A stretch of DNA of 64,000 nucleotides from an uncultured Bacteroidales bacterium (GTDB lineage Bacteria > Bacteroidota > Bacteroidia > Bacteroidales > P3), in NCBI GenBank assembly GCA_905233895.1, contig CAJOFL010000004.1:1138-65137 (forward strand), given 5' to 3'. Of the stretch, positions 1 through 64,000 are shown piece by piece (position 1 is the first letter of the stretch; the number at the start of each line of letters is the position of its first letter). The position numbers were made by a program, and so were the translations under genes. Under the pieces are notes generated by a model. The model had not been told where the DNA came from. It worked only from the letters and a program-made list of their open reading frames with translations, and did not search any database.

Positions 1-2
1 TC

Positions 3-1610
3 GTCGGATTGTTGAAGGCCCCCACCACCTACAGCCCCATCCTCCATCCCGACAACGCTGTGGCCCGCCGCAACACCGTCCTCCACCAGATGAACCGCTA
101 CGACTACCTCTCCGACGAGGAATACGAGGCCTACAAGGAGAAACCTATCGACATGAGCCACTATTCGCCCCAGAGCCACAACGACGGCCTGGCCACCTAC
201 CTCCGCGAATACCTCCGCACCTACATGAAGGACTGGTGCAAACACCACCGCAAGGCCAACGGCGAATACTACGACGTGCACCGCGACGGACTGAAAATCT
301 ACACCACCATCGACTCGCGTATGCAGCGCTATGCCGAGCAGGCCGTCCGCGAGCATTTCAGCAAGGAAATCCAGCCCGCCTTCGACCGCGAGCTGGCCAA
401 GCGCAAAGGCAACCCCTTCTGCGACATCAGCAAGGACCAGCAGGAGAAATTCCTCACCCAGGCCATGAAGAACTCCGACCGCTACCGCCACCTCAAAGAG
501 GCCGGCCTCTCGCAGAAAGAGATTCGCGCCGCCTTCAACGAGAAGGTCAAGATGCGCGTCTTCAGCTGGAAGGGCAACCTCGACACCACCATGACCCCGT
601 GGGATTCGCTCATCTACTGCAAGCGTTTCCTCAACGCCGGCCTCATGTCGGTCGAACCCGGCACCGGCTACGTGAAAGCCTACGTCGGCGGCATCAACTA
701 CCGCTACTTCAAGTACGACAACGTGCAGAGCCACCGCCAGGTGGGCTCCACCTTCAAACCCTTCGTCTACACTATGGCCCTCCAGGACCTCGGCATGTAC
801 CCATGCACCGAGGTGCCCAACTCCGAAGTCTGCTTCGAGGTGTGGGGCAAGCCCGACTGGTGCCCCAAGAACTCCACCCACGAGCGTGAGGGCGAGATGG
901 TTACCCTCAAATGGGCCCTGGCCCACTCCGTCAACTGGGTCTCAGCCTACCTTATGAAGCAGGGTTCGCCCGAGCAGGTTATCAACATAGCCCGCAAGAT
1001 GGGTGTCCGCAGCCCCATCGACGCCGTGCCGGCCATCGCCGTCGGCACACCCGAAATCACCGTCTACGAAATGGCCGGCGCCATGGCCACCTTCGCCAAC
1101 AAGGGCGAATATGTCGAGCCTATTTTCATCACCCGTATCGAGGACAGCAAGGGCATGGTCGTCGAACGCTTCACTCCCCAGCGCAGCGAGGCCCTCAACG
1201 AGGTGACCGCCTACATGATGCTCGAACTCATGAAAGGCGTCGTCCAGAGCGGTACAGGTGTGCGACTCAACTACAAGTACCACCTCAACCAGTACTCCAA
1301 CTGCATCGCCGGCAAGACCGGCACCACGCAGAACAACTCCGACTGCTGGTTCGTCGGAATCACCCCCCGGCTGGCCACCGCCGTTTGGACCGGCGGCGAA
1401 CTCCGCTCCATCCATTTCCGCAACATGACCTACGGCCAGGGCGCCGCCATGGCACTGCCCATCTTCGGCTACTATATGCAGAAAATCTATCAGGACAAGA
1501 ACCTCAACTTCTACCGCGGCGACTTCGAACGCCCGGCGGTACCCATCGAGATGGACTGCTCCAACTTCCAGCAGGAAATCGAGGACGAAGGCTTTGACTG
1601 GGATTTTTGA
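3..1610 (+). CDS. Penicillin-binding protein 1A (class A PBP), 5' end outside window
   Basis: Bifunctional peptidoglycan synthase: a transglycosylase polymerises glycan strands and a transpeptidase cross-links them in the periplasm. The frame is open to the left edge (Val-Gly precede the first possible TTG start), so the membrane anchor and most of the transglycosylase are missing. The visible part starts at the end of that domain (LLKAPTTYSP) and contains the whole penicillin-binding domain: STFK with the acylated Ser at 746-748, SVN at 927-935 and KTG at 1314-1322. The stretch between about 100 and 600 that joins the two domains is typical of Bacteroidetes PBP1A. rlmN starts 20 bp downstream. 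The family is clear; which PBP1 paralogue it is cannot be told here. Confidence 0.93.
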   Translation, partial: VGLLKAPTTYSPILHPDNAVARRNTVLHQMNRYDYLSDEEYEAYKEKPIDMSHYSPQSHNDGLATYLREYLRTYMKDWCKHHRKANGEYYDVHRDGLKIYTTIDSRMQRYAEQAVREHFSKEIQPAFDRELAKRKGNPFCDISKDQQEKFLTQAMKNSDRYRHLKEAGLSQKEIRAAFNEKVKMRVFSWKGNLDTTMTPWDSLIYCKRFLNAGLMSVEPGTGYVKAYVGGINYRYFKYDNVQSHRQVGSTFKPFVYTMALQDLGMYPCTEVPNSEVCFEVWGKPDWCPKNSTHEREGEMVTLKWALAHSVNWVSAYLMKQGSPEQVINIARKMGVRSPIDAVPAIAVGTPEITVYEMAGAMATFANKGEYVEPIFITRIEDSKGMVVERFTPQRSEALNEVTAYMMLELMKGVVQSGTGVRLNYKYHLNQYSNCIAGKTGTTQNNSDCWFVGITPRLATAVWTGGELRSIHFRNMTYGQGAAMALPIFGYYMQKIYQDKNLNFYRGDFERPAVPIEMDCSNFQQEIEDEGFDWDF

Positions 1611-1630
1611 TTAGGTAGGAGGTCGGAGTT

Positions 1631-2713
1631 ATGAGTTCGGAATTAAAAGTCAATCTCTTGGGCATGACCCTCGAGCAGTTGCAGGCCCTCTGCGCCGCCG
1701 AGGTCTTCCCCCGCTTCGCCGCCAAGCAGCTCTGCGACTGGCTCTACCGCCACCGCGTCGACTCCATCGACCGCATGACCAACCTCTCACTCGCCCAGCG
1801 CGCCCGCCTCGCCGAGATAGCTTACGTCGGCCGCCATGCCCCCGTCAACTGCCAGGTGAGCAAGGACGGCACAAAGAAATATTTGTTTGAGGTTTCTCCG
1901 AACCACATCGAAACCGTCTATATCCCTGATGCCGACCGTGCCACCCTCTGCGTCAGCTGTCAGGCGGGCTGCCGCATGAACTGCCGCTTCTGCAGCACCG
2001 GCCAGAACGGTTTCCACGGCAACCTCACCGCCGGCGACATCCTCAACCAACTCTTCGAGGTCGAGAAGTACGCTCCTGACACTCACGCAATAACGCAACC
2101 AGGCAATAACGCAATAACCAACATCGTCTTCATGGGCATGGGCGAGCCCATGGACAACCTCGACGCCGTCCTCGACGCCTGCCGTGTGCTCACCGCCCCC
2201 TGGGGCCTCGGCTGGAGCCCCAAGCGCATCACCGTAAGCACCGTGGGCGTCATCCCCGCCATGCGCCGGTTTATCGCGGAATGCCAGTGCCACCTCGCCG
2301 TAAGCCTCCACAACCCTGTTGCCGCCGAGCGCGAACGTCTCATGCCCGTCCAGCGTGCCTACCCCATCGACGAGGTGCTCGCCCTGCTCCGCCAGTACGA
2401 CTGGAACGGCCAGCGGCGCCTCTCGTTTGAATACACCATGTTCCGCGGCCTTAACGACGACCTCGACCATGCCCGCCGCCTTGTCGACGCCCTCCGCGGA
2501 CTCGAATGCCGCGTCAACCTCATCCGCTTCCACGAAAACGGAGCCCGTACCGCCGACGGGATGCCCCTCGGCACCTCCACCCCCTCGGCCATCTCGGCCT
2601 TCGAGAGCTACCTCAACAGCCACGGCGTCATCTGCACCCTCCGCGCCTCGCGCGGTCAGGACATCGACGCCGCCTGCGGCCTCCTCGCAGGGAAAAACAC
2701 CCGCGGAAAATAA
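1631..2713 (+). CDS. rlmN: 23S rRNA (adenine-2503-C2)/tRNA methyltransferase RlmN
   Basis: Radical-SAM enzyme that methylates C2 of A2503 in 23S rRNA and A37 of some tRNAs. The CxxxCxxC cluster ligands are Cys114, Cys118 and Cys121. Cys107 (in TLCVSC) and the Cys in DIDAACG near the C terminus match the two cysteines used in the methyl-transfer mechanism. GMGEPMDNL is the family SAM-binding motif. The 360-residue length is normal. Just before that motif the protein has extra residues (THAITQPGNNAIT) where relatives are shorter; the DNA there is a four-unit 8-bp repeat (2087-2118). The start codon lies in a short repeat-like spacer, so an ATG a few codons downstream is possible. Confidence 0.95.
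   Translation: MSSELKVNLLGMTLEQLQALCAAEVFPRFAAKQLCDWLYRHRVDSIDRMTNLSLAQRARLAEIAYVGRHAPVNCQVSKDGTKKYLFEVSPNHIETVYIPDADRATLCVSCQAGCRMNCRFCSTGQNGFHGNLTAGDILNQLFEVEKYAPDTHAITQPGNNAITNIVFMGMGEPMDNLDAVLDACRVLTAPWGLGWSPKRITVSTVGVIPAMRRFIAECQCHLAVSLHNPVAAERERLMPVQRAYPIDEVLALLRQYDWNGQRRLSFEYTMFRGLNDDLDHARRLVDALRGLECRVNLIRFHENGARTADGMPLGTSTPSAISAFESYLNSHGVICTLRASRGQDIDAACGLLAGKNTRGK
2087..2118 (+). repeat. Four-unit 8-bp tandem repeat inside rlmN
   Basis: Units read GCAATAAC, GCAACCAG (degenerate), GCAATAAC, GCAATAAC. The array codes for a loop insert ahead of the GMGEP motif and keeps the frame. Compare the 7-bp arrays in ligA and the acyltransferase gene. Confidence 0.75.
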
Positions 2714-2740
2714 AAAATAAAAAAATTTGAAAAAAATTTT

Positions 2741-2775
2741 TACCCCGAGGGTACTTTTCGAGGGTTTTGGGTACT
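2741..2775 (+). promoter_or_regulatory. Repeat-rich control region of the first ECF sigma operon
   Basis: The inverted repeat TACCC-CGA-GGGTA (2741-2753) is followed by two direct repeats: CGAGGGT at 2746 and 2759, and GGGTACT at 2749 and 2769, with repeat starts 20 bp apart. The region ends 8 bp before the sigma-factor ATG. Its position suggests an autoregulated ECF promoter; the function is inferred. Confidence 0.5.
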
Positions 2776-2782
2776 AATATAT

Positions 2783-3277
2783 ATGATGGAACGGATGCAA
2801 AAGGACTTCATGGCTATGCTCCGCCGATGCAATGGGCTGATACTCAGGGTGTGCTTTATGTTCACCGACCGTCGCCCCACATCGGTCCAGGACCTCTACC
2901 AGGACATTGTCTACAATGTCTGGCGGAGCTATGGCCGTTTCCATCACCTCAGCGGCGAGACCACGTGGGTCTACAGGATAGCCCTTAATGTCGCCATGAA
3001 GCAACGTCGCCGCAATGCCGTCGCCAAACGCCGGGTACCGCCGCTCGATGTAGCCATCCACCGCTGCATTGTCGATAGCGACAACGACCTCGTCGACCGG
3101 CTCTACGAACTTGTCGACCAGCTCGCTCCCGACGAGAAAGCCCTGACTCTCCTCTACCTCGACGAGACACCCATTCGCGAGATGGCGCAGATAACGCGTA
3201 TGTCGGAGAGTGGGGTGAAGAAAAAAATGAAACGTATCAAAGAGAAACTCAAAAAAATGAACGAAGATGAAAGATAA
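2783..3277 (+). CDS. ECF-type RNA polymerase sigma factor
   Basis: Short sigma-70-family protein of 164 residues. The N-terminal half matches region 2 (VQDLYQDIVYNVWRSY, then TTWVYRIALNVA, the usual core-binding and -10-recognising segment). The C-terminal half matches region 4, with a helix-turn-helix around IREMAQITRMSESGVK. It would redirect RNA polymerase to a small regulon. Two adjacent ATG codons (2783 and 2786) could start it. The next gene overlaps its end by 11 bp, so the two are translationally coupled, as sigma/anti-sigma pairs usually are. The regulon is unknown; the downstream membrane proteins are the first candidates. Confidence 0.88.
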   Translation: MMERMQKDFMAMLRRCNGLILRVCFMFTDRRPTSVQDLYQDIVYNVWRSYGRFHHLSGETTWVYRIALNVAMKQRRRNAVAKRRVPPLDVAIHRCIVDSDNDLVDRLYELVDQLAPDEKALTLLYLDETPIREMAQITRMSESGVKKKMKRIKEKLKKMNEDER

Positions 3278-3551
3278 ACCGACACTTGATGAACTTGTTG
3301 CCGCCTATCGGAGGCAGAACGGACGCATTGAACAGGAAGTGCGCTCCACCGAGCCGGCATTGCTGCCTGCCCGCCGGATGTGGAAGGTACAGGAGGCCGC
3401 ACCCTCGTGGCAGTCGGTGGCGGCGGCCATGGCCACGGCCCTGCTGATACTGTTCGCCTTGCCCGACGCCAACGCCTGCGAGGCCAGCGCCCATGCCGAC
3501 CGCGCGGCCTGTATGGCGAAGGTGGAAATGATATTAGACAACGAAATATGA
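3267..3551 (+). CDS. Small single-pass membrane protein, possible anti-sigma factor
   Basis: A 94-residue protein with a charged N-terminal half (about 45 residues, cytoplasmic if it is an anti-sigma factor), one hydrophobic segment near residues 50-66 (VAAAMATALLILFALP) and a short Cys-containing C-terminal tail outside. It overlaps the sigma gene by 11 bp and the next gene by an ATGA junction. I recognise no named family. Position and topology suggest control of the sigma factor, but the cytoplasmic part is shorter than a classic zinc-binding anti-sigma domain and lacks its HxxxCxxC motif. Confidence 0.6.
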   Translation: MKDKPTLDELVAAYRRQNGRIEQEVRSTEPALLPARRMWKVQEAAPSWQSVAAAMATALLILFALPDANACEASAHADRAACMAKVEMILDNEI

Positions 3552-4054
3552 TACGCCGGACGCTCATAACCCTCTTGCTTTTCGTCATCGCCATCGGCGG
3601 TGCACTGGCCTGGAAATACTGGCCACGCACCGTGCCGTGGGAGGAGTGCAGCGAACTCTACCGCCACTACGCACATGCCGACGGCATCCAGGCAGCTTAC
3701 CTCCACAACTACAAAGTCAATGACACCCTGACAATCGAAGCCACACTGCTCGAAGCCACCGACAGTATCAGTTGGAGTTCACTGAAAAACAATTTCAAAA
3801 TCAATAATCCATCAGATCAGGGAAAGCAAGCCATGGCTCGGGGAGAAGACAACCTGGAAATCGGAAAACTTGACATTGACAACGACCTGTATAAATATGA
3901 TATTTGTGTTGCATCTCATCGCGACAGATATATAGCCATCTTCCACACATCCGACCAGAGCCAGAAAGATATTATCATGGAAATCATTATAAACAAAATA
4001 TTCAATGCATTAATTACAAACAAAAATTACTTAAACAATGAAAAAAGTCTTTAG
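3548..4054 (+). CDS. Small membrane-anchored protein of unknown function
   Basis: A 168-residue protein starting at the ATG that overlaps the previous stop (ATGA), which is a better start than any upstream codon. Residues 4-22 form one uncleaved-looking membrane segment (LITLLLFVIAIGGALAW) and the rest should be periplasmic. The second half, from about 3780, is more AT-rich than the first. No family recognised. It lies in the ECF sigma operon between the small membrane protein and a lipoprotein, and its end overlaps the lipoprotein start by 17 bp. Confidence 0.6.
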   Translation: MIRRTLITLLLFVIAIGGALAWKYWPRTVPWEECSELYRHYAHADGIQAAYLHNYKVNDTLTIEATLLEATDSISWSSLKNNFKINNPSDQGKQAMARGEDNLEIGKLDIDNDLYKYDICVASHRDRYIAIFHTSDQSQKDIIMEIIINKIFNALITNKNYLNNEKSL

Positions 4055-4445
4055 AACAGTTGCACTCTTTGCAGTGCTGAGCGTTGCGGCCGCAGGCTGC
4101 ATGAAAGAAGAAACAGCATTTCTTCCTGACAACATCAACACCCGGGCAGAAACAGTGGTCTCCTACTCGGCTAACGGCGAGAACGGAAGTGTATCCCTTA
4201 ACGACGACATGTCATGGGATTTATTCTTGAGCCGTATGTTCGCTTTGGCGGCGGAAGGGTATTCTGTAACAATCTATCCGTCTTCTTATGCTTCATCCAT
4301 TTCTTGTAAGGAAACAGTCACATTTACGACTACCGACCAGGCTGAGGCTGAAGCATGGACTAAAGCAATGGTTCTGGAAGGATACTTCGTGAATGTCGCC
4401 TACGACCCTAAGACTGGTGTCTGGACTTGTGTGGCGACTAAGTAG
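4038..4445 (+). CDS. Small lipoprotein of unknown function
   Basis: A 135-residue protein with a lipoprotein signal peptide: MKK start, hydrophobic core, lipobox AAGC with the lipidated Cys at residue 21. The mature part of about 115 residues is mixed alpha/beta by eye and has two further cysteines that could pair. It overlaps the preceding gene by 17 bp and ends the sigma-factor operon. No domain recognised. It could be an envelope stress sensor or an effector of the sigma system; this rests on position only. Confidence 0.65.
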   Translation: MKKVFRTVALFAVLSVAAAGCMKEETAFLPDNINTRAETVVSYSANGENGSVSLNDDMSWDLFLSRMFALAAEGYSVTIYPSSYASSISCKETVTFTTTDQAEAEAWTKAMVLEGYFVNVAYDPKTGVWTCVATK

Positions 4446-4794
4446 CCCTCGCCAAAAGTTAAATAATGTTAAAATTAATACCCTCGTGTAAGTTTTTGAC
4501 CAAAAATCTGCTCTAGTATATGCGAAAAGGAGAAGAATGTCCTGATGCATACATATAATTATACAGATGTCGAACCAACCCAACAACACGGCCTATGAAA
4601 CTGACTGAAAAAGCCCCGCGCGGAATTGTGTGACGCCGTGCGGGGCCGAATGGCGCCGAAGCCGACGGGGCATTGCTTAACCCTTAAAAAACTGCATTGT
4701 TCCCTACGCCACGGCATCCATGTGCGCACAAAAGAAAACGCACTTTTTAATAACGTGCAGATGAATAATTTAGTATGAATTAAAAACAAAAAAA
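4446..4794 (+). other. 349-bp intergenic region with a strong stem-loop
   Basis: No convincing gene. It contains a stem-loop at 4613-4646 and, overlapping it, a 12-codon ATG-TGA reading frame at 4595-4633 (MKLTEKAPRGIV). TACCCTCG near 4479 matches the reverse complement of the motif ahead of the sigma gene. AT-rich sequence before 4795 probably holds the promoter of the next gene, but no clear TAnnTTTG box is visible. Confidence 0.4.
4613..4646. other. Stem-loop, 11-bp GC-rich stem
   Basis: GCCCCGCGCGG (4613-4623) pairs with CCGTGCGGGGC (4636-4646) across a 12-nt loop, with one G-U pair. An A-run precedes it and no T-run follows on the plus strand. It therefore looks like an intrinsic terminator only when read on the minus strand, where no gene ends. 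It could instead be a structured leader for the gene at 4795. Confidence 0.55.
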
Positions 4795-5850
4795 ATGAAA
4801 AACAAGAAATATTTTGTCGTTATGGCGGTCGCCGCCCTGAACATCTTTGTATGCACCGTTGCTGCACAGGCCCCTACAACATTCGGTGTCGGCACGGGAA
4901 CCAACACCCCCGAGGGAACACTGCACATCCACTCCTCTGTGCCCTTCGATCCAGTTGTACCAGTCGACCCCGATAACCGCGACCAGATATTTGACTTCAA
5001 CTACAATACAGTCTTCCGATTTACCAACGGTAACACTGGCATCGCCTCGACCGACGGCTTCACCCTGACGCAAGCCAACTACAACATGGTGATGGACAAC
5101 CGTGAGAAGGGCTATATCCGCCTGAAGACCCTGGGCGGCAGTGTCTACCTCTCTGAGCAGGGCCGTTTCGGCATAGGCGACACGGCGATAAACCATCGCT
5201 TCAACGTCGACGGCACCAGCCGTTTGGGCGGTAACACTGATGTCGTGGGCAACATTGTGGCGACTGGTAGCGGCTCCTTTTCTGGAGGCATTACGGTGGG
5301 TAACAGTTTCAGTGTGTTGGCCAACGGTGATGTCTCTGCCAACAGTATCACTCTAGGAACTGGCATGTCGGCTAGCTCGTCGGGTATCCTACAAGTTGGG
5401 AACGATATAGCAGTTGGCCTCATCCATATCTCCAGCGTCTACGGAATATTTTGTGGAAACGGTTTCCAACTCACTACGAATGGTATTATGACATTGAATG
5501 GCGGTCTGAACGTCGGTGGCAACATCGTAACTAATGGCTCCTTGCGAGTCGGTAGTGGCTTCTACTGCGACGCGCAGGGCAACGCCAAGGTGAAGGAGTT
5601 GCGTGTTACGCTCACCGACTGGCCCGACTTTGTCTTCGGTGAAGATTACCGTCTTGCGCCGCTGACGGAGGTTGAGGAATACATCTCCGAGAACGGGCAC
5701 CTGCCGCAGATGCCCTCCGCCGCCGAAGTTGAGGCCGACGGTGCCGACCTTGGCGAGATGAACAAACTCTTACTACAGAAGGTTGAGGAACTGACACTCT
5801 ACATCATCGATTTGCAAAAACAGTTGGATGAAATGAAATCAAACAAATAA
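4795..5850 (+). CDS. Exported tail-fibre-like surface protein with C-terminal coiled coil
   Basis: A 351-residue protein with a signal peptide (residues 1-24, cleavage likely after VAA). The middle is a run of short beta-strand repeats rich in G, N, S and T (for example GNIVATGSGSFSGG), as in trimeric fibre shafts. The end, PDFVFGEDYRLAPLTEVEEY followed by HLPQMPSAAEV and a leucine-rich coiled coil, is a widespread Bacteroidetes module related to phage tail-fibre ends, without the self-cleaving endosialidase chaperone. Probably a trimeric surface fibre. No T9SS tail is visible. The lipoprotein gene follows after 12 bp. Confidence 0.75.
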   Translation: MKNKKYFVVMAVAALNIFVCTVAAQAPTTFGVGTGTNTPEGTLHIHSSVPFDPVVPVDPDNRDQIFDFNYNTVFRFTNGNTGIASTDGFTLTQANYNMVMDNREKGYIRLKTLGGSVYLSEQGRFGIGDTAINHRFNVDGTSRLGGNTDVVGNIVATGSGSFSGGITVGNSFSVLANGDVSANSITLGTGMSASSSGILQVGNDIAVGLIHISSVYGIFCGNGFQLTTNGIMTLNGGLNVGGNIVTNGSLRVGSGFYCDAQGNAKVKELRVTLTDWPDFVFGEDYRLAPLTEVEEYISENGHLPQMPSAAEVEADGADLGEMNKLLLQKVEELTLYIIDLQKQLDEMKSNK

Positions 5851-5862
5851 ATAGGACACACT

Positions 5863-6357
5863 ATGAAAAAGATTCGTTCCGTTTTGGTTACGGTAATAAT
5901 ATGCACAACGGTAGCAAGTTGCCTAAAACTCAAAACATATGGGTGTGAGGATGATTGGGATGCCCCTTATACGCCTGTCAGATATGCAAATTCAATAAAA
6001 TGGGATGAGTTCAACTCTTTGATACATGTGCAGGAGTATTTTCGTAGCCATGATTCCACCATCAAACGACACGACGGCGACACATTATTGTTATATGGTT
6101 ATTCCACCACAGAAAAACCAATGATGTCAAATGTGGGCGGCCCGGCTTTTTCACTCATGTGTAGCAGAACGGGGGAATTAATTTATTGCTGTTCACCTTT
6201 GCAAATCAGACTAGGAGATGATACCGTAGAAGAGTGGATGATACAACCACTTAGGAAAATATATGTGGAAGGTACTATTGCCTATGGTGAAAGTCACGGT
6301 ATGTCTTCAGAATTATTTTGGATTGATGCCATAAAAATTGATTCCTTAAAATTCTAA
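5863..6357 (+). CDS. Lipoprotein of unknown function, AT-rich
   Basis: A 164-residue protein with a lipoprotein signal peptide ending VASC (lipidated Cys at residue 20). No domain recognised. Base composition is clearly more AT-rich than flanking genes and matches the protease gene that starts 4 bp downstream, so the two probably form a unit that arrived together. It might be a partner or inhibitor of the C10 protease, as small inhibitor genes often sit beside streptopain-type proteases; there is no sequence evidence for inhibition. Confidence 0.6.
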   Translation: MKKIRSVLVTVIICTTVASCLKLKTYGCEDDWDAPYTPVRYANSIKWDEFNSLIHVQEYFRSHDSTIKRHDGDTLLLYGYSTTEKPMMSNVGGPAFSLMCSRTGELIYCCSPLQIRLGDDTVEEWMIQPLRKIYVEGTIAYGESHGMSSELFWIDAIKIDSLKF

Positions 6358-6361
6358 GTTT

Positions 6362-8131
6362 ATGAAAAAATTTTTTATTTTTTTGTTGATTCTAACACCG
6401 TTTTTTTGTGTGCTTAATCAATGTCGTGCACAAAGTGTCAGTATAAACGAGGCTACATGTGTGGCACAAACATACCTACGGCAAGATATGAACCGACAAA
6501 TAGCAGCAGTGTCTCGCATAATTACTGAACAGGACGATGCAGGAAATCCGCTGATGTATGAAATAATCATGCAGGATAATACAATTGTTCTGGTGGCCGG
6601 TCACAAAGCATGTGATCCAATACTAGGCACATACAAAGGAGATATCGGTATACTTGAATGTGAGCATTTGCCATGCGGATTGGCTGTTATGATAAATCAT
6701 TATAGACAAGCCATCTCCTATTGCATAGAGAACAACATTCAAAGTGAATACAATATTAAGTGGCAACATCTATTGGCGGGAGAAACAACACAGCAGAGTC
6801 GCTCTAGCGTGGGTCCCTTGCTTACCACGATGTGGGGGCAATGTTGCTCGAATGACAGTATTGAACACTTTGCATACAACTTACAAGTTCAGCAGGGAAC
6901 AGGTTGCGATCATTGTTTTGCTGGTTGTGTCGCTGTATCAATGGGGCAGGTAATGAATTTTTTCAAATATCCGAGCGTCACATACCGAATAAATGATTTC
7001 TCCAAACAGTTCGACTGGTGTCATATGCCGGATGCCCTGTATAGGACGAGTCCACTTTTTGAACATGAATGTAATGCCATATCCGAATTGCTTGCAAGAT
7101 GCGGAGAAACATCGGGAATGGTCTATTCATGTACGAGTGCTGGAACGGATAATGAACACGCATTAAGAGCCCTTATTGATTACTTTAATTATTCAACAGA
7201 TGCAAAAAGAATGGAGCGTTCCCATACTATCCCATGGTGGAATCTCTATTCGTTCCTTGATACAATAAAATTAAGTCTTGACATGAAATATCCTGTAATA
7301 ATGGGTGCACGGGATAGAAATTCCAGTGAACTGCATTCCTTTGTTTGTGACGGATACCGTGACAATGAATACCATTTTAACTGGGGATGGAACGGCAAAT
7401 ACAATGGTTATTATTCTTTCAATTTTTGGGGCAATATCAATGTTCATAACCAATTTGTTTTCAGCACAGACTTTGATGCCATTGTCTTCATACACCCTGA
7501 TGAGTGTTTCCCAAACGAATTCTGCAACAATACCATGCATCTCGAAGACTTTTATATCGAATATTATAATGGCCATGATTATATGAACCACAAGCCATAT
7601 GACAATGTTCCCTTGACAATGGCTACACTGTATAGTTCCAGCATTGACTTCGATGAATCATGGAGGACAATTCCGAATGTCGCACACGTGGCCATTTACC
7701 AGGCATACAAAGATATTTATCTTCAAGATGGTTTTGTCGCAGAGTATGGTTGTGATTTTACGGCAAAAATTGATCCTTGCGAGCGGTGCGAGGAGCGTGA
7801 CATTACAGAGAACGCCACACCTCTGACAGACGGCGCGGACTATGGCAGTCATGATAACATGAACGCGCCAATTGCCGCAGGGTGGTCGGAGGATTCCGAC
7901 GGCCTATATCCCAACCCGACCGACGGGCAGGTGACCGTCGCAACCGACGGTGAAGTGGAGTCAATCGTCATCTATACCTCCGATGGACGGCCCGTGGGCG
8001 GCTGGAAATACATCACCATTGGCGAGTACGGCGCCACCCTCGATGTCGGCAACCTCCCCGCCGGCGCCTACATCCTCCGCATCCACACCCCCCGCGGCGT
8101 CACCGCCAAGAAACTCACCGTCCGCCGGTGA
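6362..8131 (+). CDS. C10-family cysteine protease (streptopain-like) with T9SS sorting domain
   Basis: Secreted cysteine protease of 589 residues. Order: signal peptide (1-24), pro-domain resembling the Spi/C10 propeptide (about 25-145), catalytic domain (about 150-385), a middle region of unknown fold with a CERCEE motif, and a C-terminal T9SS type A sorting domain (YPNPTDGQVTV to the end). Cys189 in GCVAVSMGQVM and His325 in LHSFVCDGY match the streptopain catalytic pair; NWGWNGKYNGYY is the conserved Trp loop. The protein should be exported by Sec, moved through SprA and anchored or released at the surface. Codons 1 to about 500 are AT-rich; the tail from about 7860 is GC-rich like the rest of the chromosome. 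Confidence 0.88.
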   Translation: MKKFFIFLLILTPFFCVLNQCRAQSVSINEATCVAQTYLRQDMNRQIAAVSRIITEQDDAGNPLMYEIIMQDNTIVLVAGHKACDPILGTYKGDIGILECEHLPCGLAVMINHYRQAISYCIENNIQSEYNIKWQHLLAGETTQQSRSSVGPLLTTMWGQCCSNDSIEHFAYNLQVQQGTGCDHCFAGCVAVSMGQVMNFFKYPSVTYRINDFSKQFDWCHMPDALYRTSPLFEHECNAISELLARCGETSGMVYSCTSAGTDNEHALRALIDYFNYSTDAKRMERSHTIPWWNLYSFLDTIKLSLDMKYPVIMGARDRNSSELHSFVCDGYRDNEYHFNWGWNGKYNGYYSFNFWGNINVHNQFVFSTDFDAIVFIHPDECFPNEFCNNTMHLEDFYIEYYNGHDYMNHKPYDNVPLTMATLYSSSIDFDESWRTIPNVAHVAIYQAYKDIYLQDGFVAEYGCDFTAKIDPCERCEERDITENATPLTDGADYGSHDNMNAPIAAGWSEDSDGLYPNPTDGQVTVATDGEVESIVIYTSDGRPVGGWKYITIGEYGATLDVGNLPAGAYILRIHTPRGVTAKKLTVRR

Positions 8132-8189
8132 CAGTGAGTTGTACCCTCTTCGAATGGCGAATGAAATTTTTATTAATTTTATTAAAATA

Positions 8190-8221
8190 TTTTTTTCATT
8201 CAGAAAAAAAGTGTACATTTG
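8190..8221 (+). promoter_or_regulatory. Promoter of gdhA
   Basis: TACATTTG at 8214-8221 fits the Bacteroidetes -7 box TAnnTTTG; a T-rich block about 20 bp upstream may serve as the -33 element. Just before it, GAATGAAA (8159-8166) and TTTCATTC (8194-8201) could form a weak hairpin that ends the protease transcript. Confidence 0.65.
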
Positions 8222-8266
8222 CGGTATTCAAATTAAATCAAAGTTTAACATAAAAAATTGATAAAC

Positions 8267-9610
8267 ATGAAAGTAAACGAAATTATGGCCAACCTGGAGG
8301 CCAAACATCCCGGTGAAAACGAGTACTTGCAGGCCGTCCGCGAGGTTCTGGAAACCATCGAAGAGGAATACAACAAACACCCCGAGTTCGAGGCTAACAA
8401 GATTGTTGAGCGCATCGTGGAGCCCGACCGTATCTTCAAGTTCCGCGTCGTTTGGGTTGACGATAAGGGTCAGACCCAGGTGAATCTCGGCTACCGTGTG
8501 CAGTACAATGCCGCTCTCGGTGCCTACAAGGGCGGTCTCCGCTTCCACCCGAAGGTGAACGAGTCGATGCTGAAGTTCCTCGGTTTCGAGCAGATCTTCA
8601 AGAACAGCCTCACCATGCTGCCTCTCGGCGGTGGTAAGGGTGGTGCCGACTTCGACCCCGTTGGAAAGAGCGACGCTGAAATCATGCGTTTCTGCCAGGC
8701 CTTCGTGTATGAGTTGTGGCGCAACATCGGCCCCGATCAGGACAGCCCCGCCGGCGACGTCGGAGTTGGCGGCCGCGAAATCGGTTACATGTACGGTATG
8801 TACAAGAAACTCGCCCGTGAGCACTCGACCGGCGCTCTGACCGGCAAGAGCTACGGCTGGGGTGGTTCCCTCATCCGTCCCGAGGCCACTGGTTTCGGCG
8901 CCATCTACTATGTCGAGCGCATGGTGAAGGAGAAAGGCGACAAGATGGAAGGCAAGCGCATCGCCCTCTCTGGCTTCGGTAACGTTGCCTGGGGTGCTGC
9001 CATCAAGGCCACCGAGCTGGGTGCCAAGGTCGTCGCTATCAGCGGCCCCGATGGTGTCTGCGAAATCGCCGACGGTATCACCAAGGAGATGATTGACTAT
9101 ATGCTTGACATGCGCGCCAGCAACCGCAACAAGGTTCAGGATATGGCCGACAAGTTCCCCGGCAAGGCCAAGTTCACCGCCGGCAAGAAAGCCTGGAGCG
9201 TGAAGTGCGACATCGCCTGCCCCTGCGCCTTCCAGAACGAGCTCGCCGAAGAGGATGCCAAGGAACTCATCGCCAATGGCGTGAAGTATGTTGCCGAGGT
9301 TTCCAACATGGGCTGCCAGCCCGGCGCCATCGCCACCTTCCAGGCCGCCAAGATCCCCTTCGGCCCCGGTAAGGCTGTCAACGCCGGTGGTGTTGCCACC
9401 TCGGGCCTCGAGATCTGCCAGAACGCCGAGCACCGCAACTGGACTGCCGAAGAGGTCGACAAGAACCTCCACACCATCATGAACAACATCTATGACATGT
9501 GCGTCGAGCACGGCAAGATGGCCGACGGTACCATCAACTATGTGAAGGGTGCCAACATCGCCGGCTTCATGCGCGTTGCCAAAGCCATGGTTGCTCAGGG
9601 TATCATCTAA
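8267..9610 (+). CDS. gdhA: NADP-type hexameric glutamate dehydrogenase
   Basis: Converts 2-oxoglutarate plus ammonium to glutamate (or the reverse) in the cytoplasm; the main ammonium-assimilation route in many Bacteroidales. A 447-residue protein, usual for the hexameric family. GLRFHP and PLGGGKGGADFDP carry the substrate and catalytic lysines (Lys124 in the latter); SGFGNVAWG is the nucleotide-binding turn. The ATG at 8267 is preferred over the TTG at 8258 because it gives the normal N terminus. The gene has its own promoter and an intrinsic terminator, so it is monocistronic. The strong, regular codon use is what one expects of a highly expressed gene. Confidence 0.97.
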   Translation: MKVNEIMANLEAKHPGENEYLQAVREVLETIEEEYNKHPEFEANKIVERIVEPDRIFKFRVVWVDDKGQTQVNLGYRVQYNAALGAYKGGLRFHPKVNESMLKFLGFEQIFKNSLTMLPLGGGKGGADFDPVGKSDAEIMRFCQAFVYELWRNIGPDQDSPAGDVGVGGREIGYMYGMYKKLAREHSTGALTGKSYGWGGSLIRPEATGFGAIYYVERMVKEKGDKMEGKRIALSGFGNVAWGAAIKATELGAKVVAISGPDGVCEIADGITKEMIDYMLDMRASNRNKVQDMADKFPGKAKFTAGKKAWSVKCDIACPCAFQNELAEEDAKELIANGVKYVAEVSNMGCQPGAIATFQAAKIPFGPGKAVNAGGVATSGLEICQNAEHRNWTAEEVDKNLHTIMNNIYDMCVEHGKMADGTINYVKGANIAGFMRVAKAMVAQGII

Positions 9611-9640
9611 TCTTGAATTAGGTAACACCTACATAGTGAA

Positions 9641-9670
9641 GGCCACCCGGACGGGTGGCCTTTCTTTTTT
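9641..9670 (+). terminator. Intrinsic terminator after gdhA
   Basis: GGCCACCC pairs with GGGTGGCC around a GGAC loop, followed by TTTCTTTTTT. It starts 30 bp after the gdhA stop. Confidence 0.92.
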
Positions 9671-9706
9671 ATACAATAATATATGGTTGGCTCCGTTATT
9701 AATGGC

Positions 9707-10126
9707 ATGAAACATATCGAGATTATCAACGGGCCGAACCTCAACCTTACGGGCCGCCGCGAGCCGGAGGTCTACGGCACCACGACGATGGAGGAGTATG
9801 TAGAGAGCCTCCGCAAGCAGTTCCCAGAGGTGGAGATTAGCTGCTTCCAGAGTAATGTCGAAGGCGAGCTTATCGACCGCATACAGCAGGTGGGCTTCCG
9901 CTACGATGGTCTTATCGTCAACCTCGGCGGCTATAGCCACACCTCGGTGGCCCTGCGCGACGCCTTGCTGGCGGTGCCTGCACCGAAGGTGGAGGTTCAC
10001 CTGAGCAATATCTTTGCCCGTGAGGACTACCGCCATCACTCGCTCGTTACCTCCGCCTGCCGCGGCATGATATGCGGCCTTGGCCTACAGGGTTATGAGC
10101 TGGCCGTCAGAGCCTTGCTTGGCTAG
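9707..10126 (+). CDS. aroQ: Type II 3-dehydroquinate dehydratase
   Basis: Shikimate-pathway enzyme that dehydrates 3-dehydroquinate to 3-dehydroshikimate; cytoplasmic dodecamer. A 139-residue protein from the ATG at 9707, chosen because it places the family start (IEIINGPNLNLTGRREPEVYG) at the N terminus; the ATG at 9683 would add eight extra residues. The catalytic Tyr in EVYG, the Asn in GPNLN, GGYSHTSVALRDAL and the HLSN loop are all present, as is the late EDYRHHS segment. It stands alone, 97 bp after gdhA and its terminator. The shikimate kinase gene lies far away at 53.5 kb. Confidence 0.95.
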   Translation: MKHIEIINGPNLNLTGRREPEVYGTTTMEEYVESLRKQFPEVEISCFQSNVEGELIDRIQQVGFRYDGLIVNLGGYSHTSVALRDALLAVPAPKVEVHLSNIFAREDYRHHSLVTSACRGMICGLGLQGYELAVRALLG

Positions 10127-10149
10127 GCAAAAAATATTTCACTCCCCGA

Positions 10150-10177
10150 TGTAAGATTTCCGCTTCCCGTGCGACTA
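10150..10177 (+). promoter_or_regulatory. Candidate ECF promoter of the second sigma operon
   Basis: TGTAAG (10150-10155) and CGACTA (10172-10177) are 16 bp apart, the arrangement typical of ECF -35/-10 pairs, and lie just ahead of the sigma-factor ATG at 10184. Transcription would start at or next to the ATG. Autoregulation is inferred. Confidence 0.5.
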
Positions 10178-10183
10178 CTAGGT

Positions 10184-10675
10184 ATGAAACGCGAAACGGA
10201 ACAGTTCAAACACGACTACCTGCCCATGCAGCCCGCCATGCAGCGCATGGCCGAAAGCCTCCTTGGCGACGAGGACGCGGCAGCCGACATCGTGCAGGAC
10301 TGCTTCGTCACCCTCTGGCAGGAACGCGAGAAGCTGCGCCGCGTGGTGAACCGCGAAGCGTGGTGCATCATGCTCGTAAAACGCCGTTGCATCGACCTGC
10401 TCCGCCGCCAGCATCCCACTGTGGATATTGATGAGCGCGCCATGCCTGCCGACGAGGAGTATAACTCCTACGAGGAACGCCTTGCACTGGCCAGGCTGAT
10501 GATTGACCGGCTGCCTGAGCGGCAGGCACAGGCTGTGCGCCTCAAGCACTTCGATGCCGCCGACACCGCCACCATCGCCGCCACACTCGGCATCAACGAG
10601 GGTAACGTCTACACGCTCCTTTCGCGCGCCTACAGTTCACTGAAACAAATGATCCTTGAATATGAAAACCGATAA
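10184..10675 (+). CDS. ECF-type RNA polymerase sigma factor
   Basis: A 163-residue ECF sigma factor starting at the ATG at 10184 (an upstream GTG at 10169 overlaps the presumed promoter). Region 2: AESLLGDEDAAADIVQDCFV, then the tryptophan-containing segment (TLWQERE to CIMLVKRRCIDLLRR). Region 4: LPERQAQAVRLKHFDAADT with a helix-turn-helix near IAATLGINEGNVYTLLSRA. The next gene overlaps by 14 bp and codes for a membrane protein of anti-sigma type. It probably controls the two outer-membrane proteins downstream, by position. Confidence 0.92.
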   Translation: MKRETEQFKHDYLPMQPAMQRMAESLLGDEDAAADIVQDCFVTLWQEREKLRRVVNREAWCIMLVKRRCIDLLRRQHPTVDIDERAMPADEEYNSYEERLALARLMIDRLPERQAQAVRLKHFDAADTATIAATLGINEGNVYTLLSRAYSSLKQMILEYENR

Positions 10676-11303
10676 ACAACGCCTGGACCTTGAGCAGTTG
10701 CTCGGCGACGTGGAACACGCCGGTCGCGATGTCCGCCGCCGCGACGAACTGGCTGCAATGATAGACCAGATGGCGGCCGCAGAAAACAGCAAACACGGCT
10801 TCTGGTGGTGGGGCGCCCGTGTGGCCGCTGCGGCATGTATCCTCTTCTTCGTAAGCACTGCTGTGCGCATCTGGTTTATCCCTACCGAGCCCGCCGCGCC
10901 GATGGTTGCGGAAGCCCCTGCTGTCACGATACTTGCCGTAATCGACAGCACCGTTGCCGTGCCTGTCAAACCTGCTGCACAGCGCCGTGTGGCCCAGCGT
11001 CACCCCTTTGCGCCAGTTGCCGACGTGGCAGTCGAGGAAGCGCTGCCCGCAGAAGAAGAGTCGCTGCCAGTTGTGGAAGAACTTATGGCAGAGGAGGTGG
11101 AAGCCCCGAAAGAGCCTGTTCAGGAGGTTGAAGAGGAGTACCCGGTGGAGGAAATAGCCGCTCCCGTTGTATCGGTGGCATTCGCCGAACCGCAAGAGCA
11201 GCCGCAAGAGCCTGCACGTCGTCGCAATATCCTGAGCAGCCTTTTCCGCCAGGCCGAACCCGACGATATGACCGGCACGGTATTAGCTTTTAGAATATTG
11301 TAG
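10662..11303 (+). CDS. Membrane protein with acidic/proline-rich periplasmic tail, probable anti-sigma factor
   Basis: A 213-residue protein from the ATG at 10662, overlapping the sigma gene by 14 bp. The N-terminal 45 or so residues are charged and cytoplasmic; residues near 48-70 form one membrane helix (VAAAACILFFVSTAVRIWF). The periplasmic part is rich in Val, Pro, Ala and Glu (repeated EEV/PVVEE stretches) and looks extended. This layout fits a non-zinc anti-sigma factor; no motif identifies it further. The acidic tail may span or contact the cell wall. Confidence 0.7.
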   Translation: MKTDKQRLDLEQLLGDVEHAGRDVRRRDELAAMIDQMAAAENSKHGFWWWGARVAAAACILFFVSTAVRIWFIPTEPAAPMVAEAPAVTILAVIDSTVAVPVKPAAQRRVAQRHPFAPVADVAVEEALPAEEESLPVVEELMAEEVEAPKEPVQEVEEEYPVEEIAAPVVSVAFAEPQEQPQEPARRRNILSSLFRQAEPDDMTGTVLAFRIL

Positions 11304-11322
11304 AATCCAAAATAATAGAAAT

Positions 11323-12036
11323 ATGAAACGCCTTATAATCATTACGATTGCCCTCGGCATGGCCATTGCCGCTGGTGCACAGGCCGACAGCATCTGCGCC
11401 GACACTGCTAACTGTCGCACATGCCGCTCGTTGAGAATCGACCTTGGCCTCTCGGCCAGCGCAACCATGTACGGCGATGGCAACGACCTCTCGCCCTACT
11501 ACAGCATGTACGGCTTCGGCCTCCACCTGCCGCTGTTGGCGCACTACGACCTCTCGCCCCACTGGAGCCTCGCCGCAGGACTGCAGTACGACTTCATCTG
11601 GTCGCCGCTCTACTACCGCGTGGAATCCACTCCCGACCGCAACGGTATCGACTTCCCCACCACACCGATGCAGGGCACACAGCATGGGTACGCCTTCCAC
11701 GGCTATATCGGCATGCCTTTGAAAGTCACTTGGTCTCCCTCCGCGAAACACCCGAACGACTTCTGGCTGGCTTTCGACGTGTATCCAGCCTACGCCGTAA
11801 CGCGTTATTTCTCGTTGACCAATACCTATATCAACCGCAACAGTGCTCCCGGCGACGAGGAGGTAATCCGCGGCACAAGCCTCATGCCTTGGAAACTTGA
11901 GATAGGCCTCACCCTGGGCACCTCACGTGCCGGCCTGATTCACGGATTGCGCTTCTTCGGCAACTTGCTGCCCACCTACATCGATGCCGTCACCGGCGAG
12001 AAGATACACACTGTGGGAATGTCGATTTACCTATAA
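11323..12036 (+). CDS. Outer-membrane beta-barrel protein, unknown function
   Basis: A 237-residue protein with a signal peptide (1-20, cleavage near AGAQA). Alternating hydrophobic/polar strands with aromatic girdles (for example FGLHLPLLAHYDLSPHWSLA) and an ending in SIYL fit an 8- to 10-stranded barrel. Two CxxC-like cysteines lie near the mature N terminus (CRTC). It follows the anti-sigma gene by 19 bp in the same operon, so it is the first candidate target of the sigma factor. No ligand can be predicted. Confidence 0.7.
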   Translation: MKRLIIITIALGMAIAAGAQADSICADTANCRTCRSLRIDLGLSASATMYGDGNDLSPYYSMYGFGLHLPLLAHYDLSPHWSLAAGLQYDFIWSPLYYRVESTPDRNGIDFPTTPMQGTQHGYAFHGYIGMPLKVTWSPSAKHPNDFWLAFDVYPAYAVTRYFSLTNTYINRNSAPGDEEVIRGTSLMPWKLEIGLTLGTSRAGLIHGLRFFGNLLPTYIDAVTGEKIHTVGMSIYL

Positions 12037-12083
12037 TGGAGTAGTCAAGTAGACAGTAGTTAAGACAATACAACATAATTACT

Positions 12084-12893
12084 ATGAAAAAGATAAACAA
12101 ACCTCTAGTCTGTGCCGCATTGATATTCGGTGCCATCACATTCTTCGCCACCACCGTGCAGGCACAGGACACCAACAGCCTTATCGCCACTACCGGACCC
12201 AATGTGCTGGGTGAAGGGCATATACAATGGAACAGCAGCCTGGAGTACTACCACTACGGCTTCAACGGTGCCAACCTACATTTCAACAGCCACAGCATCG
12301 GCATCGCCACTGGCCTGCGTTTGGGCATAGGCAACCGTGCCGAGCTGACCCTCGACCTAGCCGGTGCCTATTCCACCTTCGACACCACCAGCTTCCACAA
12401 CACCACCGGCTTCAGCCCCGCCGTGGGTGCCAAGCTGCTTCTCTTCGAAGGCCGTGGATTGCTGCCAAAGACAAGTTTCTTTACAAATGTGGCAGCGCCA
12501 GTGCAACAAAACGCATATAACGACAAGTGGAACGCCATGGTGCAACCCGAAATAGGCCTGCAGTTCCGCAACCGCCTCGGCAAGTGGTTCTTGCTCGACT
12601 ACTCGCTGGGCTACGCATGGAACCGATACTCGGTCGAGGAGATAGTTTTCACCAACCAGATGCAGTATTCGATCCAGCTGCGCTGGATGCACTCCGACCG
12701 CCAGATGACCAGCCTCGGCATAAGCAACCGCAACATCATCCACAACCACACCGTCGATCTTGAGACCCGCCGTCTGCTTACCGACGACCTGCAGCTCACA
12801 GTCGCCGCAAGTTTCGCCGCCGGATATGGCCTGGGCATAGGCTTTTCCGACCATGTCCACGGTCTTGTAGGTCTCAATTGGATGATAAAGTGA
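12084..12893 (+). CDS. Outer-membrane transporter-like beta-barrel protein
   Basis: A 269-residue protein with a signal peptide (1-27, VQAQ). The body resembles the MetA-pathway/phenol-degradation outer-membrane protein family (FadL-like small barrels): regular strands, GIGNRAELTLDL and a closing GLNWMIK. Probably a 12-strand pore for small molecules. It lies 47 bp after the previous barrel and converges on the PagL-like gene. The spacer before it (12037-12065) is a short repeat-like sequence, as seen elsewhere in the window. The family assignment is tentative. Confidence 0.6.
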   Translation: MKKINKPLVCAALIFGAITFFATTVQAQDTNSLIATTGPNVLGEGHIQWNSSLEYYHYGFNGANLHFNSHSIGIATGLRLGIGNRAELTLDLAGAYSTFDTTSFHNTTGFSPAVGAKLLLFEGRGLLPKTSFFTNVAAPVQQNAYNDKWNAMVQPEIGLQFRNRLGKWFLLDYSLGYAWNRYSVEEIVFTNQMQYSIQLRWMHSDRQMTSLGISNRNIIHNHTVDLETRRLLTDDLQLTVAASFAAGYGLGIGFSDHVHGLVGLNWMIK

Positions 12894-12896
12894 CGG

Positions 12897-16743
<3,847 letters not shown>

Positions 16744-16746
16744 GTT

Positions 16747-17265
16747 TCAAAGGTCGATTTCAGGGAAGAGCCGGCGCATGGCGACGATGCTGGGGTTGCG
16801 GTCGGCCATGGCGCGGAATTTCTCCTCGGCGGTGTAGATGATGGTTTCTTTGCTGATAAAGAGCGGTATTACGTTGCAGTCGAGCATGGGCATGCCGCAT
16901 TTCTTGCGGATGCTCTGCATGACTTCAACGCGGTGGGGTCGGAAGTCGGTGGCGAACCAGGTCTCGGTGGCGGTGATGTCGATGGTGCGGTTGTTTTCGC
17001 CGATGCTTACTGTGGCGGCGGCCATGAGTTCGGTGAGGTTCAGTTCGTCGGCGGTCTCTTTCCAGTAGCGCTCGAGGTCGGCCTGTTCGAGGGGTTTGGC
17101 CTCAACTTGCAGCTTGGGTTGGGCGGCCACCGTTGTGGGGGGCAACTTGATGGAGATGCTGCCTGCAAGGAGTGAGCCGCTAGGGGTACTGGCAGGGCTA
17201 ACCGCACTAGGCTTGCTAGCGGGGCTTGGGGAAGGTGCCGTGCCTGCCTTGCGGCGTCTTGCTAT
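16747..17265 (-). CDS. dnaX: DnaX tau-specific C-terminal part, downstream of an in-frame TAG
   Basis: The 172 codons after the TAG at 17266-17268 stay in the same frame as dnaX and read as the usual end of Bacteroidetes gamma/tau: a Lys/Arg start (IARRRK), a Pro/Ser/Ala-rich linker, then a folded domain (ERYWKETADEL to the end, with IYTAEEKFRAMADRNP). In relatives this region joins the clamp loader without a break. The only candidate starts inside are a TTG at 17145 and an ATG in mid-domain, so separate translation is unlikely to give a whole domain. It may be made by stop-codon readthrough, or be a relic of a recent nonsense mutation. No further stop or frameshift is seen. Confidence 0.75.
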   Translation of the reverse strand: MARRRKAGTAPSPSPASKPSAVSPASTPSGSLLAGSISIKLPPTTVAAQPKLQVEAKPLEQADLERYWKETADELNLTELMAAATVSIGENNRTIDITATETWFATDFRPHRVEVMQSIRKKCGMPMLDCNVIPLFISKETIIYTAEEKFRAMADRNPSIVAMRRLFPEIDL

Positions 17266-18378
17266 CTAATAGGCCTGAAACTCGGTATTTTTCAATGCAG
17301 CCAGTTTCATCAGGCATATCTCGACGAAGAGGTTCTTGTTGTTGGCTTCGCGGAAGCGGTATTCGTAGTCGCCGGCAGTGTTCAGAAGGCTGAGGATAAG
17401 CGGCAGGCCGCACTGCTGTGCCTGCATGCCGTAGCGTTGGCGCATATTGTCAGAGCCATCGATAAGTGGAAGGGTGGAGGGGTCGAGGCTGACCATGAGG
17501 TTGCGCAGGTGGGCGCAGAGGCCGGTGAGGAAATGCTGGCCGCCGAAGCCTTTGGAGATGACCTCCTGATAGAGGGTGAGCGAATGGCTTATGTCGCCTG
17601 CCAGGAAGTAGTCGACCAGGTGGAAATAGTAGTCCTCGTCGAGCATGTTGAGGTTTTCGAGGCAGAGTTCGCGGGTAAGGTTACCGCCGGTGAAGTTGAC
17701 CAGCTGGTCGAAGGTGGAGAGGGCGTCGCGCATACCGCCTTCAGCCTTGCGGGCAATGAGTTCGAGGGCTTCCTCCTCGAAGGTAACCCCTTCCTTGCCG
17801 GCCACGTAGCGCAGGTGGGCCACGATGTCGGCGTTCTCGATGCGCTTAAAGTCGAACACCTGGCAGCGGCTGAGGATGGTGGGGATAATCTTGTGCTTCT
17901 CGGTTGTGGCGAGGATGAACTTGGCATAGGCCGGCGGTTCCTCGAGGGTTTTGAGGAAGGCGTTGAAGGCGGCCTGGCTGAGCATGTGGACCTCGTCGAT
18001 GATATACACCTTGTAGCGGCCGGTGGTGGGCGGGATATAGACCTGCTTGACCAGCTCGCGGATGTCGTCGACCGAGTTGTTGCTGGCCGCGTCGAGTTCG
18101 AAGATGTTGAGCGAGCCGCCTTCGATGAAGGTGCGGCAGCTCTGGCATTCGTTGCAGGCCTCCACCTCGGGTGTGAGGTGCTCACAGTTGATGGTCTTGG
18201 CCAGGATACGGGCGCAGGTGGTCTTGCCCACGCCGCGCGGACCGCAGAAGAGGAACGCCTGCGGAAGCTGGCCCGTCTGAATGGCGTTCTTCAACGTGCG
18301 CGTGATATGACTCTGGCCGACGACGCTCTCGAAGGTCGCCGGACGATACTTTCTTGCCGATACTACAAAATTGTCCAT
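17266..18378 (-). CDS. dnaX: DNA polymerase III clamp-loader subunit gamma/tau, N-terminal part
   Basis: ATPase motor of the clamp loader. A 370-residue product with domains I-III: Walker A GPRGVGKT (46-53), zinc-binding cysteines (CEHLTPEVEACNECQSC), Walker B VYIIDE, sensor 1 ILATTEKHK and SRC arginine finger. It ends at TAT-TAG just after domain III, where the linker to the tau C-terminal domain normally begins. The product therefore equals a gamma form; adding the in-frame downstream part would give about 543 residues, a usual tau length. A clear promoter lies at 18429-18460. First gene of the dnaX-dapF-ligA operon. Confidence 0.95.
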   Translation of the reverse strand: MDNFVVSARKYRPATFESVVGQSHITRTLKNAIQTGQLPQAFLFCGPRGVGKTTCARILAKTINCEHLTPEVEACNECQSCRTFIEGGSLNIFELDAASNNSVDDIRELVKQVYIPPTTGRYKVYIIDEVHMLSQAAFNAFLKTLEEPPAYAKFILATTEKHKIIPTILSRCQVFDFKRIENADIVAHLRYVAGKEGVTFEEEALELIARKAEGGMRDALSTFDQLVNFTGGNLTRELCLENLNMLDEDYYFHLVDYFLAGDISHSLTLYQEVISKGFGGQHFLTGLCAHLRNLMVSLDPSTLPLIDGSDNMRQRYGMQAQQCGLPLILSLLNTAGDYEYRFREANNKNLFVEICLMKLAALKNTEFQAY

Positions 18379-18428
18379 CTGTCTGATTATCTTTTGTTAG
18401 TTGTGTTCACCCCCACAAATCATCTCTG

Positions 18429-18460
18429 CAAAGATACATAAAGTTGCCGACATGGCAAAA
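18429..18460 (-). promoter_or_regulatory. Promoter of dnaX operon
   Basis: On the minus strand TATCTTTG (18436-18429) fits TAnnTTTG, and TTTTG (18460-18456) lies 19 bp upstream as the -33 box. The -33 region shares the 15-bp sequence AATTTTGCCATGTCG with the promoter at 33459-33490. Confidence 0.8.
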
Positions 18461-18481
18461 TTAAATTTTATTGGTCGGAGG

Positions 18482-18590
18482 AGGGCAGGCGTTGATCAGG
18501 CGTTGATCAGGCGTTGATCAGGCGAAGGTGGGTCTAAGGCGCTGGCGTTCTTGCGATTACGTGATTTTTAACATTATATATTGCTGAGAA
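18482..18590 (+). repeat. Interspersed intergenic element, copy 1
   Basis: Three GCGTTGATCAG units at 11-bp spacing (GATC at 18494, 18505, 18516), then GCGAAGGTGGGTCTAA, 4 variable bases, CTGGCGTTCTT, 12 variable bases and TTTTTAACATTATA (18564-18577). The same blocks at the same spacing recur at 41079 and 57170. It lies between the dnaX promoter and the M16 protease gene. With its flanks it makes up the 297-bp gap 18379-18675, which holds no gene. Confidence 0.9.
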
Positions 18591-18675
18591 TGAGATGGAT
18601 GAATGTTTTTGTTTTAACAATCCGATTGGGGGCTGCACAATAAAAAAAAACTTTCGGTGTTATTATGTGCATATT

Positions 18676-19896
18676 ATGTACGAATACCACACCTTGCCCA
18701 ACGGCATCCGCATCGTGCTCAGCCGCGTACCGTCGCGGGTGGCCTACTCGGGCGTATACATAAATGTCGGAAGCCGTGATGAATACGGTGCCGACGAGGG
18801 TATGGCCCACTTTATCGAGCATTCCCTCTTCAAAGGTACCGAGCACCGCCGGGCTCACCATATCCTGAGCCGTATCGACGGGGTGGGAGGTGAACTCAAC
18901 GCCTTCACTACCAAGGAGGAAACCTGCCTCTATGCCACTTCGTTGGGCGAGCATCTCGACCGTTGTCTTGAGCTTTTCGCCGATGTACTCTTCCATTCCA
19001 CCTTTCCCGAGACTGAGATTGCCAAGGAGCGTGACGTGGTGCTGGAGGAGATTAATTCCTACAGTGATTCGCCGTCGGAACTTATCTACGACGAGTTTGA
19101 GGAGTTGGCATTCGAGGGTCACCCTTTGGCTCACAATATCTTGGGTACAAAACGCAACGTGCGCCGCTTCACCGCCGAGCGTCTGCGTCGCCATATAGAG
19201 CGCTGCTACACCCCGTCGCGGATGGTAGTGACGGTGGTGGCCGACGTGGAAATGGGGCGCCTTGTGAGGATGTGCGAGCGTCATTTCGGTGCCTATTCCG
19301 ACCGCCCATCGGCCGTTGACCGCACGGCGAAGCCCGTATTCCGCCAGTTTGACCGCCACCTGGGCCGTCACACACACCAGACTCACCTCTTGATTGGATG
19401 TCAGGCGCCAGATATCTACAATCGCGACAAGACGGCCTTCACGTTGATTAACAATATCCTAGGAGGCCCGGCGATGAACTCGCGCCTCAATGTGGCGGTT
19501 CGTGAGCATTACGGTTTCTGCTACAATGTCGAGTCGCAGTATGTGCCGTTCTCCGATGCAGGTCTTTTCTATGTCTATGCAGGAGTGGACCATGGTGCCG
19601 CCGAGCGTACGTTGACACTGGTCCGCGACGAGTTGCGTCGTATGGTCGATACCGCTCTAACCCCTTCCGCCCTGCGTAAAGTGCAGCGCCAATTCGTTGG
19701 CCAGATGGTTATCAACGCCGCCGCCGGCCTCAACGAGATGCAGAGTATCGGAAAGGCATACCTCGCCTTTGAGAAGGTGGACACCCTTGAGGAGATGACC
19801 GCCGACATCATGGCCCTCACGCCCGACGACCTTCGGCAGGTGGCCGGCCGTTGGTTCGGTGCCGAGGAATACAGTACCCTTGTATACGGCAACTGA
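18676..19896 (+). CDS. M16-family zinc protease (pitrilysin/processing-protease type)
   Basis: A 406-residue protein starting at the ATG at 18676, which gives the family start (MYEYHTLPNGIRIVLSR); an upstream ATG at 18595 would add an unlikely Cys-rich extension. HFIEH (45-49) is the inverted zinc motif with catalytic Glu48; the third ligand lies in the Glu-rich segment about 75 residues later. One N-terminal catalytic and one C-terminal inactive M16 domain, as in the short bacterial processing-protease group. No signal peptide, so probably cytoplasmic, although relatives in Bacteroidetes can be periplasmic. Intergenic element copy 1 lies upstream. Confidence 0.92.
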   Translation: MYEYHTLPNGIRIVLSRVPSRVAYSGVYINVGSRDEYGADEGMAHFIEHSLFKGTEHRRAHHILSRIDGVGGELNAFTTKEETCLYATSLGEHLDRCLELFADVLFHSTFPETEIAKERDVVLEEINSYSDSPSELIYDEFEELAFEGHPLAHNILGTKRNVRRFTAERLRRHIERCYTPSRMVVTVVADVEMGRLVRMCERHFGAYSDRPSAVDRTAKPVFRQFDRHLGRHTHQTHLLIGCQAPDIYNRDKTAFTLINNILGGPAMNSRLNVAVREHYGFCYNVESQYVPFSDAGLFYVYAGVDHGAAERTLTLVRDELRRMVDTALTPSALRKVQRQFVGQMVINAAAGLNEMQSIGKAYLAFEKVDTLEEMTADIMALTPDDLRQVAGRWFGAEEYSTLVYGN

Positions 19897-19935
19897 CATA
19901 AACTGAACATTTAACATTGAACACTGACCACTGAA

Positions 19936-21903
19936 ATGATAATCGACTACCCCTGGTATATGGTTCTATGCTGCCTGTTGGCAGGTGCCGCCTACGCTGC
20001 GGTGCTCTACTTCATAGGGCATAGCCGTTTCAGTCGCCGCACTCAATGGGTGCTGGCTGCGCTGCGGTTTCTGGCTGTCAGTGCCATATCCCTGCTGTTG
20101 CTGGCCCCGATGACGCGCCGCACCGTCCACGAACGGCAGCAGCCGCATGTGCTTGTGGCAGTCGACCGCTCGCTTTCCGTGCTCCAGGGGCCAGACAGTA
20201 CCTTCTCGGCTGATGCCCTGCAGGAGGCCTTGGGCGGTAAGTTGCGTATCACATTACGCACATTCGGCGATGCTGCCGGCACGGATATTGGTTCGGTGCT
20301 TGAAGAAGCCGTGGATGACGTCGATGCTGTGGTGCTTGCTACCGACGGCATAGCCAATCGCGGCCCCAATCCTGCCACTGCCGCCGAGCATCTGGCGGTT
20401 CCCGTCCATACGATCGCTCTTGGTGACACCACTCCCCGTCGCGATGCCGCGTTGGGCGGGTTACGGGTAAGCCGAGTGGCAATGGCCGGTAGCACCATAC
20501 CGATGGAAATCACCGTCACCGCGTTGCTGCTTGATGGGCACACTGCCCGCTTCACCGTCGAGGATGCACGTGGTCGCAGTATTATGAGCCAGCAGGTCAC
20601 CTATGACGACGACCGTTTCGCCCAAACTATACAGGCTACATTGCCGGCCGCAGAGCCGGGCCTTCAGCGGTTTACGGCCCGCCTATCGGTGTTGGAGGGC
20701 GAGGTGTCGGTCGAGAATAACACGCTCACATTCTATGTAGACGTTATCGATGCTCGCCGTAAGGTTGCTATTGTGGCTGATGCCCCACATCCCGATTTGG
20801 CCGCACTGCGCCGTGCAATAGGTAATAACCCAAACTACGAGACGGAATTGTTCTTCGCTACCGACATGCGCAAGATAAAAGCTGACGACTACAGCCTTGT
20901 TGTTCTGCACAACCTGCCCTCGAGAGAGCATCCCGATGTTGCGTTTGCTAAGGATATGGCCCAGTTGTATGTGGTTGGTTTGCATACCGACCTTGTCCGC
21001 TTCAACGCGCTGCATACTGGAGTGGAGATTACCTCCAAAGCCAATCGCACTCAGGAGGTGACGGCTATAGCCCGTGAGGGGTTCACCCTATTTAATCTTG
21101 ACGGAGCCAATGCCTTCGAGGCATTCCCACCACTTTCGGCACCTTTCGGCGAAGCCCGTCTGGCTGAGGGGGTGCAAACCCTCTTCGGTGCACGGTTGGG
21201 CAGTATCGACACACGTCAGCCGATGGTGGCTGCTACTGCACAGGGCGAGTATCGCCGTGTGGTGATATGGGGCGAAGGAATCTGGCGCTGGAGGCTGGCC
21301 GATTTCGCCGATGCGGGATCGCATGAGAGGTTCGACCGTATGGTACAGCAATTGGTGGCATTTGCCGCTATGCAGGCCGACCGGCAGCGGCTGCGTGTGG
21401 ATGCCGAACGTACCTACCAGGCCGGTAACCCCGCGGTGCTTCGCGCACAGCTTTATAACGAAGCCTACGAACTTACCAACTCGGCTGAAGTGTCGTTGGA
21501 CCTCAAGGGAGACAGCACAAGCGGCAACTATACCTTCCAGCGTGACGGTGACGGCTACAGTCTCACTCTTCCCGACTTGCCAGAGGGCGTCTACCGCTAC
21601 CGTGCTGCGACTGCCGATGGGCTTACGGCCGAAGGCTCTTTTGCAGTTGAGGCCACTGGAGTGGAACTGAGCCGTATGGTGGCCGACCATGCATTGCTGC
21701 GTACAATAAGCCACACAACCGGTGGAAGGACTTTTGCACCGGATGACCTCGACGGGCTGCGTCAGCAGTTGGCTGAACTCAAGCCTACAATCTATTCGCA
21801 CACACGCTATTCCGACCTCCTTGGTCTTCCGTGGGTGCTGGCGATTATTGTGTTGCTCCTCGGAGCGGAATGGTTGATAAGGAAACTCTCGGGTGAAGTA
21901 TAA
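19936..21903 (+). CDS. Membrane protein with VWA-like domain, function unknown
   Basis: A 655-residue protein. Two N-terminal membrane segments (about 8-29 and 40-60) and one at the C terminus (about 629-647) frame a large periplasmic part. VDRSLS after the second helix resembles the DxSxS metal site of von Willebrand A domains and LATDGIANRG resembles the later VWA Asp loop. Later parts look like beta-sandwich domains. The architecture resembles BatA-type or glutamine-amidotransferase-like membrane proteins of Bacteroidetes. It overlaps the flippase gene by 11 bp, which suggests a joint envelope role. The spacer before it (19897-19935) is made of degenerate short repeats. Confidence 0.7.
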   Translation: MIIDYPWYMVLCCLLAGAAYAAVLYFIGHSRFSRRTQWVLAALRFLAVSAISLLLLAPMTRRTVHERQQPHVLVAVDRSLSVLQGPDSTFSADALQEALGGKLRITLRTFGDAAGTDIGSVLEEAVDDVDAVVLATDGIANRGPNPATAAEHLAVPVHTIALGDTTPRRDAALGGLRVSRVAMAGSTIPMEITVTALLLDGHTARFTVEDARGRSIMSQQVTYDDDRFAQTIQATLPAAEPGLQRFTARLSVLEGEVSVENNTLTFYVDVIDARRKVAIVADAPHPDLAALRRAIGNNPNYETELFFATDMRKIKADDYSLVVLHNLPSREHPDVAFAKDMAQLYVVGLHTDLVRFNALHTGVEITSKANRTQEVTAIAREGFTLFNLDGANAFEAFPPLSAPFGEARLAEGVQTLFGARLGSIDTRQPMVAATAQGEYRRVVIWGEGIWRWRLADFADAGSHERFDRMVQQLVAFAAMQADRQRLRVDAERTYQAGNPAVLRAQLYNEAYELTNSAEVSLDLKGDSTSGNYTFQRDGDGYSLTLPDLPEGVYRYRAATADGLTAEGSFAVEATGVELSRMVADHALLRTISHTTGGRTFAPDDLDGLRQQLAELKPTIYSHTRYSDLLGLPWVLAIIVLLLGAEWLIRKLSGEV

Positions 21904-23143
21904 GGGCGTCATAAAGGAATCAGCCACACTGCTTATGGGCAGCGCAGTGGCGCAGGTTATCACGCTGGTGGCCTACTTCGTGCTGCTGCGCATATTCACT
22001 CCGGCCGACTACGGCCTGTTCACCGTCTTCTTCTCCTATATCGAGGTACTGGTTATTGCATCTACATGCAAGTACGAGATGGGAGTGGTGGCCGCCGATA
22101 CCGACCGTGGGGCCGCTGCATTGGGGCGGTTTGCGCTGCAGCTTAACGTGCTTGTGTCGCTGGTTTTGCTGGCAGTCCTTGCTGTTCTTGCAACTGCAGG
22201 ATGGCTTCCTGGGAAGTTCGAGCGGTTGGGGTGGTTGGCGATACTCATAGCCCCGATGGTGCTTTTCACGGGCAACAACCGTGTGCTCAGTGCGCTCTAC
22301 AACCGCTTTCACCGCTACCGTGCAATCGCCGCCTCGGATATTGCCGGTGCCGGTACGGGGGCTGTGCTGAAAACGGTTTTCGGCCTTATGGGGATGCACA
22401 GTGCGGGTCTTCCGGCTGGTGCCGTACTGGGGCAAGCGGCCGCCAATGTGGGTTACCGTCTGGGTTTGAGGAAACTTCCGTTGCCGCAGGTGGATGCGGC
22501 CGAATGCCGCGCAGAAGCGCGCCGTCAGAGAAACTATCCACGCTATGTGGCCCCCAAGGACTTCGTTTCCAGTTTCTCGGCCAACCTGCCGTTCCTCTGG
22601 CTGGCTCTCTATTTCGATAACGCCGCTGTGGGCCTGCTGGCTATCGCTACCACTTTCGTTGTTCGTCCGTGTCATCTGGTGTGTGCCGCTTTCGAACGGG
22701 TGCTTTTCGCGCGCACCGCGGAAGCGGTACGTGATGGGCGGCCCGTAGTCGGCTCCTTGCTGCGCTTTGTGGCGCTAGCCGAAGGGGTCGCGGTGGTGGT
22801 AGCCGTTGTTGCATGGTTCTTTGCAGAGCCTGTAATGTTCTTCTGTTTCGGCGACCGTTGGGTGGGATGCGGGGTATATATCAGGGCGTTGCTCCCGTGG
22901 GCTGTTGCACTTGCAGGCAGCCTCCCGTTGATGTTCATACCCAATATCTTCAGTACTCAGCGCACCGAGTTCTGTATCTATCTCGGCCAGCTGGCATTGC
23001 GTGCAGGTGCCGTTGTGGTGGGAATATTGACGTCAGACTTCCTGCTCGCCGTTCGCCTCTTCGCCGCAGCGTCGGCTCTCACGTCGTTTTCGCTTACACT
23101 ATGGTATCTGGTGCAGACTGCCTGTCGCACTAAAGCAGTTTGA
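21893..23143 (+). CDS. Polysaccharide flippase-like membrane protein (Wzx/MATE-like)
   Basis: A 416-residue protein with about 12 membrane helices and the family N terminus (KESATLLMGSAVAQVITLVA, then RIFTPADYGLFTVF). It probably flips a lipid-linked oligosaccharide across the inner membrane. No glycosyltransferase cluster surrounds it, which is unusual for Wzx proteins; its only close partner is the VWA-like protein whose stop it overlaps. It ends by overlapping the convergent exonuclease gene by 14 bp. Confidence 0.85.
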   Translation: MKYKGVIKESATLLMGSAVAQVITLVAYFVLLRIFTPADYGLFTVFFSYIEVLVIASTCKYEMGVVAADTDRGAAALGRFALQLNVLVSLVLLAVLAVLATAGWLPGKFERLGWLAILIAPMVLFTGNNRVLSALYNRFHRYRAIAASDIAGAGTGAVLKTVFGLMGMHSAGLPAGAVLGQAAANVGYRLGLRKLPLPQVDAAECRAEARRQRNYPRYVAPKDFVSSFSANLPFLWLALYFDNAAVGLLAIATTFVVRPCHLVCAAFERVLFARTAEAVRDGRPVVGSLLRFVALAEGVAVVVAVVAWFFAEPVMFFCFGDRWVGCGVYIRALLPWAVALAGSLPLMFIPNIFSTQRTEFCIYLGQLALRAGAVVVGILTSDFLLAVRLFAAASALTSFSLTLWYLVQTACRTKAV

Positions 23144-23621
23144 GTGCAATTGCGGCACAGGCTTCAGCGTCGGCCAGTGCATGGTGGTGGTTCTCGAGAC
23201 AGTAGCCGCAGGCTTCGCTCACGGTATGTAGCTGATGGTTCTCTAGATGGCGCAGTTTCCGGCGCGAGGCGCGCAGGGTGTCGTAGAATTTATAATCGGG
23301 CCAATCCATCTGGTAGACCTGCATCACAGCCCGCAGGCACCCCTCGTCGAACATGGCGTTGTGCGCCACCAGCGGGAGTCCTTCGATGAGTGGGGCGATT
23401 TTCGCCCATACCTGTGGGAATACCTCTGCACTGTCGGTGTCCTCGGGCCCCAGTCCGTGTACCCGCTGGCAGAACCAGTTGTAGTAGTTCGGCTCAGGCT
23501 GTATCAGGCTGTAGAAGGTGTCGGTTATCTCGCCGCCTCGAACCACAACCACTCCCACACTGCACACGCTTGAACGGCACGAGTTGGCCGTCTCAAAATC
23601 TATCGCCGCAAAGTCAGTCAT
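23130..23621 (-). CDS. DnaQ-like 3'-5' exonuclease
   Basis: A 163-residue DEDDh exonuclease: DFETAN carries the first Asp/Glu pair, HNAMFDEGCL the second Asp, and HHALADAEACA the His and last Asp. It is a stand-alone domain, like the epsilon proofreading subunit or a repair exonuclease, and lacks the clamp-binding tail of true epsilon. Convergent with the flippase gene. Likely the last gene of the gltS-like/omp85/ribE/HAD unit (69-bp gap). The exact DNA or RNA substrate is uncertain. Confidence 0.88.
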   Translation of the reverse strand: MTDFAAIDFETANSCRSSVCSVGVVVVRGGEITDTFYSLIQPEPNYYNWFCQRVHGLGPEDTDSAEVFPQVWAKIAPLIEGLPLVAHNAMFDEGCLRAVMQVYQMDWPDYKFYDTLRASRRKLRHLENHQLHTVSEACGYCLENHHHALADAEACAAIALKLL

Positions 23622-23690
23622 TTGTGTTTTATTTCTTTTGCATGGATGTCGACTTATTACGCATCTACGGGTGAATGAATTGAGCTCCTA

Positions 23691-24332
23691 TCAGAGGCAG
23701 TCGGGAAGGAGGTCGAAGCTGTCGATGAGGCAGTTGGCGCCTGCGTTGCGGAGGTCGGAGGCCGACTGGTTGCCGTATGTGACGCCCACCGTGCGGCATC
23801 CGGCATTGCGGCCCATGAGGATATCGTAGCTGGCGTCGCCCACCACCACAGCTTCGCCGGCCCCAACATTGAGGGCCGAAAGGATGCGCAGTACCGGTTC
23901 GGGATGGGGCTTGTGCAGTTGCACATCATTGGCGCTCACCACCATTGCGATAAGCGGCTCGAGGTGGAAGTCGCGTACAAAGGCCTCCAAAGTGGGGCGC
24001 CCGCGGCTGCTGCAGACGGCCAACAGGTGGCCGCTGGAGTGGAGTTTCTGGAGCGTCTCCAGCACATGCGGGAAGAGGGTGACGGTTCCGGGGTGGTTAT
24101 CCTCGTCGAACACGCGGCGGTAGACGTCGGCGCAACGTTCGGCCATCACGTCATCCACTCCGAGCAGGCGCACGAAACATTCCGCCAACGGGAGACCGAT
24201 GATGGAACGGCATTGGGCGTCGGTGCGCTGCGGGAGGTTCAGTTCGCTGATGGTGCGCAGGAGTGAGTGGACAATAAGCGGCTGCGTATCGGCCAGAGTA
24301 CCGTCGAAATCGAGTATTACCAGTCGCGTCAC
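23691..24332 (-). CDS. HAD-superfamily phosphatase (phosphoglycolate phosphatase-like)
   Basis: A 213-residue HAD subfamily I protein: DFDGTLADT holds the nucleophile Asp and acid/base Asp, then an alpha-helical cap, the CSSRGRPT second motif, the Lys in KPHPEP and the metal-binding Asp pair in VGDASYDI. Substrate unknown; family members act on phosphoglycolate, pyrophosphate or sugar phosphates. Its start overlaps the ribE stop by 4 bp, so a role in dephosphorylating a riboflavin-pathway intermediate is conceivable. Confidence 0.9.
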   Translation of the reverse strand: MTRLVILDFDGTLADTQPLIVHSLLRTISELNLPQRTDAQCRSIIGLPLAECFVRLLGVDDVMAERCADVYRRVFDEDNHPGTVTLFPHVLETLQKLHSSGHLLAVCSSRGRPTLEAFVRDFHLEPLIAMVVSANDVQLHKPHPEPVLRILSALNVGAGEAVVVGDASYDILMGRNAGCRTVGVTYGNQSASDLRNAGANCLIDSFDLLPDCL

Positions 24333-24940
24333 TTTTGTGCGGCGAGATACTGTTCGAGCAGGCGTTGTACGTATTTCCCGAAAACGTCGAACTCGATGTT
24401 GACCACCGTGCCGGGATGGAAGTTGTGGAAATTGGTCACCTTATAGGTGTAGGGTATGATGGCGACGGAGAACATGCCCGGCTCGCTGTCTACCACCGTG
24501 AGGCTCACACCGTTGATGCTGATGCTTCCTTTGGGAACGGTGATGGAGGGGGCGTTCTTGGGGTCGTACTCGAAATAGAAGCGCCAGCTGCCGTTGTCGT
24601 CCACCACTTTGGTGCAGGTGGCCGTCTGGTCCACATGACCCTGCACTATATGGCCGTCGAAACGGCCGTCCATCCGCATCGAACGCTCCACGTTGACCTC
24701 CGTGCCAACCTGCCAGGTAGAGAGGTTGGTCTTGAGCATCGTCTCGTCCATTGCGGTTACCACGTATTGCTTCTTCTCCTTGTCGACCTTCACCACCGTA
24801 AGGCAGCAGCCGTCGTGGGCCATACTCTGGTCGATAGCCAGCTCGTCACCGAATGGCACCTCGAGGGTGAAGTGGTAGTTGGTGTTCTCTTTCTCGATAT
24901 TGACCACCCGAGCGGTCGTTTCAATGATTCCTGTAAACAT
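24329..24940 (-). CDS. ribE: Riboflavin synthase, alpha chain
   Basis: Dismutates two 6,7-dimethyl-8-ribityllumazines to riboflavin. A 203-residue protein from the ATG at 24940, giving the family start MFTGIIE; the open frame continues upstream but only as a shadow of the neighbouring barrel gene. Two lumazine-binding repeats are visible: GCCLTVV in the first and SISINGVSLTV in the second, with GHIVQGHVD between. It lies 14 bp after the Omp85-like gene and overlaps the HAD gene by 4 bp. No other rib genes are in the window. Confidence 0.95.
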   Translation of the reverse strand: MFTGIIETTARVVNIEKENTNYHFTLEVPFGDELAIDQSMAHDGCCLTVVKVDKEKKQYVVTAMDETMLKTNLSTWQVGTEVNVERSMRMDGRFDGHIVQGHVDQTATCTKVVDDNGSWRFYFEYDPKNAPSITVPKGSISINGVSLTVVDSEPGMFSVAIIPYTYKVTNFHNFHPGTVVNIEFDVFGKYVQRLLEQYLAAQK

Positions 24941-24954
24941 AACTATTTTAGTGG

Positions 24955-26289
24955 TTAGAACATATAGCCCATCTTGATGTAGAGGTTGCTGAACTTGGGG
25001 TTGTCCTGCTTGTCGAAAGCGGTAGCCCAGTCGACGGAGAGGACGAAGTTGTCGTTCATTGCCACCTTGAGGCCGCATCCGCCGCCGAGGTGGGGACGAT
25101 AGAGACCGTGGTCGCCGAAGAATCCGTCGTCGGCGGTAGGACCGCCGAGGTGCGGGTCTTGACATACAGGGCGGTAGGGCTGCACCACCATGCCGGCGTC
25201 GACGAAGGGGTTGAGACCCACGTAGAACATGTTTTTGCCCACTTTGAAGCTGAAGAGCTGGGTGCGCAGCTCGACATTGGCGAAAGCTACTCCCGGTGCA
25301 AGGATGCGGTTGCGCATGATACCGCGTACCGAGTTGGCACCACCCAGTCCTTCGTACACCACGCGTTGCATATAGAGCTGGTTGAGGTAGGTGTTGAGGT
25401 AGAAGGGGCATTCGCCAGCCAGATTGAGTTGGGTACCGAGCCTGTAGGCAAAGGTGAGTCGATGGGGAACTATGGAGATATAATGGCGCCAGTTGGCGTT
25501 GAGTTTCAGGTCGTCGAATCCGTTGCCGAATCCTGCGTAGTAGGTGAGGAACGCATCCGCATGGATACCGCGTGTGGGGTTCTGCTGACGGTCGCGGGTG
25601 TCGTAGGTTATACCGCCGTGCAGGTAGGGATGGGTGCCGCCGGTGGCTTCACCGGGTTTGATATATCCGTCGGCCACATAATAGTCGAAGAGGGTAACGG
25701 TGTCTGGTAGCCACTTGGCGGTATCCTTGGTGTAGGAATTGAGTCGGTCGATGTCGACGGTGCCCACGTTGAAGTGGAGCACACCGATGCCGGCGTTCCA
25801 GTACCACGGTTTGCGAATCGTTCCCTGCAGGTCGGCGCTGAAGCGGAAGAGATCGCGACGGTACTTGTAGTAGGCGCGCGAGATATAGGCCGCATCGTCC
25901 TGATTGGAGTAGGCGGGATTATAGTCGGTCTGGTATCCGTTGAAGCCGTAGAAGTCGCACATCTGGTCGGGGAGGTAGGTGAGGTCGATACTCAGCCGGT
26001 GGCCCGGGATGAGGTAGCGCGAGTCGTAGGCGGTGCGGAAGATGCCGAAATGCTTTGTAGTGTAGGCCGCTTCTGCGTAGAACGAGTGGAGATACTCGGG
26101 ATAGGTGGATCCGTCGCCGAAGTAGTAGATATTGGTCAGTGCGCCGTACTGCAGTCCGAGGTCGGCGTCGTAAGCCACGCTGGGGAGGAGCCCGAAGGTC
26201 CATCCCTTGCGCACGTGGCGGGTGCTGTCCTGTGCCGAGAGAGTCAGCACAAAGGATAGTAATAACGAGAGGATAACGGTCTTTTTCAT
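24955..26289 (-). CDS. Omp85/BamA-type outer-membrane barrel protein
   Basis: A 444-residue protein with a signal peptide (1-19, LSAQ). The body is a 16-strand-like barrel with GGANSVRGI in the position of the VRGF/Y loop-6 motif of the Omp85 superfamily, and it ends in YIKMGYMF with the terminal aromatic expected of barrels. No POTRA domains precede it, so it is a barrel-only member of the kind common in Bacteroidetes, not BamA itself. Function unknown. Four bases separate it from the transporter gene upstream. Confidence 0.82.
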   Translation of the reverse strand: MKKTVILSLLLSFVLTLSAQDSTRHVRKGWTFGLLPSVAYDADLGLQYGALTNIYYFGDGSTYPEYLHSFYAEAAYTTKHFGIFRTAYDSRYLIPGHRLSIDLTYLPDQMCDFYGFNGYQTDYNPAYSNQDDAAYISRAYYKYRRDLFRFSADLQGTIRKPWYWNAGIGVLHFNVGTVDIDRLNSYTKDTAKWLPDTVTLFDYYVADGYIKPGEATGGTHPYLHGGITYDTRDRQQNPTRGIHADAFLTYYAGFGNGFDDLKLNANWRHYISIVPHRLTFAYRLGTQLNLAGECPFYLNTYLNQLYMQRVVYEGLGGANSVRGIMRNRILAPGVAFANVELRTQLFSFKVGKNMFYVGLNPFVDAGMVVQPYRPVCQDPHLGGPTADDGFFGDHGLYRPHLGGGCGLKVAMNDNFVLSVDWATAFDKQDNPKFSNLYIKMGYMF

Positions 26290-26292
26290 GTA

Positions 26293-27669
26293 TCAGTGTT
26301 TTTTTGTTTTTCTAAAGATAAAGAGGCCGAAGAGAATCAGCGCCGCCACCATGATGCCCATGGTGATGAGGGTGTTGGTGAGGCTCTGCGGGGCGAAGCC
26401 CATCAGGAGCAGCACGGGGAAGCCGAAGGCGAGGGCGGGGATGGTCTGGAGCACCAGGTTGTTGGCGGCGGGAGTCTCGAAGCGCGGGTCGATCTCGCGC
26501 AGCAGGATCATGCCGTTGCTGGCGGTGCCGGTAAGCATTCCGAACATCGAGAAGAATCCCTCGTACTCATAGTCGGGATAGAGTTTGCGGCAGCAGCGCA
26601 GCACGTAGAAGAAGGTGACCACCGCGCCGATGGTGCAGGTAAGGATTAGCGGGAGCCACAATCCACGCAGGTTGTTGAAGTCGATAGCGGCGGTACCGGC
26701 AACAATCATAATGTCGAAACAGGTACCGGCAATGCGGTCGAGGTAGTGGTTGTTGATGTATTCGCGCTGCATAAGGTTACGCTTGCGCAAGCGTCCGATA
26801 AGCCAACGAACAAGAACACCGAGCAGTGTGCCCCACAGGAAGTTGAATCCCCAAACCAGGGGCTTGAGGGTCTTTACTCCAAAGTTGCCCAAATCGAGTT
26901 GCTGTACACCGTACATCAGCAGGAACACCATTGCGTATACCAACAGAACGAGGCAGAGTTGGACTGTGAGTTTGTCGATCGACTCTGAATGCGGTATTTC
27001 GCCTTCCGACTCATAGTCGGCGAGAGTGTATCGCTCGGATTCGGCTTTCTCGCGGATTTTCAGTTTCCCGCGACGACGCAAGATATTCATATAAATTACT
27101 CCCACCAGGCTTCCGACAATGAATCCGGTGGCGGCGATGCTCAGTCCGAAATCGGCACCGTGGAACACAAGACCTTGGTCGTTGGCCCACGAGGCAAAGG
27201 TGACCCCGAAGTTCAGTGCCTGTCCGGGTCCTTGTCCGTAGCCCATCGGGAGCAGCAGACCTGAGGCGTAGAAGAGCTTCTTGCCCAAGAGGAAGATGGG
27301 TACTGTGACGAGCAGGCCCACCAGTCCCTGAAGGATATAGGTGCTTGCAGTGACAGCACCGGTCTCCACCACCTTGATGGTTGTAGTGGCGCTTTTGATT
27401 TTCTTGTTTTTCAACGCCATTGCCACAAACCCAAGACCGAGTGCGTGGTAGGTGACAATCTCCATCGAGGACTTGTCGACCATCGATGCGAAGAATCCGA
27501 AAGGCTTCAGGCAGAGGATAAGCAGTCCGGCAAGCAATGCCGATGGGAGTAGGCTGCGCCTGAAGAGCGGCACGTTGCAGCGTATCAGGTTGGCCACCAG
27601 AAGAGCCACCACGATGATGAAGAACTGGATGAGCCAGGCCCATGCCGAGAGGTTAGCAAATGAGGTCAT
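26293..27669 (-). CDS. Sodium/glutamate symporter-like transporter (GltS family)
   Basis: A 458-residue protein with 10 or more membrane helices. The conserved loop GYGQGPGQALNFG and the second-half NLRGLWLPL and MLTGTASNGM segments match the GltS family, which has two inverted repeats. It probably imports glutamate or a related dicarboxylate with sodium. A long hydrophilic loop near residues 200-230 separates the halves. First gene of a minus-strand operon; divergent from the acyltransferase gene across a 72- to 90-bp spacer. Confidence 0.88.
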   Translation of the reverse strand: MTSFANLSAWAWLIQFFIIVVALLVANLIRCNVPLFRRSLLPSALLAGLLILCLKPFGFFASMVDKSSMEIVTYHALGLGFVAMALKNKKIKSATTTIKVVETGAVTASTYILQGLVGLLVTVPIFLLGKKLFYASGLLLPMGYGQGPGQALNFGVTFASWANDQGLVFHGADFGLSIAATGFIVGSLVGVIYMNILRRRGKLKIREKAESERYTLADYESEGEIPHSESIDKLTVQLCLVLLVYAMVFLLMYGVQQLDLGNFGVKTLKPLVWGFNFLWGTLLGVLVRWLIGRLRKRNLMQREYINNHYLDRIAGTCFDIMIVAGTAAIDFNNLRGLWLPLILTCTIGAVVTFFYVLRCCRKLYPDYEYEGFFSMFGMLTGTASNGMILLREIDPRFETPAANNLVLQTIPALAFGFPVLLLMGFAPQSLTNTLITMGIMVAALILFGLFIFRKTKKH

Positions 27670-27731
27670 ATCTTGATTGTTTGATTGATTTGAATTCTTA
27701 TTTTATTTTAACGTAAAAAGAGTTTTTTTCG

Positions 27732-27739
27732 TATATTTG
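27732..27739 (+). promoter_or_regulatory. Promoter -7 box of the acyltransferase gene
   Basis: TATATTTG fits TAnnTTTG. Transcription would begin near 27746, after the ATG at 27742. The next in-frame ATG, at 27760, is therefore the likely start. Confidence 0.65.
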
Positions 27740-27759
27740 CAATGATAAAAAAGTGGATT

Positions 27760-29091
27760 ATGAAAAAGGCAATACAGGATAACGACTTGCTGTACAATAT
27801 CCTAAGTCCTCTGGTTCAGTTTGGTACACGGTGCCACTACAATGCGTTTGATGTGCATGGACTAGACAACCTGCCCACCGACGGGGCCTATATTATCGCC
27901 CCCTGCCACCAGCAGGCCCTTATGGAACCACTCGCCGTGCTTTGCTTTGCCCCCAAGCCACCCGTGTTTTTGGCACGTGCCGATATATTCAAGAAACCGA
28001 CACTGAGTGCAATCCTCACGTTCCTTAAGATAATGCCTGTTTATCGCATCCGTGACGGACAGGATCAGTTAGGGAGGAATAAAGAGATATTCGACCGTTG
28101 CCGCGATGTGTTGCTAGACGGCTTTCCGCTCTGCCTTATGGCCGAAGGTCGTCATAACAACCGGCACCACCTGCTCAATATGGGAAAGGGAATGTTCCGC
28201 ATCGCCGGCGAGACGCAATTGGCGCTCGGCGACCATCCGCTGTATATCGTTCCCACGGGTATCGACTTCGACGAGTATGAGAAGCCCTACAGCAACCTTG
28301 TGGTCAACATCGGCAAGCCGATACCTGTGCAGCCCTTTATAGCGACCTATCTTGACAACGAACCCCTTGCGCTCAACCAGATGCGCGACGCTCTCCACGA
28401 TGCTCTGTTGCCGCTCATGCATGATATCCGCGACGAGGAACACTACGACGAGATAATGACACTCTGCAATGTCCTCAACCGCGAGATGCGTCGCCGCGAA
28501 GGACTGAGGAATACGGCGTGGAACCGCTTCCTTATGAGGCAACGGATTAGTGCGGAATGCGGAGTGCGGAGTGCGGAGCTTGTTCCCGTGGTTCAAACCC
28601 TGAAGGCTGAACTTGCAAGGTTGTATATTGACGAGAAGATGCTTTCCGAGCATTGGAGCCTGCTAGGTACCCTGATGGCGTTGCTACTGGTGGCTGCTGC
28701 GGTGACTTCGGTCGTTATGGTACCTGTGGTGCGCTGGGTGTTGCTCTTCTGCCTTCTGTGCTATCCTATGGCGGTGCTGCCCACACACCTTGTTGTCAGG
28801 GAGAAGGTGGCCGACCCGCAGTTCCGCAGCTCGTTCAACTTCGGTGTGCGCTTCTTCCCATCCATACTCTATACTATCGTGATAGCCATCGTGATGGCCT
28901 GCTGCAAAGGTCTCTTGTGGGGGCTTGCGGCCGTAGCCGTGGCCTTTATTGTAGCAAGAATAACAGGTCCTACAACCCATTGGCTGAAGAACCTGTTACG
29001 CAACTGCCGCTATTGGCTGCTACGCCTCTTCAGGCGCGGTGCCATGCGGGAGATGGATATGACTTACAAAGCGTTGGTTGACCTTATTTAA
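27760..29091 (+). CDS. PlsC-family glycerolipid acyltransferase-like protein
   Basis: A 443-residue protein with an N-terminal acyltransferase domain: CHQQALMEP takes the place of the Bacteroidetes-type NHQNALLD motif (His to acidic residue), with Glu instead of Asp, and AEGRHNNRH that of the EGxRS motif. The C-terminal 170 residues have several membrane helices. It probably transfers an acyl chain to a lysophospholipid or similar acceptor at the inner membrane. A four-unit 7-bp repeat (28551-28578) codes for SAECGVRSAE between the two halves. It converges on the S9 peptidase gene with an 8-bp overlap. Confidence 0.85.
   Translation: MKKAIQDNDLLYNILSPLVQFGTRCHYNAFDVHGLDNLPTDGAYIIAPCHQQALMEPLAVLCFAPKPPVFLARADIFKKPTLSAILTFLKIMPVYRIRDGQDQLGRNKEIFDRCRDVLLDGFPLCLMAEGRHNNRHHLLNMGKGMFRIAGETQLALGDHPLYIVPTGIDFDEYEKPYSNLVVNIGKPIPVQPFIATYLDNEPLALNQMRDALHDALLPLMHDIRDEEHYDEIMTLCNVLNREMRRREGLRNTAWNRFLMRQRISAECGVRSAELVPVVQTLKAELARLYIDEKMLSEHWSLLGTLMALLLVAAAVTSVVMVPVVRWVLLFCLLCYPMAVLPTHLVVREKVADPQFRSSFNFGVRFFPSILYTIVIAIVMACCKGLLWGLAAVAVAFIVARITGPTTHWLKNLLRNCRYWLLRLFRRGAMREMDMTYKALVDLI
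28551..28578 (+). repeat. Four-unit 7-bp tandem repeat inside the acyltransferase gene
   Basis: TGCGGAA followed by three TGCGGAG units, in frame between the acyltransferase domain and the membrane region. Same copy number and unit length as the array in ligA, with a different sequence. Confidence 0.9.
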
Positions 29092-31081
29092 GGTGGTCTT
29101 CGTAGTACTGGAACATCTTATAGTATAAGTGGTTCCTTTCCATTCCGCGGACGTTGTGCTCGTGGTGTGGGTAGACGAAGTAGTCAACCTGCTTGAAGTT
29201 GTTGATGCAACGTTCGATGAATTCCAGCGAGTGCTGCCAGACGACGGTATTGTCCTCGCAGCCGTGGATAATCAGCAGACGACCTTCGAGGTCTTTGGCT
29301 TTGTTGAGGAGGCAGTTGGCCTCGTAGCCCTCGGGGTTCTCCTGCGGGGTGTCCATGTAGCGTTCGCCGTACATGATTTCATACCACTTCCAGTCGATGA
29401 CAGGGCCACCGGCACAGCCCACCTTGAAGACCTCGGGATGCGCCAGCTTCATGGTGATGGTCATGAAGCCGCCAAAGCTCCAGCCCTCCACGCCCATACG
29501 GTCTTGGTCAACGTATGGCAGGCTCTTGAGGAACTTGACGCCCTCCATCTGGTCGGCCATCTCAATCTCGCCGAGGTGGCGATGCGTGCAACTCTCGAAC
29601 TCGAAGCCGCGGTTATCGGTGCCGCGGTTGTCTACGGTGAAGACCACATAGCCCTGCTGGGCGAGGAACATGAAGTAGAGGTTGCCGCCACCCAGCCAGC
29701 TATCGGTGACAAGCTGCGAATGAGGGCCACCGTAGACATAGACCAGCGTCGGGTATTTCTCGCTGGGCTTCATGTTCGGAGGCGTGATAAGGCGGTAGTA
29801 GAGGTCGGTCTTGCCGTCGGCAGCCTTGATGGTGCCGAGCTTGATGCCAGGCATTGCGTAGTCTTTCAAAGGGTTCTCGGAGACATAGAGCCGATAGGAT
29901 ATCTGCTGGAGCTTCTTCCCATATTTGACTTTGTTCCAATAGGCGGCGGCAGGAACATCAACCGACGAGTAAACGTCCACATAGCAATCGCCGTTTTCGT
30001 TCAGCACCACTGAGTGTGTGCCTTTGCCATCCGTCAGGAGGGTCATCTTCCCGTCTTTCAGGTTCACGCGGTAGGCGTCGCGGCCGGCGAGGTTACCCTT
30101 GTTGGCGTAGATGAAGATGTTCTCACCTTTCTTGTCGAACTGGATGAAGCCCTCCACCTCGTACTCGCCCTTGGTTACCTGCTTTACGAGAGTGCCGTCA
30201 AGGTTGTATAGATAGAGGTGCTTGTAGCCGTCACGCATAGAATACCACAAGAATTGATTACCCTTGGGGGTGAAAATCATGGGCTCGCAGGGCTCCACAT
30301 AGCGTGGGTTGGTCTCCTCGAAGAGCACCTTCACGAAGTCGCCCGTGGCCGCGTCGTACTGTTCGAGCCACATGTGGTTCTGCTCGCGGTTCACCTTGGC
30401 AATGAAGACATACTGCTCGTCGGGGCTCCAGGCAATGTTGGTCAGGTACATCTCGCGCTCATGCACTGTGGTATCACGGGCGGTATTGAGATACACAAGT
30501 TTCTCGTCCGCGCAGTCCCACACGCCGACGGTCACCTCGTGGCTCTTCATGCCGGCCATGGGGTACTTGATGTTGCGCACCTCGGCCTCGCGGGCCTTGG
30601 TGTTAACGATGGGATAGTCTACCACCATGCTTTGGTCCATACGGTAGAAGGCCAGCCTTGAGGCCTTGGGCGACCAGAAAAGGCCGCCGTTGATACCGAA
30701 CTCGTTGCGGTGCACACTCTCGCCAAGGACGATATTGTAGCCGTCACCACGCTCCACCAGCTTACCATCCACATAGAGGTTGCCCTCCTTCAGTTCGACG
30801 CGCTCCTCCAGTTTGGGGTCGTGGTTCTTGGGCTTGCGCCAGTCCTGCTGCTCGTCGGTGAGTTTGAACTCCTTCTTGCCGTCGAAGCCATAGTAGCCTT
30901 TGTCCTCGCCGCTCTTGTAGTAGGTTACGGTCTTACCGTCGGGCGCGAAGATGAAACTCATCATCTCACGTTGCGGATAAAGGCTGCGGTCCATCAGCTG
31001 GTTCCACTGCAGGAGTTTCTCCTGCGAAAAAGCGGTGCCCGCAATCAGCAGCACCGCCAAAGTAATAAGTATTTTTTTCAT
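29084..31081 (-). CDS. S9-family dipeptidyl peptidase IV-like serine peptidase
   Basis: A 665-residue protein with a signal peptide (1-19, AFSQ). An N-terminal beta-propeller of the DPP IV type (about 40-430, with the Glu loop HRNEFGI) covers a C-terminal alpha/beta hydrolase. The nucleophile Ser is in GWSFGGF around residue 533, the Asp in CEDNTVVWQ and the His in PHHEHNVRG. It should cut X-Pro or X-Ala dipeptides from peptides in the periplasm or at the surface, feeding peptide catabolism. It starts 1 bp after the stop of the glycosyltransferase gene, so they share a transcript. Confidence 0.94.
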   Translation of the reverse strand: MKKILITLAVLLIAGTAFSQEKLLQWNQLMDRSLYPQREMMSFIFAPDGKTVTYYKSGEDKGYYGFDGKKEFKLTDEQQDWRKPKNHDPKLEERVELKEGNLYVDGKLVERGDGYNIVLGESVHRNEFGINGGLFWSPKASRLAFYRMDQSMVVDYPIVNTKAREAEVRNIKYPMAGMKSHEVTVGVWDCADEKLVYLNTARDTTVHEREMYLTNIAWSPDEQYVFIAKVNREQNHMWLEQYDAATGDFVKVLFEETNPRYVEPCEPMIFTPKGNQFLWYSMRDGYKHLYLYNLDGTLVKQVTKGEYEVEGFIQFDKKGENIFIYANKGNLAGRDAYRVNLKDGKMTLLTDGKGTHSVVLNENGDCYVDVYSSVDVPAAAYWNKVKYGKKLQQISYRLYVSENPLKDYAMPGIKLGTIKAADGKTDLYYRLITPPNMKPSEKYPTLVYVYGGPHSQLVTDSWLGGGNLYFMFLAQQGYVVFTVDNRGTDNRGFEFESCTHRHLGEIEMADQMEGVKFLKSLPYVDQDRMGVEGWSFGGFMTITMKLAHPEVFKVGCAGGPVIDWKWYEIMYGERYMDTPQENPEGYEANCLLNKAKDLEGRLLIIHGCEDNTVVWQHSLEFIERCINNFKQVDYFVYPHHEHNVRGMERNHLYYKMFQYYEDHLK

Positions 31082-31082
31082 A

Positions 31083-31808
31083 TCAATAGTTCTTCCAATT
31101 TCTAAACTTAAGGTTGAAGACGCCGAAGAAGGCTTCCTTGAAAATCTTCATGCTCATCTTGGAGGTTCCTAATACACGGTCGGTGAAGATGATGGGTACC
31201 TCGTAGACCTTGAAGCCCAAGCGTGTGGCGGTATACTTCATCTCAATCTGGAAGGCGTAACCTACGAACTTCACTTTGTCGAATTTGATTTTATCCAACA
31301 CTCGGTGACTCCAGCATACGAAGCCGGCGGTGGCATCGCATACATTCATGCCAGTGACGAATTTTACATATTTTGAGGCGAAGTAGCTCATCATCAGGCG
31401 CCCCATTGGCCAATTGACTACGGAAATCTTTCCTCCCACATAGCGGCTTCCGACCACCACGTCTCCTTTGCCCGTCGAACATGCGTCGTAGAGCCTGACG
31501 AGGTCGTCGGGGTTGTGACTGAAGTCGGCATCCATCTCGATCATGTACTCGTAGCCGTTCGCGTTGCCCCACTGCATACCGGCGAGGTAGGCGGTGCCGA
31601 GTCCGAGCTTGCCTTTGCGCTCGAGGATATGTAGGCGGTTGGGGAACTCCTGCATAAGGCGCTTTACTATATCGGCGGTACCGTCGGGTGAATTGTCCTC
31701 GACGATAAGCATATCGAACTCCTTGGGGAGAGAAAAAACCTTGCGGATGATGGCCTCGATGTTTTCCTTTTCGTTGTAGGTCGGTGTAATAACAAGAGTG
31801 TCGGACAT
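31083..31808 (-). CDS. Dolichol-phosphate-mannose-synthase-like glycosyltransferase (GT2)
   Basis: A 241-residue protein from the ATG at 31808 (MSDTLVITPTYNE). The promoter box at 31833-31840 lies downstream of the alternative upstream start, which rules that start out. GT-A fold marks: TPTYNE, VEDNSPDGT, the metal-binding EMDADFSHNP and the later VVGSRYVGG. It lacks the C-terminal membrane helices of Dpm1 fusions, so it is probably a peripheral enzyme moving a sugar from a nucleotide donor to a polyprenyl phosphate, which may feed protein or surface glycosylation. Cotranscribed with the S9 peptidase gene. Confidence 0.92.
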   Translation of the reverse strand: MSDTLVITPTYNEKENIEAIIRKVFSLPKEFDMLIVEDNSPDGTADIVKRLMQEFPNRLHILERKGKLGLGTAYLAGMQWGNANGYEYMIEMDADFSHNPDDLVRLYDACSTGKGDVVVGSRYVGGKISVVNWPMGRLMMSYFASKYVKFVTGMNVCDATAGFVCWSHRVLDKIKFDKVKFVGYAFQIEMKYTATRLGFKVYEVPIIFTDRVLGTSKMSMKIFKEAFFGVFNLKFRNWKNY

Positions 31809-31832
31809 AATATGATGATATTTATTGCGGTG

Positions 31833-31840
31833 CAAAAATA
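31833..31840 (-). promoter_or_regulatory. Promoter -7 box of the GT2-S9 peptidase operon
   Basis: TATTTTTG on the minus strand fits TAnnTTTG, 25 bp upstream of the ATG at 31808 and directly after the panC terminator. Confidence 0.7.
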
Positions 31841-31842
31841 CG

Positions 31843-31870
31843 AAAAAAAACCGACACTTGGCCGGTTTTT
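31843..31870 (-). terminator. Intrinsic terminator after panC
   Basis: On the minus strand AAAAACCG pairs with CGGTTTTT around a 9-nt loop, followed by further T residues. It separates the panC transcript from the GT2 operon. Confidence 0.75.
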
Positions 31871-31901
31871 ATAAAAAATATTTTTATTTTCTGCGGTGAG
31901 G

Positions 31902-32807
31902 CTAGAATTTCACTATGTCGATCAGGCGTACACCATCGAGCCAGACGGCGATGCAGCCCACAGCACCGAGCTCGCCGGCTTCCTCCCAGTCGGCAATCGG
32001 CTGTAGGGTGAGCGCATCGACAATCTCGAAATATTCGGGTTCGAAACGCAAGCCGTTGGGTTGGGGATTGACCTCGTGGAACGAAGCCAAAGTGTCGAGC
32101 ACCCATTCCTTCACGTCGTCGACCTCCTCGAATTCGGCCATTTCGGCTGCCTGCTCGAGAGTGGAGTTGATTATCGGGGCGATAGAGCGGGCTTCGGGCG
32201 AGAGGCGCATATTGCGGCTGCTGAGGGCCAATCCGTCATCGGCACGGACGATGGGGCAGGGAACAAGCTCGATGGGATATTTAATCTGTTCGAGCAGCGA
32301 GCGGATGACGGCAATCTGCTGGTAGTCTTTCTCGCCGAAGTAGGCTCGGGTGGGTTGTGCAAGGTCGAACAGGCGGCGCACTACAACGGCTACACCGCTG
32401 AAATGCCCCGGACGACGCGGTCCTTCCATGACCTCTTCCACGGAACCGAAATGATACACCTCCTTGGGTTCTCCATCGGGATACATCTCGTCAACCGTCG
32501 GGGTGAAGGCTAGAAGCTCCGATGCGCGGAACCCGCCCTTGGCCAGTAAGTCGGCGATGAGACGCAGGTCGTTGTCAATAGTACGTGGGTATTTTTCGAG
32601 GTCTTCCTTATTGTTGAACTGGATGGGGTTTACGAAGAGACTTACGACGACGAAGTCGTTTTCCTTCACTGCGCGTTCGATAAGCGAAAGGTGGCCCTCG
32701 TGGAGGGCGCCCATAGTTGGCACGAGACCTATTTCCAAGCCTTTCCCTTTGGCTTCCTTGACTGCCGCCTGAAGTTCGGCGGCCTTTTGTATCTGTTTCA
32801 TGTTCAT
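31902..32807 (-). CDS. panC: Pantothenate synthetase
   Basis: Joins pantoate and beta-alanine using ATP, the last step of pantothenate synthesis. A 301-residue protein. PTMGALHEGHLSLI (about 30-43) is the HIGH-type nucleotide site, followed by FVNPIQFN, FGEKDYQQ and the KMSK-like SSRNMRLSP. Two ATG codons (32807 and 32801) are possible starts. It lies 9 bp after the YciO-like gene and is followed by a terminator. The C-terminal part is slightly longer than in enterobacteria. Confidence 0.96.
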   Translation of the reverse strand: MNMKQIQKAAELQAAVKEAKGKGLEIGLVPTMGALHEGHLSLIERAVKENDFVVVSLFVNPIQFNNKEDLEKYPRTIDNDLRLIADLLAKGGFRASELLAFTPTVDEMYPDGEPKEVYHFGSVEEVMEGPRRPGHFSGVAVVVRRLFDLAQPTRAYFGEKDYQQIAVIRSLLEQIKYPIELVPCPIVRADDGLALSSRNMRLSPEARSIAPIINSTLEQAAEMAEFEEVDDVKEWVLDTLASFHEVNPQPNGLRFEPEYFEIVDALTLQPIADWEEAGELGAVGCIAVWLDGVRLIDIVKF

Positions 32808-32816
32808 AAATGTGTT

Positions 32817-33434
32817 TTACAAGTCCAAATATCCTTTACCTTGGCGGACAATCTCAATGCCGTCGGAACAGTCGACCACCGTGGATGGTTCGGCATCGGC
32901 CATACCGCCATCGACCACTATCTCAACCCTCGAACCGAAACGTTCGTGGATAAGCTCTGGGTCAGTATAGTTCTCCACTTCGTCGTCGCCGTCGAGTGGG
33001 CGTACCGAGGTGCAGATGAGTGGCGAGCCGGTCTCTTCGATTATGGCGCGTGTGATGTCGTTGTCTGGTACGCGTATACCGATAGTGTGGTTGGCGTTCT
33101 GGAAGTTGCGAGGTACAGTTCCAGCGGCTTCCATGATGAAAGTGAAGGGGCCGGGGAGGTACTGTTTGAGAAGTGCAAAGGTGTCGCGGTCTATGGAACG
33201 ATAGTACTCCGATGCCTGACTGAGTGAGGCGCAGAGCATCGAGTATCGGGCCTGCTTAAGACGGAATCCTTTGAGTTGGGCAATCTGCTCGGCGGCTTTC
33301 TTGTGCTCCATCGAGCAGCAAAAGGCGTAAAGTGTGTCGGTGGGCAAGATGGTTACACCTCCGTTACGCAACAGGTCAGCCACCCGCCTGACTTCACGGG
33401 GGTTAGGGTTGCCGTTGTAGAGCTTGGTTATCAT
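32817..33434 (-). CDS. YciO/Sua5/YrdC-family protein (possible threonylcarbamoyl-AMP synthase)
   Basis: A 205-residue protein from the ATG at 33434; earlier codons overlap the promoter. It has the RNA-binding YrdC fold: PTDTLYAFCC, LPGPFTFIMEA, IGIRVPDN and VDGGMADAEPSTVVD. The SVRPLDGDDE segment in place of the TSAN-SG of Sua5 places it nearer to YciO, whose activity in making the t6A precursor is weaker or different. Another TsaC/Sua5 gene may exist elsewhere in the genome. In operon with panC (9-bp gap). Confidence 0.88.
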   Translation of the reverse strand: MITKLYNGNPNPREVRRVADLLRNGGVTILPTDTLYAFCCSMEHKKAAEQIAQLKGFRLKQARYSMLCASLSQASEYYRSIDRDTFALLKQYLPGPFTFIMEAAGTVPRNFQNANHTIGIRVPDNDITRAIIEETGSPLICTSVRPLDGDDEVENYTDPELIHERFGSRVEIVVDGGMADAEPSTVVDCSDGIEIVRQGKGYLDL

Positions 33435-33458
33435 GGTTGCACTCCAATTTTGAAGATG

Positions 33459-33490
33459 CAAAAATACTACATTTGTGCGACATGGCAAAA
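33459..33490 (-). promoter_or_regulatory. Promoter of the YciO-like/panC operon
   Basis: On the minus strand TATTTTTG (33466-33459) with TTTTG 19 bp upstream (33490-33486). Its -33 region shares AATTTTGCCATGTCG with the dnaX promoter. It fixes the gene start at 33434. Confidence 0.8.
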
Positions 33491-33566
33491 TTTTTTTTCA
33501 CCACATTGGCGTAAAAAAATATACCATATACAATAAAACGTGTATAGCAGTCGTTATTAAACTACT

Positions 33567-34799
33567 ATGAAGACTAAAATACTCGCCTTTATGATGCTTC
33601 TTCTGCTGGTTCCCAGTGTTGAAGCACAGAAGATTAAGTTCAGTCGATATTTCACCGGCGGCACCCTCCGAATCGACTGTATGCGTGAGGGTGATGCTCG
33701 GGGAGATACAATCTGGGTAAGCCGTTGGCTCGACCGCTCGGCCTATTGGCATGGTTCTCGTACCACGATGCTCGACCCGTTTGACAATGGTGATTACCGT
33801 GTGGTTATGCGTGACGCCAAGACTGGCCGCGAAATCTATTCGCGCTGTTACAGCAACCTTTTCCGTGAGTATTGCGGTACGCCACAGGGTAAGAAGGAAC
33901 GCGCCCAATTCGAGGAGACCCACCTCCTGCCAATGCCCAAGGCGGCGGTACAGATAGCCTTACAGCGACGTGGCAGCGACCAGCAGTTTGTGGATCAAAC
34001 TGTTGTGGCTTTCGACCCTGATGGTGCCGACCTCGGCTATAACTATCATATCGGTGAGACGCGTGACTTGGAAATACACGGCACTACTGACCGCAAGGTT
34101 GACGTGGTTATTGTGGCACAGGGCTATGAAGGCGAGACACAGCAGAAACTCAATATCGACTACTACCGTATGAAGGAAGTCCTCTTCTCGCAGGAACCTT
34201 TCAAGAGCCACCGTGAAGATTTCAATGTCTACGGCGTGAAGGCCGACGTTGGCGTCAAATACAACACCTTCGGCATTGATCGCTACCTTATGACCTTCGA
34301 TGTGTGGAAGTTGCATGACCGCCTCGGCACTACCCCTTGCGACTACATCATTGTGATGGTCAACGACGAGACCTACGGTGGCGGCGCAATATATAATTTC
34401 TATGCTGTCACTTCGATGCACCGTATGGCCGAATATGTGCTGCCTCACGAGTTCGGTCATCACTTTGGTGGTCTGGCTGACGAGTATGTAGACGAGGACT
34501 TAAGTTATTCCGGCCTTTATCTCCACGGATACGAACCGCATGAGCCCAATATCACTACACTCAAGGACTTCGATCGCAAGTGGAAATCTAAGTTGCCCAC
34601 CGGTATCAAAGTGCCTACGCCCGACAACAACGACGTGCCCAAGTCGGAGTGCGGACCTCTGGGTGTTTATGAGGGTGCAGGCTACAGTGCCAAGGGTGTT
34701 TACCGCCCCACGATGCACTGCATGATGCGTGACTATGCTCCCTTCTGCCCTGTTTGCAGCCATCGTCTTGAGGAAATCTTCAGTATCTACAGCAGATGA
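33567..34799 (+). CDS. M64-family metallopeptidase (IgA-peptidase-like)
   Basis: A 410-residue exported zinc peptidase: signal peptide (1-20, SVEAQ), an N-terminal beta domain (about 22-150) and a catalytic domain with HEFGHHFGGLADEY (His294, Glu295, His298). This is the M64 motif, in which an Asp or Glu downstream gives the third ligand. The M64 type member cuts human IgA, but most Bacteroidetes members have unknown targets. No T9SS tail is seen, so it may stay in the periplasm or be a lipid-free secreted protein. Its stop overlaps the next start (ATGA). Confidence 0.9.
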   Translation: MKTKILAFMMLLLLVPSVEAQKIKFSRYFTGGTLRIDCMREGDARGDTIWVSRWLDRSAYWHGSRTTMLDPFDNGDYRVVMRDAKTGREIYSRCYSNLFREYCGTPQGKKERAQFEETHLLPMPKAAVQIALQRRGSDQQFVDQTVVAFDPDGADLGYNYHIGETRDLEIHGTTDRKVDVVIVAQGYEGETQQKLNIDYYRMKEVLFSQEPFKSHREDFNVYGVKADVGVKYNTFGIDRYLMTFDVWKLHDRLGTTPCDYIIVMVNDETYGGGAIYNFYAVTSMHRMAEYVLPHEFGHHFGGLADEYVDEDLSYSGLYLHGYEPHEPNITTLKDFDRKWKSKLPTGIKVPTPDNNDVPKSECGPLGVYEGAGYSAKGVYRPTMHCMMRDYAPFCPVCSHRLEEIFSIYSR

Positions 34800-36196
34800 T
34801 GAAGATTGTGGAAAGTGGAAATCGAAAAATGAAAAGAGTGAAGGTGAGGGCATTGATGGCGCTTCTCCTCTTCCCTCTTTCTTTTTTGTTTTTTTCGCTT
34901 GGTTCTTGCACCCACGACGGATATATCGACGAGAACGAGGCAATTCTTGCCTTTTCTGTAGATACACTCAGTTTCGATACGGTATTCACTTCAATGGCTA
35001 CGCCGACGCATATCGTAGTGGTCTACAACCGTAGTGGACACGACGTGCTCCTTTCGCAGGTGACCCTCGAGGGAGGCCGTGCCAGCCGCTTCCGCCTCAA
35101 TGTTGACGGCGACACATCGATGGTGGCCCGCAATGTTGAGATTATGGCTGGCGACAGCATTTTCATCTTTGTGGCGGCCAATATCAACCCCAATGACCAG
35201 ACTGCACCATTTGTGGTCGAGGATGCAATCCGCTTCTCCAATGGGCAGCGGCTACCCCTTTCGGCTTGGGGCCGCAATGCTGTCTACCACCGTCCTACCG
35301 ACACACTTCATTATGCCGACGGTACCTATCCACTTGATGCCTTTGGAAATCCCTATGCCTACAGCGTTATTGACTGTGCCAACTGGCGGCATGACCTGCC
35401 TCATGTCATCATAGGCTATGCCGTGGTTGACTCGCGCAATTCGCTCAGCCTTACCGCTGGCGACGAACTCTATTTCTATAATGACGCAGTCCTCTGGGTC
35501 TATGATAGTGCCACGCTTGACGTTCACGGTACCGCCGAACAGCCAGTGCTCTTCACATCTGTGCGTACCGACGGGTGGTATTCGTTTCTTGCAGGCCAGT
35601 GGGGGCATGTGTGGCTTTCGGCAGGCTCGACGGACAATGTTATCGACCATGCCGTCATTGAGAAAGGATGCTTCGGTCTGGTGGTCGACACCAATGTCGG
35701 TACCAACCCGACTCTGACCATCAGCAATACCGAGTTGCGCCACATGTCGTACACCGGTATACAGGCCCAGGGGGCACGCATAGTTGGGAACAACCTGCTT
35801 GTCTACCAGTGCGGATTGGCCGACCTTTGGCTACGTGCTGGTGGCGATTATAGTTTCACCTCTAGCACTTTCGCTGGCTATTGGCGCTACGGCAACCGGC
35901 AGAACCCTACCGTGGTTGTTCAGAATTTCTATTATGCCGTAGGCAATGTCATCATTCCGCGTGACATCATCCGTGCCGACTTTACAGACTGTATCATCTG
36001 GGGCACCTATCCCGACACGGAACTGCTGGAGCAGCAGGTGGAGGAAGCTGCCTATAACAGCCGCTTTGTCCATAGTTTGGTGAAGGGCGGCGAGTGGAGT
36101 GCCGACCCACTGTTTGTTGACCCGGATAAGAACGATTATCACTTGCAGGATGGGTCTCCCGCAATCGGAATAGGTTATCAATTCGAAACAGAATAG
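34796..36196 (+). CDS. Lipoprotein with right-handed beta-helix
   Basis: A protein of up to 466 residues. A lipobox (SLGSC) follows a hydrophobic signal; the ATG at 34829 would give a more usual signal peptide than the ATGA-coupled start at 34796. An N-terminal beta-sandwich-like domain (about 40-190) is followed by beta-helix coils (HVWLSAGSTDNVIDHAVIEK, TLTISNTELRHM, NNLLVYQCGLADLWL), as in polysaccharide-binding or surface proteins. It ends with a repeat-like YHLQDGSPAIGIG turn common at the end of such helices. Translationally coupled to the M64 peptidase, so possibly its partner at the membrane; ruvA follows after 2 bp. Confidence 0.75.
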   Translation: MMKIVESGNRKMKRVKVRALMALLLFPLSFLFFSLGSCTHDGYIDENEAILAFSVDTLSFDTVFTSMATPTHIVVVYNRSGHDVLLSQVTLEGGRASRFRLNVDGDTSMVARNVEIMAGDSIFIFVAANINPNDQTAPFVVEDAIRFSNGQRLPLSAWGRNAVYHRPTDTLHYADGTYPLDAFGNPYAYSVIDCANWRHDLPHVIIGYAVVDSRNSLSLTAGDELYFYNDAVLWVYDSATLDVHGTAEQPVLFTSVRTDGWYSFLAGQWGHVWLSAGSTDNVIDHAVIEKGCFGLVVDTNVGTNPTLTISNTELRHMSYTGIQAQGARIVGNNLLVYQCGLADLWLRAGGDYSFTSSTFAGYWRYGNRQNPTVVVQNFYYAVGNVIIPRDIIRADFTDCIIWGTYPDTELLEQQVEEAAYNSRFVHSLVKGGEWSADPLFVDPDKNDYHLQDGSPAIGIGYQFETE

Positions 36197-36198
36197 TT

Positions 36199-36789
36199 AT
36201 GTACGAATACTTTCAGGGCCGTTTGGCCAGTCTTGAACCCACACAGGCCGTCGTCGACTGTGGCGGTGTGGGCTATCTTTTGGAAATAACGCTTAATACC
36301 TATGAGGCTCTGCGCAGCGCACCGGCCGACAGCGTAAAACTCTACGCCCATCATGTGGTGCGTGAGGATGCGCAGCAGCTTTTCGGCTTCTATGACATGG
36401 CCGAGCGCGAGATGTTCCGCATCCTCGTGAGCGTCAACGGTGTGGGCAACCAGACGGCTCGGGTGATGCTCTCGTCGCTGACTGTCGACGAACTTCGCGC
36501 TGCCATTCAGACTCAGGATGTCAAGAAGGTGCAGCGAGTGAAGGGTATCGGTGCCAAGACTGCCCAACGCATAGTGTTGGAACTGGCCGACAAGGTGGGT
36601 GCCGCCGGTGTCGTTATGCCCGGTGTCAAGGGCAACCCTGCCCGAGACGAGGCTATCACCGCCCTCCAGATGCTGGGCTTTGCCAAACAGGCAGTGGAGA
36701 AACTGCTCACCAGTCAGGAGTGGAACAATGCCGACGGTACTCCAATGACCGTAGAAGAGATAATCAAAGAAGGTTTGAAACGTCTTTAG
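36199..36789 (+). CDS. ruvA: Holliday junction branch-migration protein RuvA
   Basis: DNA-binding subunit of RuvAB. A 196-residue protein: OB-fold domain I (MYEYFQGRLASLEP), helix-hairpin-helix domain II (VNGVGNQTARVMLSSL and VKGIGAKTAQRIVLEL) and the small C-terminal RuvB-contacting domain (EAITALQMLGFAKQAVEKLL). Two bases separate it from the lipoprotein stop and two from the C25 protease start. In many Bacteroidetes ruvA lies next to sprA; here a protease gene sits between them. Confidence 0.97.
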   Translation: MYEYFQGRLASLEPTQAVVDCGGVGYLLEITLNTYEALRSAPADSVKLYAHHVVREDAQQLFGFYDMAEREMFRILVSVNGVGNQTARVMLSSLTVDELRAAIQTQDVKKVQRVKGIGAKTAQRIVLELADKVGAAGVVMPGVKGNPARDEAITALQMLGFAKQAVEKLLTSQEWNNADGTPMTVEEIIKEGLKRL

Positions 36790-36791
36790 CC

Positions 36792-39700
36792 ATGAAACGA
36801 CAGATACTTACAGCATTATTGCTCTGCCTGGCAATCGGTGCCGGTGCGCAGCAGGTAATGCGCGATGATTTCAATGGGATGCAGGTTTCGTATACCGTTG
36901 GTACGGTAGAAATGCAGAAAACGAGCCTTGCCGGCAGGCAGTTCGTCGGTCTCGGAATCGAGGGATGCATCCCGTCGGCCGAGGTGGGCGCACCGTCGTT
37001 GCCACTCTTCTCATATTTGATAGAGGTGCCTCTGTGTGAGGAATTCGAGGTTGTGGTCAGTGATGCCGACTATGACACCATATCCGTCGCCGGCATGGTT
37101 ACTCCGGCTCAGCCTTCACGCAGCAAGAGTGAAGTCGGGCCTTACAAGTTGGAGTACAATGAGGCCATTTACTCGACCGATGAGTACTATGGCGACATTG
37201 CGGCTACAGTGGAGCCTGTCGGTATTGCGCGCGACCGCCGTCTGGCGCGACTGCAGTTCTCCCCGATACGCTATAATCCCGTGAGAGGTAGCATTATAGT
37301 CTGCCGTAAGGCCACGGTGACGGTACATTACCGCGGAGCCGACCGCGAGGGTACCCTCGCGATGTTCGAGCGATACCATTCACCCGCCTTCAATAGCGGT
37401 GCACAGACCCTCAATGGTTTGTATCCCAAGAGTGTGCGTACTGCCGCGCCGGTGCGCTACCTTATTGTGGCGCACAGCATGTTCCGCGGCCAGATGGACA
37501 ACTTTGTGCAGTGGAAACGCCGCAAAGGATTCATAACAGATATAGTCTATACCGACGATGCGGGGGTGGGTACCACTTCGACTGCCATCCAGTCGTATAT
37601 CCAGAACCAGTACACCAATGCCACTGCCGCTTCGCCGGCCCCGACCTATCTTCTTATCGTGGGCGACCACGAGCAGATACCGGCCTTTTCTGCGCAGGTG
37701 ACCAGCCCTTCGTCGGACCATATCACCGACCTCTATTACTCCAGTTGGACTTCGGGTGACCATATTCCCGACTGCTACTGCGGTCGATTCTCGGCTCAGA
37801 ATGTCAGTCAGTTGACGCCACAGATAGAGAAGACCCTGATGTATGAGCAGTACACCTTTGCCGACCCGAGTTTCCTCGACCGTGCCGTGATGGTGGCTGG
37901 TGTGGACAACGGAAGCAGCGGCGACTATGGCTATACCCATGCCGACCCGGCTATGGACTACGCTATCACCAACTATATCAACGGTTCTCATGGCTGGAGC
38001 CAGGTGAAATATTTTAAGAACAACACGTCGATTGTGCCTACTGGCTCAAACGTCACCGTCGGAAGCAGTGCCTCGTCCAACTCGTCCACGGTGCGCGATT
38101 GTTACAACCAGGGTGCCGGATGGATTAACTATTCCGCCCATGGTAATGCAACTTGCTGGGGTACTCCCAGTTTCACAACCTCGAATGTAGCCGCCATGAC
38201 CAACACTCAGAAGTTCGGTATCATGATTGGCAACTGCTGCCTGACCAACAAGTTTGAGACTACCACCTGCCTCGGTGAGTCACTGCTCCGCAAGGGCAAC
38301 TACTGCGGCGCGGTGGGATACATCGGGGGTAGCAACAGCACCTATTGGAACGAGGACTTTTACTGGGCTGTGGGGCTGCGTAGCGGTATTAGTCCCACAA
38401 TGTCGATGGCCTACAATGCCTCTAACCTTGGAGCCTACGACCGTATCAACCACACACACAATGAGGCTTACGGCCAATGGGTAAAGACTCAGGGCGAACT
38501 TATGTTCCAGGGTAATATGGCTGTAGAGGGCTCCTCATCGAATTACAAATACTACTATTGGGAAATATACCACCTGATGGGCGACCCGTCATTGATGCCC
38601 TACCTGACCCAAGCTTCGGAGATGACCCTTACGGCCCCTGCGTCGATACCTGCTGGCACGTCGTCAATCAGTGTGACGGCGGCCCCTTATGCCTATGTTG
38701 CCCTGACCGATACTTCCACGCATACCCTGAAGGCGGCGGCTTTCGCCAATGCCTCGGGCCAGGCTACGCTCACACTTACGTCGGGTCTGGCGATGGGCGG
38801 ATATGAGGTGGTTGCGTCGGCACAGCAGTACCGCACCGCCTTCCAAAACCTTTCGGTGGTTACTTCGTCGGGGCCCTATGCGGCGGTTGTTTCGGTTGAG
38901 GCCACTGGTGCGATGAATGCAGGCTCCACGGTACCGCTGACTGTCAAGGTGGTCAATCAGGGCAACAGCATCGCCCGTAATGTCGTGGTTGCTTTCTCGT
39001 CGGGTAATACAGCCCTGTCACTGAACCGAAGCAGCGTCTCGGTGGGCAGTATCGCTGCCGGCGACACTGCGACTATAAGCAATGTGACGGCGACTGTCGG
39101 CGCTCAGGCTGTGGACCAGAGCGTTGCGAATATCACTGCCACAACCACATGGACTGGTAATAGCACAGGAGTGGCATCAGTTACTCCGTTCACCTTAAAT
39201 GCAGCGCAGGTGGCCATCGAGGTGGCCGGAGGCCGGCTCTGTGTTATGCCGGGCAATGCTGTGGCGGTGAATGTCACGGTGAGCAACAGCGGCCATGCGG
39301 CGCTGGGTTCCACCCAGTTGACGGCTACCACGGGTTCGTCGCAACTGACGGCCAGCGTGTCGGGCGGCAGCTTCACCCTTGCGGCCGGCGCCAGCGTCAC
39401 CCGTCAGGTGACACTCACGGCGGCAGCCTCGATGGAAGAAGGGGCCACGGTGCCTGTCTATCTGGTGCTCAGCGGTTCGCGTACGGAGAGAGACACGCTG
39501 GAGGTGTACATTGGCGAGATTCATGTCGAGACTTTCGAGGGCGGCTTCACGATGAATGGCTGGACGCAGGGCACCTATCCGTGGGAGATAACCACTTCCG
39601 AACATTCGTCAGGCAACTCTTGCGCCCGCTCGTGCAGCACGTTGAGCCACAGCCAGACGTCGGAAATGACCCTCGCGGTCAGTGTGGCCACGGCCGACAG

Positions 39701-41012
39701 CGTAAGCTTCTGGTACAAGGTCTCGTCGGAGTCTAACTATGATAAGTTTCACTTCTATATCGATGGAACTGAGAAGATTGTAACTTCTGGTCAGGTGGAT
39801 TGGACACGTGCTGCCTACCTTCTTGCCGCCGGCGACCACCTGTTGAAATTCACCTACTCCAAGGATGTAAGTGTCAGCAGCTATTCGGATTGTGCCTGGG
39901 TTGATGAGATAACGCTGCCGAGGCCGGTACCGACTTATGTGGTGAATGTCAGTGCCACTAACGGAACTCCTACGGGTGCAGGCACTTACGCCCAGGGCGA
40001 GACGGCCACGGTCGGCGTCTATCCCAATGCCGGATATGCCTTTGTTCGCTGGAACGATGGTAACACTGTCAACCCGCGCCAGTTTACCGTCACCAGGTCG
40101 GTGAACCTCACCGCCACCCTCTCGCAGGGCGGTGTCACTACGGTACACGACACGACCTATGTGCCTGTGCATGATACTAGTTACGTCACGGTGCACGATA
40201 CCAGTTATGTCACGGTGCACGACACCGCATACATTACGGTTCGCGATACCAGTTACATCACCGTTCATGACACAAGTTTCGTGACGCTGTATGATACCAC
40301 ATACGTTACGGTGCACGATACCAGTTACATAACTGTGCATGACACTGCCTACATTGCGGTACATGACACTACTTTCGTCAGTGGCCGTGATACACTTTAT
40401 GTCACGCAGTTTGTGCATGATACGACCTTTGTCACCCTTTTCGACACGGCTTGGATAGTGCAGTATTTGCATGACACGGCCTGGTTGGTGCAATATGTGT
40501 ATGATACGGCATACGTGATTGAGTTTGATACTGTTACGGTGCATGATACACTTGAGGTGCCGTTCCCGGTGAATGTGTTGATACATGATACCACGGTGGT
40601 GGAACTCTATGTCCACGACACGGCCTATGTCCACGATACGCTTTTGACGGTTGAAACCATTTATTCCACCGATACAATCTATGTGTATGATACGCTGTAT
40701 GTGTATGATACAGTGTTTGTTTACGATACGGTCATTGTCCATGACACGGTATATGTGCCCACTGACGGTATCGGCGAGGCACAGCTTGCCGGAGCGCGAA
40801 TCTATCAGCGTGGCGGGCATGTGGTTGTAGAGAGCATTGATGGGGTTGCGCTGCCGGAAGTTGTTGTCTATGATGTCGTTGGGCGTCGCTTGACGGGCCG
40901 CAACCGCGGTGCTTCGACCGATTGTCGCTTCACCTTTGCCGTACCGGCCTCGGGTGTCTACCTGGTCAAGGTGGGCGATGCGCCAGCATGTCGTGTTTCC
41001 GTCGTGAGGTAA
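36792..41012 (+). CDS. Gingipain-like C25 cysteine protease with repeat stalk and T9SS sorting domain
   Basis: A 1406-residue protein from the ATG at 36792, right after ruvA, giving a clean signal peptide (1-20, GAGAQ). Gingipain-type propeptide (to about 220), then a C25 catalytic domain: His450 in NYSAHGNATCW and the nucleophile, probably Cys483, in IGNCCLTNKF. After it come Ig-like domains (about 610-910), a jelly-roll-like domain (HVETFEGGFTMNGW onward, about 915-1045) and one InlB-type repeat. A stalk of 25 [VLIEGS]-x-DT units (1117-1322) leads to a T9SS type A sorting domain at the end. It should be secreted through SprA, encoded next. Confidence 0.92.
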   Translation: MKRQILTALLLCLAIGAGAQQVMRDDFNGMQVSYTVGTVEMQKTSLAGRQFVGLGIEGCIPSAEVGAPSLPLFSYLIEVPLCEEFEVVVSDADYDTISVAGMVTPAQPSRSKSEVGPYKLEYNEAIYSTDEYYGDIAATVEPVGIARDRRLARLQFSPIRYNPVRGSIIVCRKATVTVHYRGADREGTLAMFERYHSPAFNSGAQTLNGLYPKSVRTAAPVRYLIVAHSMFRGQMDNFVQWKRRKGFITDIVYTDDAGVGTTSTAIQSYIQNQYTNATAASPAPTYLLIVGDHEQIPAFSAQVTSPSSDHITDLYYSSWTSGDHIPDCYCGRFSAQNVSQLTPQIEKTLMYEQYTFADPSFLDRAVMVAGVDNGSSGDYGYTHADPAMDYAITNYINGSHGWSQVKYFKNNTSIVPTGSNVTVGSSASSNSSTVRDCYNQGAGWINYSAHGNATCWGTPSFTTSNVAAMTNTQKFGIMIGNCCLTNKFETTTCLGESLLRKGNYCGAVGYIGGSNSTYWNEDFYWAVGLRSGISPTMSMAYNASNLGAYDRINHTHNEAYGQWVKTQGELMFQGNMAVEGSSSNYKYYYWEIYHLMGDPSLMPYLTQASEMTLTAPASIPAGTSSISVTAAPYAYVALTDTSTHTLKAAAFANASGQATLTLTSGLAMGGYEVVASAQQYRTAFQNLSVVTSSGPYAAVVSVEATGAMNAGSTVPLTVKVVNQGNSIARNVVVAFSSGNTALSLNRSSVSVGSIAAGDTATISNVTATVGAQAVDQSVANITATTTWTGNSTGVASVTPFTLNAAQVAIEVAGGRLCVMPGNAVAVNVTVSNSGHAALGSTQLTATTGSSQLTASVSGGSFTLAAGASVTRQVTLTAAASMEEGATVPVYLVLSGSRTERDTLEVYIGEIHVETFEGGFTMNGWTQGTYPWEITTSEHSSGNSCARSCSTLSHSQTSEMTLAVSVATADSVSFWYKVSSESNYDKFHFYIDGTEKIVTSGQVDWTRAAYLLAAGDHLLKFTYSKDVSVSSYSDCAWVDEITLPRPVPTYVVNVSATNGTPTGAGTYAQGETATVGVYPNAGYAFVRWNDGNTVNPRQFTVTRSVNLTATLSQGGVTTVHDTTYVPVHDTSYVTVHDTSYVTVHDTAYITVRDTSYITVHDTSFVTLYDTTYVTVHDTSYITVHDTAYIAVHDTTFVSGRDTLYVTQFVHDTTFVTLFDTAWIVQYLHDTAWLVQYVYDTAYVIEFDTVTVHDTLEVPFPVNVLIHDTTVVELYVHDTAYVHDTLLTVETIYSTDTIYVYDTLYVYDTVFVYDTVIVHDTVYVPTDGIGEAQLAGARIYQRGGHVVVESIDGVALPEVVVYDVVGRRLTGRNRGASTDCRFTFAVPASGVYLVKVGDAPACRVSVVR
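40141..40758 (+). repeat. xDT stalk repeat in the C25 protease gene
   Basis: Twenty-five units of the type VHDTSYVT. The first eleven have a strict 8-residue (24-bp) period; later ones are spaced at 5 to 16 residues with aromatic variants (LFDTAWIV, VYDTAYVI). At DNA level the early units differ mostly at third positions. Confidence 0.9.
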
Positions 41013-41078
41013 ACACCCCGTTCCGGAGGGAACCTGAAACGCTTATTATTTTTCGCGTGCTTACGTGCGAAGGCGAAG

Positions 41079-41190
41079 GGTAGGCGTTGGTCAGGCGTTG
41101 ATCAGGCGTTGATCAGGCGAAGGTGGGTCTAACCTACTGGCGTTCTTACTGTTATCTAAATTTTAACATTATATAACATTGATAATCAGT
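41079..41190 (+). repeat. Interspersed intergenic element, copy 2
   Basis: Same block order as copies 1 and 3. The first 11-bp unit has GGTC instead of GATC, so only two GATC sites remain (41100, 41111). CTGGCGTTCTT and TTTTAACATTATA follow at the same spacing. It fills most of the 283-bp gap between the C25 protease and sprA, which has no gene. Confidence 0.9.
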
Positions 41191-41249
41191 GTTATGGCTA
41201 TTTCTGCCGAAAATGGCGCGGCGGTATTATTTTTATTTATATATCCAAC

Positions 41250-41257
41250 AATATTTG
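41250..41257 (+). promoter_or_regulatory. Weak promoter -7 box ahead of sprA
   Basis: AATATTTG differs from TAnnTTTG by one base and lies 38 bp before the TTG start of sprA, downstream of intergenic element copy 2. Confidence 0.4.
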
Positions 41258-41295
41258 GCGGCGTTTCGCGTTTATTGTTAGATAAATTATAAAAA

Positions 41296-44200
41296 TTGAA
41301 GATTCGTCACATATTGCTGCTGGTTCTGATCCTGCTTCTGCCTAGGTTAGTGCATGGTCAGAGCGACAGCGTGGAATTCACCCCGATGGGTAGCGGATAT
41401 ACCCCTTCGGCGGTGAAAACCACGGTGGTGTACAATCCCGACACCCGCCAATATGAGCGTGTCACGATGGTTGGCGACCAGGTTGTCAGCCGCGAATATA
41501 TGACATTCGAGCAGTATCAGGACTGGCAAATGGACCAGGCCCTGCAGAAATATTGGAACGAAAAGGTGGAAGGCACGGCCCTCGACAATGCTGGCGGCGG
41601 TCTGCTTGACAAGATTCCCGGATTCAGCCAGATTAGCCAGAAGCTCGATATCCTTGACGGACGGCCTCTTTTCGATATCCAGCCCAGTGGAAGTGCCGAG
41701 TTGACCTTCCAGATGGTCCATAACTATCGGGAGAATCCGCAAATAGATGAAAGTGAGCGAGGCAACTGGACCTTCGACTTCGACGAGAATATTCAGGTGA
41801 ACCTCCACGCAAAAATAGGCGATCTTATTGAGTTTGACCTCAATGAGAATACCAAGGCGACCTTCGATTTCGAGAACAAAAAAAAGATAAAGTACGAAGG
41901 GAAAGAGGATGACATCCTGCAGCTTTTCGAGGCGGCTGATATTTCTTTCCCATTGCAAACCACCCTCATACAAGGTAGCCAGCAGCTGTTTGGCTTCCAT
42001 ACCAAGTTGAAATTCGGTAAGTTGACGGTCGACGCTGTTATCAGCGAAAAAGAAACATCGACCGAAAATCTTCAGGTTCAAGGCGGTGCGAGCAGTCATG
42101 AGTTCGAGATTCGTGCCGACGAATACGAAGAAAACCGGCACTATTTCTTGGCGCAATATTTCTATGACAACTACAACCGTGCGATGGCCACCCTTCCGGT
42201 TGTCAATTCCAACATCAAGATTATCCGCCTCGAGGTATGGCGCACCAATGTCGGTGCAGCAGTCACTCAGAACCGGAATATTCTGGCCCTTACCGATTTG
42301 GGCGAGCGGAACCCTTCGAATTCGCGGGTAATTGGCATGGGTTCTGTGATGCCATCGAACGGGAGCAACGACATTTTGCAGATGCTTTCTTCAGGTGCGG
42401 TGCGCGACATCAATGCTGTTACAAGCTATATGCAGGGCCTCGGCATGACCTCGGGCATTGACTACGAGAAGGTTCAGAGTGCCAGATTGCTCAACAGCAA
42501 CGAGTATACTTTCAACAGCCAGCTGGGTTTCATAAGCCTCACCCAGCCGTTGGCGAACGATCAGGTACTTGCAGTTGCCTACCAATACCAGGTGATTGGC
42601 GACACAACGGTATATCAGGTGGGTGAATTGACCACCGACGGTGTCAACGATCCCAATACGCTCGTTGTCAAATTGCTCAAAGGAACGGCCACCGATACCC
42701 ACGGGCCGCTGTGGCGTTTGATGATGAAGAACGTCTATTTCCTCAAGAGCAGCCAGTTGAGCCGCGACGGGTTCCGCCTGAATATCCTCTGCGAGGATCC
42801 TGAAGGAGGCATAGGTATTGGTTTCTTTTCCGACGGTCCGAAGCAGGGAATGCCGCTCATCGAGGTATTTGGACTGGACCGTATGGATGCCACACAGAGC
42901 TATTACTATGCTGATGGTGTGTTCGACTGGTTCGACTCTGCTGCTTTCAAGGGAGGTACCATTCAGGCTTCCACCGGACGTATTTTCTTCCCCTATGTCG
43001 AACCCTTCGGTAAAGACCTCCGAACCATTATAGGCGACGACGCGTTCGCCGACCGATACGCTTTCGATTCGCTCTACACGATGACACAGGCCCTTGCCCA
43101 GCAATATGCCGATCGCAACAAGTTCTACCTCGAAGGATACTACACATCGAGCGTCAGTGGTGAGATTTCGCTGGGATATAGCGTGACGCCGGGGTCTGTG
43201 ACAGTCACGGCGGGCGGTATGCCGCTGATAGAAAATGTCGACTATACGGTTGACTACACTATGGGTACGGTGCGTATCATCAACGAAAGCATCCTCTCGT
43301 CGAACACCCCCATTAGCGTTAGTTCAGAGAACAACTCGTTCAGCATGACCACAAAGACTATGTTGGGCTTGCACTTGAACTATGAGTTCGACCCCAATTT
43401 CAATATCGGTGCTACCTTCATGAACCTACATGAGAAGCCGATGACGCAGAAGAACAACTTCGGTGACGAGCCGACGAGCAACAGCATCTGGGGTCTTGAC
43501 TTGAAATATAGTCATGAGGTGCCGTTGATTACCAAATTGGTCGACCTACTTCCAGGTATTGAAACCAAGGCTCCGTCGAACCTGAGCCTTACTGCCGAAT
43601 TCGCCCATTTCATACCTGGTATGAGCAGTACTGGTTCGGAAGAGGGTAGTGTCAGTTATGTTGATGACTTTGAAGGGGCTGAGAGTTCGATTGACCTGAA
43701 GGGTGTTTCGTCATGGTTTCTGGCCAGTACGCCCCAGGATTACCGGTCTGCGTTGCCGATGTTCCCCGAGTCTGTTCCCGGATCGGGTCTGGCATACGGC
43801 TTCAACCGCGCAAAGTTAGCGTGGTATCGTATCAGTAAAGACTTTTATGAGAGAAGTAACCGGCCGTCGAATATAACCGTCGAGGATCTTTCCGATCCAT
43901 ACGCCCGCCGTATATATGAGCAGGAGGTGTTCCCCAACAAGGAGTTGCAGTCTGGCCAACCCACCTACATATATGAGCTCAATCTGGCCTATTATCCCGA
44001 CGAGCGTGGCCCTTACAACTATGATGTTGCCCCCACTCAGTATAGTGCCGGTATCGATGCTGATGGCCGTTTGCTAAATCCCGCCTCGCGTTGGGCAGGT
44101 ATTATGCGAAAACTTGACTATACCGATTTCGAGACACAGAATATTGAGACTATTGAGTTTTGGGTGATGGACCCGTTCATCAACAATCCAACCCATAGCG

Positions 44201-47200
44201 GTGGTAAGCTCTATATCAACTTGGGTGATATTAGCGAGGATATATTGCGTGATGGACGTAAGGCATTCGAGAACGGTCTTCCAACCTCAGCTACCGTCAC
44301 TGGGGTCGATACTACAATTTGGGGCCGTGTTCCGAACACTCAGCCTATCGTCAACGCCTTCGACAACGACGAGAATTCACGTATGTATCAGGATGTCGGT
44401 TATGACGGTTTGGGCTCTACCAACGGGCTTCAGGACGAGCAGTCGTTCTTTGCCAGCTACCTTGAAGACCTCGCCAACAGGTTTGGTGCCGGAAGTGTTG
44501 CCTATCAAATTGCCGCTGCCGACCCTTCTGCCGATGACTTCAGTTATTTCCGCAGTACATACTATGACGAAAATAATGTGAAGATTAACGACCGCTACAA
44601 GCTCTTCAATAACCCCGAGGGTAACTCCGGAGTGGAAAGCAACAACACCGAAGACTATATGAGTTCGGCGTCGGCTTATCCCAACGTCGAGGACATCAAC
44701 AAGGACAACACTCTCAGCGAGGCGGAGAACTACTATCAGTATGTTATTGATCTCAGTCCTGAGAACATGGTCATAGGTCAGAATCATATTGTCGATATCC
44801 AGGAGGCTCGTAATGTACAGCTTGAGAATGGCGAATACACCACATGTCGTTGGTATCAGTTCCGTATCCCGATAAGGGAGCCGGACCAGAAAGTCGGCAA
44901 TATCAATGGATACCAGTCAATCCGCTTCATGAGAATGTTCCTTGGCCAGTTTGAGGAACCGATAATACTTCGCTTTGCTACGCTGGATATGGTTTATTCC
45001 ACATGGAGGAAATACAGCGAGGATTTGCTACAGCCGGGTGACTATCCTACCGGTACTGCCGACGAGACTTCGTTCAACATATCTACCGTCAATATTGAGG
45101 AGAACGGCTCACGTCAGCCGGTGCCATACGTACTTCCCCCAGGAATTGAGCGTGAACAATGGTATTCTACCGGTAATACCTATACTAAACTCAACGAGCA
45201 GGCTCTGGAACTTGATGTCGATGGATTGACATCGGGCGATGCACGTGCCATCTACCGTTCGTCGAGTTACGACTTGCGTTATTATGGTCATTTGAAGATG
45301 TTTGTCCATGCCGAGCAAAAGTTCCTTTCTGATCAGATGCAAGATGGCGACCTCTCGCTATTCGTCAGGCTGGGCAGTGACTATACCAACAACTATTATG
45401 AGTATGAACTGCCACTGCAGTTCACACCATGGTATACTTCTTATGAGGACGACCACGCTATCTGGCCCGATGAGAATAATGTTGACATAGATATTCAAGA
45501 ACTTACTGCAGTCAAGACACGTCGAAATACAAAGATTCGTTCTGGTGAGGGCGGTTACGCCCCGTCTTTGCTCTATAGCGAGGTTATTGGTGGCAAGAAG
45601 TACACCGTATTGGGCAACCCTAATCTCGGCAAGGTGAAGGTGATAATGATTGGAGTGCGCAATCCCAAGAAGGAGAGCCTCACAGATGGTAACAACATGT
45701 TGCCCAAATCGGCTATTCTGTGGGTTAATGAGTTGCGTCTGACTGACTATATCAACAAGGGCGGATGGGCGGCAATGGCATTGGCTCGAACCAATTTGGC
45801 CGATGTGGGCAACCTTTCAGTATATGGCGCGTACACCACTGCAAACTTTGGTAACCTTGAAGACCCTCTGGTTAAAGAGGAGTTGATGAACACCTTCACA
45901 TTCCAGACAACTCTCGACATGGAACTCGGCAAGTTCCTTCCGGAGGATTGGGGCTTGCGTATACCGCTTTATCTCGACTATAACCGTGAGATAGGAAGTC
46001 CGGAATTCAATCCGTTGAATCCCGATGTGTTGCTGCGAGATGACTTGGCCACCTACCAGACCAAAGCCGAACGCGACAGCGTTCGTGAAATGACAGAACG
46101 CCACAAGTCAGCCACAAACCTCACTCTCTCGAATGTTCGCAAGGAACGAGTGGGCAAGAGTGCCTTGAAGCCTCACTTCTATGACCTTGAAAACTTTGCC
46201 TTCTCTTATGCCTATAGCCGTGAGCGTATTTCTGACGACGAGACGGAACACTATGCCAAGGATCAGCACCGCGGAGGCTTTACATATAATTACGCTTTGC
46301 AGCCAAAGCCGGTTAAGCCGTTCGACAAGGTAAAACTCTTCAATGGCAAGAACTGGAAAATACTCAAGGACTTCAATTTCTACTACCAGCCAAAGAACTT
46401 GAGCTTTTCCACGGAGATATATCGTGACTATGAGGAGACCCTTCTTCGCAACAAGAGTCTGGCCCGGGTGATTATTAAACCTACCTATTTCAAACAATTC
46501 ACATGGCAGCGCACCTATGGCTTGCAATACGACCTTTCTCGGGCGTTTCGAATCCAGTATACAGCTTCGGCTAATGCCCGTGTGGATGAACCTATTGGGC
46601 CCATACAGACCCAGACGGCACGCGACTCTATCTGGCAGTCGATAATGGCAGGTGGTACCATGCAGAACTTCCAGCAGACCATCAATGCTACCTATGAATT
46701 GCCAATTAACAAGTTGCCATATATGGATTTTCTGCGTATACCGTTGTCGTATCGTACCACATTCAACTATCAGGGCACTACGCAGGCTTTGGCGGCTATG
46801 GGTGGTATATTGCAGAGCTCCACCACCATGCAGGCTTCGGCTACGGCAGATATGAAAACCCTCTACAACAAGATTCCGCTCTTGAAAAAGGCCAATGCGC
46901 CGCGGCAGAACAATAACAAGCGTCCGCAGCCACAGGTGCGGAACAAGAAACCTGCACCGCCACTTTCGGCGAAGGACTCGGCTGCTATGGCCGACAGCCT
47001 GAAGCATGCCAAGTTGATGGAGAACCTGCGTGAGGTGGCTTATTTCGGATTAAGGGTTGTGACCGCCGTGAAGGATGTTAACTTGCAATATAATGTCACT
47101 ACGGGCTCGCGTTTGCCGGGATATATGGGAGATCCTGTTGCATTCGGTCTCGATCCCAGCCACTATTGGACTCCTGGCCCAGGCTACGTGCTTGGCTATC

Positions 47201-48429
47201 ATCAGGATGTGGTCAACGAATTGCTGCGGTATGACCTTCTTTCTCGTGACACACTTTTCAATTCGCCGCATGAAATGACGGTGAACCGTACCCTCTCATT
47301 GCAGGCTACTGTGGAGCCAATACGCGATTTCAAAATACAGGTTAACGCCACTCAGAATTATTCCAACCGCGAGGAGTACTATTACAAATACCTCTCCGAG
47401 TGGGATAGGGTTGAAGGTCCGCTGTCCTATGTAATGTCTGGCTCATACACGACGACTATCTGGAGTATGGCGACGGCTTTCACGGATGCCGACGAACTTT
47501 TCGGCCGCTTCCTCGATGCCCGCCATACCATGGCCGACAGGCTTGCTGCCGCCAATCCTAACCCTTACAGCGACAATATGGTGCTAGACACGATGCTAGG
47601 TGAATACTACCCTGCAGGATATAGTGCCAATCAGCAGACGGTGCTTCTCAGTTCTTTCCTGGCAACATACCTCGGTAACGATCCCGCCACCGGCAGTTTT
47701 TCGCCTTTCATGGGTTTCCCGATGCCCAACTGGTCGGTAAATTACAATGGTTTGAGCAAGATACCGTTCCTTAAGAAATGGTTTTCCAATATTTCGCTTT
47801 CTCACAAGTATTCATCGACGTACACGGTCGGTAACTTCTATACCGATGCCGCAATCTCCGGTATCGACGGATACGACTATGGCTCCGAGTCGGTCCTCAA
47901 CACTACTGGCGACTATGTGGCACCCGTCAGTATGGAAGGGGTGCAGATAAGCGAGCAGTTTAACCCGTTGATACGTATGTCGGTCAATATGGTGAACAGC
48001 CTGCAGTTTAACTTCTCGCTGCAGAAGAACCGCACCCTTGGCCTCTCGTTCAGCAACAACCAGTTGACCGAGACCACTCGCGACGGTGTCACTTTCGGAG
48101 GCGGATACCGTTTCAAGGATATTGCTTTTCAAGTGAAGTTTGGAGAAAAGACCTATGATCTCAAGAGCGATTTGGTGCTTCAGCTGAACCTCACCTACAA
48201 CAGCAACATGACCAATATCCGTAAAATCAATAGCTACAATCCCGAGGTTGGCGGCCAGGTATCGTCGGGCAGTGAGGTCTGGATGGCCGAGATAAGCGGT
48301 GAGTATGCTCTCACAACCTTCCTCACCGTCAGGGCATTTTTCCAAACCAACATTAACACCCCGTATATTTCCAACGCCTACCCCAACTCCACTACCAAAG
48401 GAGGCCTGACAATCAGATTCTCCTTCTAG
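41296..48429 (+). CDS. sprA: Type IX secretion outer-membrane translocon SprA (Sov)
   Basis: The very large single-chain beta-barrel (2377 residues, family range about 2300-2500) through which T9SS cargo crosses the outer membrane. Signal peptide MKIRHILLLVLILLLPRLVHG. The start is TTG: an in-frame TAA stands two codons upstream and the next ATG lies after the signal peptide. Marks of the family are the tandem periplasmic-facing segments (LDILDGRPLFDIQPSGSAEL, IGDLIEFDLNENTKATFDFE), the DDFEGAESSIDL segment near residue 790 and the barrel end GGLTIRFSF. A Lys/Pro/Gln-rich insert lies near 1865-1895. TPR gene follows after 24 bp. Confidence 0.96.
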   Translation: MKIRHILLLVLILLLPRLVHGQSDSVEFTPMGSGYTPSAVKTTVVYNPDTRQYERVTMVGDQVVSREYMTFEQYQDWQMDQALQKYWNEKVEGTALDNAGGGLLDKIPGFSQISQKLDILDGRPLFDIQPSGSAELTFQMVHNYRENPQIDESERGNWTFDFDENIQVNLHAKIGDLIEFDLNENTKATFDFENKKKIKYEGKEDDILQLFEAADISFPLQTTLIQGSQQLFGFHTKLKFGKLTVDAVISEKETSTENLQVQGGASSHEFEIRADEYEENRHYFLAQYFYDNYNRAMATLPVVNSNIKIIRLEVWRTNVGAAVTQNRNILALTDLGERNPSNSRVIGMGSVMPSNGSNDILQMLSSGAVRDINAVTSYMQGLGMTSGIDYEKVQSARLLNSNEYTFNSQLGFISLTQPLANDQVLAVAYQYQVIGDTTVYQVGELTTDGVNDPNTLVVKLLKGTATDTHGPLWRLMMKNVYFLKSSQLSRDGFRLNILCEDPEGGIGIGFFSDGPKQGMPLIEVFGLDRMDATQSYYYADGVFDWFDSAAFKGGTIQASTGRIFFPYVEPFGKDLRTIIGDDAFADRYAFDSLYTMTQALAQQYADRNKFYLEGYYTSSVSGEISLGYSVTPGSVTVTAGGMPLIENVDYTVDYTMGTVRIINESILSSNTPISVSSENNSFSMTTKTMLGLHLNYEFDPNFNIGATFMNLHEKPMTQKNNFGDEPTSNSIWGLDLKYSHEVPLITKLVDLLPGIETKAPSNLSLTAEFAHFIPGMSSTGSEEGSVSYVDDFEGAESSIDLKGVSSWFLASTPQDYRSALPMFPESVPGSGLAYGFNRAKLAWYRISKDFYERSNRPSNITVEDLSDPYARRIYEQEVFPNKELQSGQPTYIYELNLAYYPDERGPYNYDVAPTQYSAGIDADGRLLNPASRWAGIMRKLDYTDFETQNIETIEFWVMDPFINNPTHSGGKLYINLGDISEDILRDGRKAFENGLPTSATVTGVDTTIWGRVPNTQPIVNAFDNDENSRMYQDVGYDGLGSTNGLQDEQSFFASYLEDLANRFGAGSVAYQIAAADPSADDFSYFRSTYYDENNVKINDRYKLFNNPEGNSGVESNNTEDYMSSASAYPNVEDINKDNTLSEAENYYQYVIDLSPENMVIGQNHIVDIQEARNVQLENGEYTTCRWYQFRIPIREPDQKVGNINGYQSIRFMRMFLGQFEEPIILRFATLDMVYSTWRKYSEDLLQPGDYPTGTADETSFNISTVNIEENGSRQPVPYVLPPGIEREQWYSTGNTYTKLNEQALELDVDGLTSGDARAIYRSSSYDLRYYGHLKMFVHAEQKFLSDQMQDGDLSLFVRLGSDYTNNYYEYELPLQFTPWYTSYEDDHAIWPDENNVDIDIQELTAVKTRRNTKIRSGEGGYAPSLLYSEVIGGKKYTVLGNPNLGKVKVIMIGVRNPKKESLTDGNNMLPKSAILWVNELRLTDYINKGGWAAMALARTNLADVGNLSVYGAYTTANFGNLEDPLVKEELMNTFTFQTTLDMELGKFLPEDWGLRIPLYLDYNREIGSPEFNPLNPDVLLRDDLATYQTKAERDSVREMTERHKSATNLTLSNVRKERVGKSALKPHFYDLENFAFSYAYSRERISDDETEHYAKDQHRGGFTYNYALQPKPVKPFDKVKLFNGKNWKILKDFNFYYQPKNLSFSTEIYRDYEETLLRNKSLARVIIKPTYFKQFTWQRTYGLQYDLSRAFRIQYTASANARVDEPIGPIQTQTARDSIWQSIMAGGTMQNFQQTINATYELPINKLPYMDFLRIPLSYRTTFNYQGTTQALAAMGGILQSSTTMQASATADMKTLYNKIPLLKKANAPRQNNNKRPQPQVRNKKPAPPLSAKDSAAMADSLKHAKLMENLREVAYFGLRVVTAVKDVNLQYNVTTGSRLPGYMGDPVAFGLDPSHYWTPGPGYVLGYHQDVVNELLRYDLLSRDTLFNSPHEMTVNRTLSLQATVEPIRDFKIQVNATQNYSNREEYYYKYLSEWDRVEGPLSYVMSGSYTTTIWSMATAFTDADELFGRFLDARHTMADRLAAANPNPYSDNMVLDTMLGEYYPAGYSANQQTVLLSSFLATYLGNDPATGSFSPFMGFPMPNWSVNYNGLSKIPFLKKWFSNISLSHKYSSTYTVGNFYTDAAISGIDGYDYGSESVLNTTGDYVAPVSMEGVQISEQFNPLIRMSVNMVNSLQFNFSLQKNRTLGLSFSNNQLTETTRDGVTFGGGYRFKDIAFQVKFGEKTYDLKSDLVLQLNLTYNSNMTNIRKINSYNPEVGGQVSSGSEVWMAEISGEYALTTFLTVRAFFQTNINTPYISNAYPNSTTKGGLTIRFSF

Positions 48430-48453
48430 GACAACAAAATACGACTTTAGATT

Positions 48454-49848
48454 ATGAGCAAAGATAGATTTGACAGTTTCGATGAAGAAGTACGTGACCT
48501 GGTGCTTGATTTCGAGCGCACGGTGCTCAAGGGCGGTATGCAGTTCTTCGATGTCGATGAACTGGAAATGATCATAGACTACTATTTTGAGGTCAACGAC
48601 CTCGAACCGCTTGAGGCTGCAGTAAGTTTTGCCGAATATCTATATCCCGATAGTACCGAGGTGAAGATACGCCGTGCCCATGTGGCCATAGCCCGTCAGC
48701 AGTACAAGTCGGCCCTCAATCAGCTTTTAGCCCTCCATGACAAGGAACCCGACAATACTGACTTGGCCTATTCTCTCGGTGTGGTATACAGTGCTATGGA
48801 TCGTCCGGACGATGCTGTCGACCAGTTTCTTGTCGCCTCTAGCGACGGATGGCAGGTGGGCCGCATCTATGGCAATATCGCCGAAGAGTATGTTAAGAAG
48901 GATGACCTCAAGACTGCCATAGACTACTATAAACTGGCCCTCGACAAAAACGACCACGATCCGGCCACGCTTTACAACTATGTCGATACCTGCGAGCAAT
49001 ACCACGTCTGTGAGGACGGATGCAGTCAGCTGGAACACTATGTGGAACGCAACCCTTACAGCCGTGACGGCTGGCACTGCCTTGGATTGCTTTATATAGA
49101 CCTTGGCCTTTTGGAGAAGGCAATAGATGCCTTTGAATATGCTATCGCTATCAACAAGAATAGTCCTGAGACTTATGCCGAACTAGCCTATGCCTATGAA
49201 CTTTCGGGCGATATAGGACGTGCGGCCACCACCCTACTTCAGATGGCCGACATAGACGAGAGCCGTCAGGATGCCTACCGTCGTATCGGTCAGATGTATC
49301 AACGTTATGGTAATGCCGAGGCATCGAATATCTATTTTTCGAAGGTCCTTGCCGACCGCCCCGACGATGCAGCATCAATGGCAGGTATGGCGGTGAATTA
49401 TCTTCTGCTCGATGACATGCCGATGGCTGTCTCCACCGTGCGCAAGGCCGAACGGCAGGCACCTGGCGACCCCGATGTTCTTTCTGCTCTGGCCAAGGTG
49501 TATGATGCCAAGGACGATTGGCAGAAGGCTGGCGAGTACTACGAGCGACTCATTGCCGGCGAGAAATATACCGAGCAGCACTGTCGTGAATATACCGACT
49601 TTCTTTTCCGGCACAAGAATTACGACCTTATGATTGATTTTGCCGAGGAATCGCTCGAGGCATTCCCTGCCGACCCGTTCTATTCCACCTATCTTGCGGC
49701 CGCTTATTTCTACACTAATCGCTACAACCGTGCCCGCAAGGTGCTGCCCGATGTGTTGTCTGTCGAGTTGGCAAGGCTCTGCCCGCAGATAATGGAGCAT
49801 CCCTTGCTTGGTCCGCTTGTACCAGGCATTGATACTCAGATGCAATAA
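48454..49848 (+). CDS. Tetratricopeptide-repeat protein
   Basis: A 464-residue protein made of about ten TPR-like helix pairs (for example DLAYSLGVVYSAMDRPDDAV, GWHCLGLLYIDLGLLEKAID, PETYAELAYAYELSGDIGRA), with no signal peptide, so cytoplasmic. It starts 24 bp after sprA. A scaffold or chaperone role for secretion or the envelope is possible from position, but nothing in the sequence shows the partner. Confidence 0.88.
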   Translation: MSKDRFDSFDEEVRDLVLDFERTVLKGGMQFFDVDELEMIIDYYFEVNDLEPLEAAVSFAEYLYPDSTEVKIRRAHVAIARQQYKSALNQLLALHDKEPDNTDLAYSLGVVYSAMDRPDDAVDQFLVASSDGWQVGRIYGNIAEEYVKKDDLKTAIDYYKLALDKNDHDPATLYNYVDTCEQYHVCEDGCSQLEHYVERNPYSRDGWHCLGLLYIDLGLLEKAIDAFEYAIAINKNSPETYAELAYAYELSGDIGRAATTLLQMADIDESRQDAYRRIGQMYQRYGNAEASNIYFSKVLADRPDDAASMAGMAVNYLLLDDMPMAVSTVRKAERQAPGDPDVLSALAKVYDAKDDWQKAGEYYERLIAGEKYTEQHCREYTDFLFRHKNYDLMIDFAEESLEAFPADPFYSTYLAAAYFYTNRYNRARKVLPDVLSVELARLCPQIMEHPLLGPLVPGIDTQMQ

Positions 49849-49866
49849 TTTAACACAATAACGAAG

Positions 49867-50616
49867 ATGAAAAGACACGCAATAATAATCCTTCTGGCGC
49901 TAATGCTATGTGGCGCTTCAGGTACGGTTTCAGCACAAACTTCTGTCGGTATCGCCGAGGCGGTGGATTCTACCAAGAGCGGATGGGTGGCCGACGTGCT
50001 TCATTGGTATGATGCCCACATGAACTACTACGCCGTGGGAGGACTTATGACCCTCGAGAGTTCATTCATACCCTTTCCCTCCGAGGTGGTGATTCCGCCT
50101 GCGGTTTATGTTGCGCTCGACGAGCAGAGCCAGAGCGGCATGAACTGGTGGCTTGTGGTGCTTTTCGGCACCCTGGGAGCCCTGCTGGGAGCCCTTATCA
50201 ACTATTTTCTCTCACGTTGGCTTGGCCGCCCCATTATTTATGCGTTTGCCAACAGCAAGTTAGGCCATTTCTTGCAACTCTCTAGCGAAAAGGTTGAGCG
50301 GGCCGAGGTCTATTTCAACAAGCATGGAGTAGTGTCTACCCTTGTGGGTCGTTTTATCCCGGTCATCCGTCAGCTTATTTCCATTCCTGCCGGTCTCTCG
50401 AAGATGAATATCTGGGCCTTTATGTTCTACACCACCCTCGGTGCTGCCGCATGGAATTTCATTCTTGCCCTTCTGGGCTACCTCGCCCATCGGGCAGGGG
50501 ATATTTCGGTGGTTGAGCAGTACAGCGACGAGATAAGCTATGCCATCATCGGGTTGTTGGTTCTGGTAGTCCTCATCTTCGTCGTTCGTTATTTTATCAA
50601 AAAACGTAGAAAATGA
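49867..50616 (+). CDS. DedA-family membrane protein
   Basis: A 249-residue protein. The DedA core (about 55-215) has SSFIPFPSEVVIPPA, with the membrane-embedded Glu, and the GRFIPVIRQLISIPAGLSKM loop typical of the family, which is linked to undecaprenyl-phosphate or phospholipid flipping. Unusually, a signal-peptide-like stretch (1-24, VSAQ) and a short acidic linker precede the core. A C-terminal helix ends in a basic tail. It overlaps sufS by 4 bp. Confidence 0.9.
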   Translation: MKRHAIIILLALMLCGASGTVSAQTSVGIAEAVDSTKSGWVADVLHWYDAHMNYYAVGGLMTLESSFIPFPSEVVIPPAVYVALDEQSQSGMNWWLVVLFGTLGALLGALINYFLSRWLGRPIIYAFANSKLGHFLQLSSEKVERAEVYFNKHGVVSTLVGRFIPVIRQLISIPAGLSKMNIWAFMFYTTLGAAAWNFILALLGYLAHRAGDISVVEQYSDEISYAIIGLLVLVVLIFVVRYFIKKRRK

Positions 50617-51815
50617 TACCGTCTGACATACGCGCACAATTCCCGATACTCGACAGTATGGTGCATGGGAAGCCGTTGGTCTATCTGGACAATGCGGCTA
50701 CCACGCAGAAGCCTCTTGCTGTCATCGAGGCGGTGGATGACTATTACCGTCGTCGCAACGCCAATATTCACCGCGGGGCCTACCATCTGGCCGCAGGGGC
50801 CACCGAGGCATACGAGGCTGTCCGCCGTCAGGTGCAGGCTTTCATAGGTGCCCGTCATGCCCATGAAATCGTCTTTACACGTGGCACCACCGAGAGCATC
50901 AACCTCGTGGCCTCCAGTTTCTCACGACGTTATTTCAAGGGTGACGACGAGGTGATTGTTTCGGGAATGGAACATCACTCCGACATCGTTCCCTGGCAGT
51001 TGGCTGGCGCTACCCTGCGTCCTATCCCGTTCAGCGACGAAGGGGTGCTGGACCTCACAGCCTACGAGCGGTTATTCTCCGACAAGACACGTCTTGTGGC
51101 GGTATGTCATGTGTCGAACACTCTCGGCACGGTCAACCCCATAAGAAACATCGTCGATGTGGCCCACGCCCACGGTGTGCCTGTCCTCATCGACGGAGCA
51201 CAGGCAGTGGCCCATCTGGAGGTCGACGTGCAGGCCCTCGGATGCGATTTCTACTGCTTTTCCGGCCATAAAATGTACGGTCCTATGGGAGTCGGCGTCA
51301 TGTATGGCCGTGAGGAGATGTTGAATGAATTACCGCCCTATCAGGGTGGGGGAGAGATGATTGAGAGCGTCACGTTCGAGCGAACCACTTACAACCAGTT
51401 GCCATACAAGTTCGAGGCTGGCACCCCGTCAGTGGGTGATGTCATAGGCTTGGGCAAGGCCATCGGGTTCATGCAGCAGGTTGGTGTCCGGAATATCGCC
51501 GACCATGAGGAGGCCCTTCTTCGCTATGCCACCGATAGCATCCTCCGCCTGCCGGGAATCCGTCTCTTCGGTACTGCCCCCGGCAAGGCTGCAGTACTTT
51601 CGTTCCTTGTGGGCGACGCACACCCATACGATGTCGGCACCCTTGTCGACCAGCTCGGCATCGCCGTACGTACGGGCCACCATTGTACCCAGCCCGTCAT
51701 GGACCGTTATGGCATCCCCGGCACCGTCCGTGCTTCGTTCGCCGTCTACAACACTCGCGACGAGGTCGACTCGTTCATTGCCGCCTTGGAGCGTGTATTA
51801 CCTATGTTGGAATAG
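50613..51815 (+). CDS. sufS: Cysteine desulfurase SufS
   Basis: PLP enzyme that takes sulfur from cysteine for Fe-S cluster assembly. A 400-residue class II desulfurase: Lys220 in SGHKMYGP binds PLP; Cys358 in RTGHHCTQP is the persulfide Cys; DGAQAVAH holds the PLP-contacting Asp. The other suf genes are not beside it here, which is unusual for Bacteroidetes. ATGA overlap with the DedA gene; recN follows after 3 bp. Confidence 0.95.
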   Translation: MIPSDIRAQFPILDSMVHGKPLVYLDNAATTQKPLAVIEAVDDYYRRRNANIHRGAYHLAAGATEAYEAVRRQVQAFIGARHAHEIVFTRGTTESINLVASSFSRRYFKGDDEVIVSGMEHHSDIVPWQLAGATLRPIPFSDEGVLDLTAYERLFSDKTRLVAVCHVSNTLGTVNPIRNIVDVAHAHGVPVLIDGAQAVAHLEVDVQALGCDFYCFSGHKMYGPMGVGVMYGREEMLNELPPYQGGGEMIESVTFERTTYNQLPYKFEAGTPSVGDVIGLGKAIGFMQQVGVRNIADHEEALLRYATDSILRLPGIRLFGTAPGKAAVLSFLVGDAHPYDVGTLVDQLGIAVRTGHHCTQPVMDRYGIPGTVRASFAVYNTRDEVDSFIAALERVLPMLE

Positions 51816-51818
51816 TCT

Positions 51819-53474
51819 ATGTTGGATACATTACATATTGAGAACTATGCTCTTATCCGCGAGGCGGACATCTCGTTCGGCCCAGGATTTGTGGCTATCA
51901 CCGGCGAGACCGGCGCGGGCAAGAGCATCATGCTCGGTGCCTTGGGCCTTTTGTTGGGTCAGCGGGCCGATGTTGCTGTGCTGGCCGACAAGGGGCGCAA
52001 ATGCGTGGTGGAGGCGGTGTTCGACGTCCGCGGGCTTGACCTCGACAAGGCCTTCGACCTCGGAGAAGAGGTGGAATACGACGACAACCAGCTTATCATG
52101 CGCCGTGAGATACTGCCTACGGGTCGCAGCCGCTCGTTCGTCAACGACACGCCGGTTTCGCTGAAGGCCATGGGGTCGCTGGCCGCCCAGTTGGTCGACA
52201 TCCACTCGCAGAACCAGACCGAACTTCTGGCCGACGGCACGTTTCGCCTTAACCTGCTCGACTCGCTTGTCGACTCGCCCAAGCCTGACTATCAGAAGGC
52301 CTATCAAAAATACACCCACTGCAAGGAAGAGCTCGAGAAACTCACGGCCCAGGAGGCGCAGAACCGTCGCGAGCAGGACTATCTGCAGTTTCAGTTCGAT
52401 GAACTTTCCTCCGCCGCTCTCGAAGCCGACGAGCAGGAGTCGCTTGAGCGTGAGCAGCAGCTGCTGGCCCATGCCGAGGCCGTCCGTGAGGGATTGTCGG
52501 TGGCGGCTGCAGCCATCGACGACGACAGCGAATCTTCGGTGCTGGCACGTCTGCGCCAGGCCAAGGCGGCCCTCTCGCATATCGCCTCCTATCATACCGA
52601 TGCCGACGAGTTGCTCCGGCGTCTAGAGTCGTCGCTCATAGAGCTTGACGATGTCAATTCCGAACTGCAGCGGGCCGCCGACAGCATCACATACAGCCCC
52701 GAACGACAGCAGCAGGTCGACGAGCGGCTGGCCCTCATCTACCGGCTGGAGAAAAAGCATGGCGTCGACAGTGTGCCGGCCCTTATCGCCATCCGTGACG
52801 ACCTCGACGGTCGCCTGCAGGGCATCGCGTCGCTTGAAGGGCGTATCAAGGAACTTATGGAACAGGTGGATACGGCCTTCTCGACTATGCAGGCCAAGGC
52901 CGACGCCCTCACCGTCTCGCGTCGTAAGGCGGGTGCGCTGCTGGTCAAAGGACTGCTCCCCACTCTCCACGAGCTGGGTATGCCTGAAGCCCGTTTTGAG
53001 GTGGATATTCCCCCCGCCGACGATTACAGCCCTCGCGGACACGATATGGCGCATTTCCTCTTCAATGCCAACCGTGGAGGCGAGTTGCGCGACATGTCGA
53101 AGGTGGCCTCGGGAGGCGAGAAGTCACGCCTGATGCTGGCCGTGAAGAGCATGGTCAACGAGCGGCGTCTGATGCCGACGGTCATCTTCGACGAGATAGA
53201 TACCGGTGTCAGTGGCGACATCTCGGTGGCTGTGGGTCGTATCATGTGCCGTATGGCCGAGAAGATGCAGGTGGTGGCTATCACCCACCTGCCGCAGATT
53301 GCCGCCCGTGCCGTGCAGCACCTGAAGGTCTACAAACAGACCACCAAGGACAGCACCGTGTCGCTTATCCGCCAGCTTGAGCCCGACGAGCGCCTTGTCG
53401 AGGTGGCCACCATGCTCAGCAGCGAGCCGCCTACTCCAGCCGCCCTCCAAACCGCCAAGGAACTAATGTCTTAA
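51819..53474 (+). CDS. recN: DNA repair protein RecN
   Basis: SMC-like ATPase of double-strand-break repair. A 551-residue protein: Walker A GETGAGKS (29-36), coiled-coil arms (about 150-370), signature MSKVASGGEKSRLMLAVKS, Walker B TVIFDEIDTGVSGDIS and the His in ITHLPQIAA. The stop codon falls in a TAATGTCT tandem repeat, so the last residues may have been set by repeat growth. Three bases separate it from sufS. Confidence 0.96.
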   Translation: MLDTLHIENYALIREADISFGPGFVAITGETGAGKSIMLGALGLLLGQRADVAVLADKGRKCVVEAVFDVRGLDLDKAFDLGEEVEYDDNQLIMRREILPTGRSRSFVNDTPVSLKAMGSLAAQLVDIHSQNQTELLADGTFRLNLLDSLVDSPKPDYQKAYQKYTHCKEELEKLTAQEAQNRREQDYLQFQFDELSSAALEADEQESLEREQQLLAHAEAVREGLSVAAAAIDDDSESSVLARLRQAKAALSHIASYHTDADELLRRLESSLIELDDVNSELQRAADSITYSPERQQQVDERLALIYRLEKKHGVDSVPALIAIRDDLDGRLQGIASLEGRIKELMEQVDTAFSTMQAKADALTVSRRKAGALLVKGLLPTLHELGMPEARFEVDIPPADDYSPRGHDMAHFLFNANRGGELRDMSKVASGGEKSRLMLAVKSMVNERRLMPTVIFDEIDTGVSGDISVAVGRIMCRMAEKMQVVAITHLPQIAARAVQHLKVYKQTTKDSTVSLIRQLEPDERLVEVATMLSSEPPTPAALQTAKELMS

Positions 53475-53508
53475 TGTCTTACCGCCTTGCTCCTTACCTC
53501 CTGAAAAA

Positions 53509-53985
53509 ATGAACTACTACCTCGTGGGATACATGTACTGCGGCAAGTCCACTTTCGGACGCCGTCTGGCCGAGGCCAAAGGGATGGAATTCCTTGATCT
53601 CGACCGTGCCTTCGAGGCGCGCTACCACTACACTGTGCCGCGTTTCTTCGAGCAGTTCGGCGAGCAGGCTTTCCGCAAATTGGAGTCTCAGATGCTATAT
53701 TCCACGGCCGAGTTGGACAATACCGTCATCGCCACCGGTGGCGGCACTCCATGCCACTCGGGCAATATGGACTTCATCTTGGCCCACGGCACGGCCATCT
53801 ACCTCCGTATGACGGTCGACGACATTGTGGAGCGTGCCTTGCGCAGCCGCAATCCGCGGCCCATACTGCATGGCCTGCCCGAGGCCGAGTTGCGCCCCAT
53901 TATCGAGGCTCAAATGAAAGAGCGCGAAGGTGTCTACCTCCGCGCCCAGATAATACTCGATGGGAAGAATCCCAAGCTGGACTAG
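53509..53985 (+). CDS. aroK: Shikimate kinase
   Basis: Phosphorylates shikimate at O3. A 158-residue protein: P-loop GYMYCGKS (7-14; most members have small residues, GAGKS/T, in place of the Tyr-Cys), substrate-binding Asp in DLDRAFE, Arg in FRKLES, GGGTPC loop and the lid arginines (RSRNPRP). Its stop shares the four bases CTAG with the stop of the convergent nucleoside kinase gene. Confidence 0.92.
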   Translation: MNYYLVGYMYCGKSTFGRRLAEAKGMEFLDLDRAFEARYHYTVPRFFEQFGEQAFRKLESQMLYSTAELDNTVIATGGGTPCHSGNMDFILAHGTAIYLRMTVDDIVERALRSRNPRPILHGLPEAELRPIIEAQMKEREGVYLRAQIILDGKNPKLD

Positions 53986-55673
53986 TACTCGAACATGCTT
54001 CCCCCCAGGAACTCGCGCATGATGGAGTTGTAGGGGATGAATTTGTCGTCGATAGGCAGCAGCAGTTCAGAGAAATTGAGCAACTGCTGTGCGCTGGCAT
54101 ATTCGGCGCAGTCCTCAGGCACCTGCTTCAGCAGCGGTTCGGCATAGCGTTTGAGTACCCCAAGTTCGTAGAGTAACGCACTGTTGAACATCACGTTGGC
54201 GTTCTCCTGATAAGGGAAGATATGCTTCCTTTCGCCGCGCACCACCTCGGGCCAGCGGCGGAGGGTTTCGTAGGCGTTCCAGCCGCGGAAGTTGTTGTCG
54301 CGCACGATGCGGCGCACCAGGCGGTTGTCGGTGCCGTGGATGATGTTCTGGTCGTCGATGGAGAGCTGGGTGAGGGCGCTGACATAGACCTTGAATTTCA
54401 GTCCTTCGTCGATTTCGGCGGTCAGCTTGGGGTTGAGGGCGTGGATGCCTTCAACCACGAGGATGCTGCGTGGGCCGAGCTGGAGGGTCTTGCCGCTGAA
54501 GAAAGGCTCGCCTTTGATGAAGTCGTAGGTGGGTATTTGTACCGCCTCGCCGCGGAAGAGGGCGTTGAGGTGCTCGTTGAGCATCGGAATGTCGAGGGCG
54601 TCGACGCTCTCGAAATCGTATTCGCCGTTGGGCAGTTTGGGTGTGCGGTCGCGTCCGAGGAAGTAGTCGTCGAGCGAGAGCTGGTTGACATCGTAGCCCA
54701 ATACTGAGAGCTGTACGCTCAGTCGGCGGCACGAGGTGGTCTTGCCGCTGGACGAGGGGCCTGCCAGCAGCACCATGCGGGCGCCGCTCTGGCGCACCTG
54801 GTCGGCAATCTCGGCATATTTCTTTTCGTGGAGCGCCTCGGCCAGGAGTATCAGCTGCTGCCCACCGCCGTCGTGGACTATGCGGTTGTAGTCGCCCACG
54901 GTCTGGGTGTGCATGAGGTCGACCCACTGGTGGTGCTCGCGGAAGATGGCGAAGAGCTTGGGTGTGTTCTGGAATATAGAGAGTTTGTCGGGATGCTCGG
55001 GGTCGGCGCACAAGAGCAGGTAGCCGTCCTCATATTGGCGGAAATCCCAGGTGGTGATGCAGCCGGTGCTGGGAGCCAGTTTGCCGTTGATTTTGTGGAC
55101 GGTGTCGCCGAGAAAATTCATCTCGATATAGAGTTGCTTGAGGTGCTCGAGGATATAGAGCGTCTTCGGCATGTGGCGCGGGCGGATGAGTTCGATGGCG
55201 TCGTTCAGGAGCATGATCTTCGACACGAAGGGGATGTCCTGCTCCTGCAGTTCAATCATGCGGTCGCGCACGGTGCGGCAGACCTCCATGGGGTCGGGCA
55301 GCTCGAAGTCTTCTACGGCGCTCACGATACGGCAGTAGAAGCCGTTCTGGAGCGAGTGGTCGAAGCTGAGCACCGCCTTCGGGTAGCAGTCGTGTACGGC
55401 GGTGTAGAGCATGAAGCACAGCGCGTTGCGGTACATACGGAAGCCCTGGCGGTCGCTGATATCGATTAGGTGTACCACCTTGGGGTTGTAGATGCGGTAC
55501 TGGAGGGGCTTCACCTTGTTGTTGACCAGTGCTCCGAGCACGGGCCAGCGCAGCGGCTCGCCATTGGCGGCCTGTTGTTTGGTGTATTCCTCGGCCAGTT
55601 CGGCCACGCTGGTGCCCTGCGGCACCTGTTTCCGCTCGCCCGTGTTGGCGAGGACTATTTCTACGTCGGTCAT
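53982..55673 (-). CDS. Nucleoside (uridine-type) kinase with N-terminal ThrRS-like editing-type domain
   Basis: A 563-residue protein. The N-terminal region (1-60) resembles a TGS-like segment, followed by a domain like the second additional domain of threonyl-tRNA synthetase (about 65-220). The C-terminal kinase has Walker A GPSSSGKTT (around 305), the SLDDYFLGRDRTP loop and the nucleoside-binding YDFIKGEP, as in uridine/phosphoribulokinase family members. It probably phosphorylates a nucleoside; the role of the N-terminal half is unknown. Transcribed after aminopeptidase P (17-bp gap). Confidence 0.88.
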   Translation of the reverse strand: MTDVEIVLANTGERKQVPQGTSVAELAEEYTKQQAANGEPLRWPVLGALVNNKVKPLQYRIYNPKVVHLIDISDRQGFRMYRNALCFMLYTAVHDCYPKAVLSFDHSLQNGFYCRIVSAVEDFELPDPMEVCRTVRDRMIELQEQDIPFVSKIMLLNDAIELIRPRHMPKTLYILEHLKQLYIEMNFLGDTVHKINGKLAPSTGCITTWDFRQYEDGYLLLCADPEHPDKLSIFQNTPKLFAIFREHHQWVDLMHTQTVGDYNRIVHDGGGQQLILLAEALHEKKYAEIADQVRQSGARMVLLAGPSSSGKTTSCRRLSVQLSVLGYDVNQLSLDDYFLGRDRTPKLPNGEYDFESVDALDIPMLNEHLNALFRGEAVQIPTYDFIKGEPFFSGKTLQLGPRSILVVEGIHALNPKLTAEIDEGLKFKVYVSALTQLSIDDQNIIHGTDNRLVRRIVRDNNFRGWNAYETLRRWPEVVRGERKHIFPYQENANVMFNSALLYELGVLKRYAEPLLKQVPEDCAEYASAQQLLNFSELLLPIDDKFIPYNSIMREFLGGSMFEY

Positions 55674-55690
55674 TACTCTTAACTACTTAA

Positions 55691-57076
55691 TTATCTGGCC
55701 ATCGTCTCCTCGATTTCCTTGACTGTCTTGGGGATGGGCTTGCCGAGGATGCGGGCGCCGGTACGGGTGACCAGCACGTCGTCCTCGATGCGGATGCCGC
55801 CGAAGTCTTTCCACTTCTCGAGCTCGCGGTAGTTGATGAAGTCCTTGCACTTGCCCTGGGCCTTCCACTGGTCGATGAGGGCGGGGATGAAGTAGCATCC
55901 CGGCTCGTCGGTGATGACGAATCCCGGCTGCAGGCGGCGGCCGCAACGCAGGCTTCCGAGGCCGAACTGCTCGCTGGGGCGTGTCTCGTCGTCATAGCCG
56001 ACGTTTATCTGGCCGTAGTTCTCCATGTCGTGCACGTCGAGGCCCATCATGTGGCCCAGGCCGTGGGGCATGAGCAGGCTGTGGGCACCGCTCTCGACGA
56101 TGTCGTCCACCTTGCCCTTGAGGATGCCGAGGGCTTTGTAACCCTCTGCAAGCTTGCGGCTTGCGGCCTGGTGTACCTCCTTGTAGGTGATGCCCGGACG
56201 GGTCACTCGGGCGGCCTCGAGGTTGGCGCTGAGCACTATCTCGTAGATGGCCTTCTGACGGGCGTCGAACTTGCCGCCTACGGGCACCGAGCGGGTGATG
56301 TCGGAACAGTAGTTCATCGCTGTCTCGCAGCCGGCATCCATCACCAGCATGCGGCCTTTGACCAGCTTGTTGTTGTGTCCGTGGTTGTGGAGAGTCTCGC
56401 CGTGGATGGTCATGATGACGGGGAAACTCACGGGGCCGTTGCCCTTCCAGGCCTCGCCCTCCATGAAGCCGGCCAGTTCGTACTCGTAGCGGCCCGGCAT
56501 GGCCATCTTCATAGCACCCACGTGCATGTTGTAGGCGGTGGCGATGGCTTTCTCGATTTCGCGGATTTCCTCGGCGCTCTTGATGCTGCGCTGCTTGACG
56601 CATGCCAGAATCAACTGGCGCGAAGCGTAGCGGTTCACCGCGTCGTAGCTGATGCCCAGCCAGGCGCTGAGGTCGGCGCGGATATCGGCGCGGTAGGGCG
56701 GCAGGTAGTGGACATTGCCCAGCGAGGCGTGTTGGTCGAGGAATTTCTGCAGGGCCTTCATGTTGCCCGTGTGGCTCACTCCCACGCTGGCGGCCAACTC
56801 TTTGACCGAGGGCAGGGGGCCTGTCCAGATGATGTCGTCGATGTCGTAGTCGTTGGCGAAGATATAGTCCTTGCCGCTCTCGCAGTCGATGACGCCCACC
56901 AGGTCCTCGCGCTGGAGGCCGAAGAAGTAGAGGAACGTGCTGTCCTGGCGGAACCAGTAGGTGTTGTCCTTGTAGTTGCAGGGGGCCTCGTGGTTGCCGG
57001 GGATGATGATAAGGCCGTGGCCCATGTCCTTGCGCAGCTGGTCGCGCCGCGCCATGTAGGTCTCTTTCTTGAACAT
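55691..57076 (-). CDS. pepP: Xaa-Pro aminopeptidase (aminopeptidase P, M24B)
   Basis: Removes an N-terminal residue preceding proline. A 461-residue cytoplasmic protein with an N-terminal creatinase-like domain (1-170) and pita-bread domain. The five metal ligands are visible: Asp in LVMDAGCE, Asp in CSDITRS, His in HGLGHMMGLDVHD, Glu in TDEPGCYF and Glu in IRIEDDVLV. It fits with the S9 dipeptidyl peptidase in breaking down proline-containing peptides. Confidence 0.95.
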   Translation of the reverse strand: MFKKETYMARRDQLRKDMGHGLIIIPGNHEAPCNYKDNTYWFRQDSTFLYFFGLQREDLVGVIDCESGKDYIFANDYDIDDIIWTGPLPSVKELAASVGVSHTGNMKALQKFLDQHASLGNVHYLPPYRADIRADLSAWLGISYDAVNRYASRQLILACVKQRSIKSAEEIREIEKAIATAYNMHVGAMKMAMPGRYEYELAGFMEGEAWKGNGPVSFPVIMTIHGETLHNHGHNNKLVKGRMLVMDAGCETAMNYCSDITRSVPVGGKFDARQKAIYEIVLSANLEAARVTRPGITYKEVHQAASRKLAEGYKALGILKGKVDDIVESGAHSLLMPHGLGHMMGLDVHDMENYGQINVGYDDETRPSEQFGLGSLRCGRRLQPGFVITDEPGCYFIPALIDQWKAQGKCKDFINYRELEKWKDFGGIRIEDDVLVTRTGARILGKPIPKTVKEIEETMAR

Positions 57077-57169
57077 ATAGCGTTGTTTTTTTGTTGATTT
57101 CGATACCTCACCTAACGAAAAAACTCGCCTTTTATTATGTCGAGTGTAAAAAATGTCCTCGGTCGGGGT

Positions 57170-57287
57170 AGGAGAGGGCAGGCGTTGATCAGGCGTTGAT
57201 CAGGCGTTGATCAGGCGAAGGTGGGTCTAATCCGCTGGCGTTCTTGGAGTTATGCGATTTTTAACATTATAAACCACTGGAAATCAG
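57170..57287 (+). repeat. Interspersed intergenic element, copy 3
   Basis: Three GCGTTGATCAG units with GATC at 57187, 57198 and 57209, then the same CTGGCGTTCTT and TTTTTAACATTATA blocks. It lies in the 358-bp gap 57077-57434, upstream of the giant gene's promoter; no gene is seen in this gap. Confidence 0.92.
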
Positions 57288-57317
57288 CGAATAGGCGGTA
57301 TTCTGCAGGCGCAAATA

Positions 57318-57355
57318 TTTTTTTTCTTATATAATAAAAAAAAGTCGTATCTTTG
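57318..57355 (+). promoter_or_regulatory. Promoter of the giant repeat protein gene
   Basis: TATCTTTG (57348-57355) fits TAnnTTTG, with a T-rich block about 20 bp upstream. The leader to the ATG is about 75 nt. Confidence 0.75.
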
Positions 57356-57434
57356 CATTCTCAAAGCAAAGTATGACTATGCCCATAAGTGAAGATTAAA
57401 ATATTAAATATCAACTAATTAACAAACAAACACA

Positions 57435-60400
57435 ATGAAAAAACTTGTACAAAGATTCGCATTGTTGGCGCTTATGCTGCTGCCAATGCTGGCAAGTGCC
57501 ACTGTGACCAATGCGGTGCCGACCCCTGCCGCCCGCGGTTCGGTCACGATTGGCAATGCCCAAGGCGGTGCCGCTTTCGACACCGTGTACGCCAACCCCA
57601 ACCCCGGCTACAAAGTCAGCAAGTGGCTCAACGGAAGCGCCGAGCTTTCCGAAATCCCCGGTGAGGTTGTGTTCGATGGCAACAAGATACTCCTTGACGC
57701 CACCCAGACTTGGAACATTACCTGTGTCTTCGGCTCCGAGAGCTACACCGTCAGTAAGGGCTCGCTCGAGCACGGCGATATCACCGGCGAGCTCGGTGAA
57801 TGGCCTTATGGTAAGCTCATTCACATTACGGCCGAGCCTGAAGATGGCTACCAGTTTGATAGCTGGGCCGATGATCCCACTGCTCCCGCCGATCGCTATG
57901 TCCATGTGACTGGAACCGCGACCCTTTCTGCCACTTTTGTTCCCGCTACCTACAACCTGAACATTACCACTAATGATGGAAGTGATGTAAAGTTCACGGT
58001 TACGGTTATGGATCCAGGGTATACCATACTTTCAACTGACGAGTTCGACTTGGGTAACGGTGATGTGCTGTCTCCTGTTCCGGTCTCTTATGGAAATAAG
58101 GCTTCCGTGTCAGTTACTACTAATGGCCATTTCACTACTCCTATAAACTGGGTTCCTACATCTGGTTCCTCATTACTCTACAGTGGCAATACTTCCTATA
58201 CGATTAGTTCATTCCCTGCCACTGATGTTACCCTTGATATTCAACTCTCCCCTGCTAACGTTATCATCACTGCTTCAAGTATCCTGGATGAACTTGGCAC
58301 AGTCACCGGTGCTGGTACTGTTGGCTATGGCGAAACCGTGCAACTCGGAGCCAATCCCGAAACCGGCTATGTGTTCGACCACTGGGTGAACACCGAAACT
58401 GGCACCACCTACGACCACACCTACAACCCCCTCGTGTTCACCGCCACCACCGACTCCACCTTCACCGCCTATTTCGAACCCGAGCGCTATCATATCGCCC
58501 TTGACGCCACTCCCAACGATGCGGCTACCTTCACCGTGAAGAACCTGACCCTTGGTACCGACGCCGTGGCCTATAACGAGTACGACGACTACCCCAACGG
58601 CACCGGGCTCCAGATTACCGCTGTCCCCGCCCCCCACTTCCAGTTCGACAAGTGGAGCGACGAGAGCACCCTCAACCCCCGCACCGTATATGTATGGAGC
58701 GAAAACAACGTCGACCTGACCGCCCTCTTCGTTCCCGATAGCCACACTGTCACCGTGGTTTCCGATGCCAAGGGTGCTCCGACCCCCTCCGGTGTCTGCG
58801 GGCATGTGGCTCACGACTCGGTCTTCAATGTCACGGTCGTGGCAGCCAACGAGGATGAATATGTGTTCGACCACTGGGAGGACGCCAACGGCAACACCGT
58901 TACGATGCCCTTCACCGTGGTGAGCGATACCACCATTACCGCCGTCTACCTGCCGGTTCAGTACACCGTCACCGCCGTCATCAATGCTGGCGACGAAACT
59001 AAGGGTACCATCAGCCCCGCCACTCAGCTTGTGGATTTCGGCCAGACCGTCACCCTTACTGCTACCCCCAACACCGGATATAACTTCAAGAAATGGAGCG
59101 AGCCGACCCACTTCAACGACTCGACAGACGCGGTGATTCACCCCACCATCGATGTTTCCAATGCCAGTCACACCTACGAGTGGACCGCCAGCTTCGGCAC
59201 AGATGAATTCAAAGTCACTGTGGCCGCTGTTGATGCCGCCTACGGTATCACCCTCGATCCCTCCGGTGTTGAATTTGTGTCGTATGGCAATACGATTACT
59301 GTTGCCGAGGATGTCAACACCAACCCCACCATGTATTATGTGGCTGGCTTTACGGACAACCACGACAACGTCCTCACGATGCCCCTCACCGTTACTCAGG
59401 ACACCACCGTCATTGCCGTCATCGACAGCGTTGAGTACGACCTTACCCTCAGCAGTGCCACCATCGATGGCAAGACCGATACCGTCCTGAAGTACAACAC
59501 CCCCTTCACCCTGACTCCCGATGCCCCTGCCGCTGGCAAGACCTTCAAGAGCTGGACGGTCGACGGCGTTGCTGATGTAAGCACGGATCCCGCATACGAG
59601 TTCACCATGAACGACGACGATATGGAGATCGAGGCCGTCTACGAGGATGTGACCTACACTGTTACTGTCGTCGCCGATCCCACTGAGGGTGGCGATGTCA
59701 CCGGTACCGCCACCGGCGTTGCCCATGGTGCCTCGGTCACAATCACCGCTGCCGCCAAGGCCCACTACACCTTCACCGGCTGGAACGATGGCAACAACGA
59801 CCTGAGCCGTAACATCACCGTGGTGAGCGACACCACCTTCACCGCCACCTTCGCCGCCGAAAGCTACACCATCACCCTGCAGGCCAACGACCCCGTCATG
59901 GGTACTGTTGAGTTCGACGACCCCACTCACGCCACCGTCGAATACAATACCGTCATCCGTCCCTACCTGGTCGCCCATCCCAACCCCGATGGCGGCTACT
60001 ACCTGGTGAGATGGGAGGATCAGAATGGTGTCGAGATCACCGACAGCTATAAGATTGCTTCCAACATCACCGCCACCGCCATCTTCGGCTACAGCACTAT
60101 CAAGGCCAGCTCCTACGTCGTCGAGTACGGCGAGGACACCACTGCCCACATGGATGCCGCCTGGGGTAGCATTAGCAAGAGCGGTGTCGAGGTGTACACC
60201 GGCGAGATCACCATTACCTTCACACCCTCTGACGCACACCACGTCTTCATGGGCTGGACCGACGGCGTCGACGCCACGGTCAACCCGCGCACCGTCATTC
60301 TCACGCGCGATACCAATATATATGCTATGGTTGCCCTCGACAGCCACACCGTCGCCTATGCCACCAACGCCGTTGCTATGGGTACCATCAACGGTAATGG

Positions 60401-63400
60401 CAATGCCAGCGGCACCCTGCTGAAACATGGCACCGAGGTACACCTCGTGGCTGAGCCCACTGCACACCACCACTTTGTGAACTGGAGTGCTGGTAGCGGC
60501 ACTGCTGACACCACCTTTAACGTCGTTGACGATGTTAATCTCACCGCCACCTTCGCCATCGACCAGGTGATTGTCACCGTCAACAATGACGGCAACGGCA
60601 CCGCCACTGGCGCCGGCACCTACGACTGGGGCAACTCCGTTACCCTTCAGGCCACCGCCACTGCCGAAGGCTATGAGTTCGACAAGTGGGTCGATGCCAG
60701 TAGCAACGAGGCCACCGACAACCCCTTGATTTTCCAGGCCACTCAGGATACCATCTGGACCGCCACCTTCAAGAAGGCCTTCTTCTCCGTCGCTATCGAC
60801 GAGGCTAAGGATGACGACAATGAGGTGATGGGTACCGCCGCCATCTCCGGCGTCACTCCCAACGCCCAGGGCAAGTACGAGTATGGCTCGACGCTCACCT
60901 TCACCGCCACCGAAAGCAATCCTGGTTACCATTTCGTGAAGTGGACCTATGAGAACGGCAATCTGATTTCTACCGATAATCCTTACACTGCATTCGCAGT
61001 CGGTGCTCAGGACTACACCATCAAGCAGGTCTATGCTCCTAACCAGTTCGACGTCTCCGTCGCCGCTGATGGCGAAGGTACCGTCTCCGGCGCCGCCACT
61101 GGCAAGGAATACAAGACCACCGTCGCCCTCACCGCTGAAGCCAATCCCGGCTATGTGTTGAACAATTGGACTAGCTCTCCTGTTACCGAGACCAAGACCG
61201 GCGCGAATATCGAAGTTACTGTTCCTGCCAGCAATATTACTTGGACCGCCCACTTTGTTGCGGGCGAGTATGAGGTTGCCGGTGTTGTCGCCGATGCTTG
61301 CACCGGTATGGGTACAGTCAGCGGTACTACCACTGCCACTTATGGCGGCAGCCCTGTTACCCTCACCGCGACCGCCAACGAAGGCTACCACTTCGTCAAC
61401 TGGGACAACAATGATCTTCTGACCGACAATGAACATGCTTTCGATGTGGGTGTCACCAACACTTCTCATACTGCCTACTTTGCCCCCAACACCTACACCC
61501 TGACCATCGCCACCAACTTCCCCGTCCGTGGTCATGTTGAGGAGTCTGACGTCACCGTCACCAGCAAGACCGTCAGCTTCGGCGAAGAGATTACTCTTGA
61601 AGCTATCAGCCACTCTGGCTACGATTTCGAAAACTGGACCCCCATCTCGGGTACTGTGACTACCACCAATCCTCTGACCTTTACCTATAATGTTAACCAC
61701 GACACTACCATAACTGCCAACTTCAAGTATCACCAGTGGACGGTTGCCGCCACCGGTACCAACGGTGCCACTGTCACCGGTGCCGGTACCTTCAGCAACG
61801 GTGCCGAAGCTATCCTCGAGGCCACTCCTGCCACCCACTACACTGTGTGGAAGGGATGGAAGAACGAGGCTGACGCCATCGTCTCGACCGACAATCCCCT
61901 CACCGTGACTGTCCTCAGCGACACCACCCTCACCGCCGTCTATGATGTCGACACCCACACTGTCACCTTCGTTGCCGATCCTAGCAACCGCGGTACCATC
62001 GAGTCTGACGACACCGTCAGCACCAACAAATATCCTTACGGTACTGAACTGACCGTTGTCGCCACTCCGGTCAACGAGCATTACCTGTTCGACGGTTGGG
62101 TCGACGATGCCACTGCCACTGCTACCCGTACCATCACCGTTGAAGGCGATGTCGACTACACCGCCAACTTTGTTGCCGACCAGTACCTGCTCACCGTTGG
62201 TTACTACGAAGGCAGCAATAGCGATATGGGTGTTATCAGCTCCACTCCCGCCACCGGTACCAATATCAGCTACGGCGACGCCGTGGTTCTCTCCGCTGTC
62301 GCCAACACCGGTTACGAGTTTGTGAACTGGGTTGATGCCAATGGCGCCGAGGTTAGCGACGATCCCGCCTACAACTTCACCATGGAGCAGGCCACCGCCC
62401 TCTATGCAGTGTTCTCCTACAAGACCTTCACCATCACCATCAATACTCCTGTCAAGGAGATGGGTTATGTCGAGGTCCGCAATGCCAATGGCGAGACCAT
62501 CGCTCTCGACAGCGTTGAGCACACCATCACTGGTTACCAGACCCATACCAACTACACCGTGATTGCCACTCCGAAGTATGGTTATACTTGGAGCCACTGG
62601 ACAGGTGACAATAGCGGTACCGACTCTCTGTTCACCACCAGCAACAACGACAATACCAATGTGTCGTATGTGGCTTACTTCGCCTATGAGCAGTTTAATG
62701 TCAACCTGACCGCCAACAGCGATGCCCGCGGTACGGTCAGCGGCGCCGGCACCTACTCCTATGCCAACATCATCAACATCTCCGCTACTCCTGAGGCCGG
62801 CTTCCACTTCGTCCGTTGGAACGACAACAACACCGAGAACCCGCGCTCGCTCCTTGTCCAGGGTGACACCAGCATCATGGCCGTCTTTGCCTACGACCCG
62901 ATTAGCACCACCCTCGAGGACTGCGATGAGGTTAAATGGACCTTCGCCGCTCAGAACTTCGACACCACCATCACCACCAGCGGCGTCTATAGCCACACCT
63001 TCTCTGATGTTCTCGGCGAGGACAGCGTTGTCAACAACACCGTCACCGTCAAGCTCAGCACCACCGGTATTGACGCCCAGAGCCGCTGCTACGAGAGCCT
63101 TACTTGGTTGGATGGTGAGACCTACAATGAGAGCAACAACACCGCTACTTGGCACCTCACCAATGTTGCCGGTTGCGACAGCCTTGTTACCCTCAACTTC
63201 ACCTATTTCGAGAATCTCAGCAAGGACACCGTCGTCGAGGCCTGCAACCCCTTCACCTGGGCTTACACCGGCCTGACCTACGACACCGAGGGTGACCACG
63301 TCACCGGTCCTGTCGCCGACGTCAACGGTTGCGACAGCACCACCTCGCTGCACCTCACCTTCACCACTCCGAAGGATACCACCTATACCACCACCGCTTG

Positions 63401-64000
63401 CGATGAGTTCGTATGGACCATCGCCGGTACCGACCACGTCTACACTGCCACCGGCGACGACAGCTTCGTCTTCACCGATGTCAACCAGTGCACCGCCACC
63501 GCTACCATCCACGTCACCATCAACCACAGCAGCAGCGAGCGCTTCGCCGATGTGGATGCTTGCGATGAGTATGCATTTACTTGGACCAACGATGCCAATG
63601 CCCCTGAGACCTTCACTGCCACCAACGAGTATCTCCACGAGTATACCTCGGTTGAGGGATGCCCCAGCGTTGATACCGTGAACGTCACCATCCGTCACAA
63701 CAGCAACACCCGCTACACTGCTGAGGTTGCTTGCGACGAGTTGGTCTACACTTGGGCTAACAGCGGCGAAACCGAGACCTTCACTGTCAGCGATGAGTAC
63801 TACAATGACTACACCTCCGCTGAGAACTGCCCCAGCACCGACACTGTGGTTGTTACCATCAACAACAACACCAACACTGTGCTTGCTGCCGAGGATGTCT
63901 GCGACGTGTTGAACTACACCTGGGCTAACGATCCCACTGGTGCCGACACCGTCATCACCACCAGCGGTACCTACCACCACAAATATAACACCACCGAGGG
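57435..64000 (+). CDS. Giant exported adhesin-like protein with InlB-type repeats, 3' end outside window
   Basis: At least 2188 residues with the frame still open at the right edge. Signal peptide MKKLVQRFALLALMLLPMLASA. From about residue 23 to 1825 come some 23 repeats of 65-80 residues with the core YxFxxWxD followed by TAxF (divergent InlB B-repeat type), a fold used in surface adhesins. From about 1827 a second repeat type begins, with paired cysteines (ACDxxxW ... GCxSxDTV), seven or so copies before the edge. A sorting domain would be expected beyond the edge. The ATG follows a good promoter. Codon use is strongly C-ending except for an AT-richer patch near 57950-58270. Confidence 0.88.
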   Translation, partial: MKKLVQRFALLALMLLPMLASATVTNAVPTPAARGSVTIGNAQGGAAFDTVYANPNPGYKVSKWLNGSAELSEIPGEVVFDGNKILLDATQTWNITCVFGSESYTVSKGSLEHGDITGELGEWPYGKLIHITAEPEDGYQFDSWADDPTAPADRYVHVTGTATLSATFVPATYNLNITTNDGSDVKFTVTVMDPGYTILSTDEFDLGNGDVLSPVPVSYGNKASVSVTTNGHFTTPINWVPTSGSSLLYSGNTSYTISSFPATDVTLDIQLSPANVIITASSILDELGTVTGAGTVGYGETVQLGANPETGYVFDHWVNTETGTTYDHTYNPLVFTATTDSTFTAYFEPERYHIALDATPNDAATFTVKNLTLGTDAVAYNEYDDYPNGTGLQITAVPAPHFQFDKWSDESTLNPRTVYVWSENNVDLTALFVPDSHTVTVVSDAKGAPTPSGVCGHVAHDSVFNVTVVAANEDEYVFDHWEDANGNTVTMPFTVVSDTTITAVYLPVQYTVTAVINAGDETKGTISPATQLVDFGQTVTLTATPNTGYNFKKWSEPTHFNDSTDAVIHPTIDVSNASHTYEWTASFGTDEFKVTVAAVDAAYGITLDPSGVEFVSYGNTITVAEDVNTNPTMYYVAGFTDNHDNVLTMPLTVTQDTTVIAVIDSVEYDLTLSSATIDGKTDTVLKYNTPFTLTPDAPAAGKTFKSWTVDGVADVSTDPAYEFTMNDDDMEIEAVYEDVTYTVTVVADPTEGGDVTGTATGVAHGASVTITAAAKAHYTFTGWNDGNNDLSRNITVVSDTTFTATFAAESYTITLQANDPVMGTVEFDDPTHATVEYNTVIRPYLVAHPNPDGGYYLVRWEDQNGVEITDSYKIASNITATAIFGYSTIKASSYVVEYGEDTTAHMDAAWGSISKSGVEVYTGEITITFTPSDAHHVFMGWTDGVDATVNPRTVILTRDTNIYAMVALDSHTVAYATNAVAMGTINGNGNASGTLLKHGTEVHLVAEPTAHHHFVNWSAGSGTADTTFNVVDDVNLTATFAIDQVIVTVNNDGNGTATGAGTYDWGNSVTLQATATAEGYEFDKWVDASSNEATDNPLIFQATQDTIWTATFKKAFFSVAIDEAKDDDNEVMGTAAISGVTPNAQGKYEYGSTLTFTATESNPGYHFVKWTYENGNLISTDNPYTAFAVGAQDYTIKQVYAPNQFDVSVAADGEGTVSGAATGKEYKTTVALTAEANPGYVLNNWTSSPVTETKTGANIEVTVPASNITWTAHFVAGEYEVAGVVADACTGMGTVSGTTTATYGGSPVTLTATANEGYHFVNWDNNDLLTDNEHAFDVGVTNTSHTAYFAPNTYTLTIATNFPVRGHVEESDVTVTSKTVSFGEEITLEAISHSGYDFENWTPISGTVTTTNPLTFTYNVNHDTTITANFKYHQWTVAATGTNGATVTGAGTFSNGAEAILEATPATHYTVWKGWKNEADAIVSTDNPLTVTVLSDTTLTAVYDVDTHTVTFVADPSNRGTIESDDTVSTNKYPYGTELTVVATPVNEHYLFDGWVDDATATATRTITVEGDVDYTANFVADQYLLTVGYYEGSNSDMGVISSTPATGTNISYGDAVVLSAVANTGYEFVNWVDANGAEVSDDPAYNFTMEQATALYAVFSYKTFTITINTPVKEMGYVEVRNANGETIALDSVEHTITGYQTHTNYTVIATPKYGYTWSHWTGDNSGTDSLFTTSNNDNTNVSYVAYFAYEQFNVNLTANSDARGTVSGAGTYSYANIINISATPEAGFHFVRWNDNNTENPRSLLVQGDTSIMAVFAYDPISTTLEDCDEVKWTFAAQNFDTTITTSGVYSHTFSDVLGEDSVVNNTVTVKLSTTGIDAQSRCYESLTWLDGETYNESNNTATWHLTNVAGCDSLVTLNFTYFENLSKDTVVEACNPFTWAYTGLTYDTEGDHVTGPVADVNGCDSTTSLHLTFTTPKDTTYTTTACDEFVWTIAGTDHVYTATGDDSFVFTDVNQCTATATIHVTINHSSSERFADVDACDEYAFTWTNDANAPETFTATNEYLHEYTSVEGCPSVDTVNVTIRHNSNTRYTAEVACDELVYTWANSGETETFTVSDEYYNDYTSAENCPSTDTVVVTINNNTNTVLAAEDVCDVLNYTWANDPTGADTVITTSGTYHHKYNTTE

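Follow-up and report, generated by a model that had tools for sequence, protein, structure and literature searches.

An in-frame UAG at the gamma/tau junction of dnaX, conserved across a Bacteroidales genus, is a candidate programmed readthrough site

INTRODUCTION

In a 64,000-nucleotide stretch of DNA from an uncultured Bacteroidales bacterium (hereafter, the window), the dnaX reading frame meets an in-frame TAG between what read as its gamma and tau parts and then continues open in the same frame. This raises the question of whether the region behind the stop is translated and, if so, how. A preliminary description of the window, made from the sequence alone, had proposed that readthrough of the stop could give both gamma and tau, with a recent nonsense mutation or an assembly error as the alternatives. 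The routes to gamma and tau that are named in the available sections of two papers are -1 frameshifting, poly-A slippage and, in Caulobacter, proteolysis (PMC5009743, PMC3711429), and our literature search, judged by titles and the opening lines of abstracts, found no report of dnaX readthrough. We therefore compared the dnaX junction across the genus to which the window's genome belongs and in neighboring lineages.

RESULTS AND DISCUSSION

An ordinary stop codon interrupts dnaX

On the minus strand, dnaX begins with an ATG at 18378 and runs for 370 codons to a TAG at 17268-17266; the same frame then stays open for 172 codons, to a TGA at 16749-16747, and the next gene begins with an ATG at 16743, three bases past that TGA. 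On re-reading, the position of the TAG, the length of the in-frame continuation and the 3-bp gap to the next gene proved to be exactly as first described. The features of the locus are listed below.

17269..18378, minus strand: dnaX head (gamma; AAA+ clamp-loader region), 370 codons, with matches to TIGR02397, PF13177 and PF22608
17269..17271, minus strand: last sense codon before the stop, TAT in the window, one of the 9 of 106 that fall outside the usual Gly/Pro/Thr/Ser
17266..17268, minus strand: in-frame TAG, putative recoding site, present at each of the 112 junctions of the genus that could be read
17257..17265, minus strand: 3' context ATA GCA AGA (ATW GCN AGR in the genus), from codon counts set against head usage
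17246..17255, minus strand: putative hairpin GCC-GCAA-GGC with a GNRA loop, 10 nt past the stop, from hairpin scoring across 106 loci
17238..17245, minus strand: 3' flank AGGCACGG, conserved in part in the junction alignment
17092..17265, minus strand: variable Pro/Ser/Ala linker, tail residues 1-58, from pLDDT, lack of secondary structure and dN/dS
16765..17091, minus strand: tau C-terminal domain, tail residues 59-167, from hhalign, PRK14971 and the predicted fold, with limits that we set from the structure model
16747..16749, minus strand: TGA stop of the tau frame, from the ORF reading
15961..16743, minus strand: next gene, an ORF whose name, dapF, is taken from the preliminary description only

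The head is a DnaX clamp-loader ATPase, matched by TIGR02397 (dnaX_nterm) at 423 bits over residues 6-359; between the end of this clamp-loader region and the stop lie 11 residues. PF12169, the narrower Pfam model for domain III, had no match in the window's own genome, so the domain III assignment rests on TIGR02397.

We asked whether UAG might carry another meaning in this organism. TAG terminates 12 of the 43 long nonoverlapping ORFs of the window, dnaX included, in a set that was picked mechanically and may hold spurious ORFs. The genome assembly (2.34 Mb, 68 contigs, 97.8% complete) encodes RF1, matched at 508 bits, and a second release factor, matched at 203 bits, below the RF1 cutoff, and presumably RF2. 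UAG is thus probably not reassigned in this genome, in agreement with the preliminary description, which had called TAG an ordinary stop elsewhere in the window and had set aside a change of genetic code.

The TAG is conserved across the genus

We take the genus to be the one that holds Candidatus Colimorpha (merdihippi); many of the other named matches carry ruminant or horse titles. Among 120 genomes of the genus, a dnaX head was found at an E value of 1e-60 or better in 113, while seven had none at this cutoff, one of them 97% complete. One locus was taken per genome, and 112 junctions could be read, the remaining locus (L168) ending within the head. An uninterrupted second dnaX in G031 (on contig C222) and a fragment in G069 (on C15) were omitted from the set.

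The junction stop was TAG in all 112 readable loci and never TAA or TGA, a uniformity well outside what chance would give, and the tail was in frame with the head in 106 of them; these counts, like all our counts across the genus, describe related sequences rather than independent cases. The 104 complete in-frame tails span 166-259 codons and end in TGA (59 loci), TAA (23 loci) or TAG (22 loci). Slippage of the E. coli -1 type or on poly-A was rejected for these loci: 106 of the 112 tails lie in frame 0, and the junctions displayed hold no A-run.

Because the TAG is conserved in more than 100 species-level genomes, the stop is not a mutation or an assembly error: a recent nonsense mutation, a pseudogene or a faulty assembly, as the preliminary description had allowed for, is at odds with a TAG in 112 of 112 junctions, many of them from MAGs of separate projects (judged by titles), and with an intact tail under selection (see below), and can be excluded for practical purposes. 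The alignment of related dnaX genes that had been suggested as a check showed conservation of both the TAG and its 3' context within the genus. Nor did it show uninterrupted close relatives alongside a decaying tail, since the tails are under purifying selection and the only uninterrupted copy met in the genus, the second dnaX of G031, looks like contamination. That copy (L037) encodes 621 aa with 64% identity and sits in a MAG that also holds the TAG type; its contig is probably a contaminant.

A short sequence element surrounds the stop

Around the stop, the genus shares the element TAG-ATW-GCN-AGR, which is conserved at the nucleotide level (AGT stands once for AGR). For the isoleucine that follows the stop, all 106 loci use ATW and none uses ATC, whereas ATC makes up 1,347 of 2,272 isoleucine codons in the same heads. 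Likewise, the alanine codon is GCA in 99 of 106 loci, versus 517 of 3,407 in the heads, and the arginine codon is AGR in 105 of 106, versus 144 of 2,186. The codons that prevail in the heads (ATC, CGN and alanine codons other than GCA) are thus the opposite of those chosen behind the stop, and this choice, judged from codon usage, is an RNA-level constraint in a linker that varies elsewhere.

The codon before the stop is also biased. It encodes Gly, Pro, Thr or Ser in 97 of 106 loci, versus 10-63 of 106 at each of the nine codons upstream, and its third base is A in 70 loci, T in 33, G in 3 and C in none (A or T in 103 of 106), although the codon itself varies between species, with 17 different codons across the 106 loci. 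Release is slowed when Gly or Pro is the last residue, and suppression is favored by a 3' A, effects that fit a leaky stop. The available part of PMC5373646 holds nothing on the effect of the last codon.

We then looked for the element elsewhere. When a collection with one genome per species, described as covering 84,980 species, was scanned for exact matches to the motif, 57 were obtained, with about seven expected by chance on a rough estimate. Of these, 53 are dnaX junctions of Bacteroidales MAGs (50 assigned by script and 3, L173, L181 and L218, by eye), many on contigs already in the genus set, so that they add names rather than independent counts; the other four lie in other organisms, with no long open frame around the TAG. 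In the window's own genome, the 12-base core occurs once, at dnaX. A sequence model of the element (R1) found nothing convincing outside the genus in 393 genomes of the order, where its four matches were the own genome, one other genome of the genus and two weak hits (E values of 5.5e-4 and 0.005), the stronger of which was discarded as lacking a TAG. Across 395 genomes of the phylum, at the stricter cutoff of 1e-4, R1 matched the own genome alone; both scans used stricter filters, by which weak matches were lost. Viral contigs gave no match to the element. Two loci, L097 and L110, hold a second copy of TAGATTGCAAG, out of frame within the tail about 450-500 nt past the TAG, which we take to be a coincidence, the codons of a Leu-Asp-Cys-Lys stretch found in relatives' tails.

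A small putative hairpin follows at a fixed distance

Hairpins with a score of at least 8 within positions +10 to +26 were found in 102 of 106 loci, compared with 10-47 of 106 for 13 other 16-nt windows taken from these loci. Where a hairpin was found, the stem starts 9-11 nt past the UAG in all but one of the 102 loci (101), and in that one at 7 nt. The stems are short and weak, with 3-6 bp and mostly 3-5. L032 has the stop and the core without the hairpin, and L002, L003 and L097 have a weak hairpin only.

We sorted the 106 loci into three hairpin forms, partly by their stem bases: a CGC...GCG form (62 loci), a long form with a 3' arm of GGGC (15 loci, with loops GAAA in 11, GCAA in 3 and GAGG in 1), and a remaining short form (29 loci, mostly GCC-NNNN-GGC, which takes in L032 and the odd L146 and L162). 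GNRA loops occur in 14 of the 29 short-form and 14 of the 15 long-form loci. Since stem bases entered the sorting, the constancy of the pairs (62 of 62 in the CGC...GCG form) is not evidence for the stem. Two double changes from C-G to U-A, in L095 and L158, keep a stem pair. A third pair type in the short form, G-C at 14-21, was rejected as covariation, as it comes from L146, whose hairpin is in another register. RNAalifold gave no consensus pair in a mixed alignment of 92 sequences, so model R1 holds sequence only, and many of the single-sequence minimum-energy folds of the region are weak and variable and differ from the proposed stem.

The tail is a tau C-terminal domain under purifying selection

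Compared with the C-termini of five uninterrupted DnaX proteins (four from other families and the odd G031 copy, which passed our filter among 14 loci tried), the tail gave an hhalign probability of 99.1% and an E value of 1.4e-18. It also matched the gamma/tau model PRK14971, with an E value of 1.8e-6 and 27 bits, far below that model's full-length cutoff. By homology, then, the tail is the tau C-terminal domain, and its description as a linker plus tau C-terminal domain is borne out by the likeness to uninterrupted tau C-termini. AlphaFold2 predicted a disordered start of the tail, with no secondary structure for residues 1-40 (pLDDT 48-58) and 41-60 (75-81), followed by a confidently modeled domain with block pLDDT values of 95-98 for residues 61-130 and 85-92 for residues 131-170. 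Its predicted arrangement resembles DnaA domain I and DciA, in a comparison in which unrelated folds score nearly as high.

We estimated dN/dS for 15 close pairs of relatives, one of them a pair of the +1 class described below. For the tail domain, taken as the final 120 codons, a value could be computed in 12 of the 15 pairs and ranged from 0.05 to 0.32; the linker, comprising the remainder of the tail, gave 0.18-0.66 in all 15 pairs, and the head gave 0.02-0.13 in 14, with some dS values near saturation and with the few conserved post-stop codons counted in the linker. By these ratios the tail is under purifying selection, linker included, and the linker values still indicate that the stretch just past the stop is translated. 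In one comparison, L005 versus L105, dS was 0.36 in the linker, 1.04 in the head and 1.42 in the tail domain, a likeness of the linkers that hints at recombination of the junction region.

Programmed readthrough is the best-supported reading

The analysis shows that the stop is conserved, that an element surrounds it, that the tail is under selection, and what head and tail each are. Building on these findings, we propose that the dnaX stop is a programmed UAG readthrough cassette, in which readthrough would give tau and termination gamma; we put the probability of this reading at about 0.85. It is the best-supported account of the locus, predicted from the conserved stop, the element and the selection on the tail, and it agrees with the readthrough first suggested. 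The ribosome would pause with UAG in the A site, the last codon and the element downstream would delay release by RF1, so that a near-cognate tRNA could win part of the time, inserting an amino acid and keeping the frame to yield a tau of 543 aa, while termination at the UAG would yield a gamma of 370 aa. Readthrough would be favored by the poorly terminating last codon, the invariant UAG AUW GCA AGR, and the hairpin 9-11 nt on, a distance that puts it roughly at the mRNA entry site of the ribosome. We infer that both gamma and tau are made from dnaX in the cell and that tau arises by decoding rather than by initiation. Near-cognate pairing would make glutamine our guess for the inserted residue, and a readthrough efficiency of about half would match the gamma:tau ratio known elsewhere.

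Several other mechanisms could in principle lead to translation of the tail. Under termination and reinitiation, gamma would end at the UAG and the tail would be made separately, starting at the AUU or AUA or farther on. Both codons do serve as starts, if rarely, all 106 loci have one or the other immediately past the stop, and an ATG, GTG or TTG occurs within the first 30 tail codons in 51 of 104. However, the AUW is never replaced by ATG, GTG or TTG, and ATC is absent; the first in-frame ATG of the tail falls anywhere between codons 17 and 210, with no later start conserved. Purifying selection on the linker behind the stop also speaks against reinitiation, which leaves the bias of the codon before the stop unexplained and would yield a tau tail without the clamp-loader part, presumably losing tau's link. 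We regard this route as unlikely.

Ribosome bypass, in which the peptidyl-tRNA would hop over the UAG to a codon downstream, as reportedly happens in T4 gene 60, we consider quite improbable. A landing-site mechanism would tolerate the head of six members being in another frame when the tail always keeps its frame with respect to the hairpin. But 17 different codons precede the stop in the various species, and the codon found there is not repeated at any constant in-frame spacing within 20 codons. Hopping of the T4 gene 60 type was rejected, as codon recurrence revealed no take-off codon with a landing codon to match.

A-to-I editing of the mRNA, turning UAG into UGG so that tau would follow by ordinary decoding, would account for the use of UAG only, since a single such edit of UAA or UGA gives no sense codon. 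Against it, we know of no bacterial enzyme that edits such a site, the known TadA motif differs from the UAG site, and the A lies outside the hairpin; we consider editing very improbable. A dedicated or phage-borne amber suppressor tRNA would likewise explain why no other stop is used. In the window's own genome, rated 97.8% complete, ARAGORN assigned 45 tRNA genes to the 45 tRNA loci and none of them bears a CUA anticodon, in a set that lacks tRNA-Ile(GAU) and tRNA-Ala(UGC) and is therefore incomplete, with some genes missing from the assembly, so that a suppressor gene could have been missed. Yet UAG is an ordinary stop elsewhere and a conserved 3' element would be needless with such a tRNA, which makes this explanation extremely improbable.

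How the proposed readthrough compares with known recoding

If programmed readthrough is the correct reading, dnaX in this genus would join, by another mechanism, several systems described in the available sections of published work. In E. coli, dnaX undergoes a -1 programmed frameshift at A AAA AAG with a stem-loop (PMC5009743, PMC3711429). As there, one gene would give gamma and tau through recoding behind the clamp-loader region, followed by a putative stem-loop; unlike there, where frameshifting on a slippery heptamer makes gamma and tau is the zero-frame product, the window's dnaX would give gamma by termination and tau by recoding, with an in-frame tail and no slippery heptamer. Poly-A slippage serves dnaX in Thermus, with a two-ORF type in Chlorobi and others (PMC3711429). 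As proposed here, gamma in the two-ORF type is terminated by a stop in the zero frame and tau is reached through recoding, but the signal there is an A7-A10 run with a shifted tail frame rather than a UAG with an in-frame tail. The Moloney murine leukemia virus gag-pol junction, a case of UAG readthrough (PMC5009743), shares the in-frame UAG and, as proposed here, a downstream structure and two products, although it uses a viral pseudoknot whereas we see a small putative hairpin and a conserved 9-nt context in a bacterial chromosomal gene.

Regulatory +1 frameshifting is described for bacterial RF2 (prfB; PMC5009743), and a 2016 recoding review states, in its available part, that in no known organism has the frameshifting of RF2 or antizyme been replaced by stop readthrough. 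Here, in a different gene, the proposed readthrough occupies the place where relatives frameshift. It would be a further, independent solution for making gamma and tau and, as such, would support the view that making both is selected for. The more than 100 natural variants of a short element could be used directly to find out why bacterial ribosomes go past a UAG.

Related loci place the tail in other frames

In six loci of the genus (L033, L034, L155, L156, L160 and L166), the head ends in AGG CNT AGC TAG and the tail lies in the +1 frame, with Gly-Ile/Leu-Ala-Arg in place of the stop-Ile-Ala-Arg of the main class. All six keep a hairpin with CGC and GCG arms. Their AGG stands 10-11 nt before the hairpin, a spacing like that of the main class that suggests a slip at NNN AGG C; the UAG and the AGC before it, however, are both kept in all six, pointing to slippage at the stop instead. 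These members and the f2 element described below are formal kin of RF2 and Ty-type +1 frameshifting, whereas the main class keeps the frame.

On the head tree, the six +1 members need four label changes; support is low, and well-supported branches force one. Repeated switching between readthrough and +1 frameshifting within the genus is thus possible. As a tentative extension of the readthrough reading, in which we place less than even confidence, a compact UAG-redefinition cassette, made up of the last codon, UAG AUW GCA AGR and the hairpin 9-11 nt on, would be read by an ordinary near-cognate tRNA often enough to set the gamma:tau ratio of the replicase, and the same stalled-ribosome platform would have been switched between readthrough and +1 within the genus, perhaps repeatedly. 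Were this so, the dnaX junction would be a case of chromosomal, clade-wide programmed readthrough of a core bacterial gene without a special tRNA, and a place where recoding modes interconvert.

Our survey of the order found dnaX in at least 240 of 247 genomes, and many other families have an uninterrupted gene among the matches listed. Outside the genus we read 21 split or short dnaX loci, L045 included. In 13 of them the junction holds an A-rich run (A6 in L288, longer in the others) with the tail in the +2 frame. Three of these 13, L272, L273 and L274, come from g26, a genus of the same family, and show a long A-run at the dnaX junction with a +2 tail; this poly-A type, set against the TAG of the window's genus, suggests that recoding modes change between sister genera. 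L277 combines an A-run with a +1 tail, and no tail was found in L276, L280, L285 and L290.

Three further loci among the 21, from family f2, have a +1 tail with AGGCAATCGCAGGAGCG. This second, putative dnaX recoding element lies at the gamma/tau junction in one f2 genus (that of G037; L045, L275, L283 and L316-L345), where the 17-mer, allowing one mismatch, was found in 37 of 40 genomes; every one of the 30 loci read has a +1 tail, L275 and L283 being counted again. The element holds a Shine-Dalgarno-like AGGAG together with CGC and GCG arms, and in two loci its AGG is changed to CGG.
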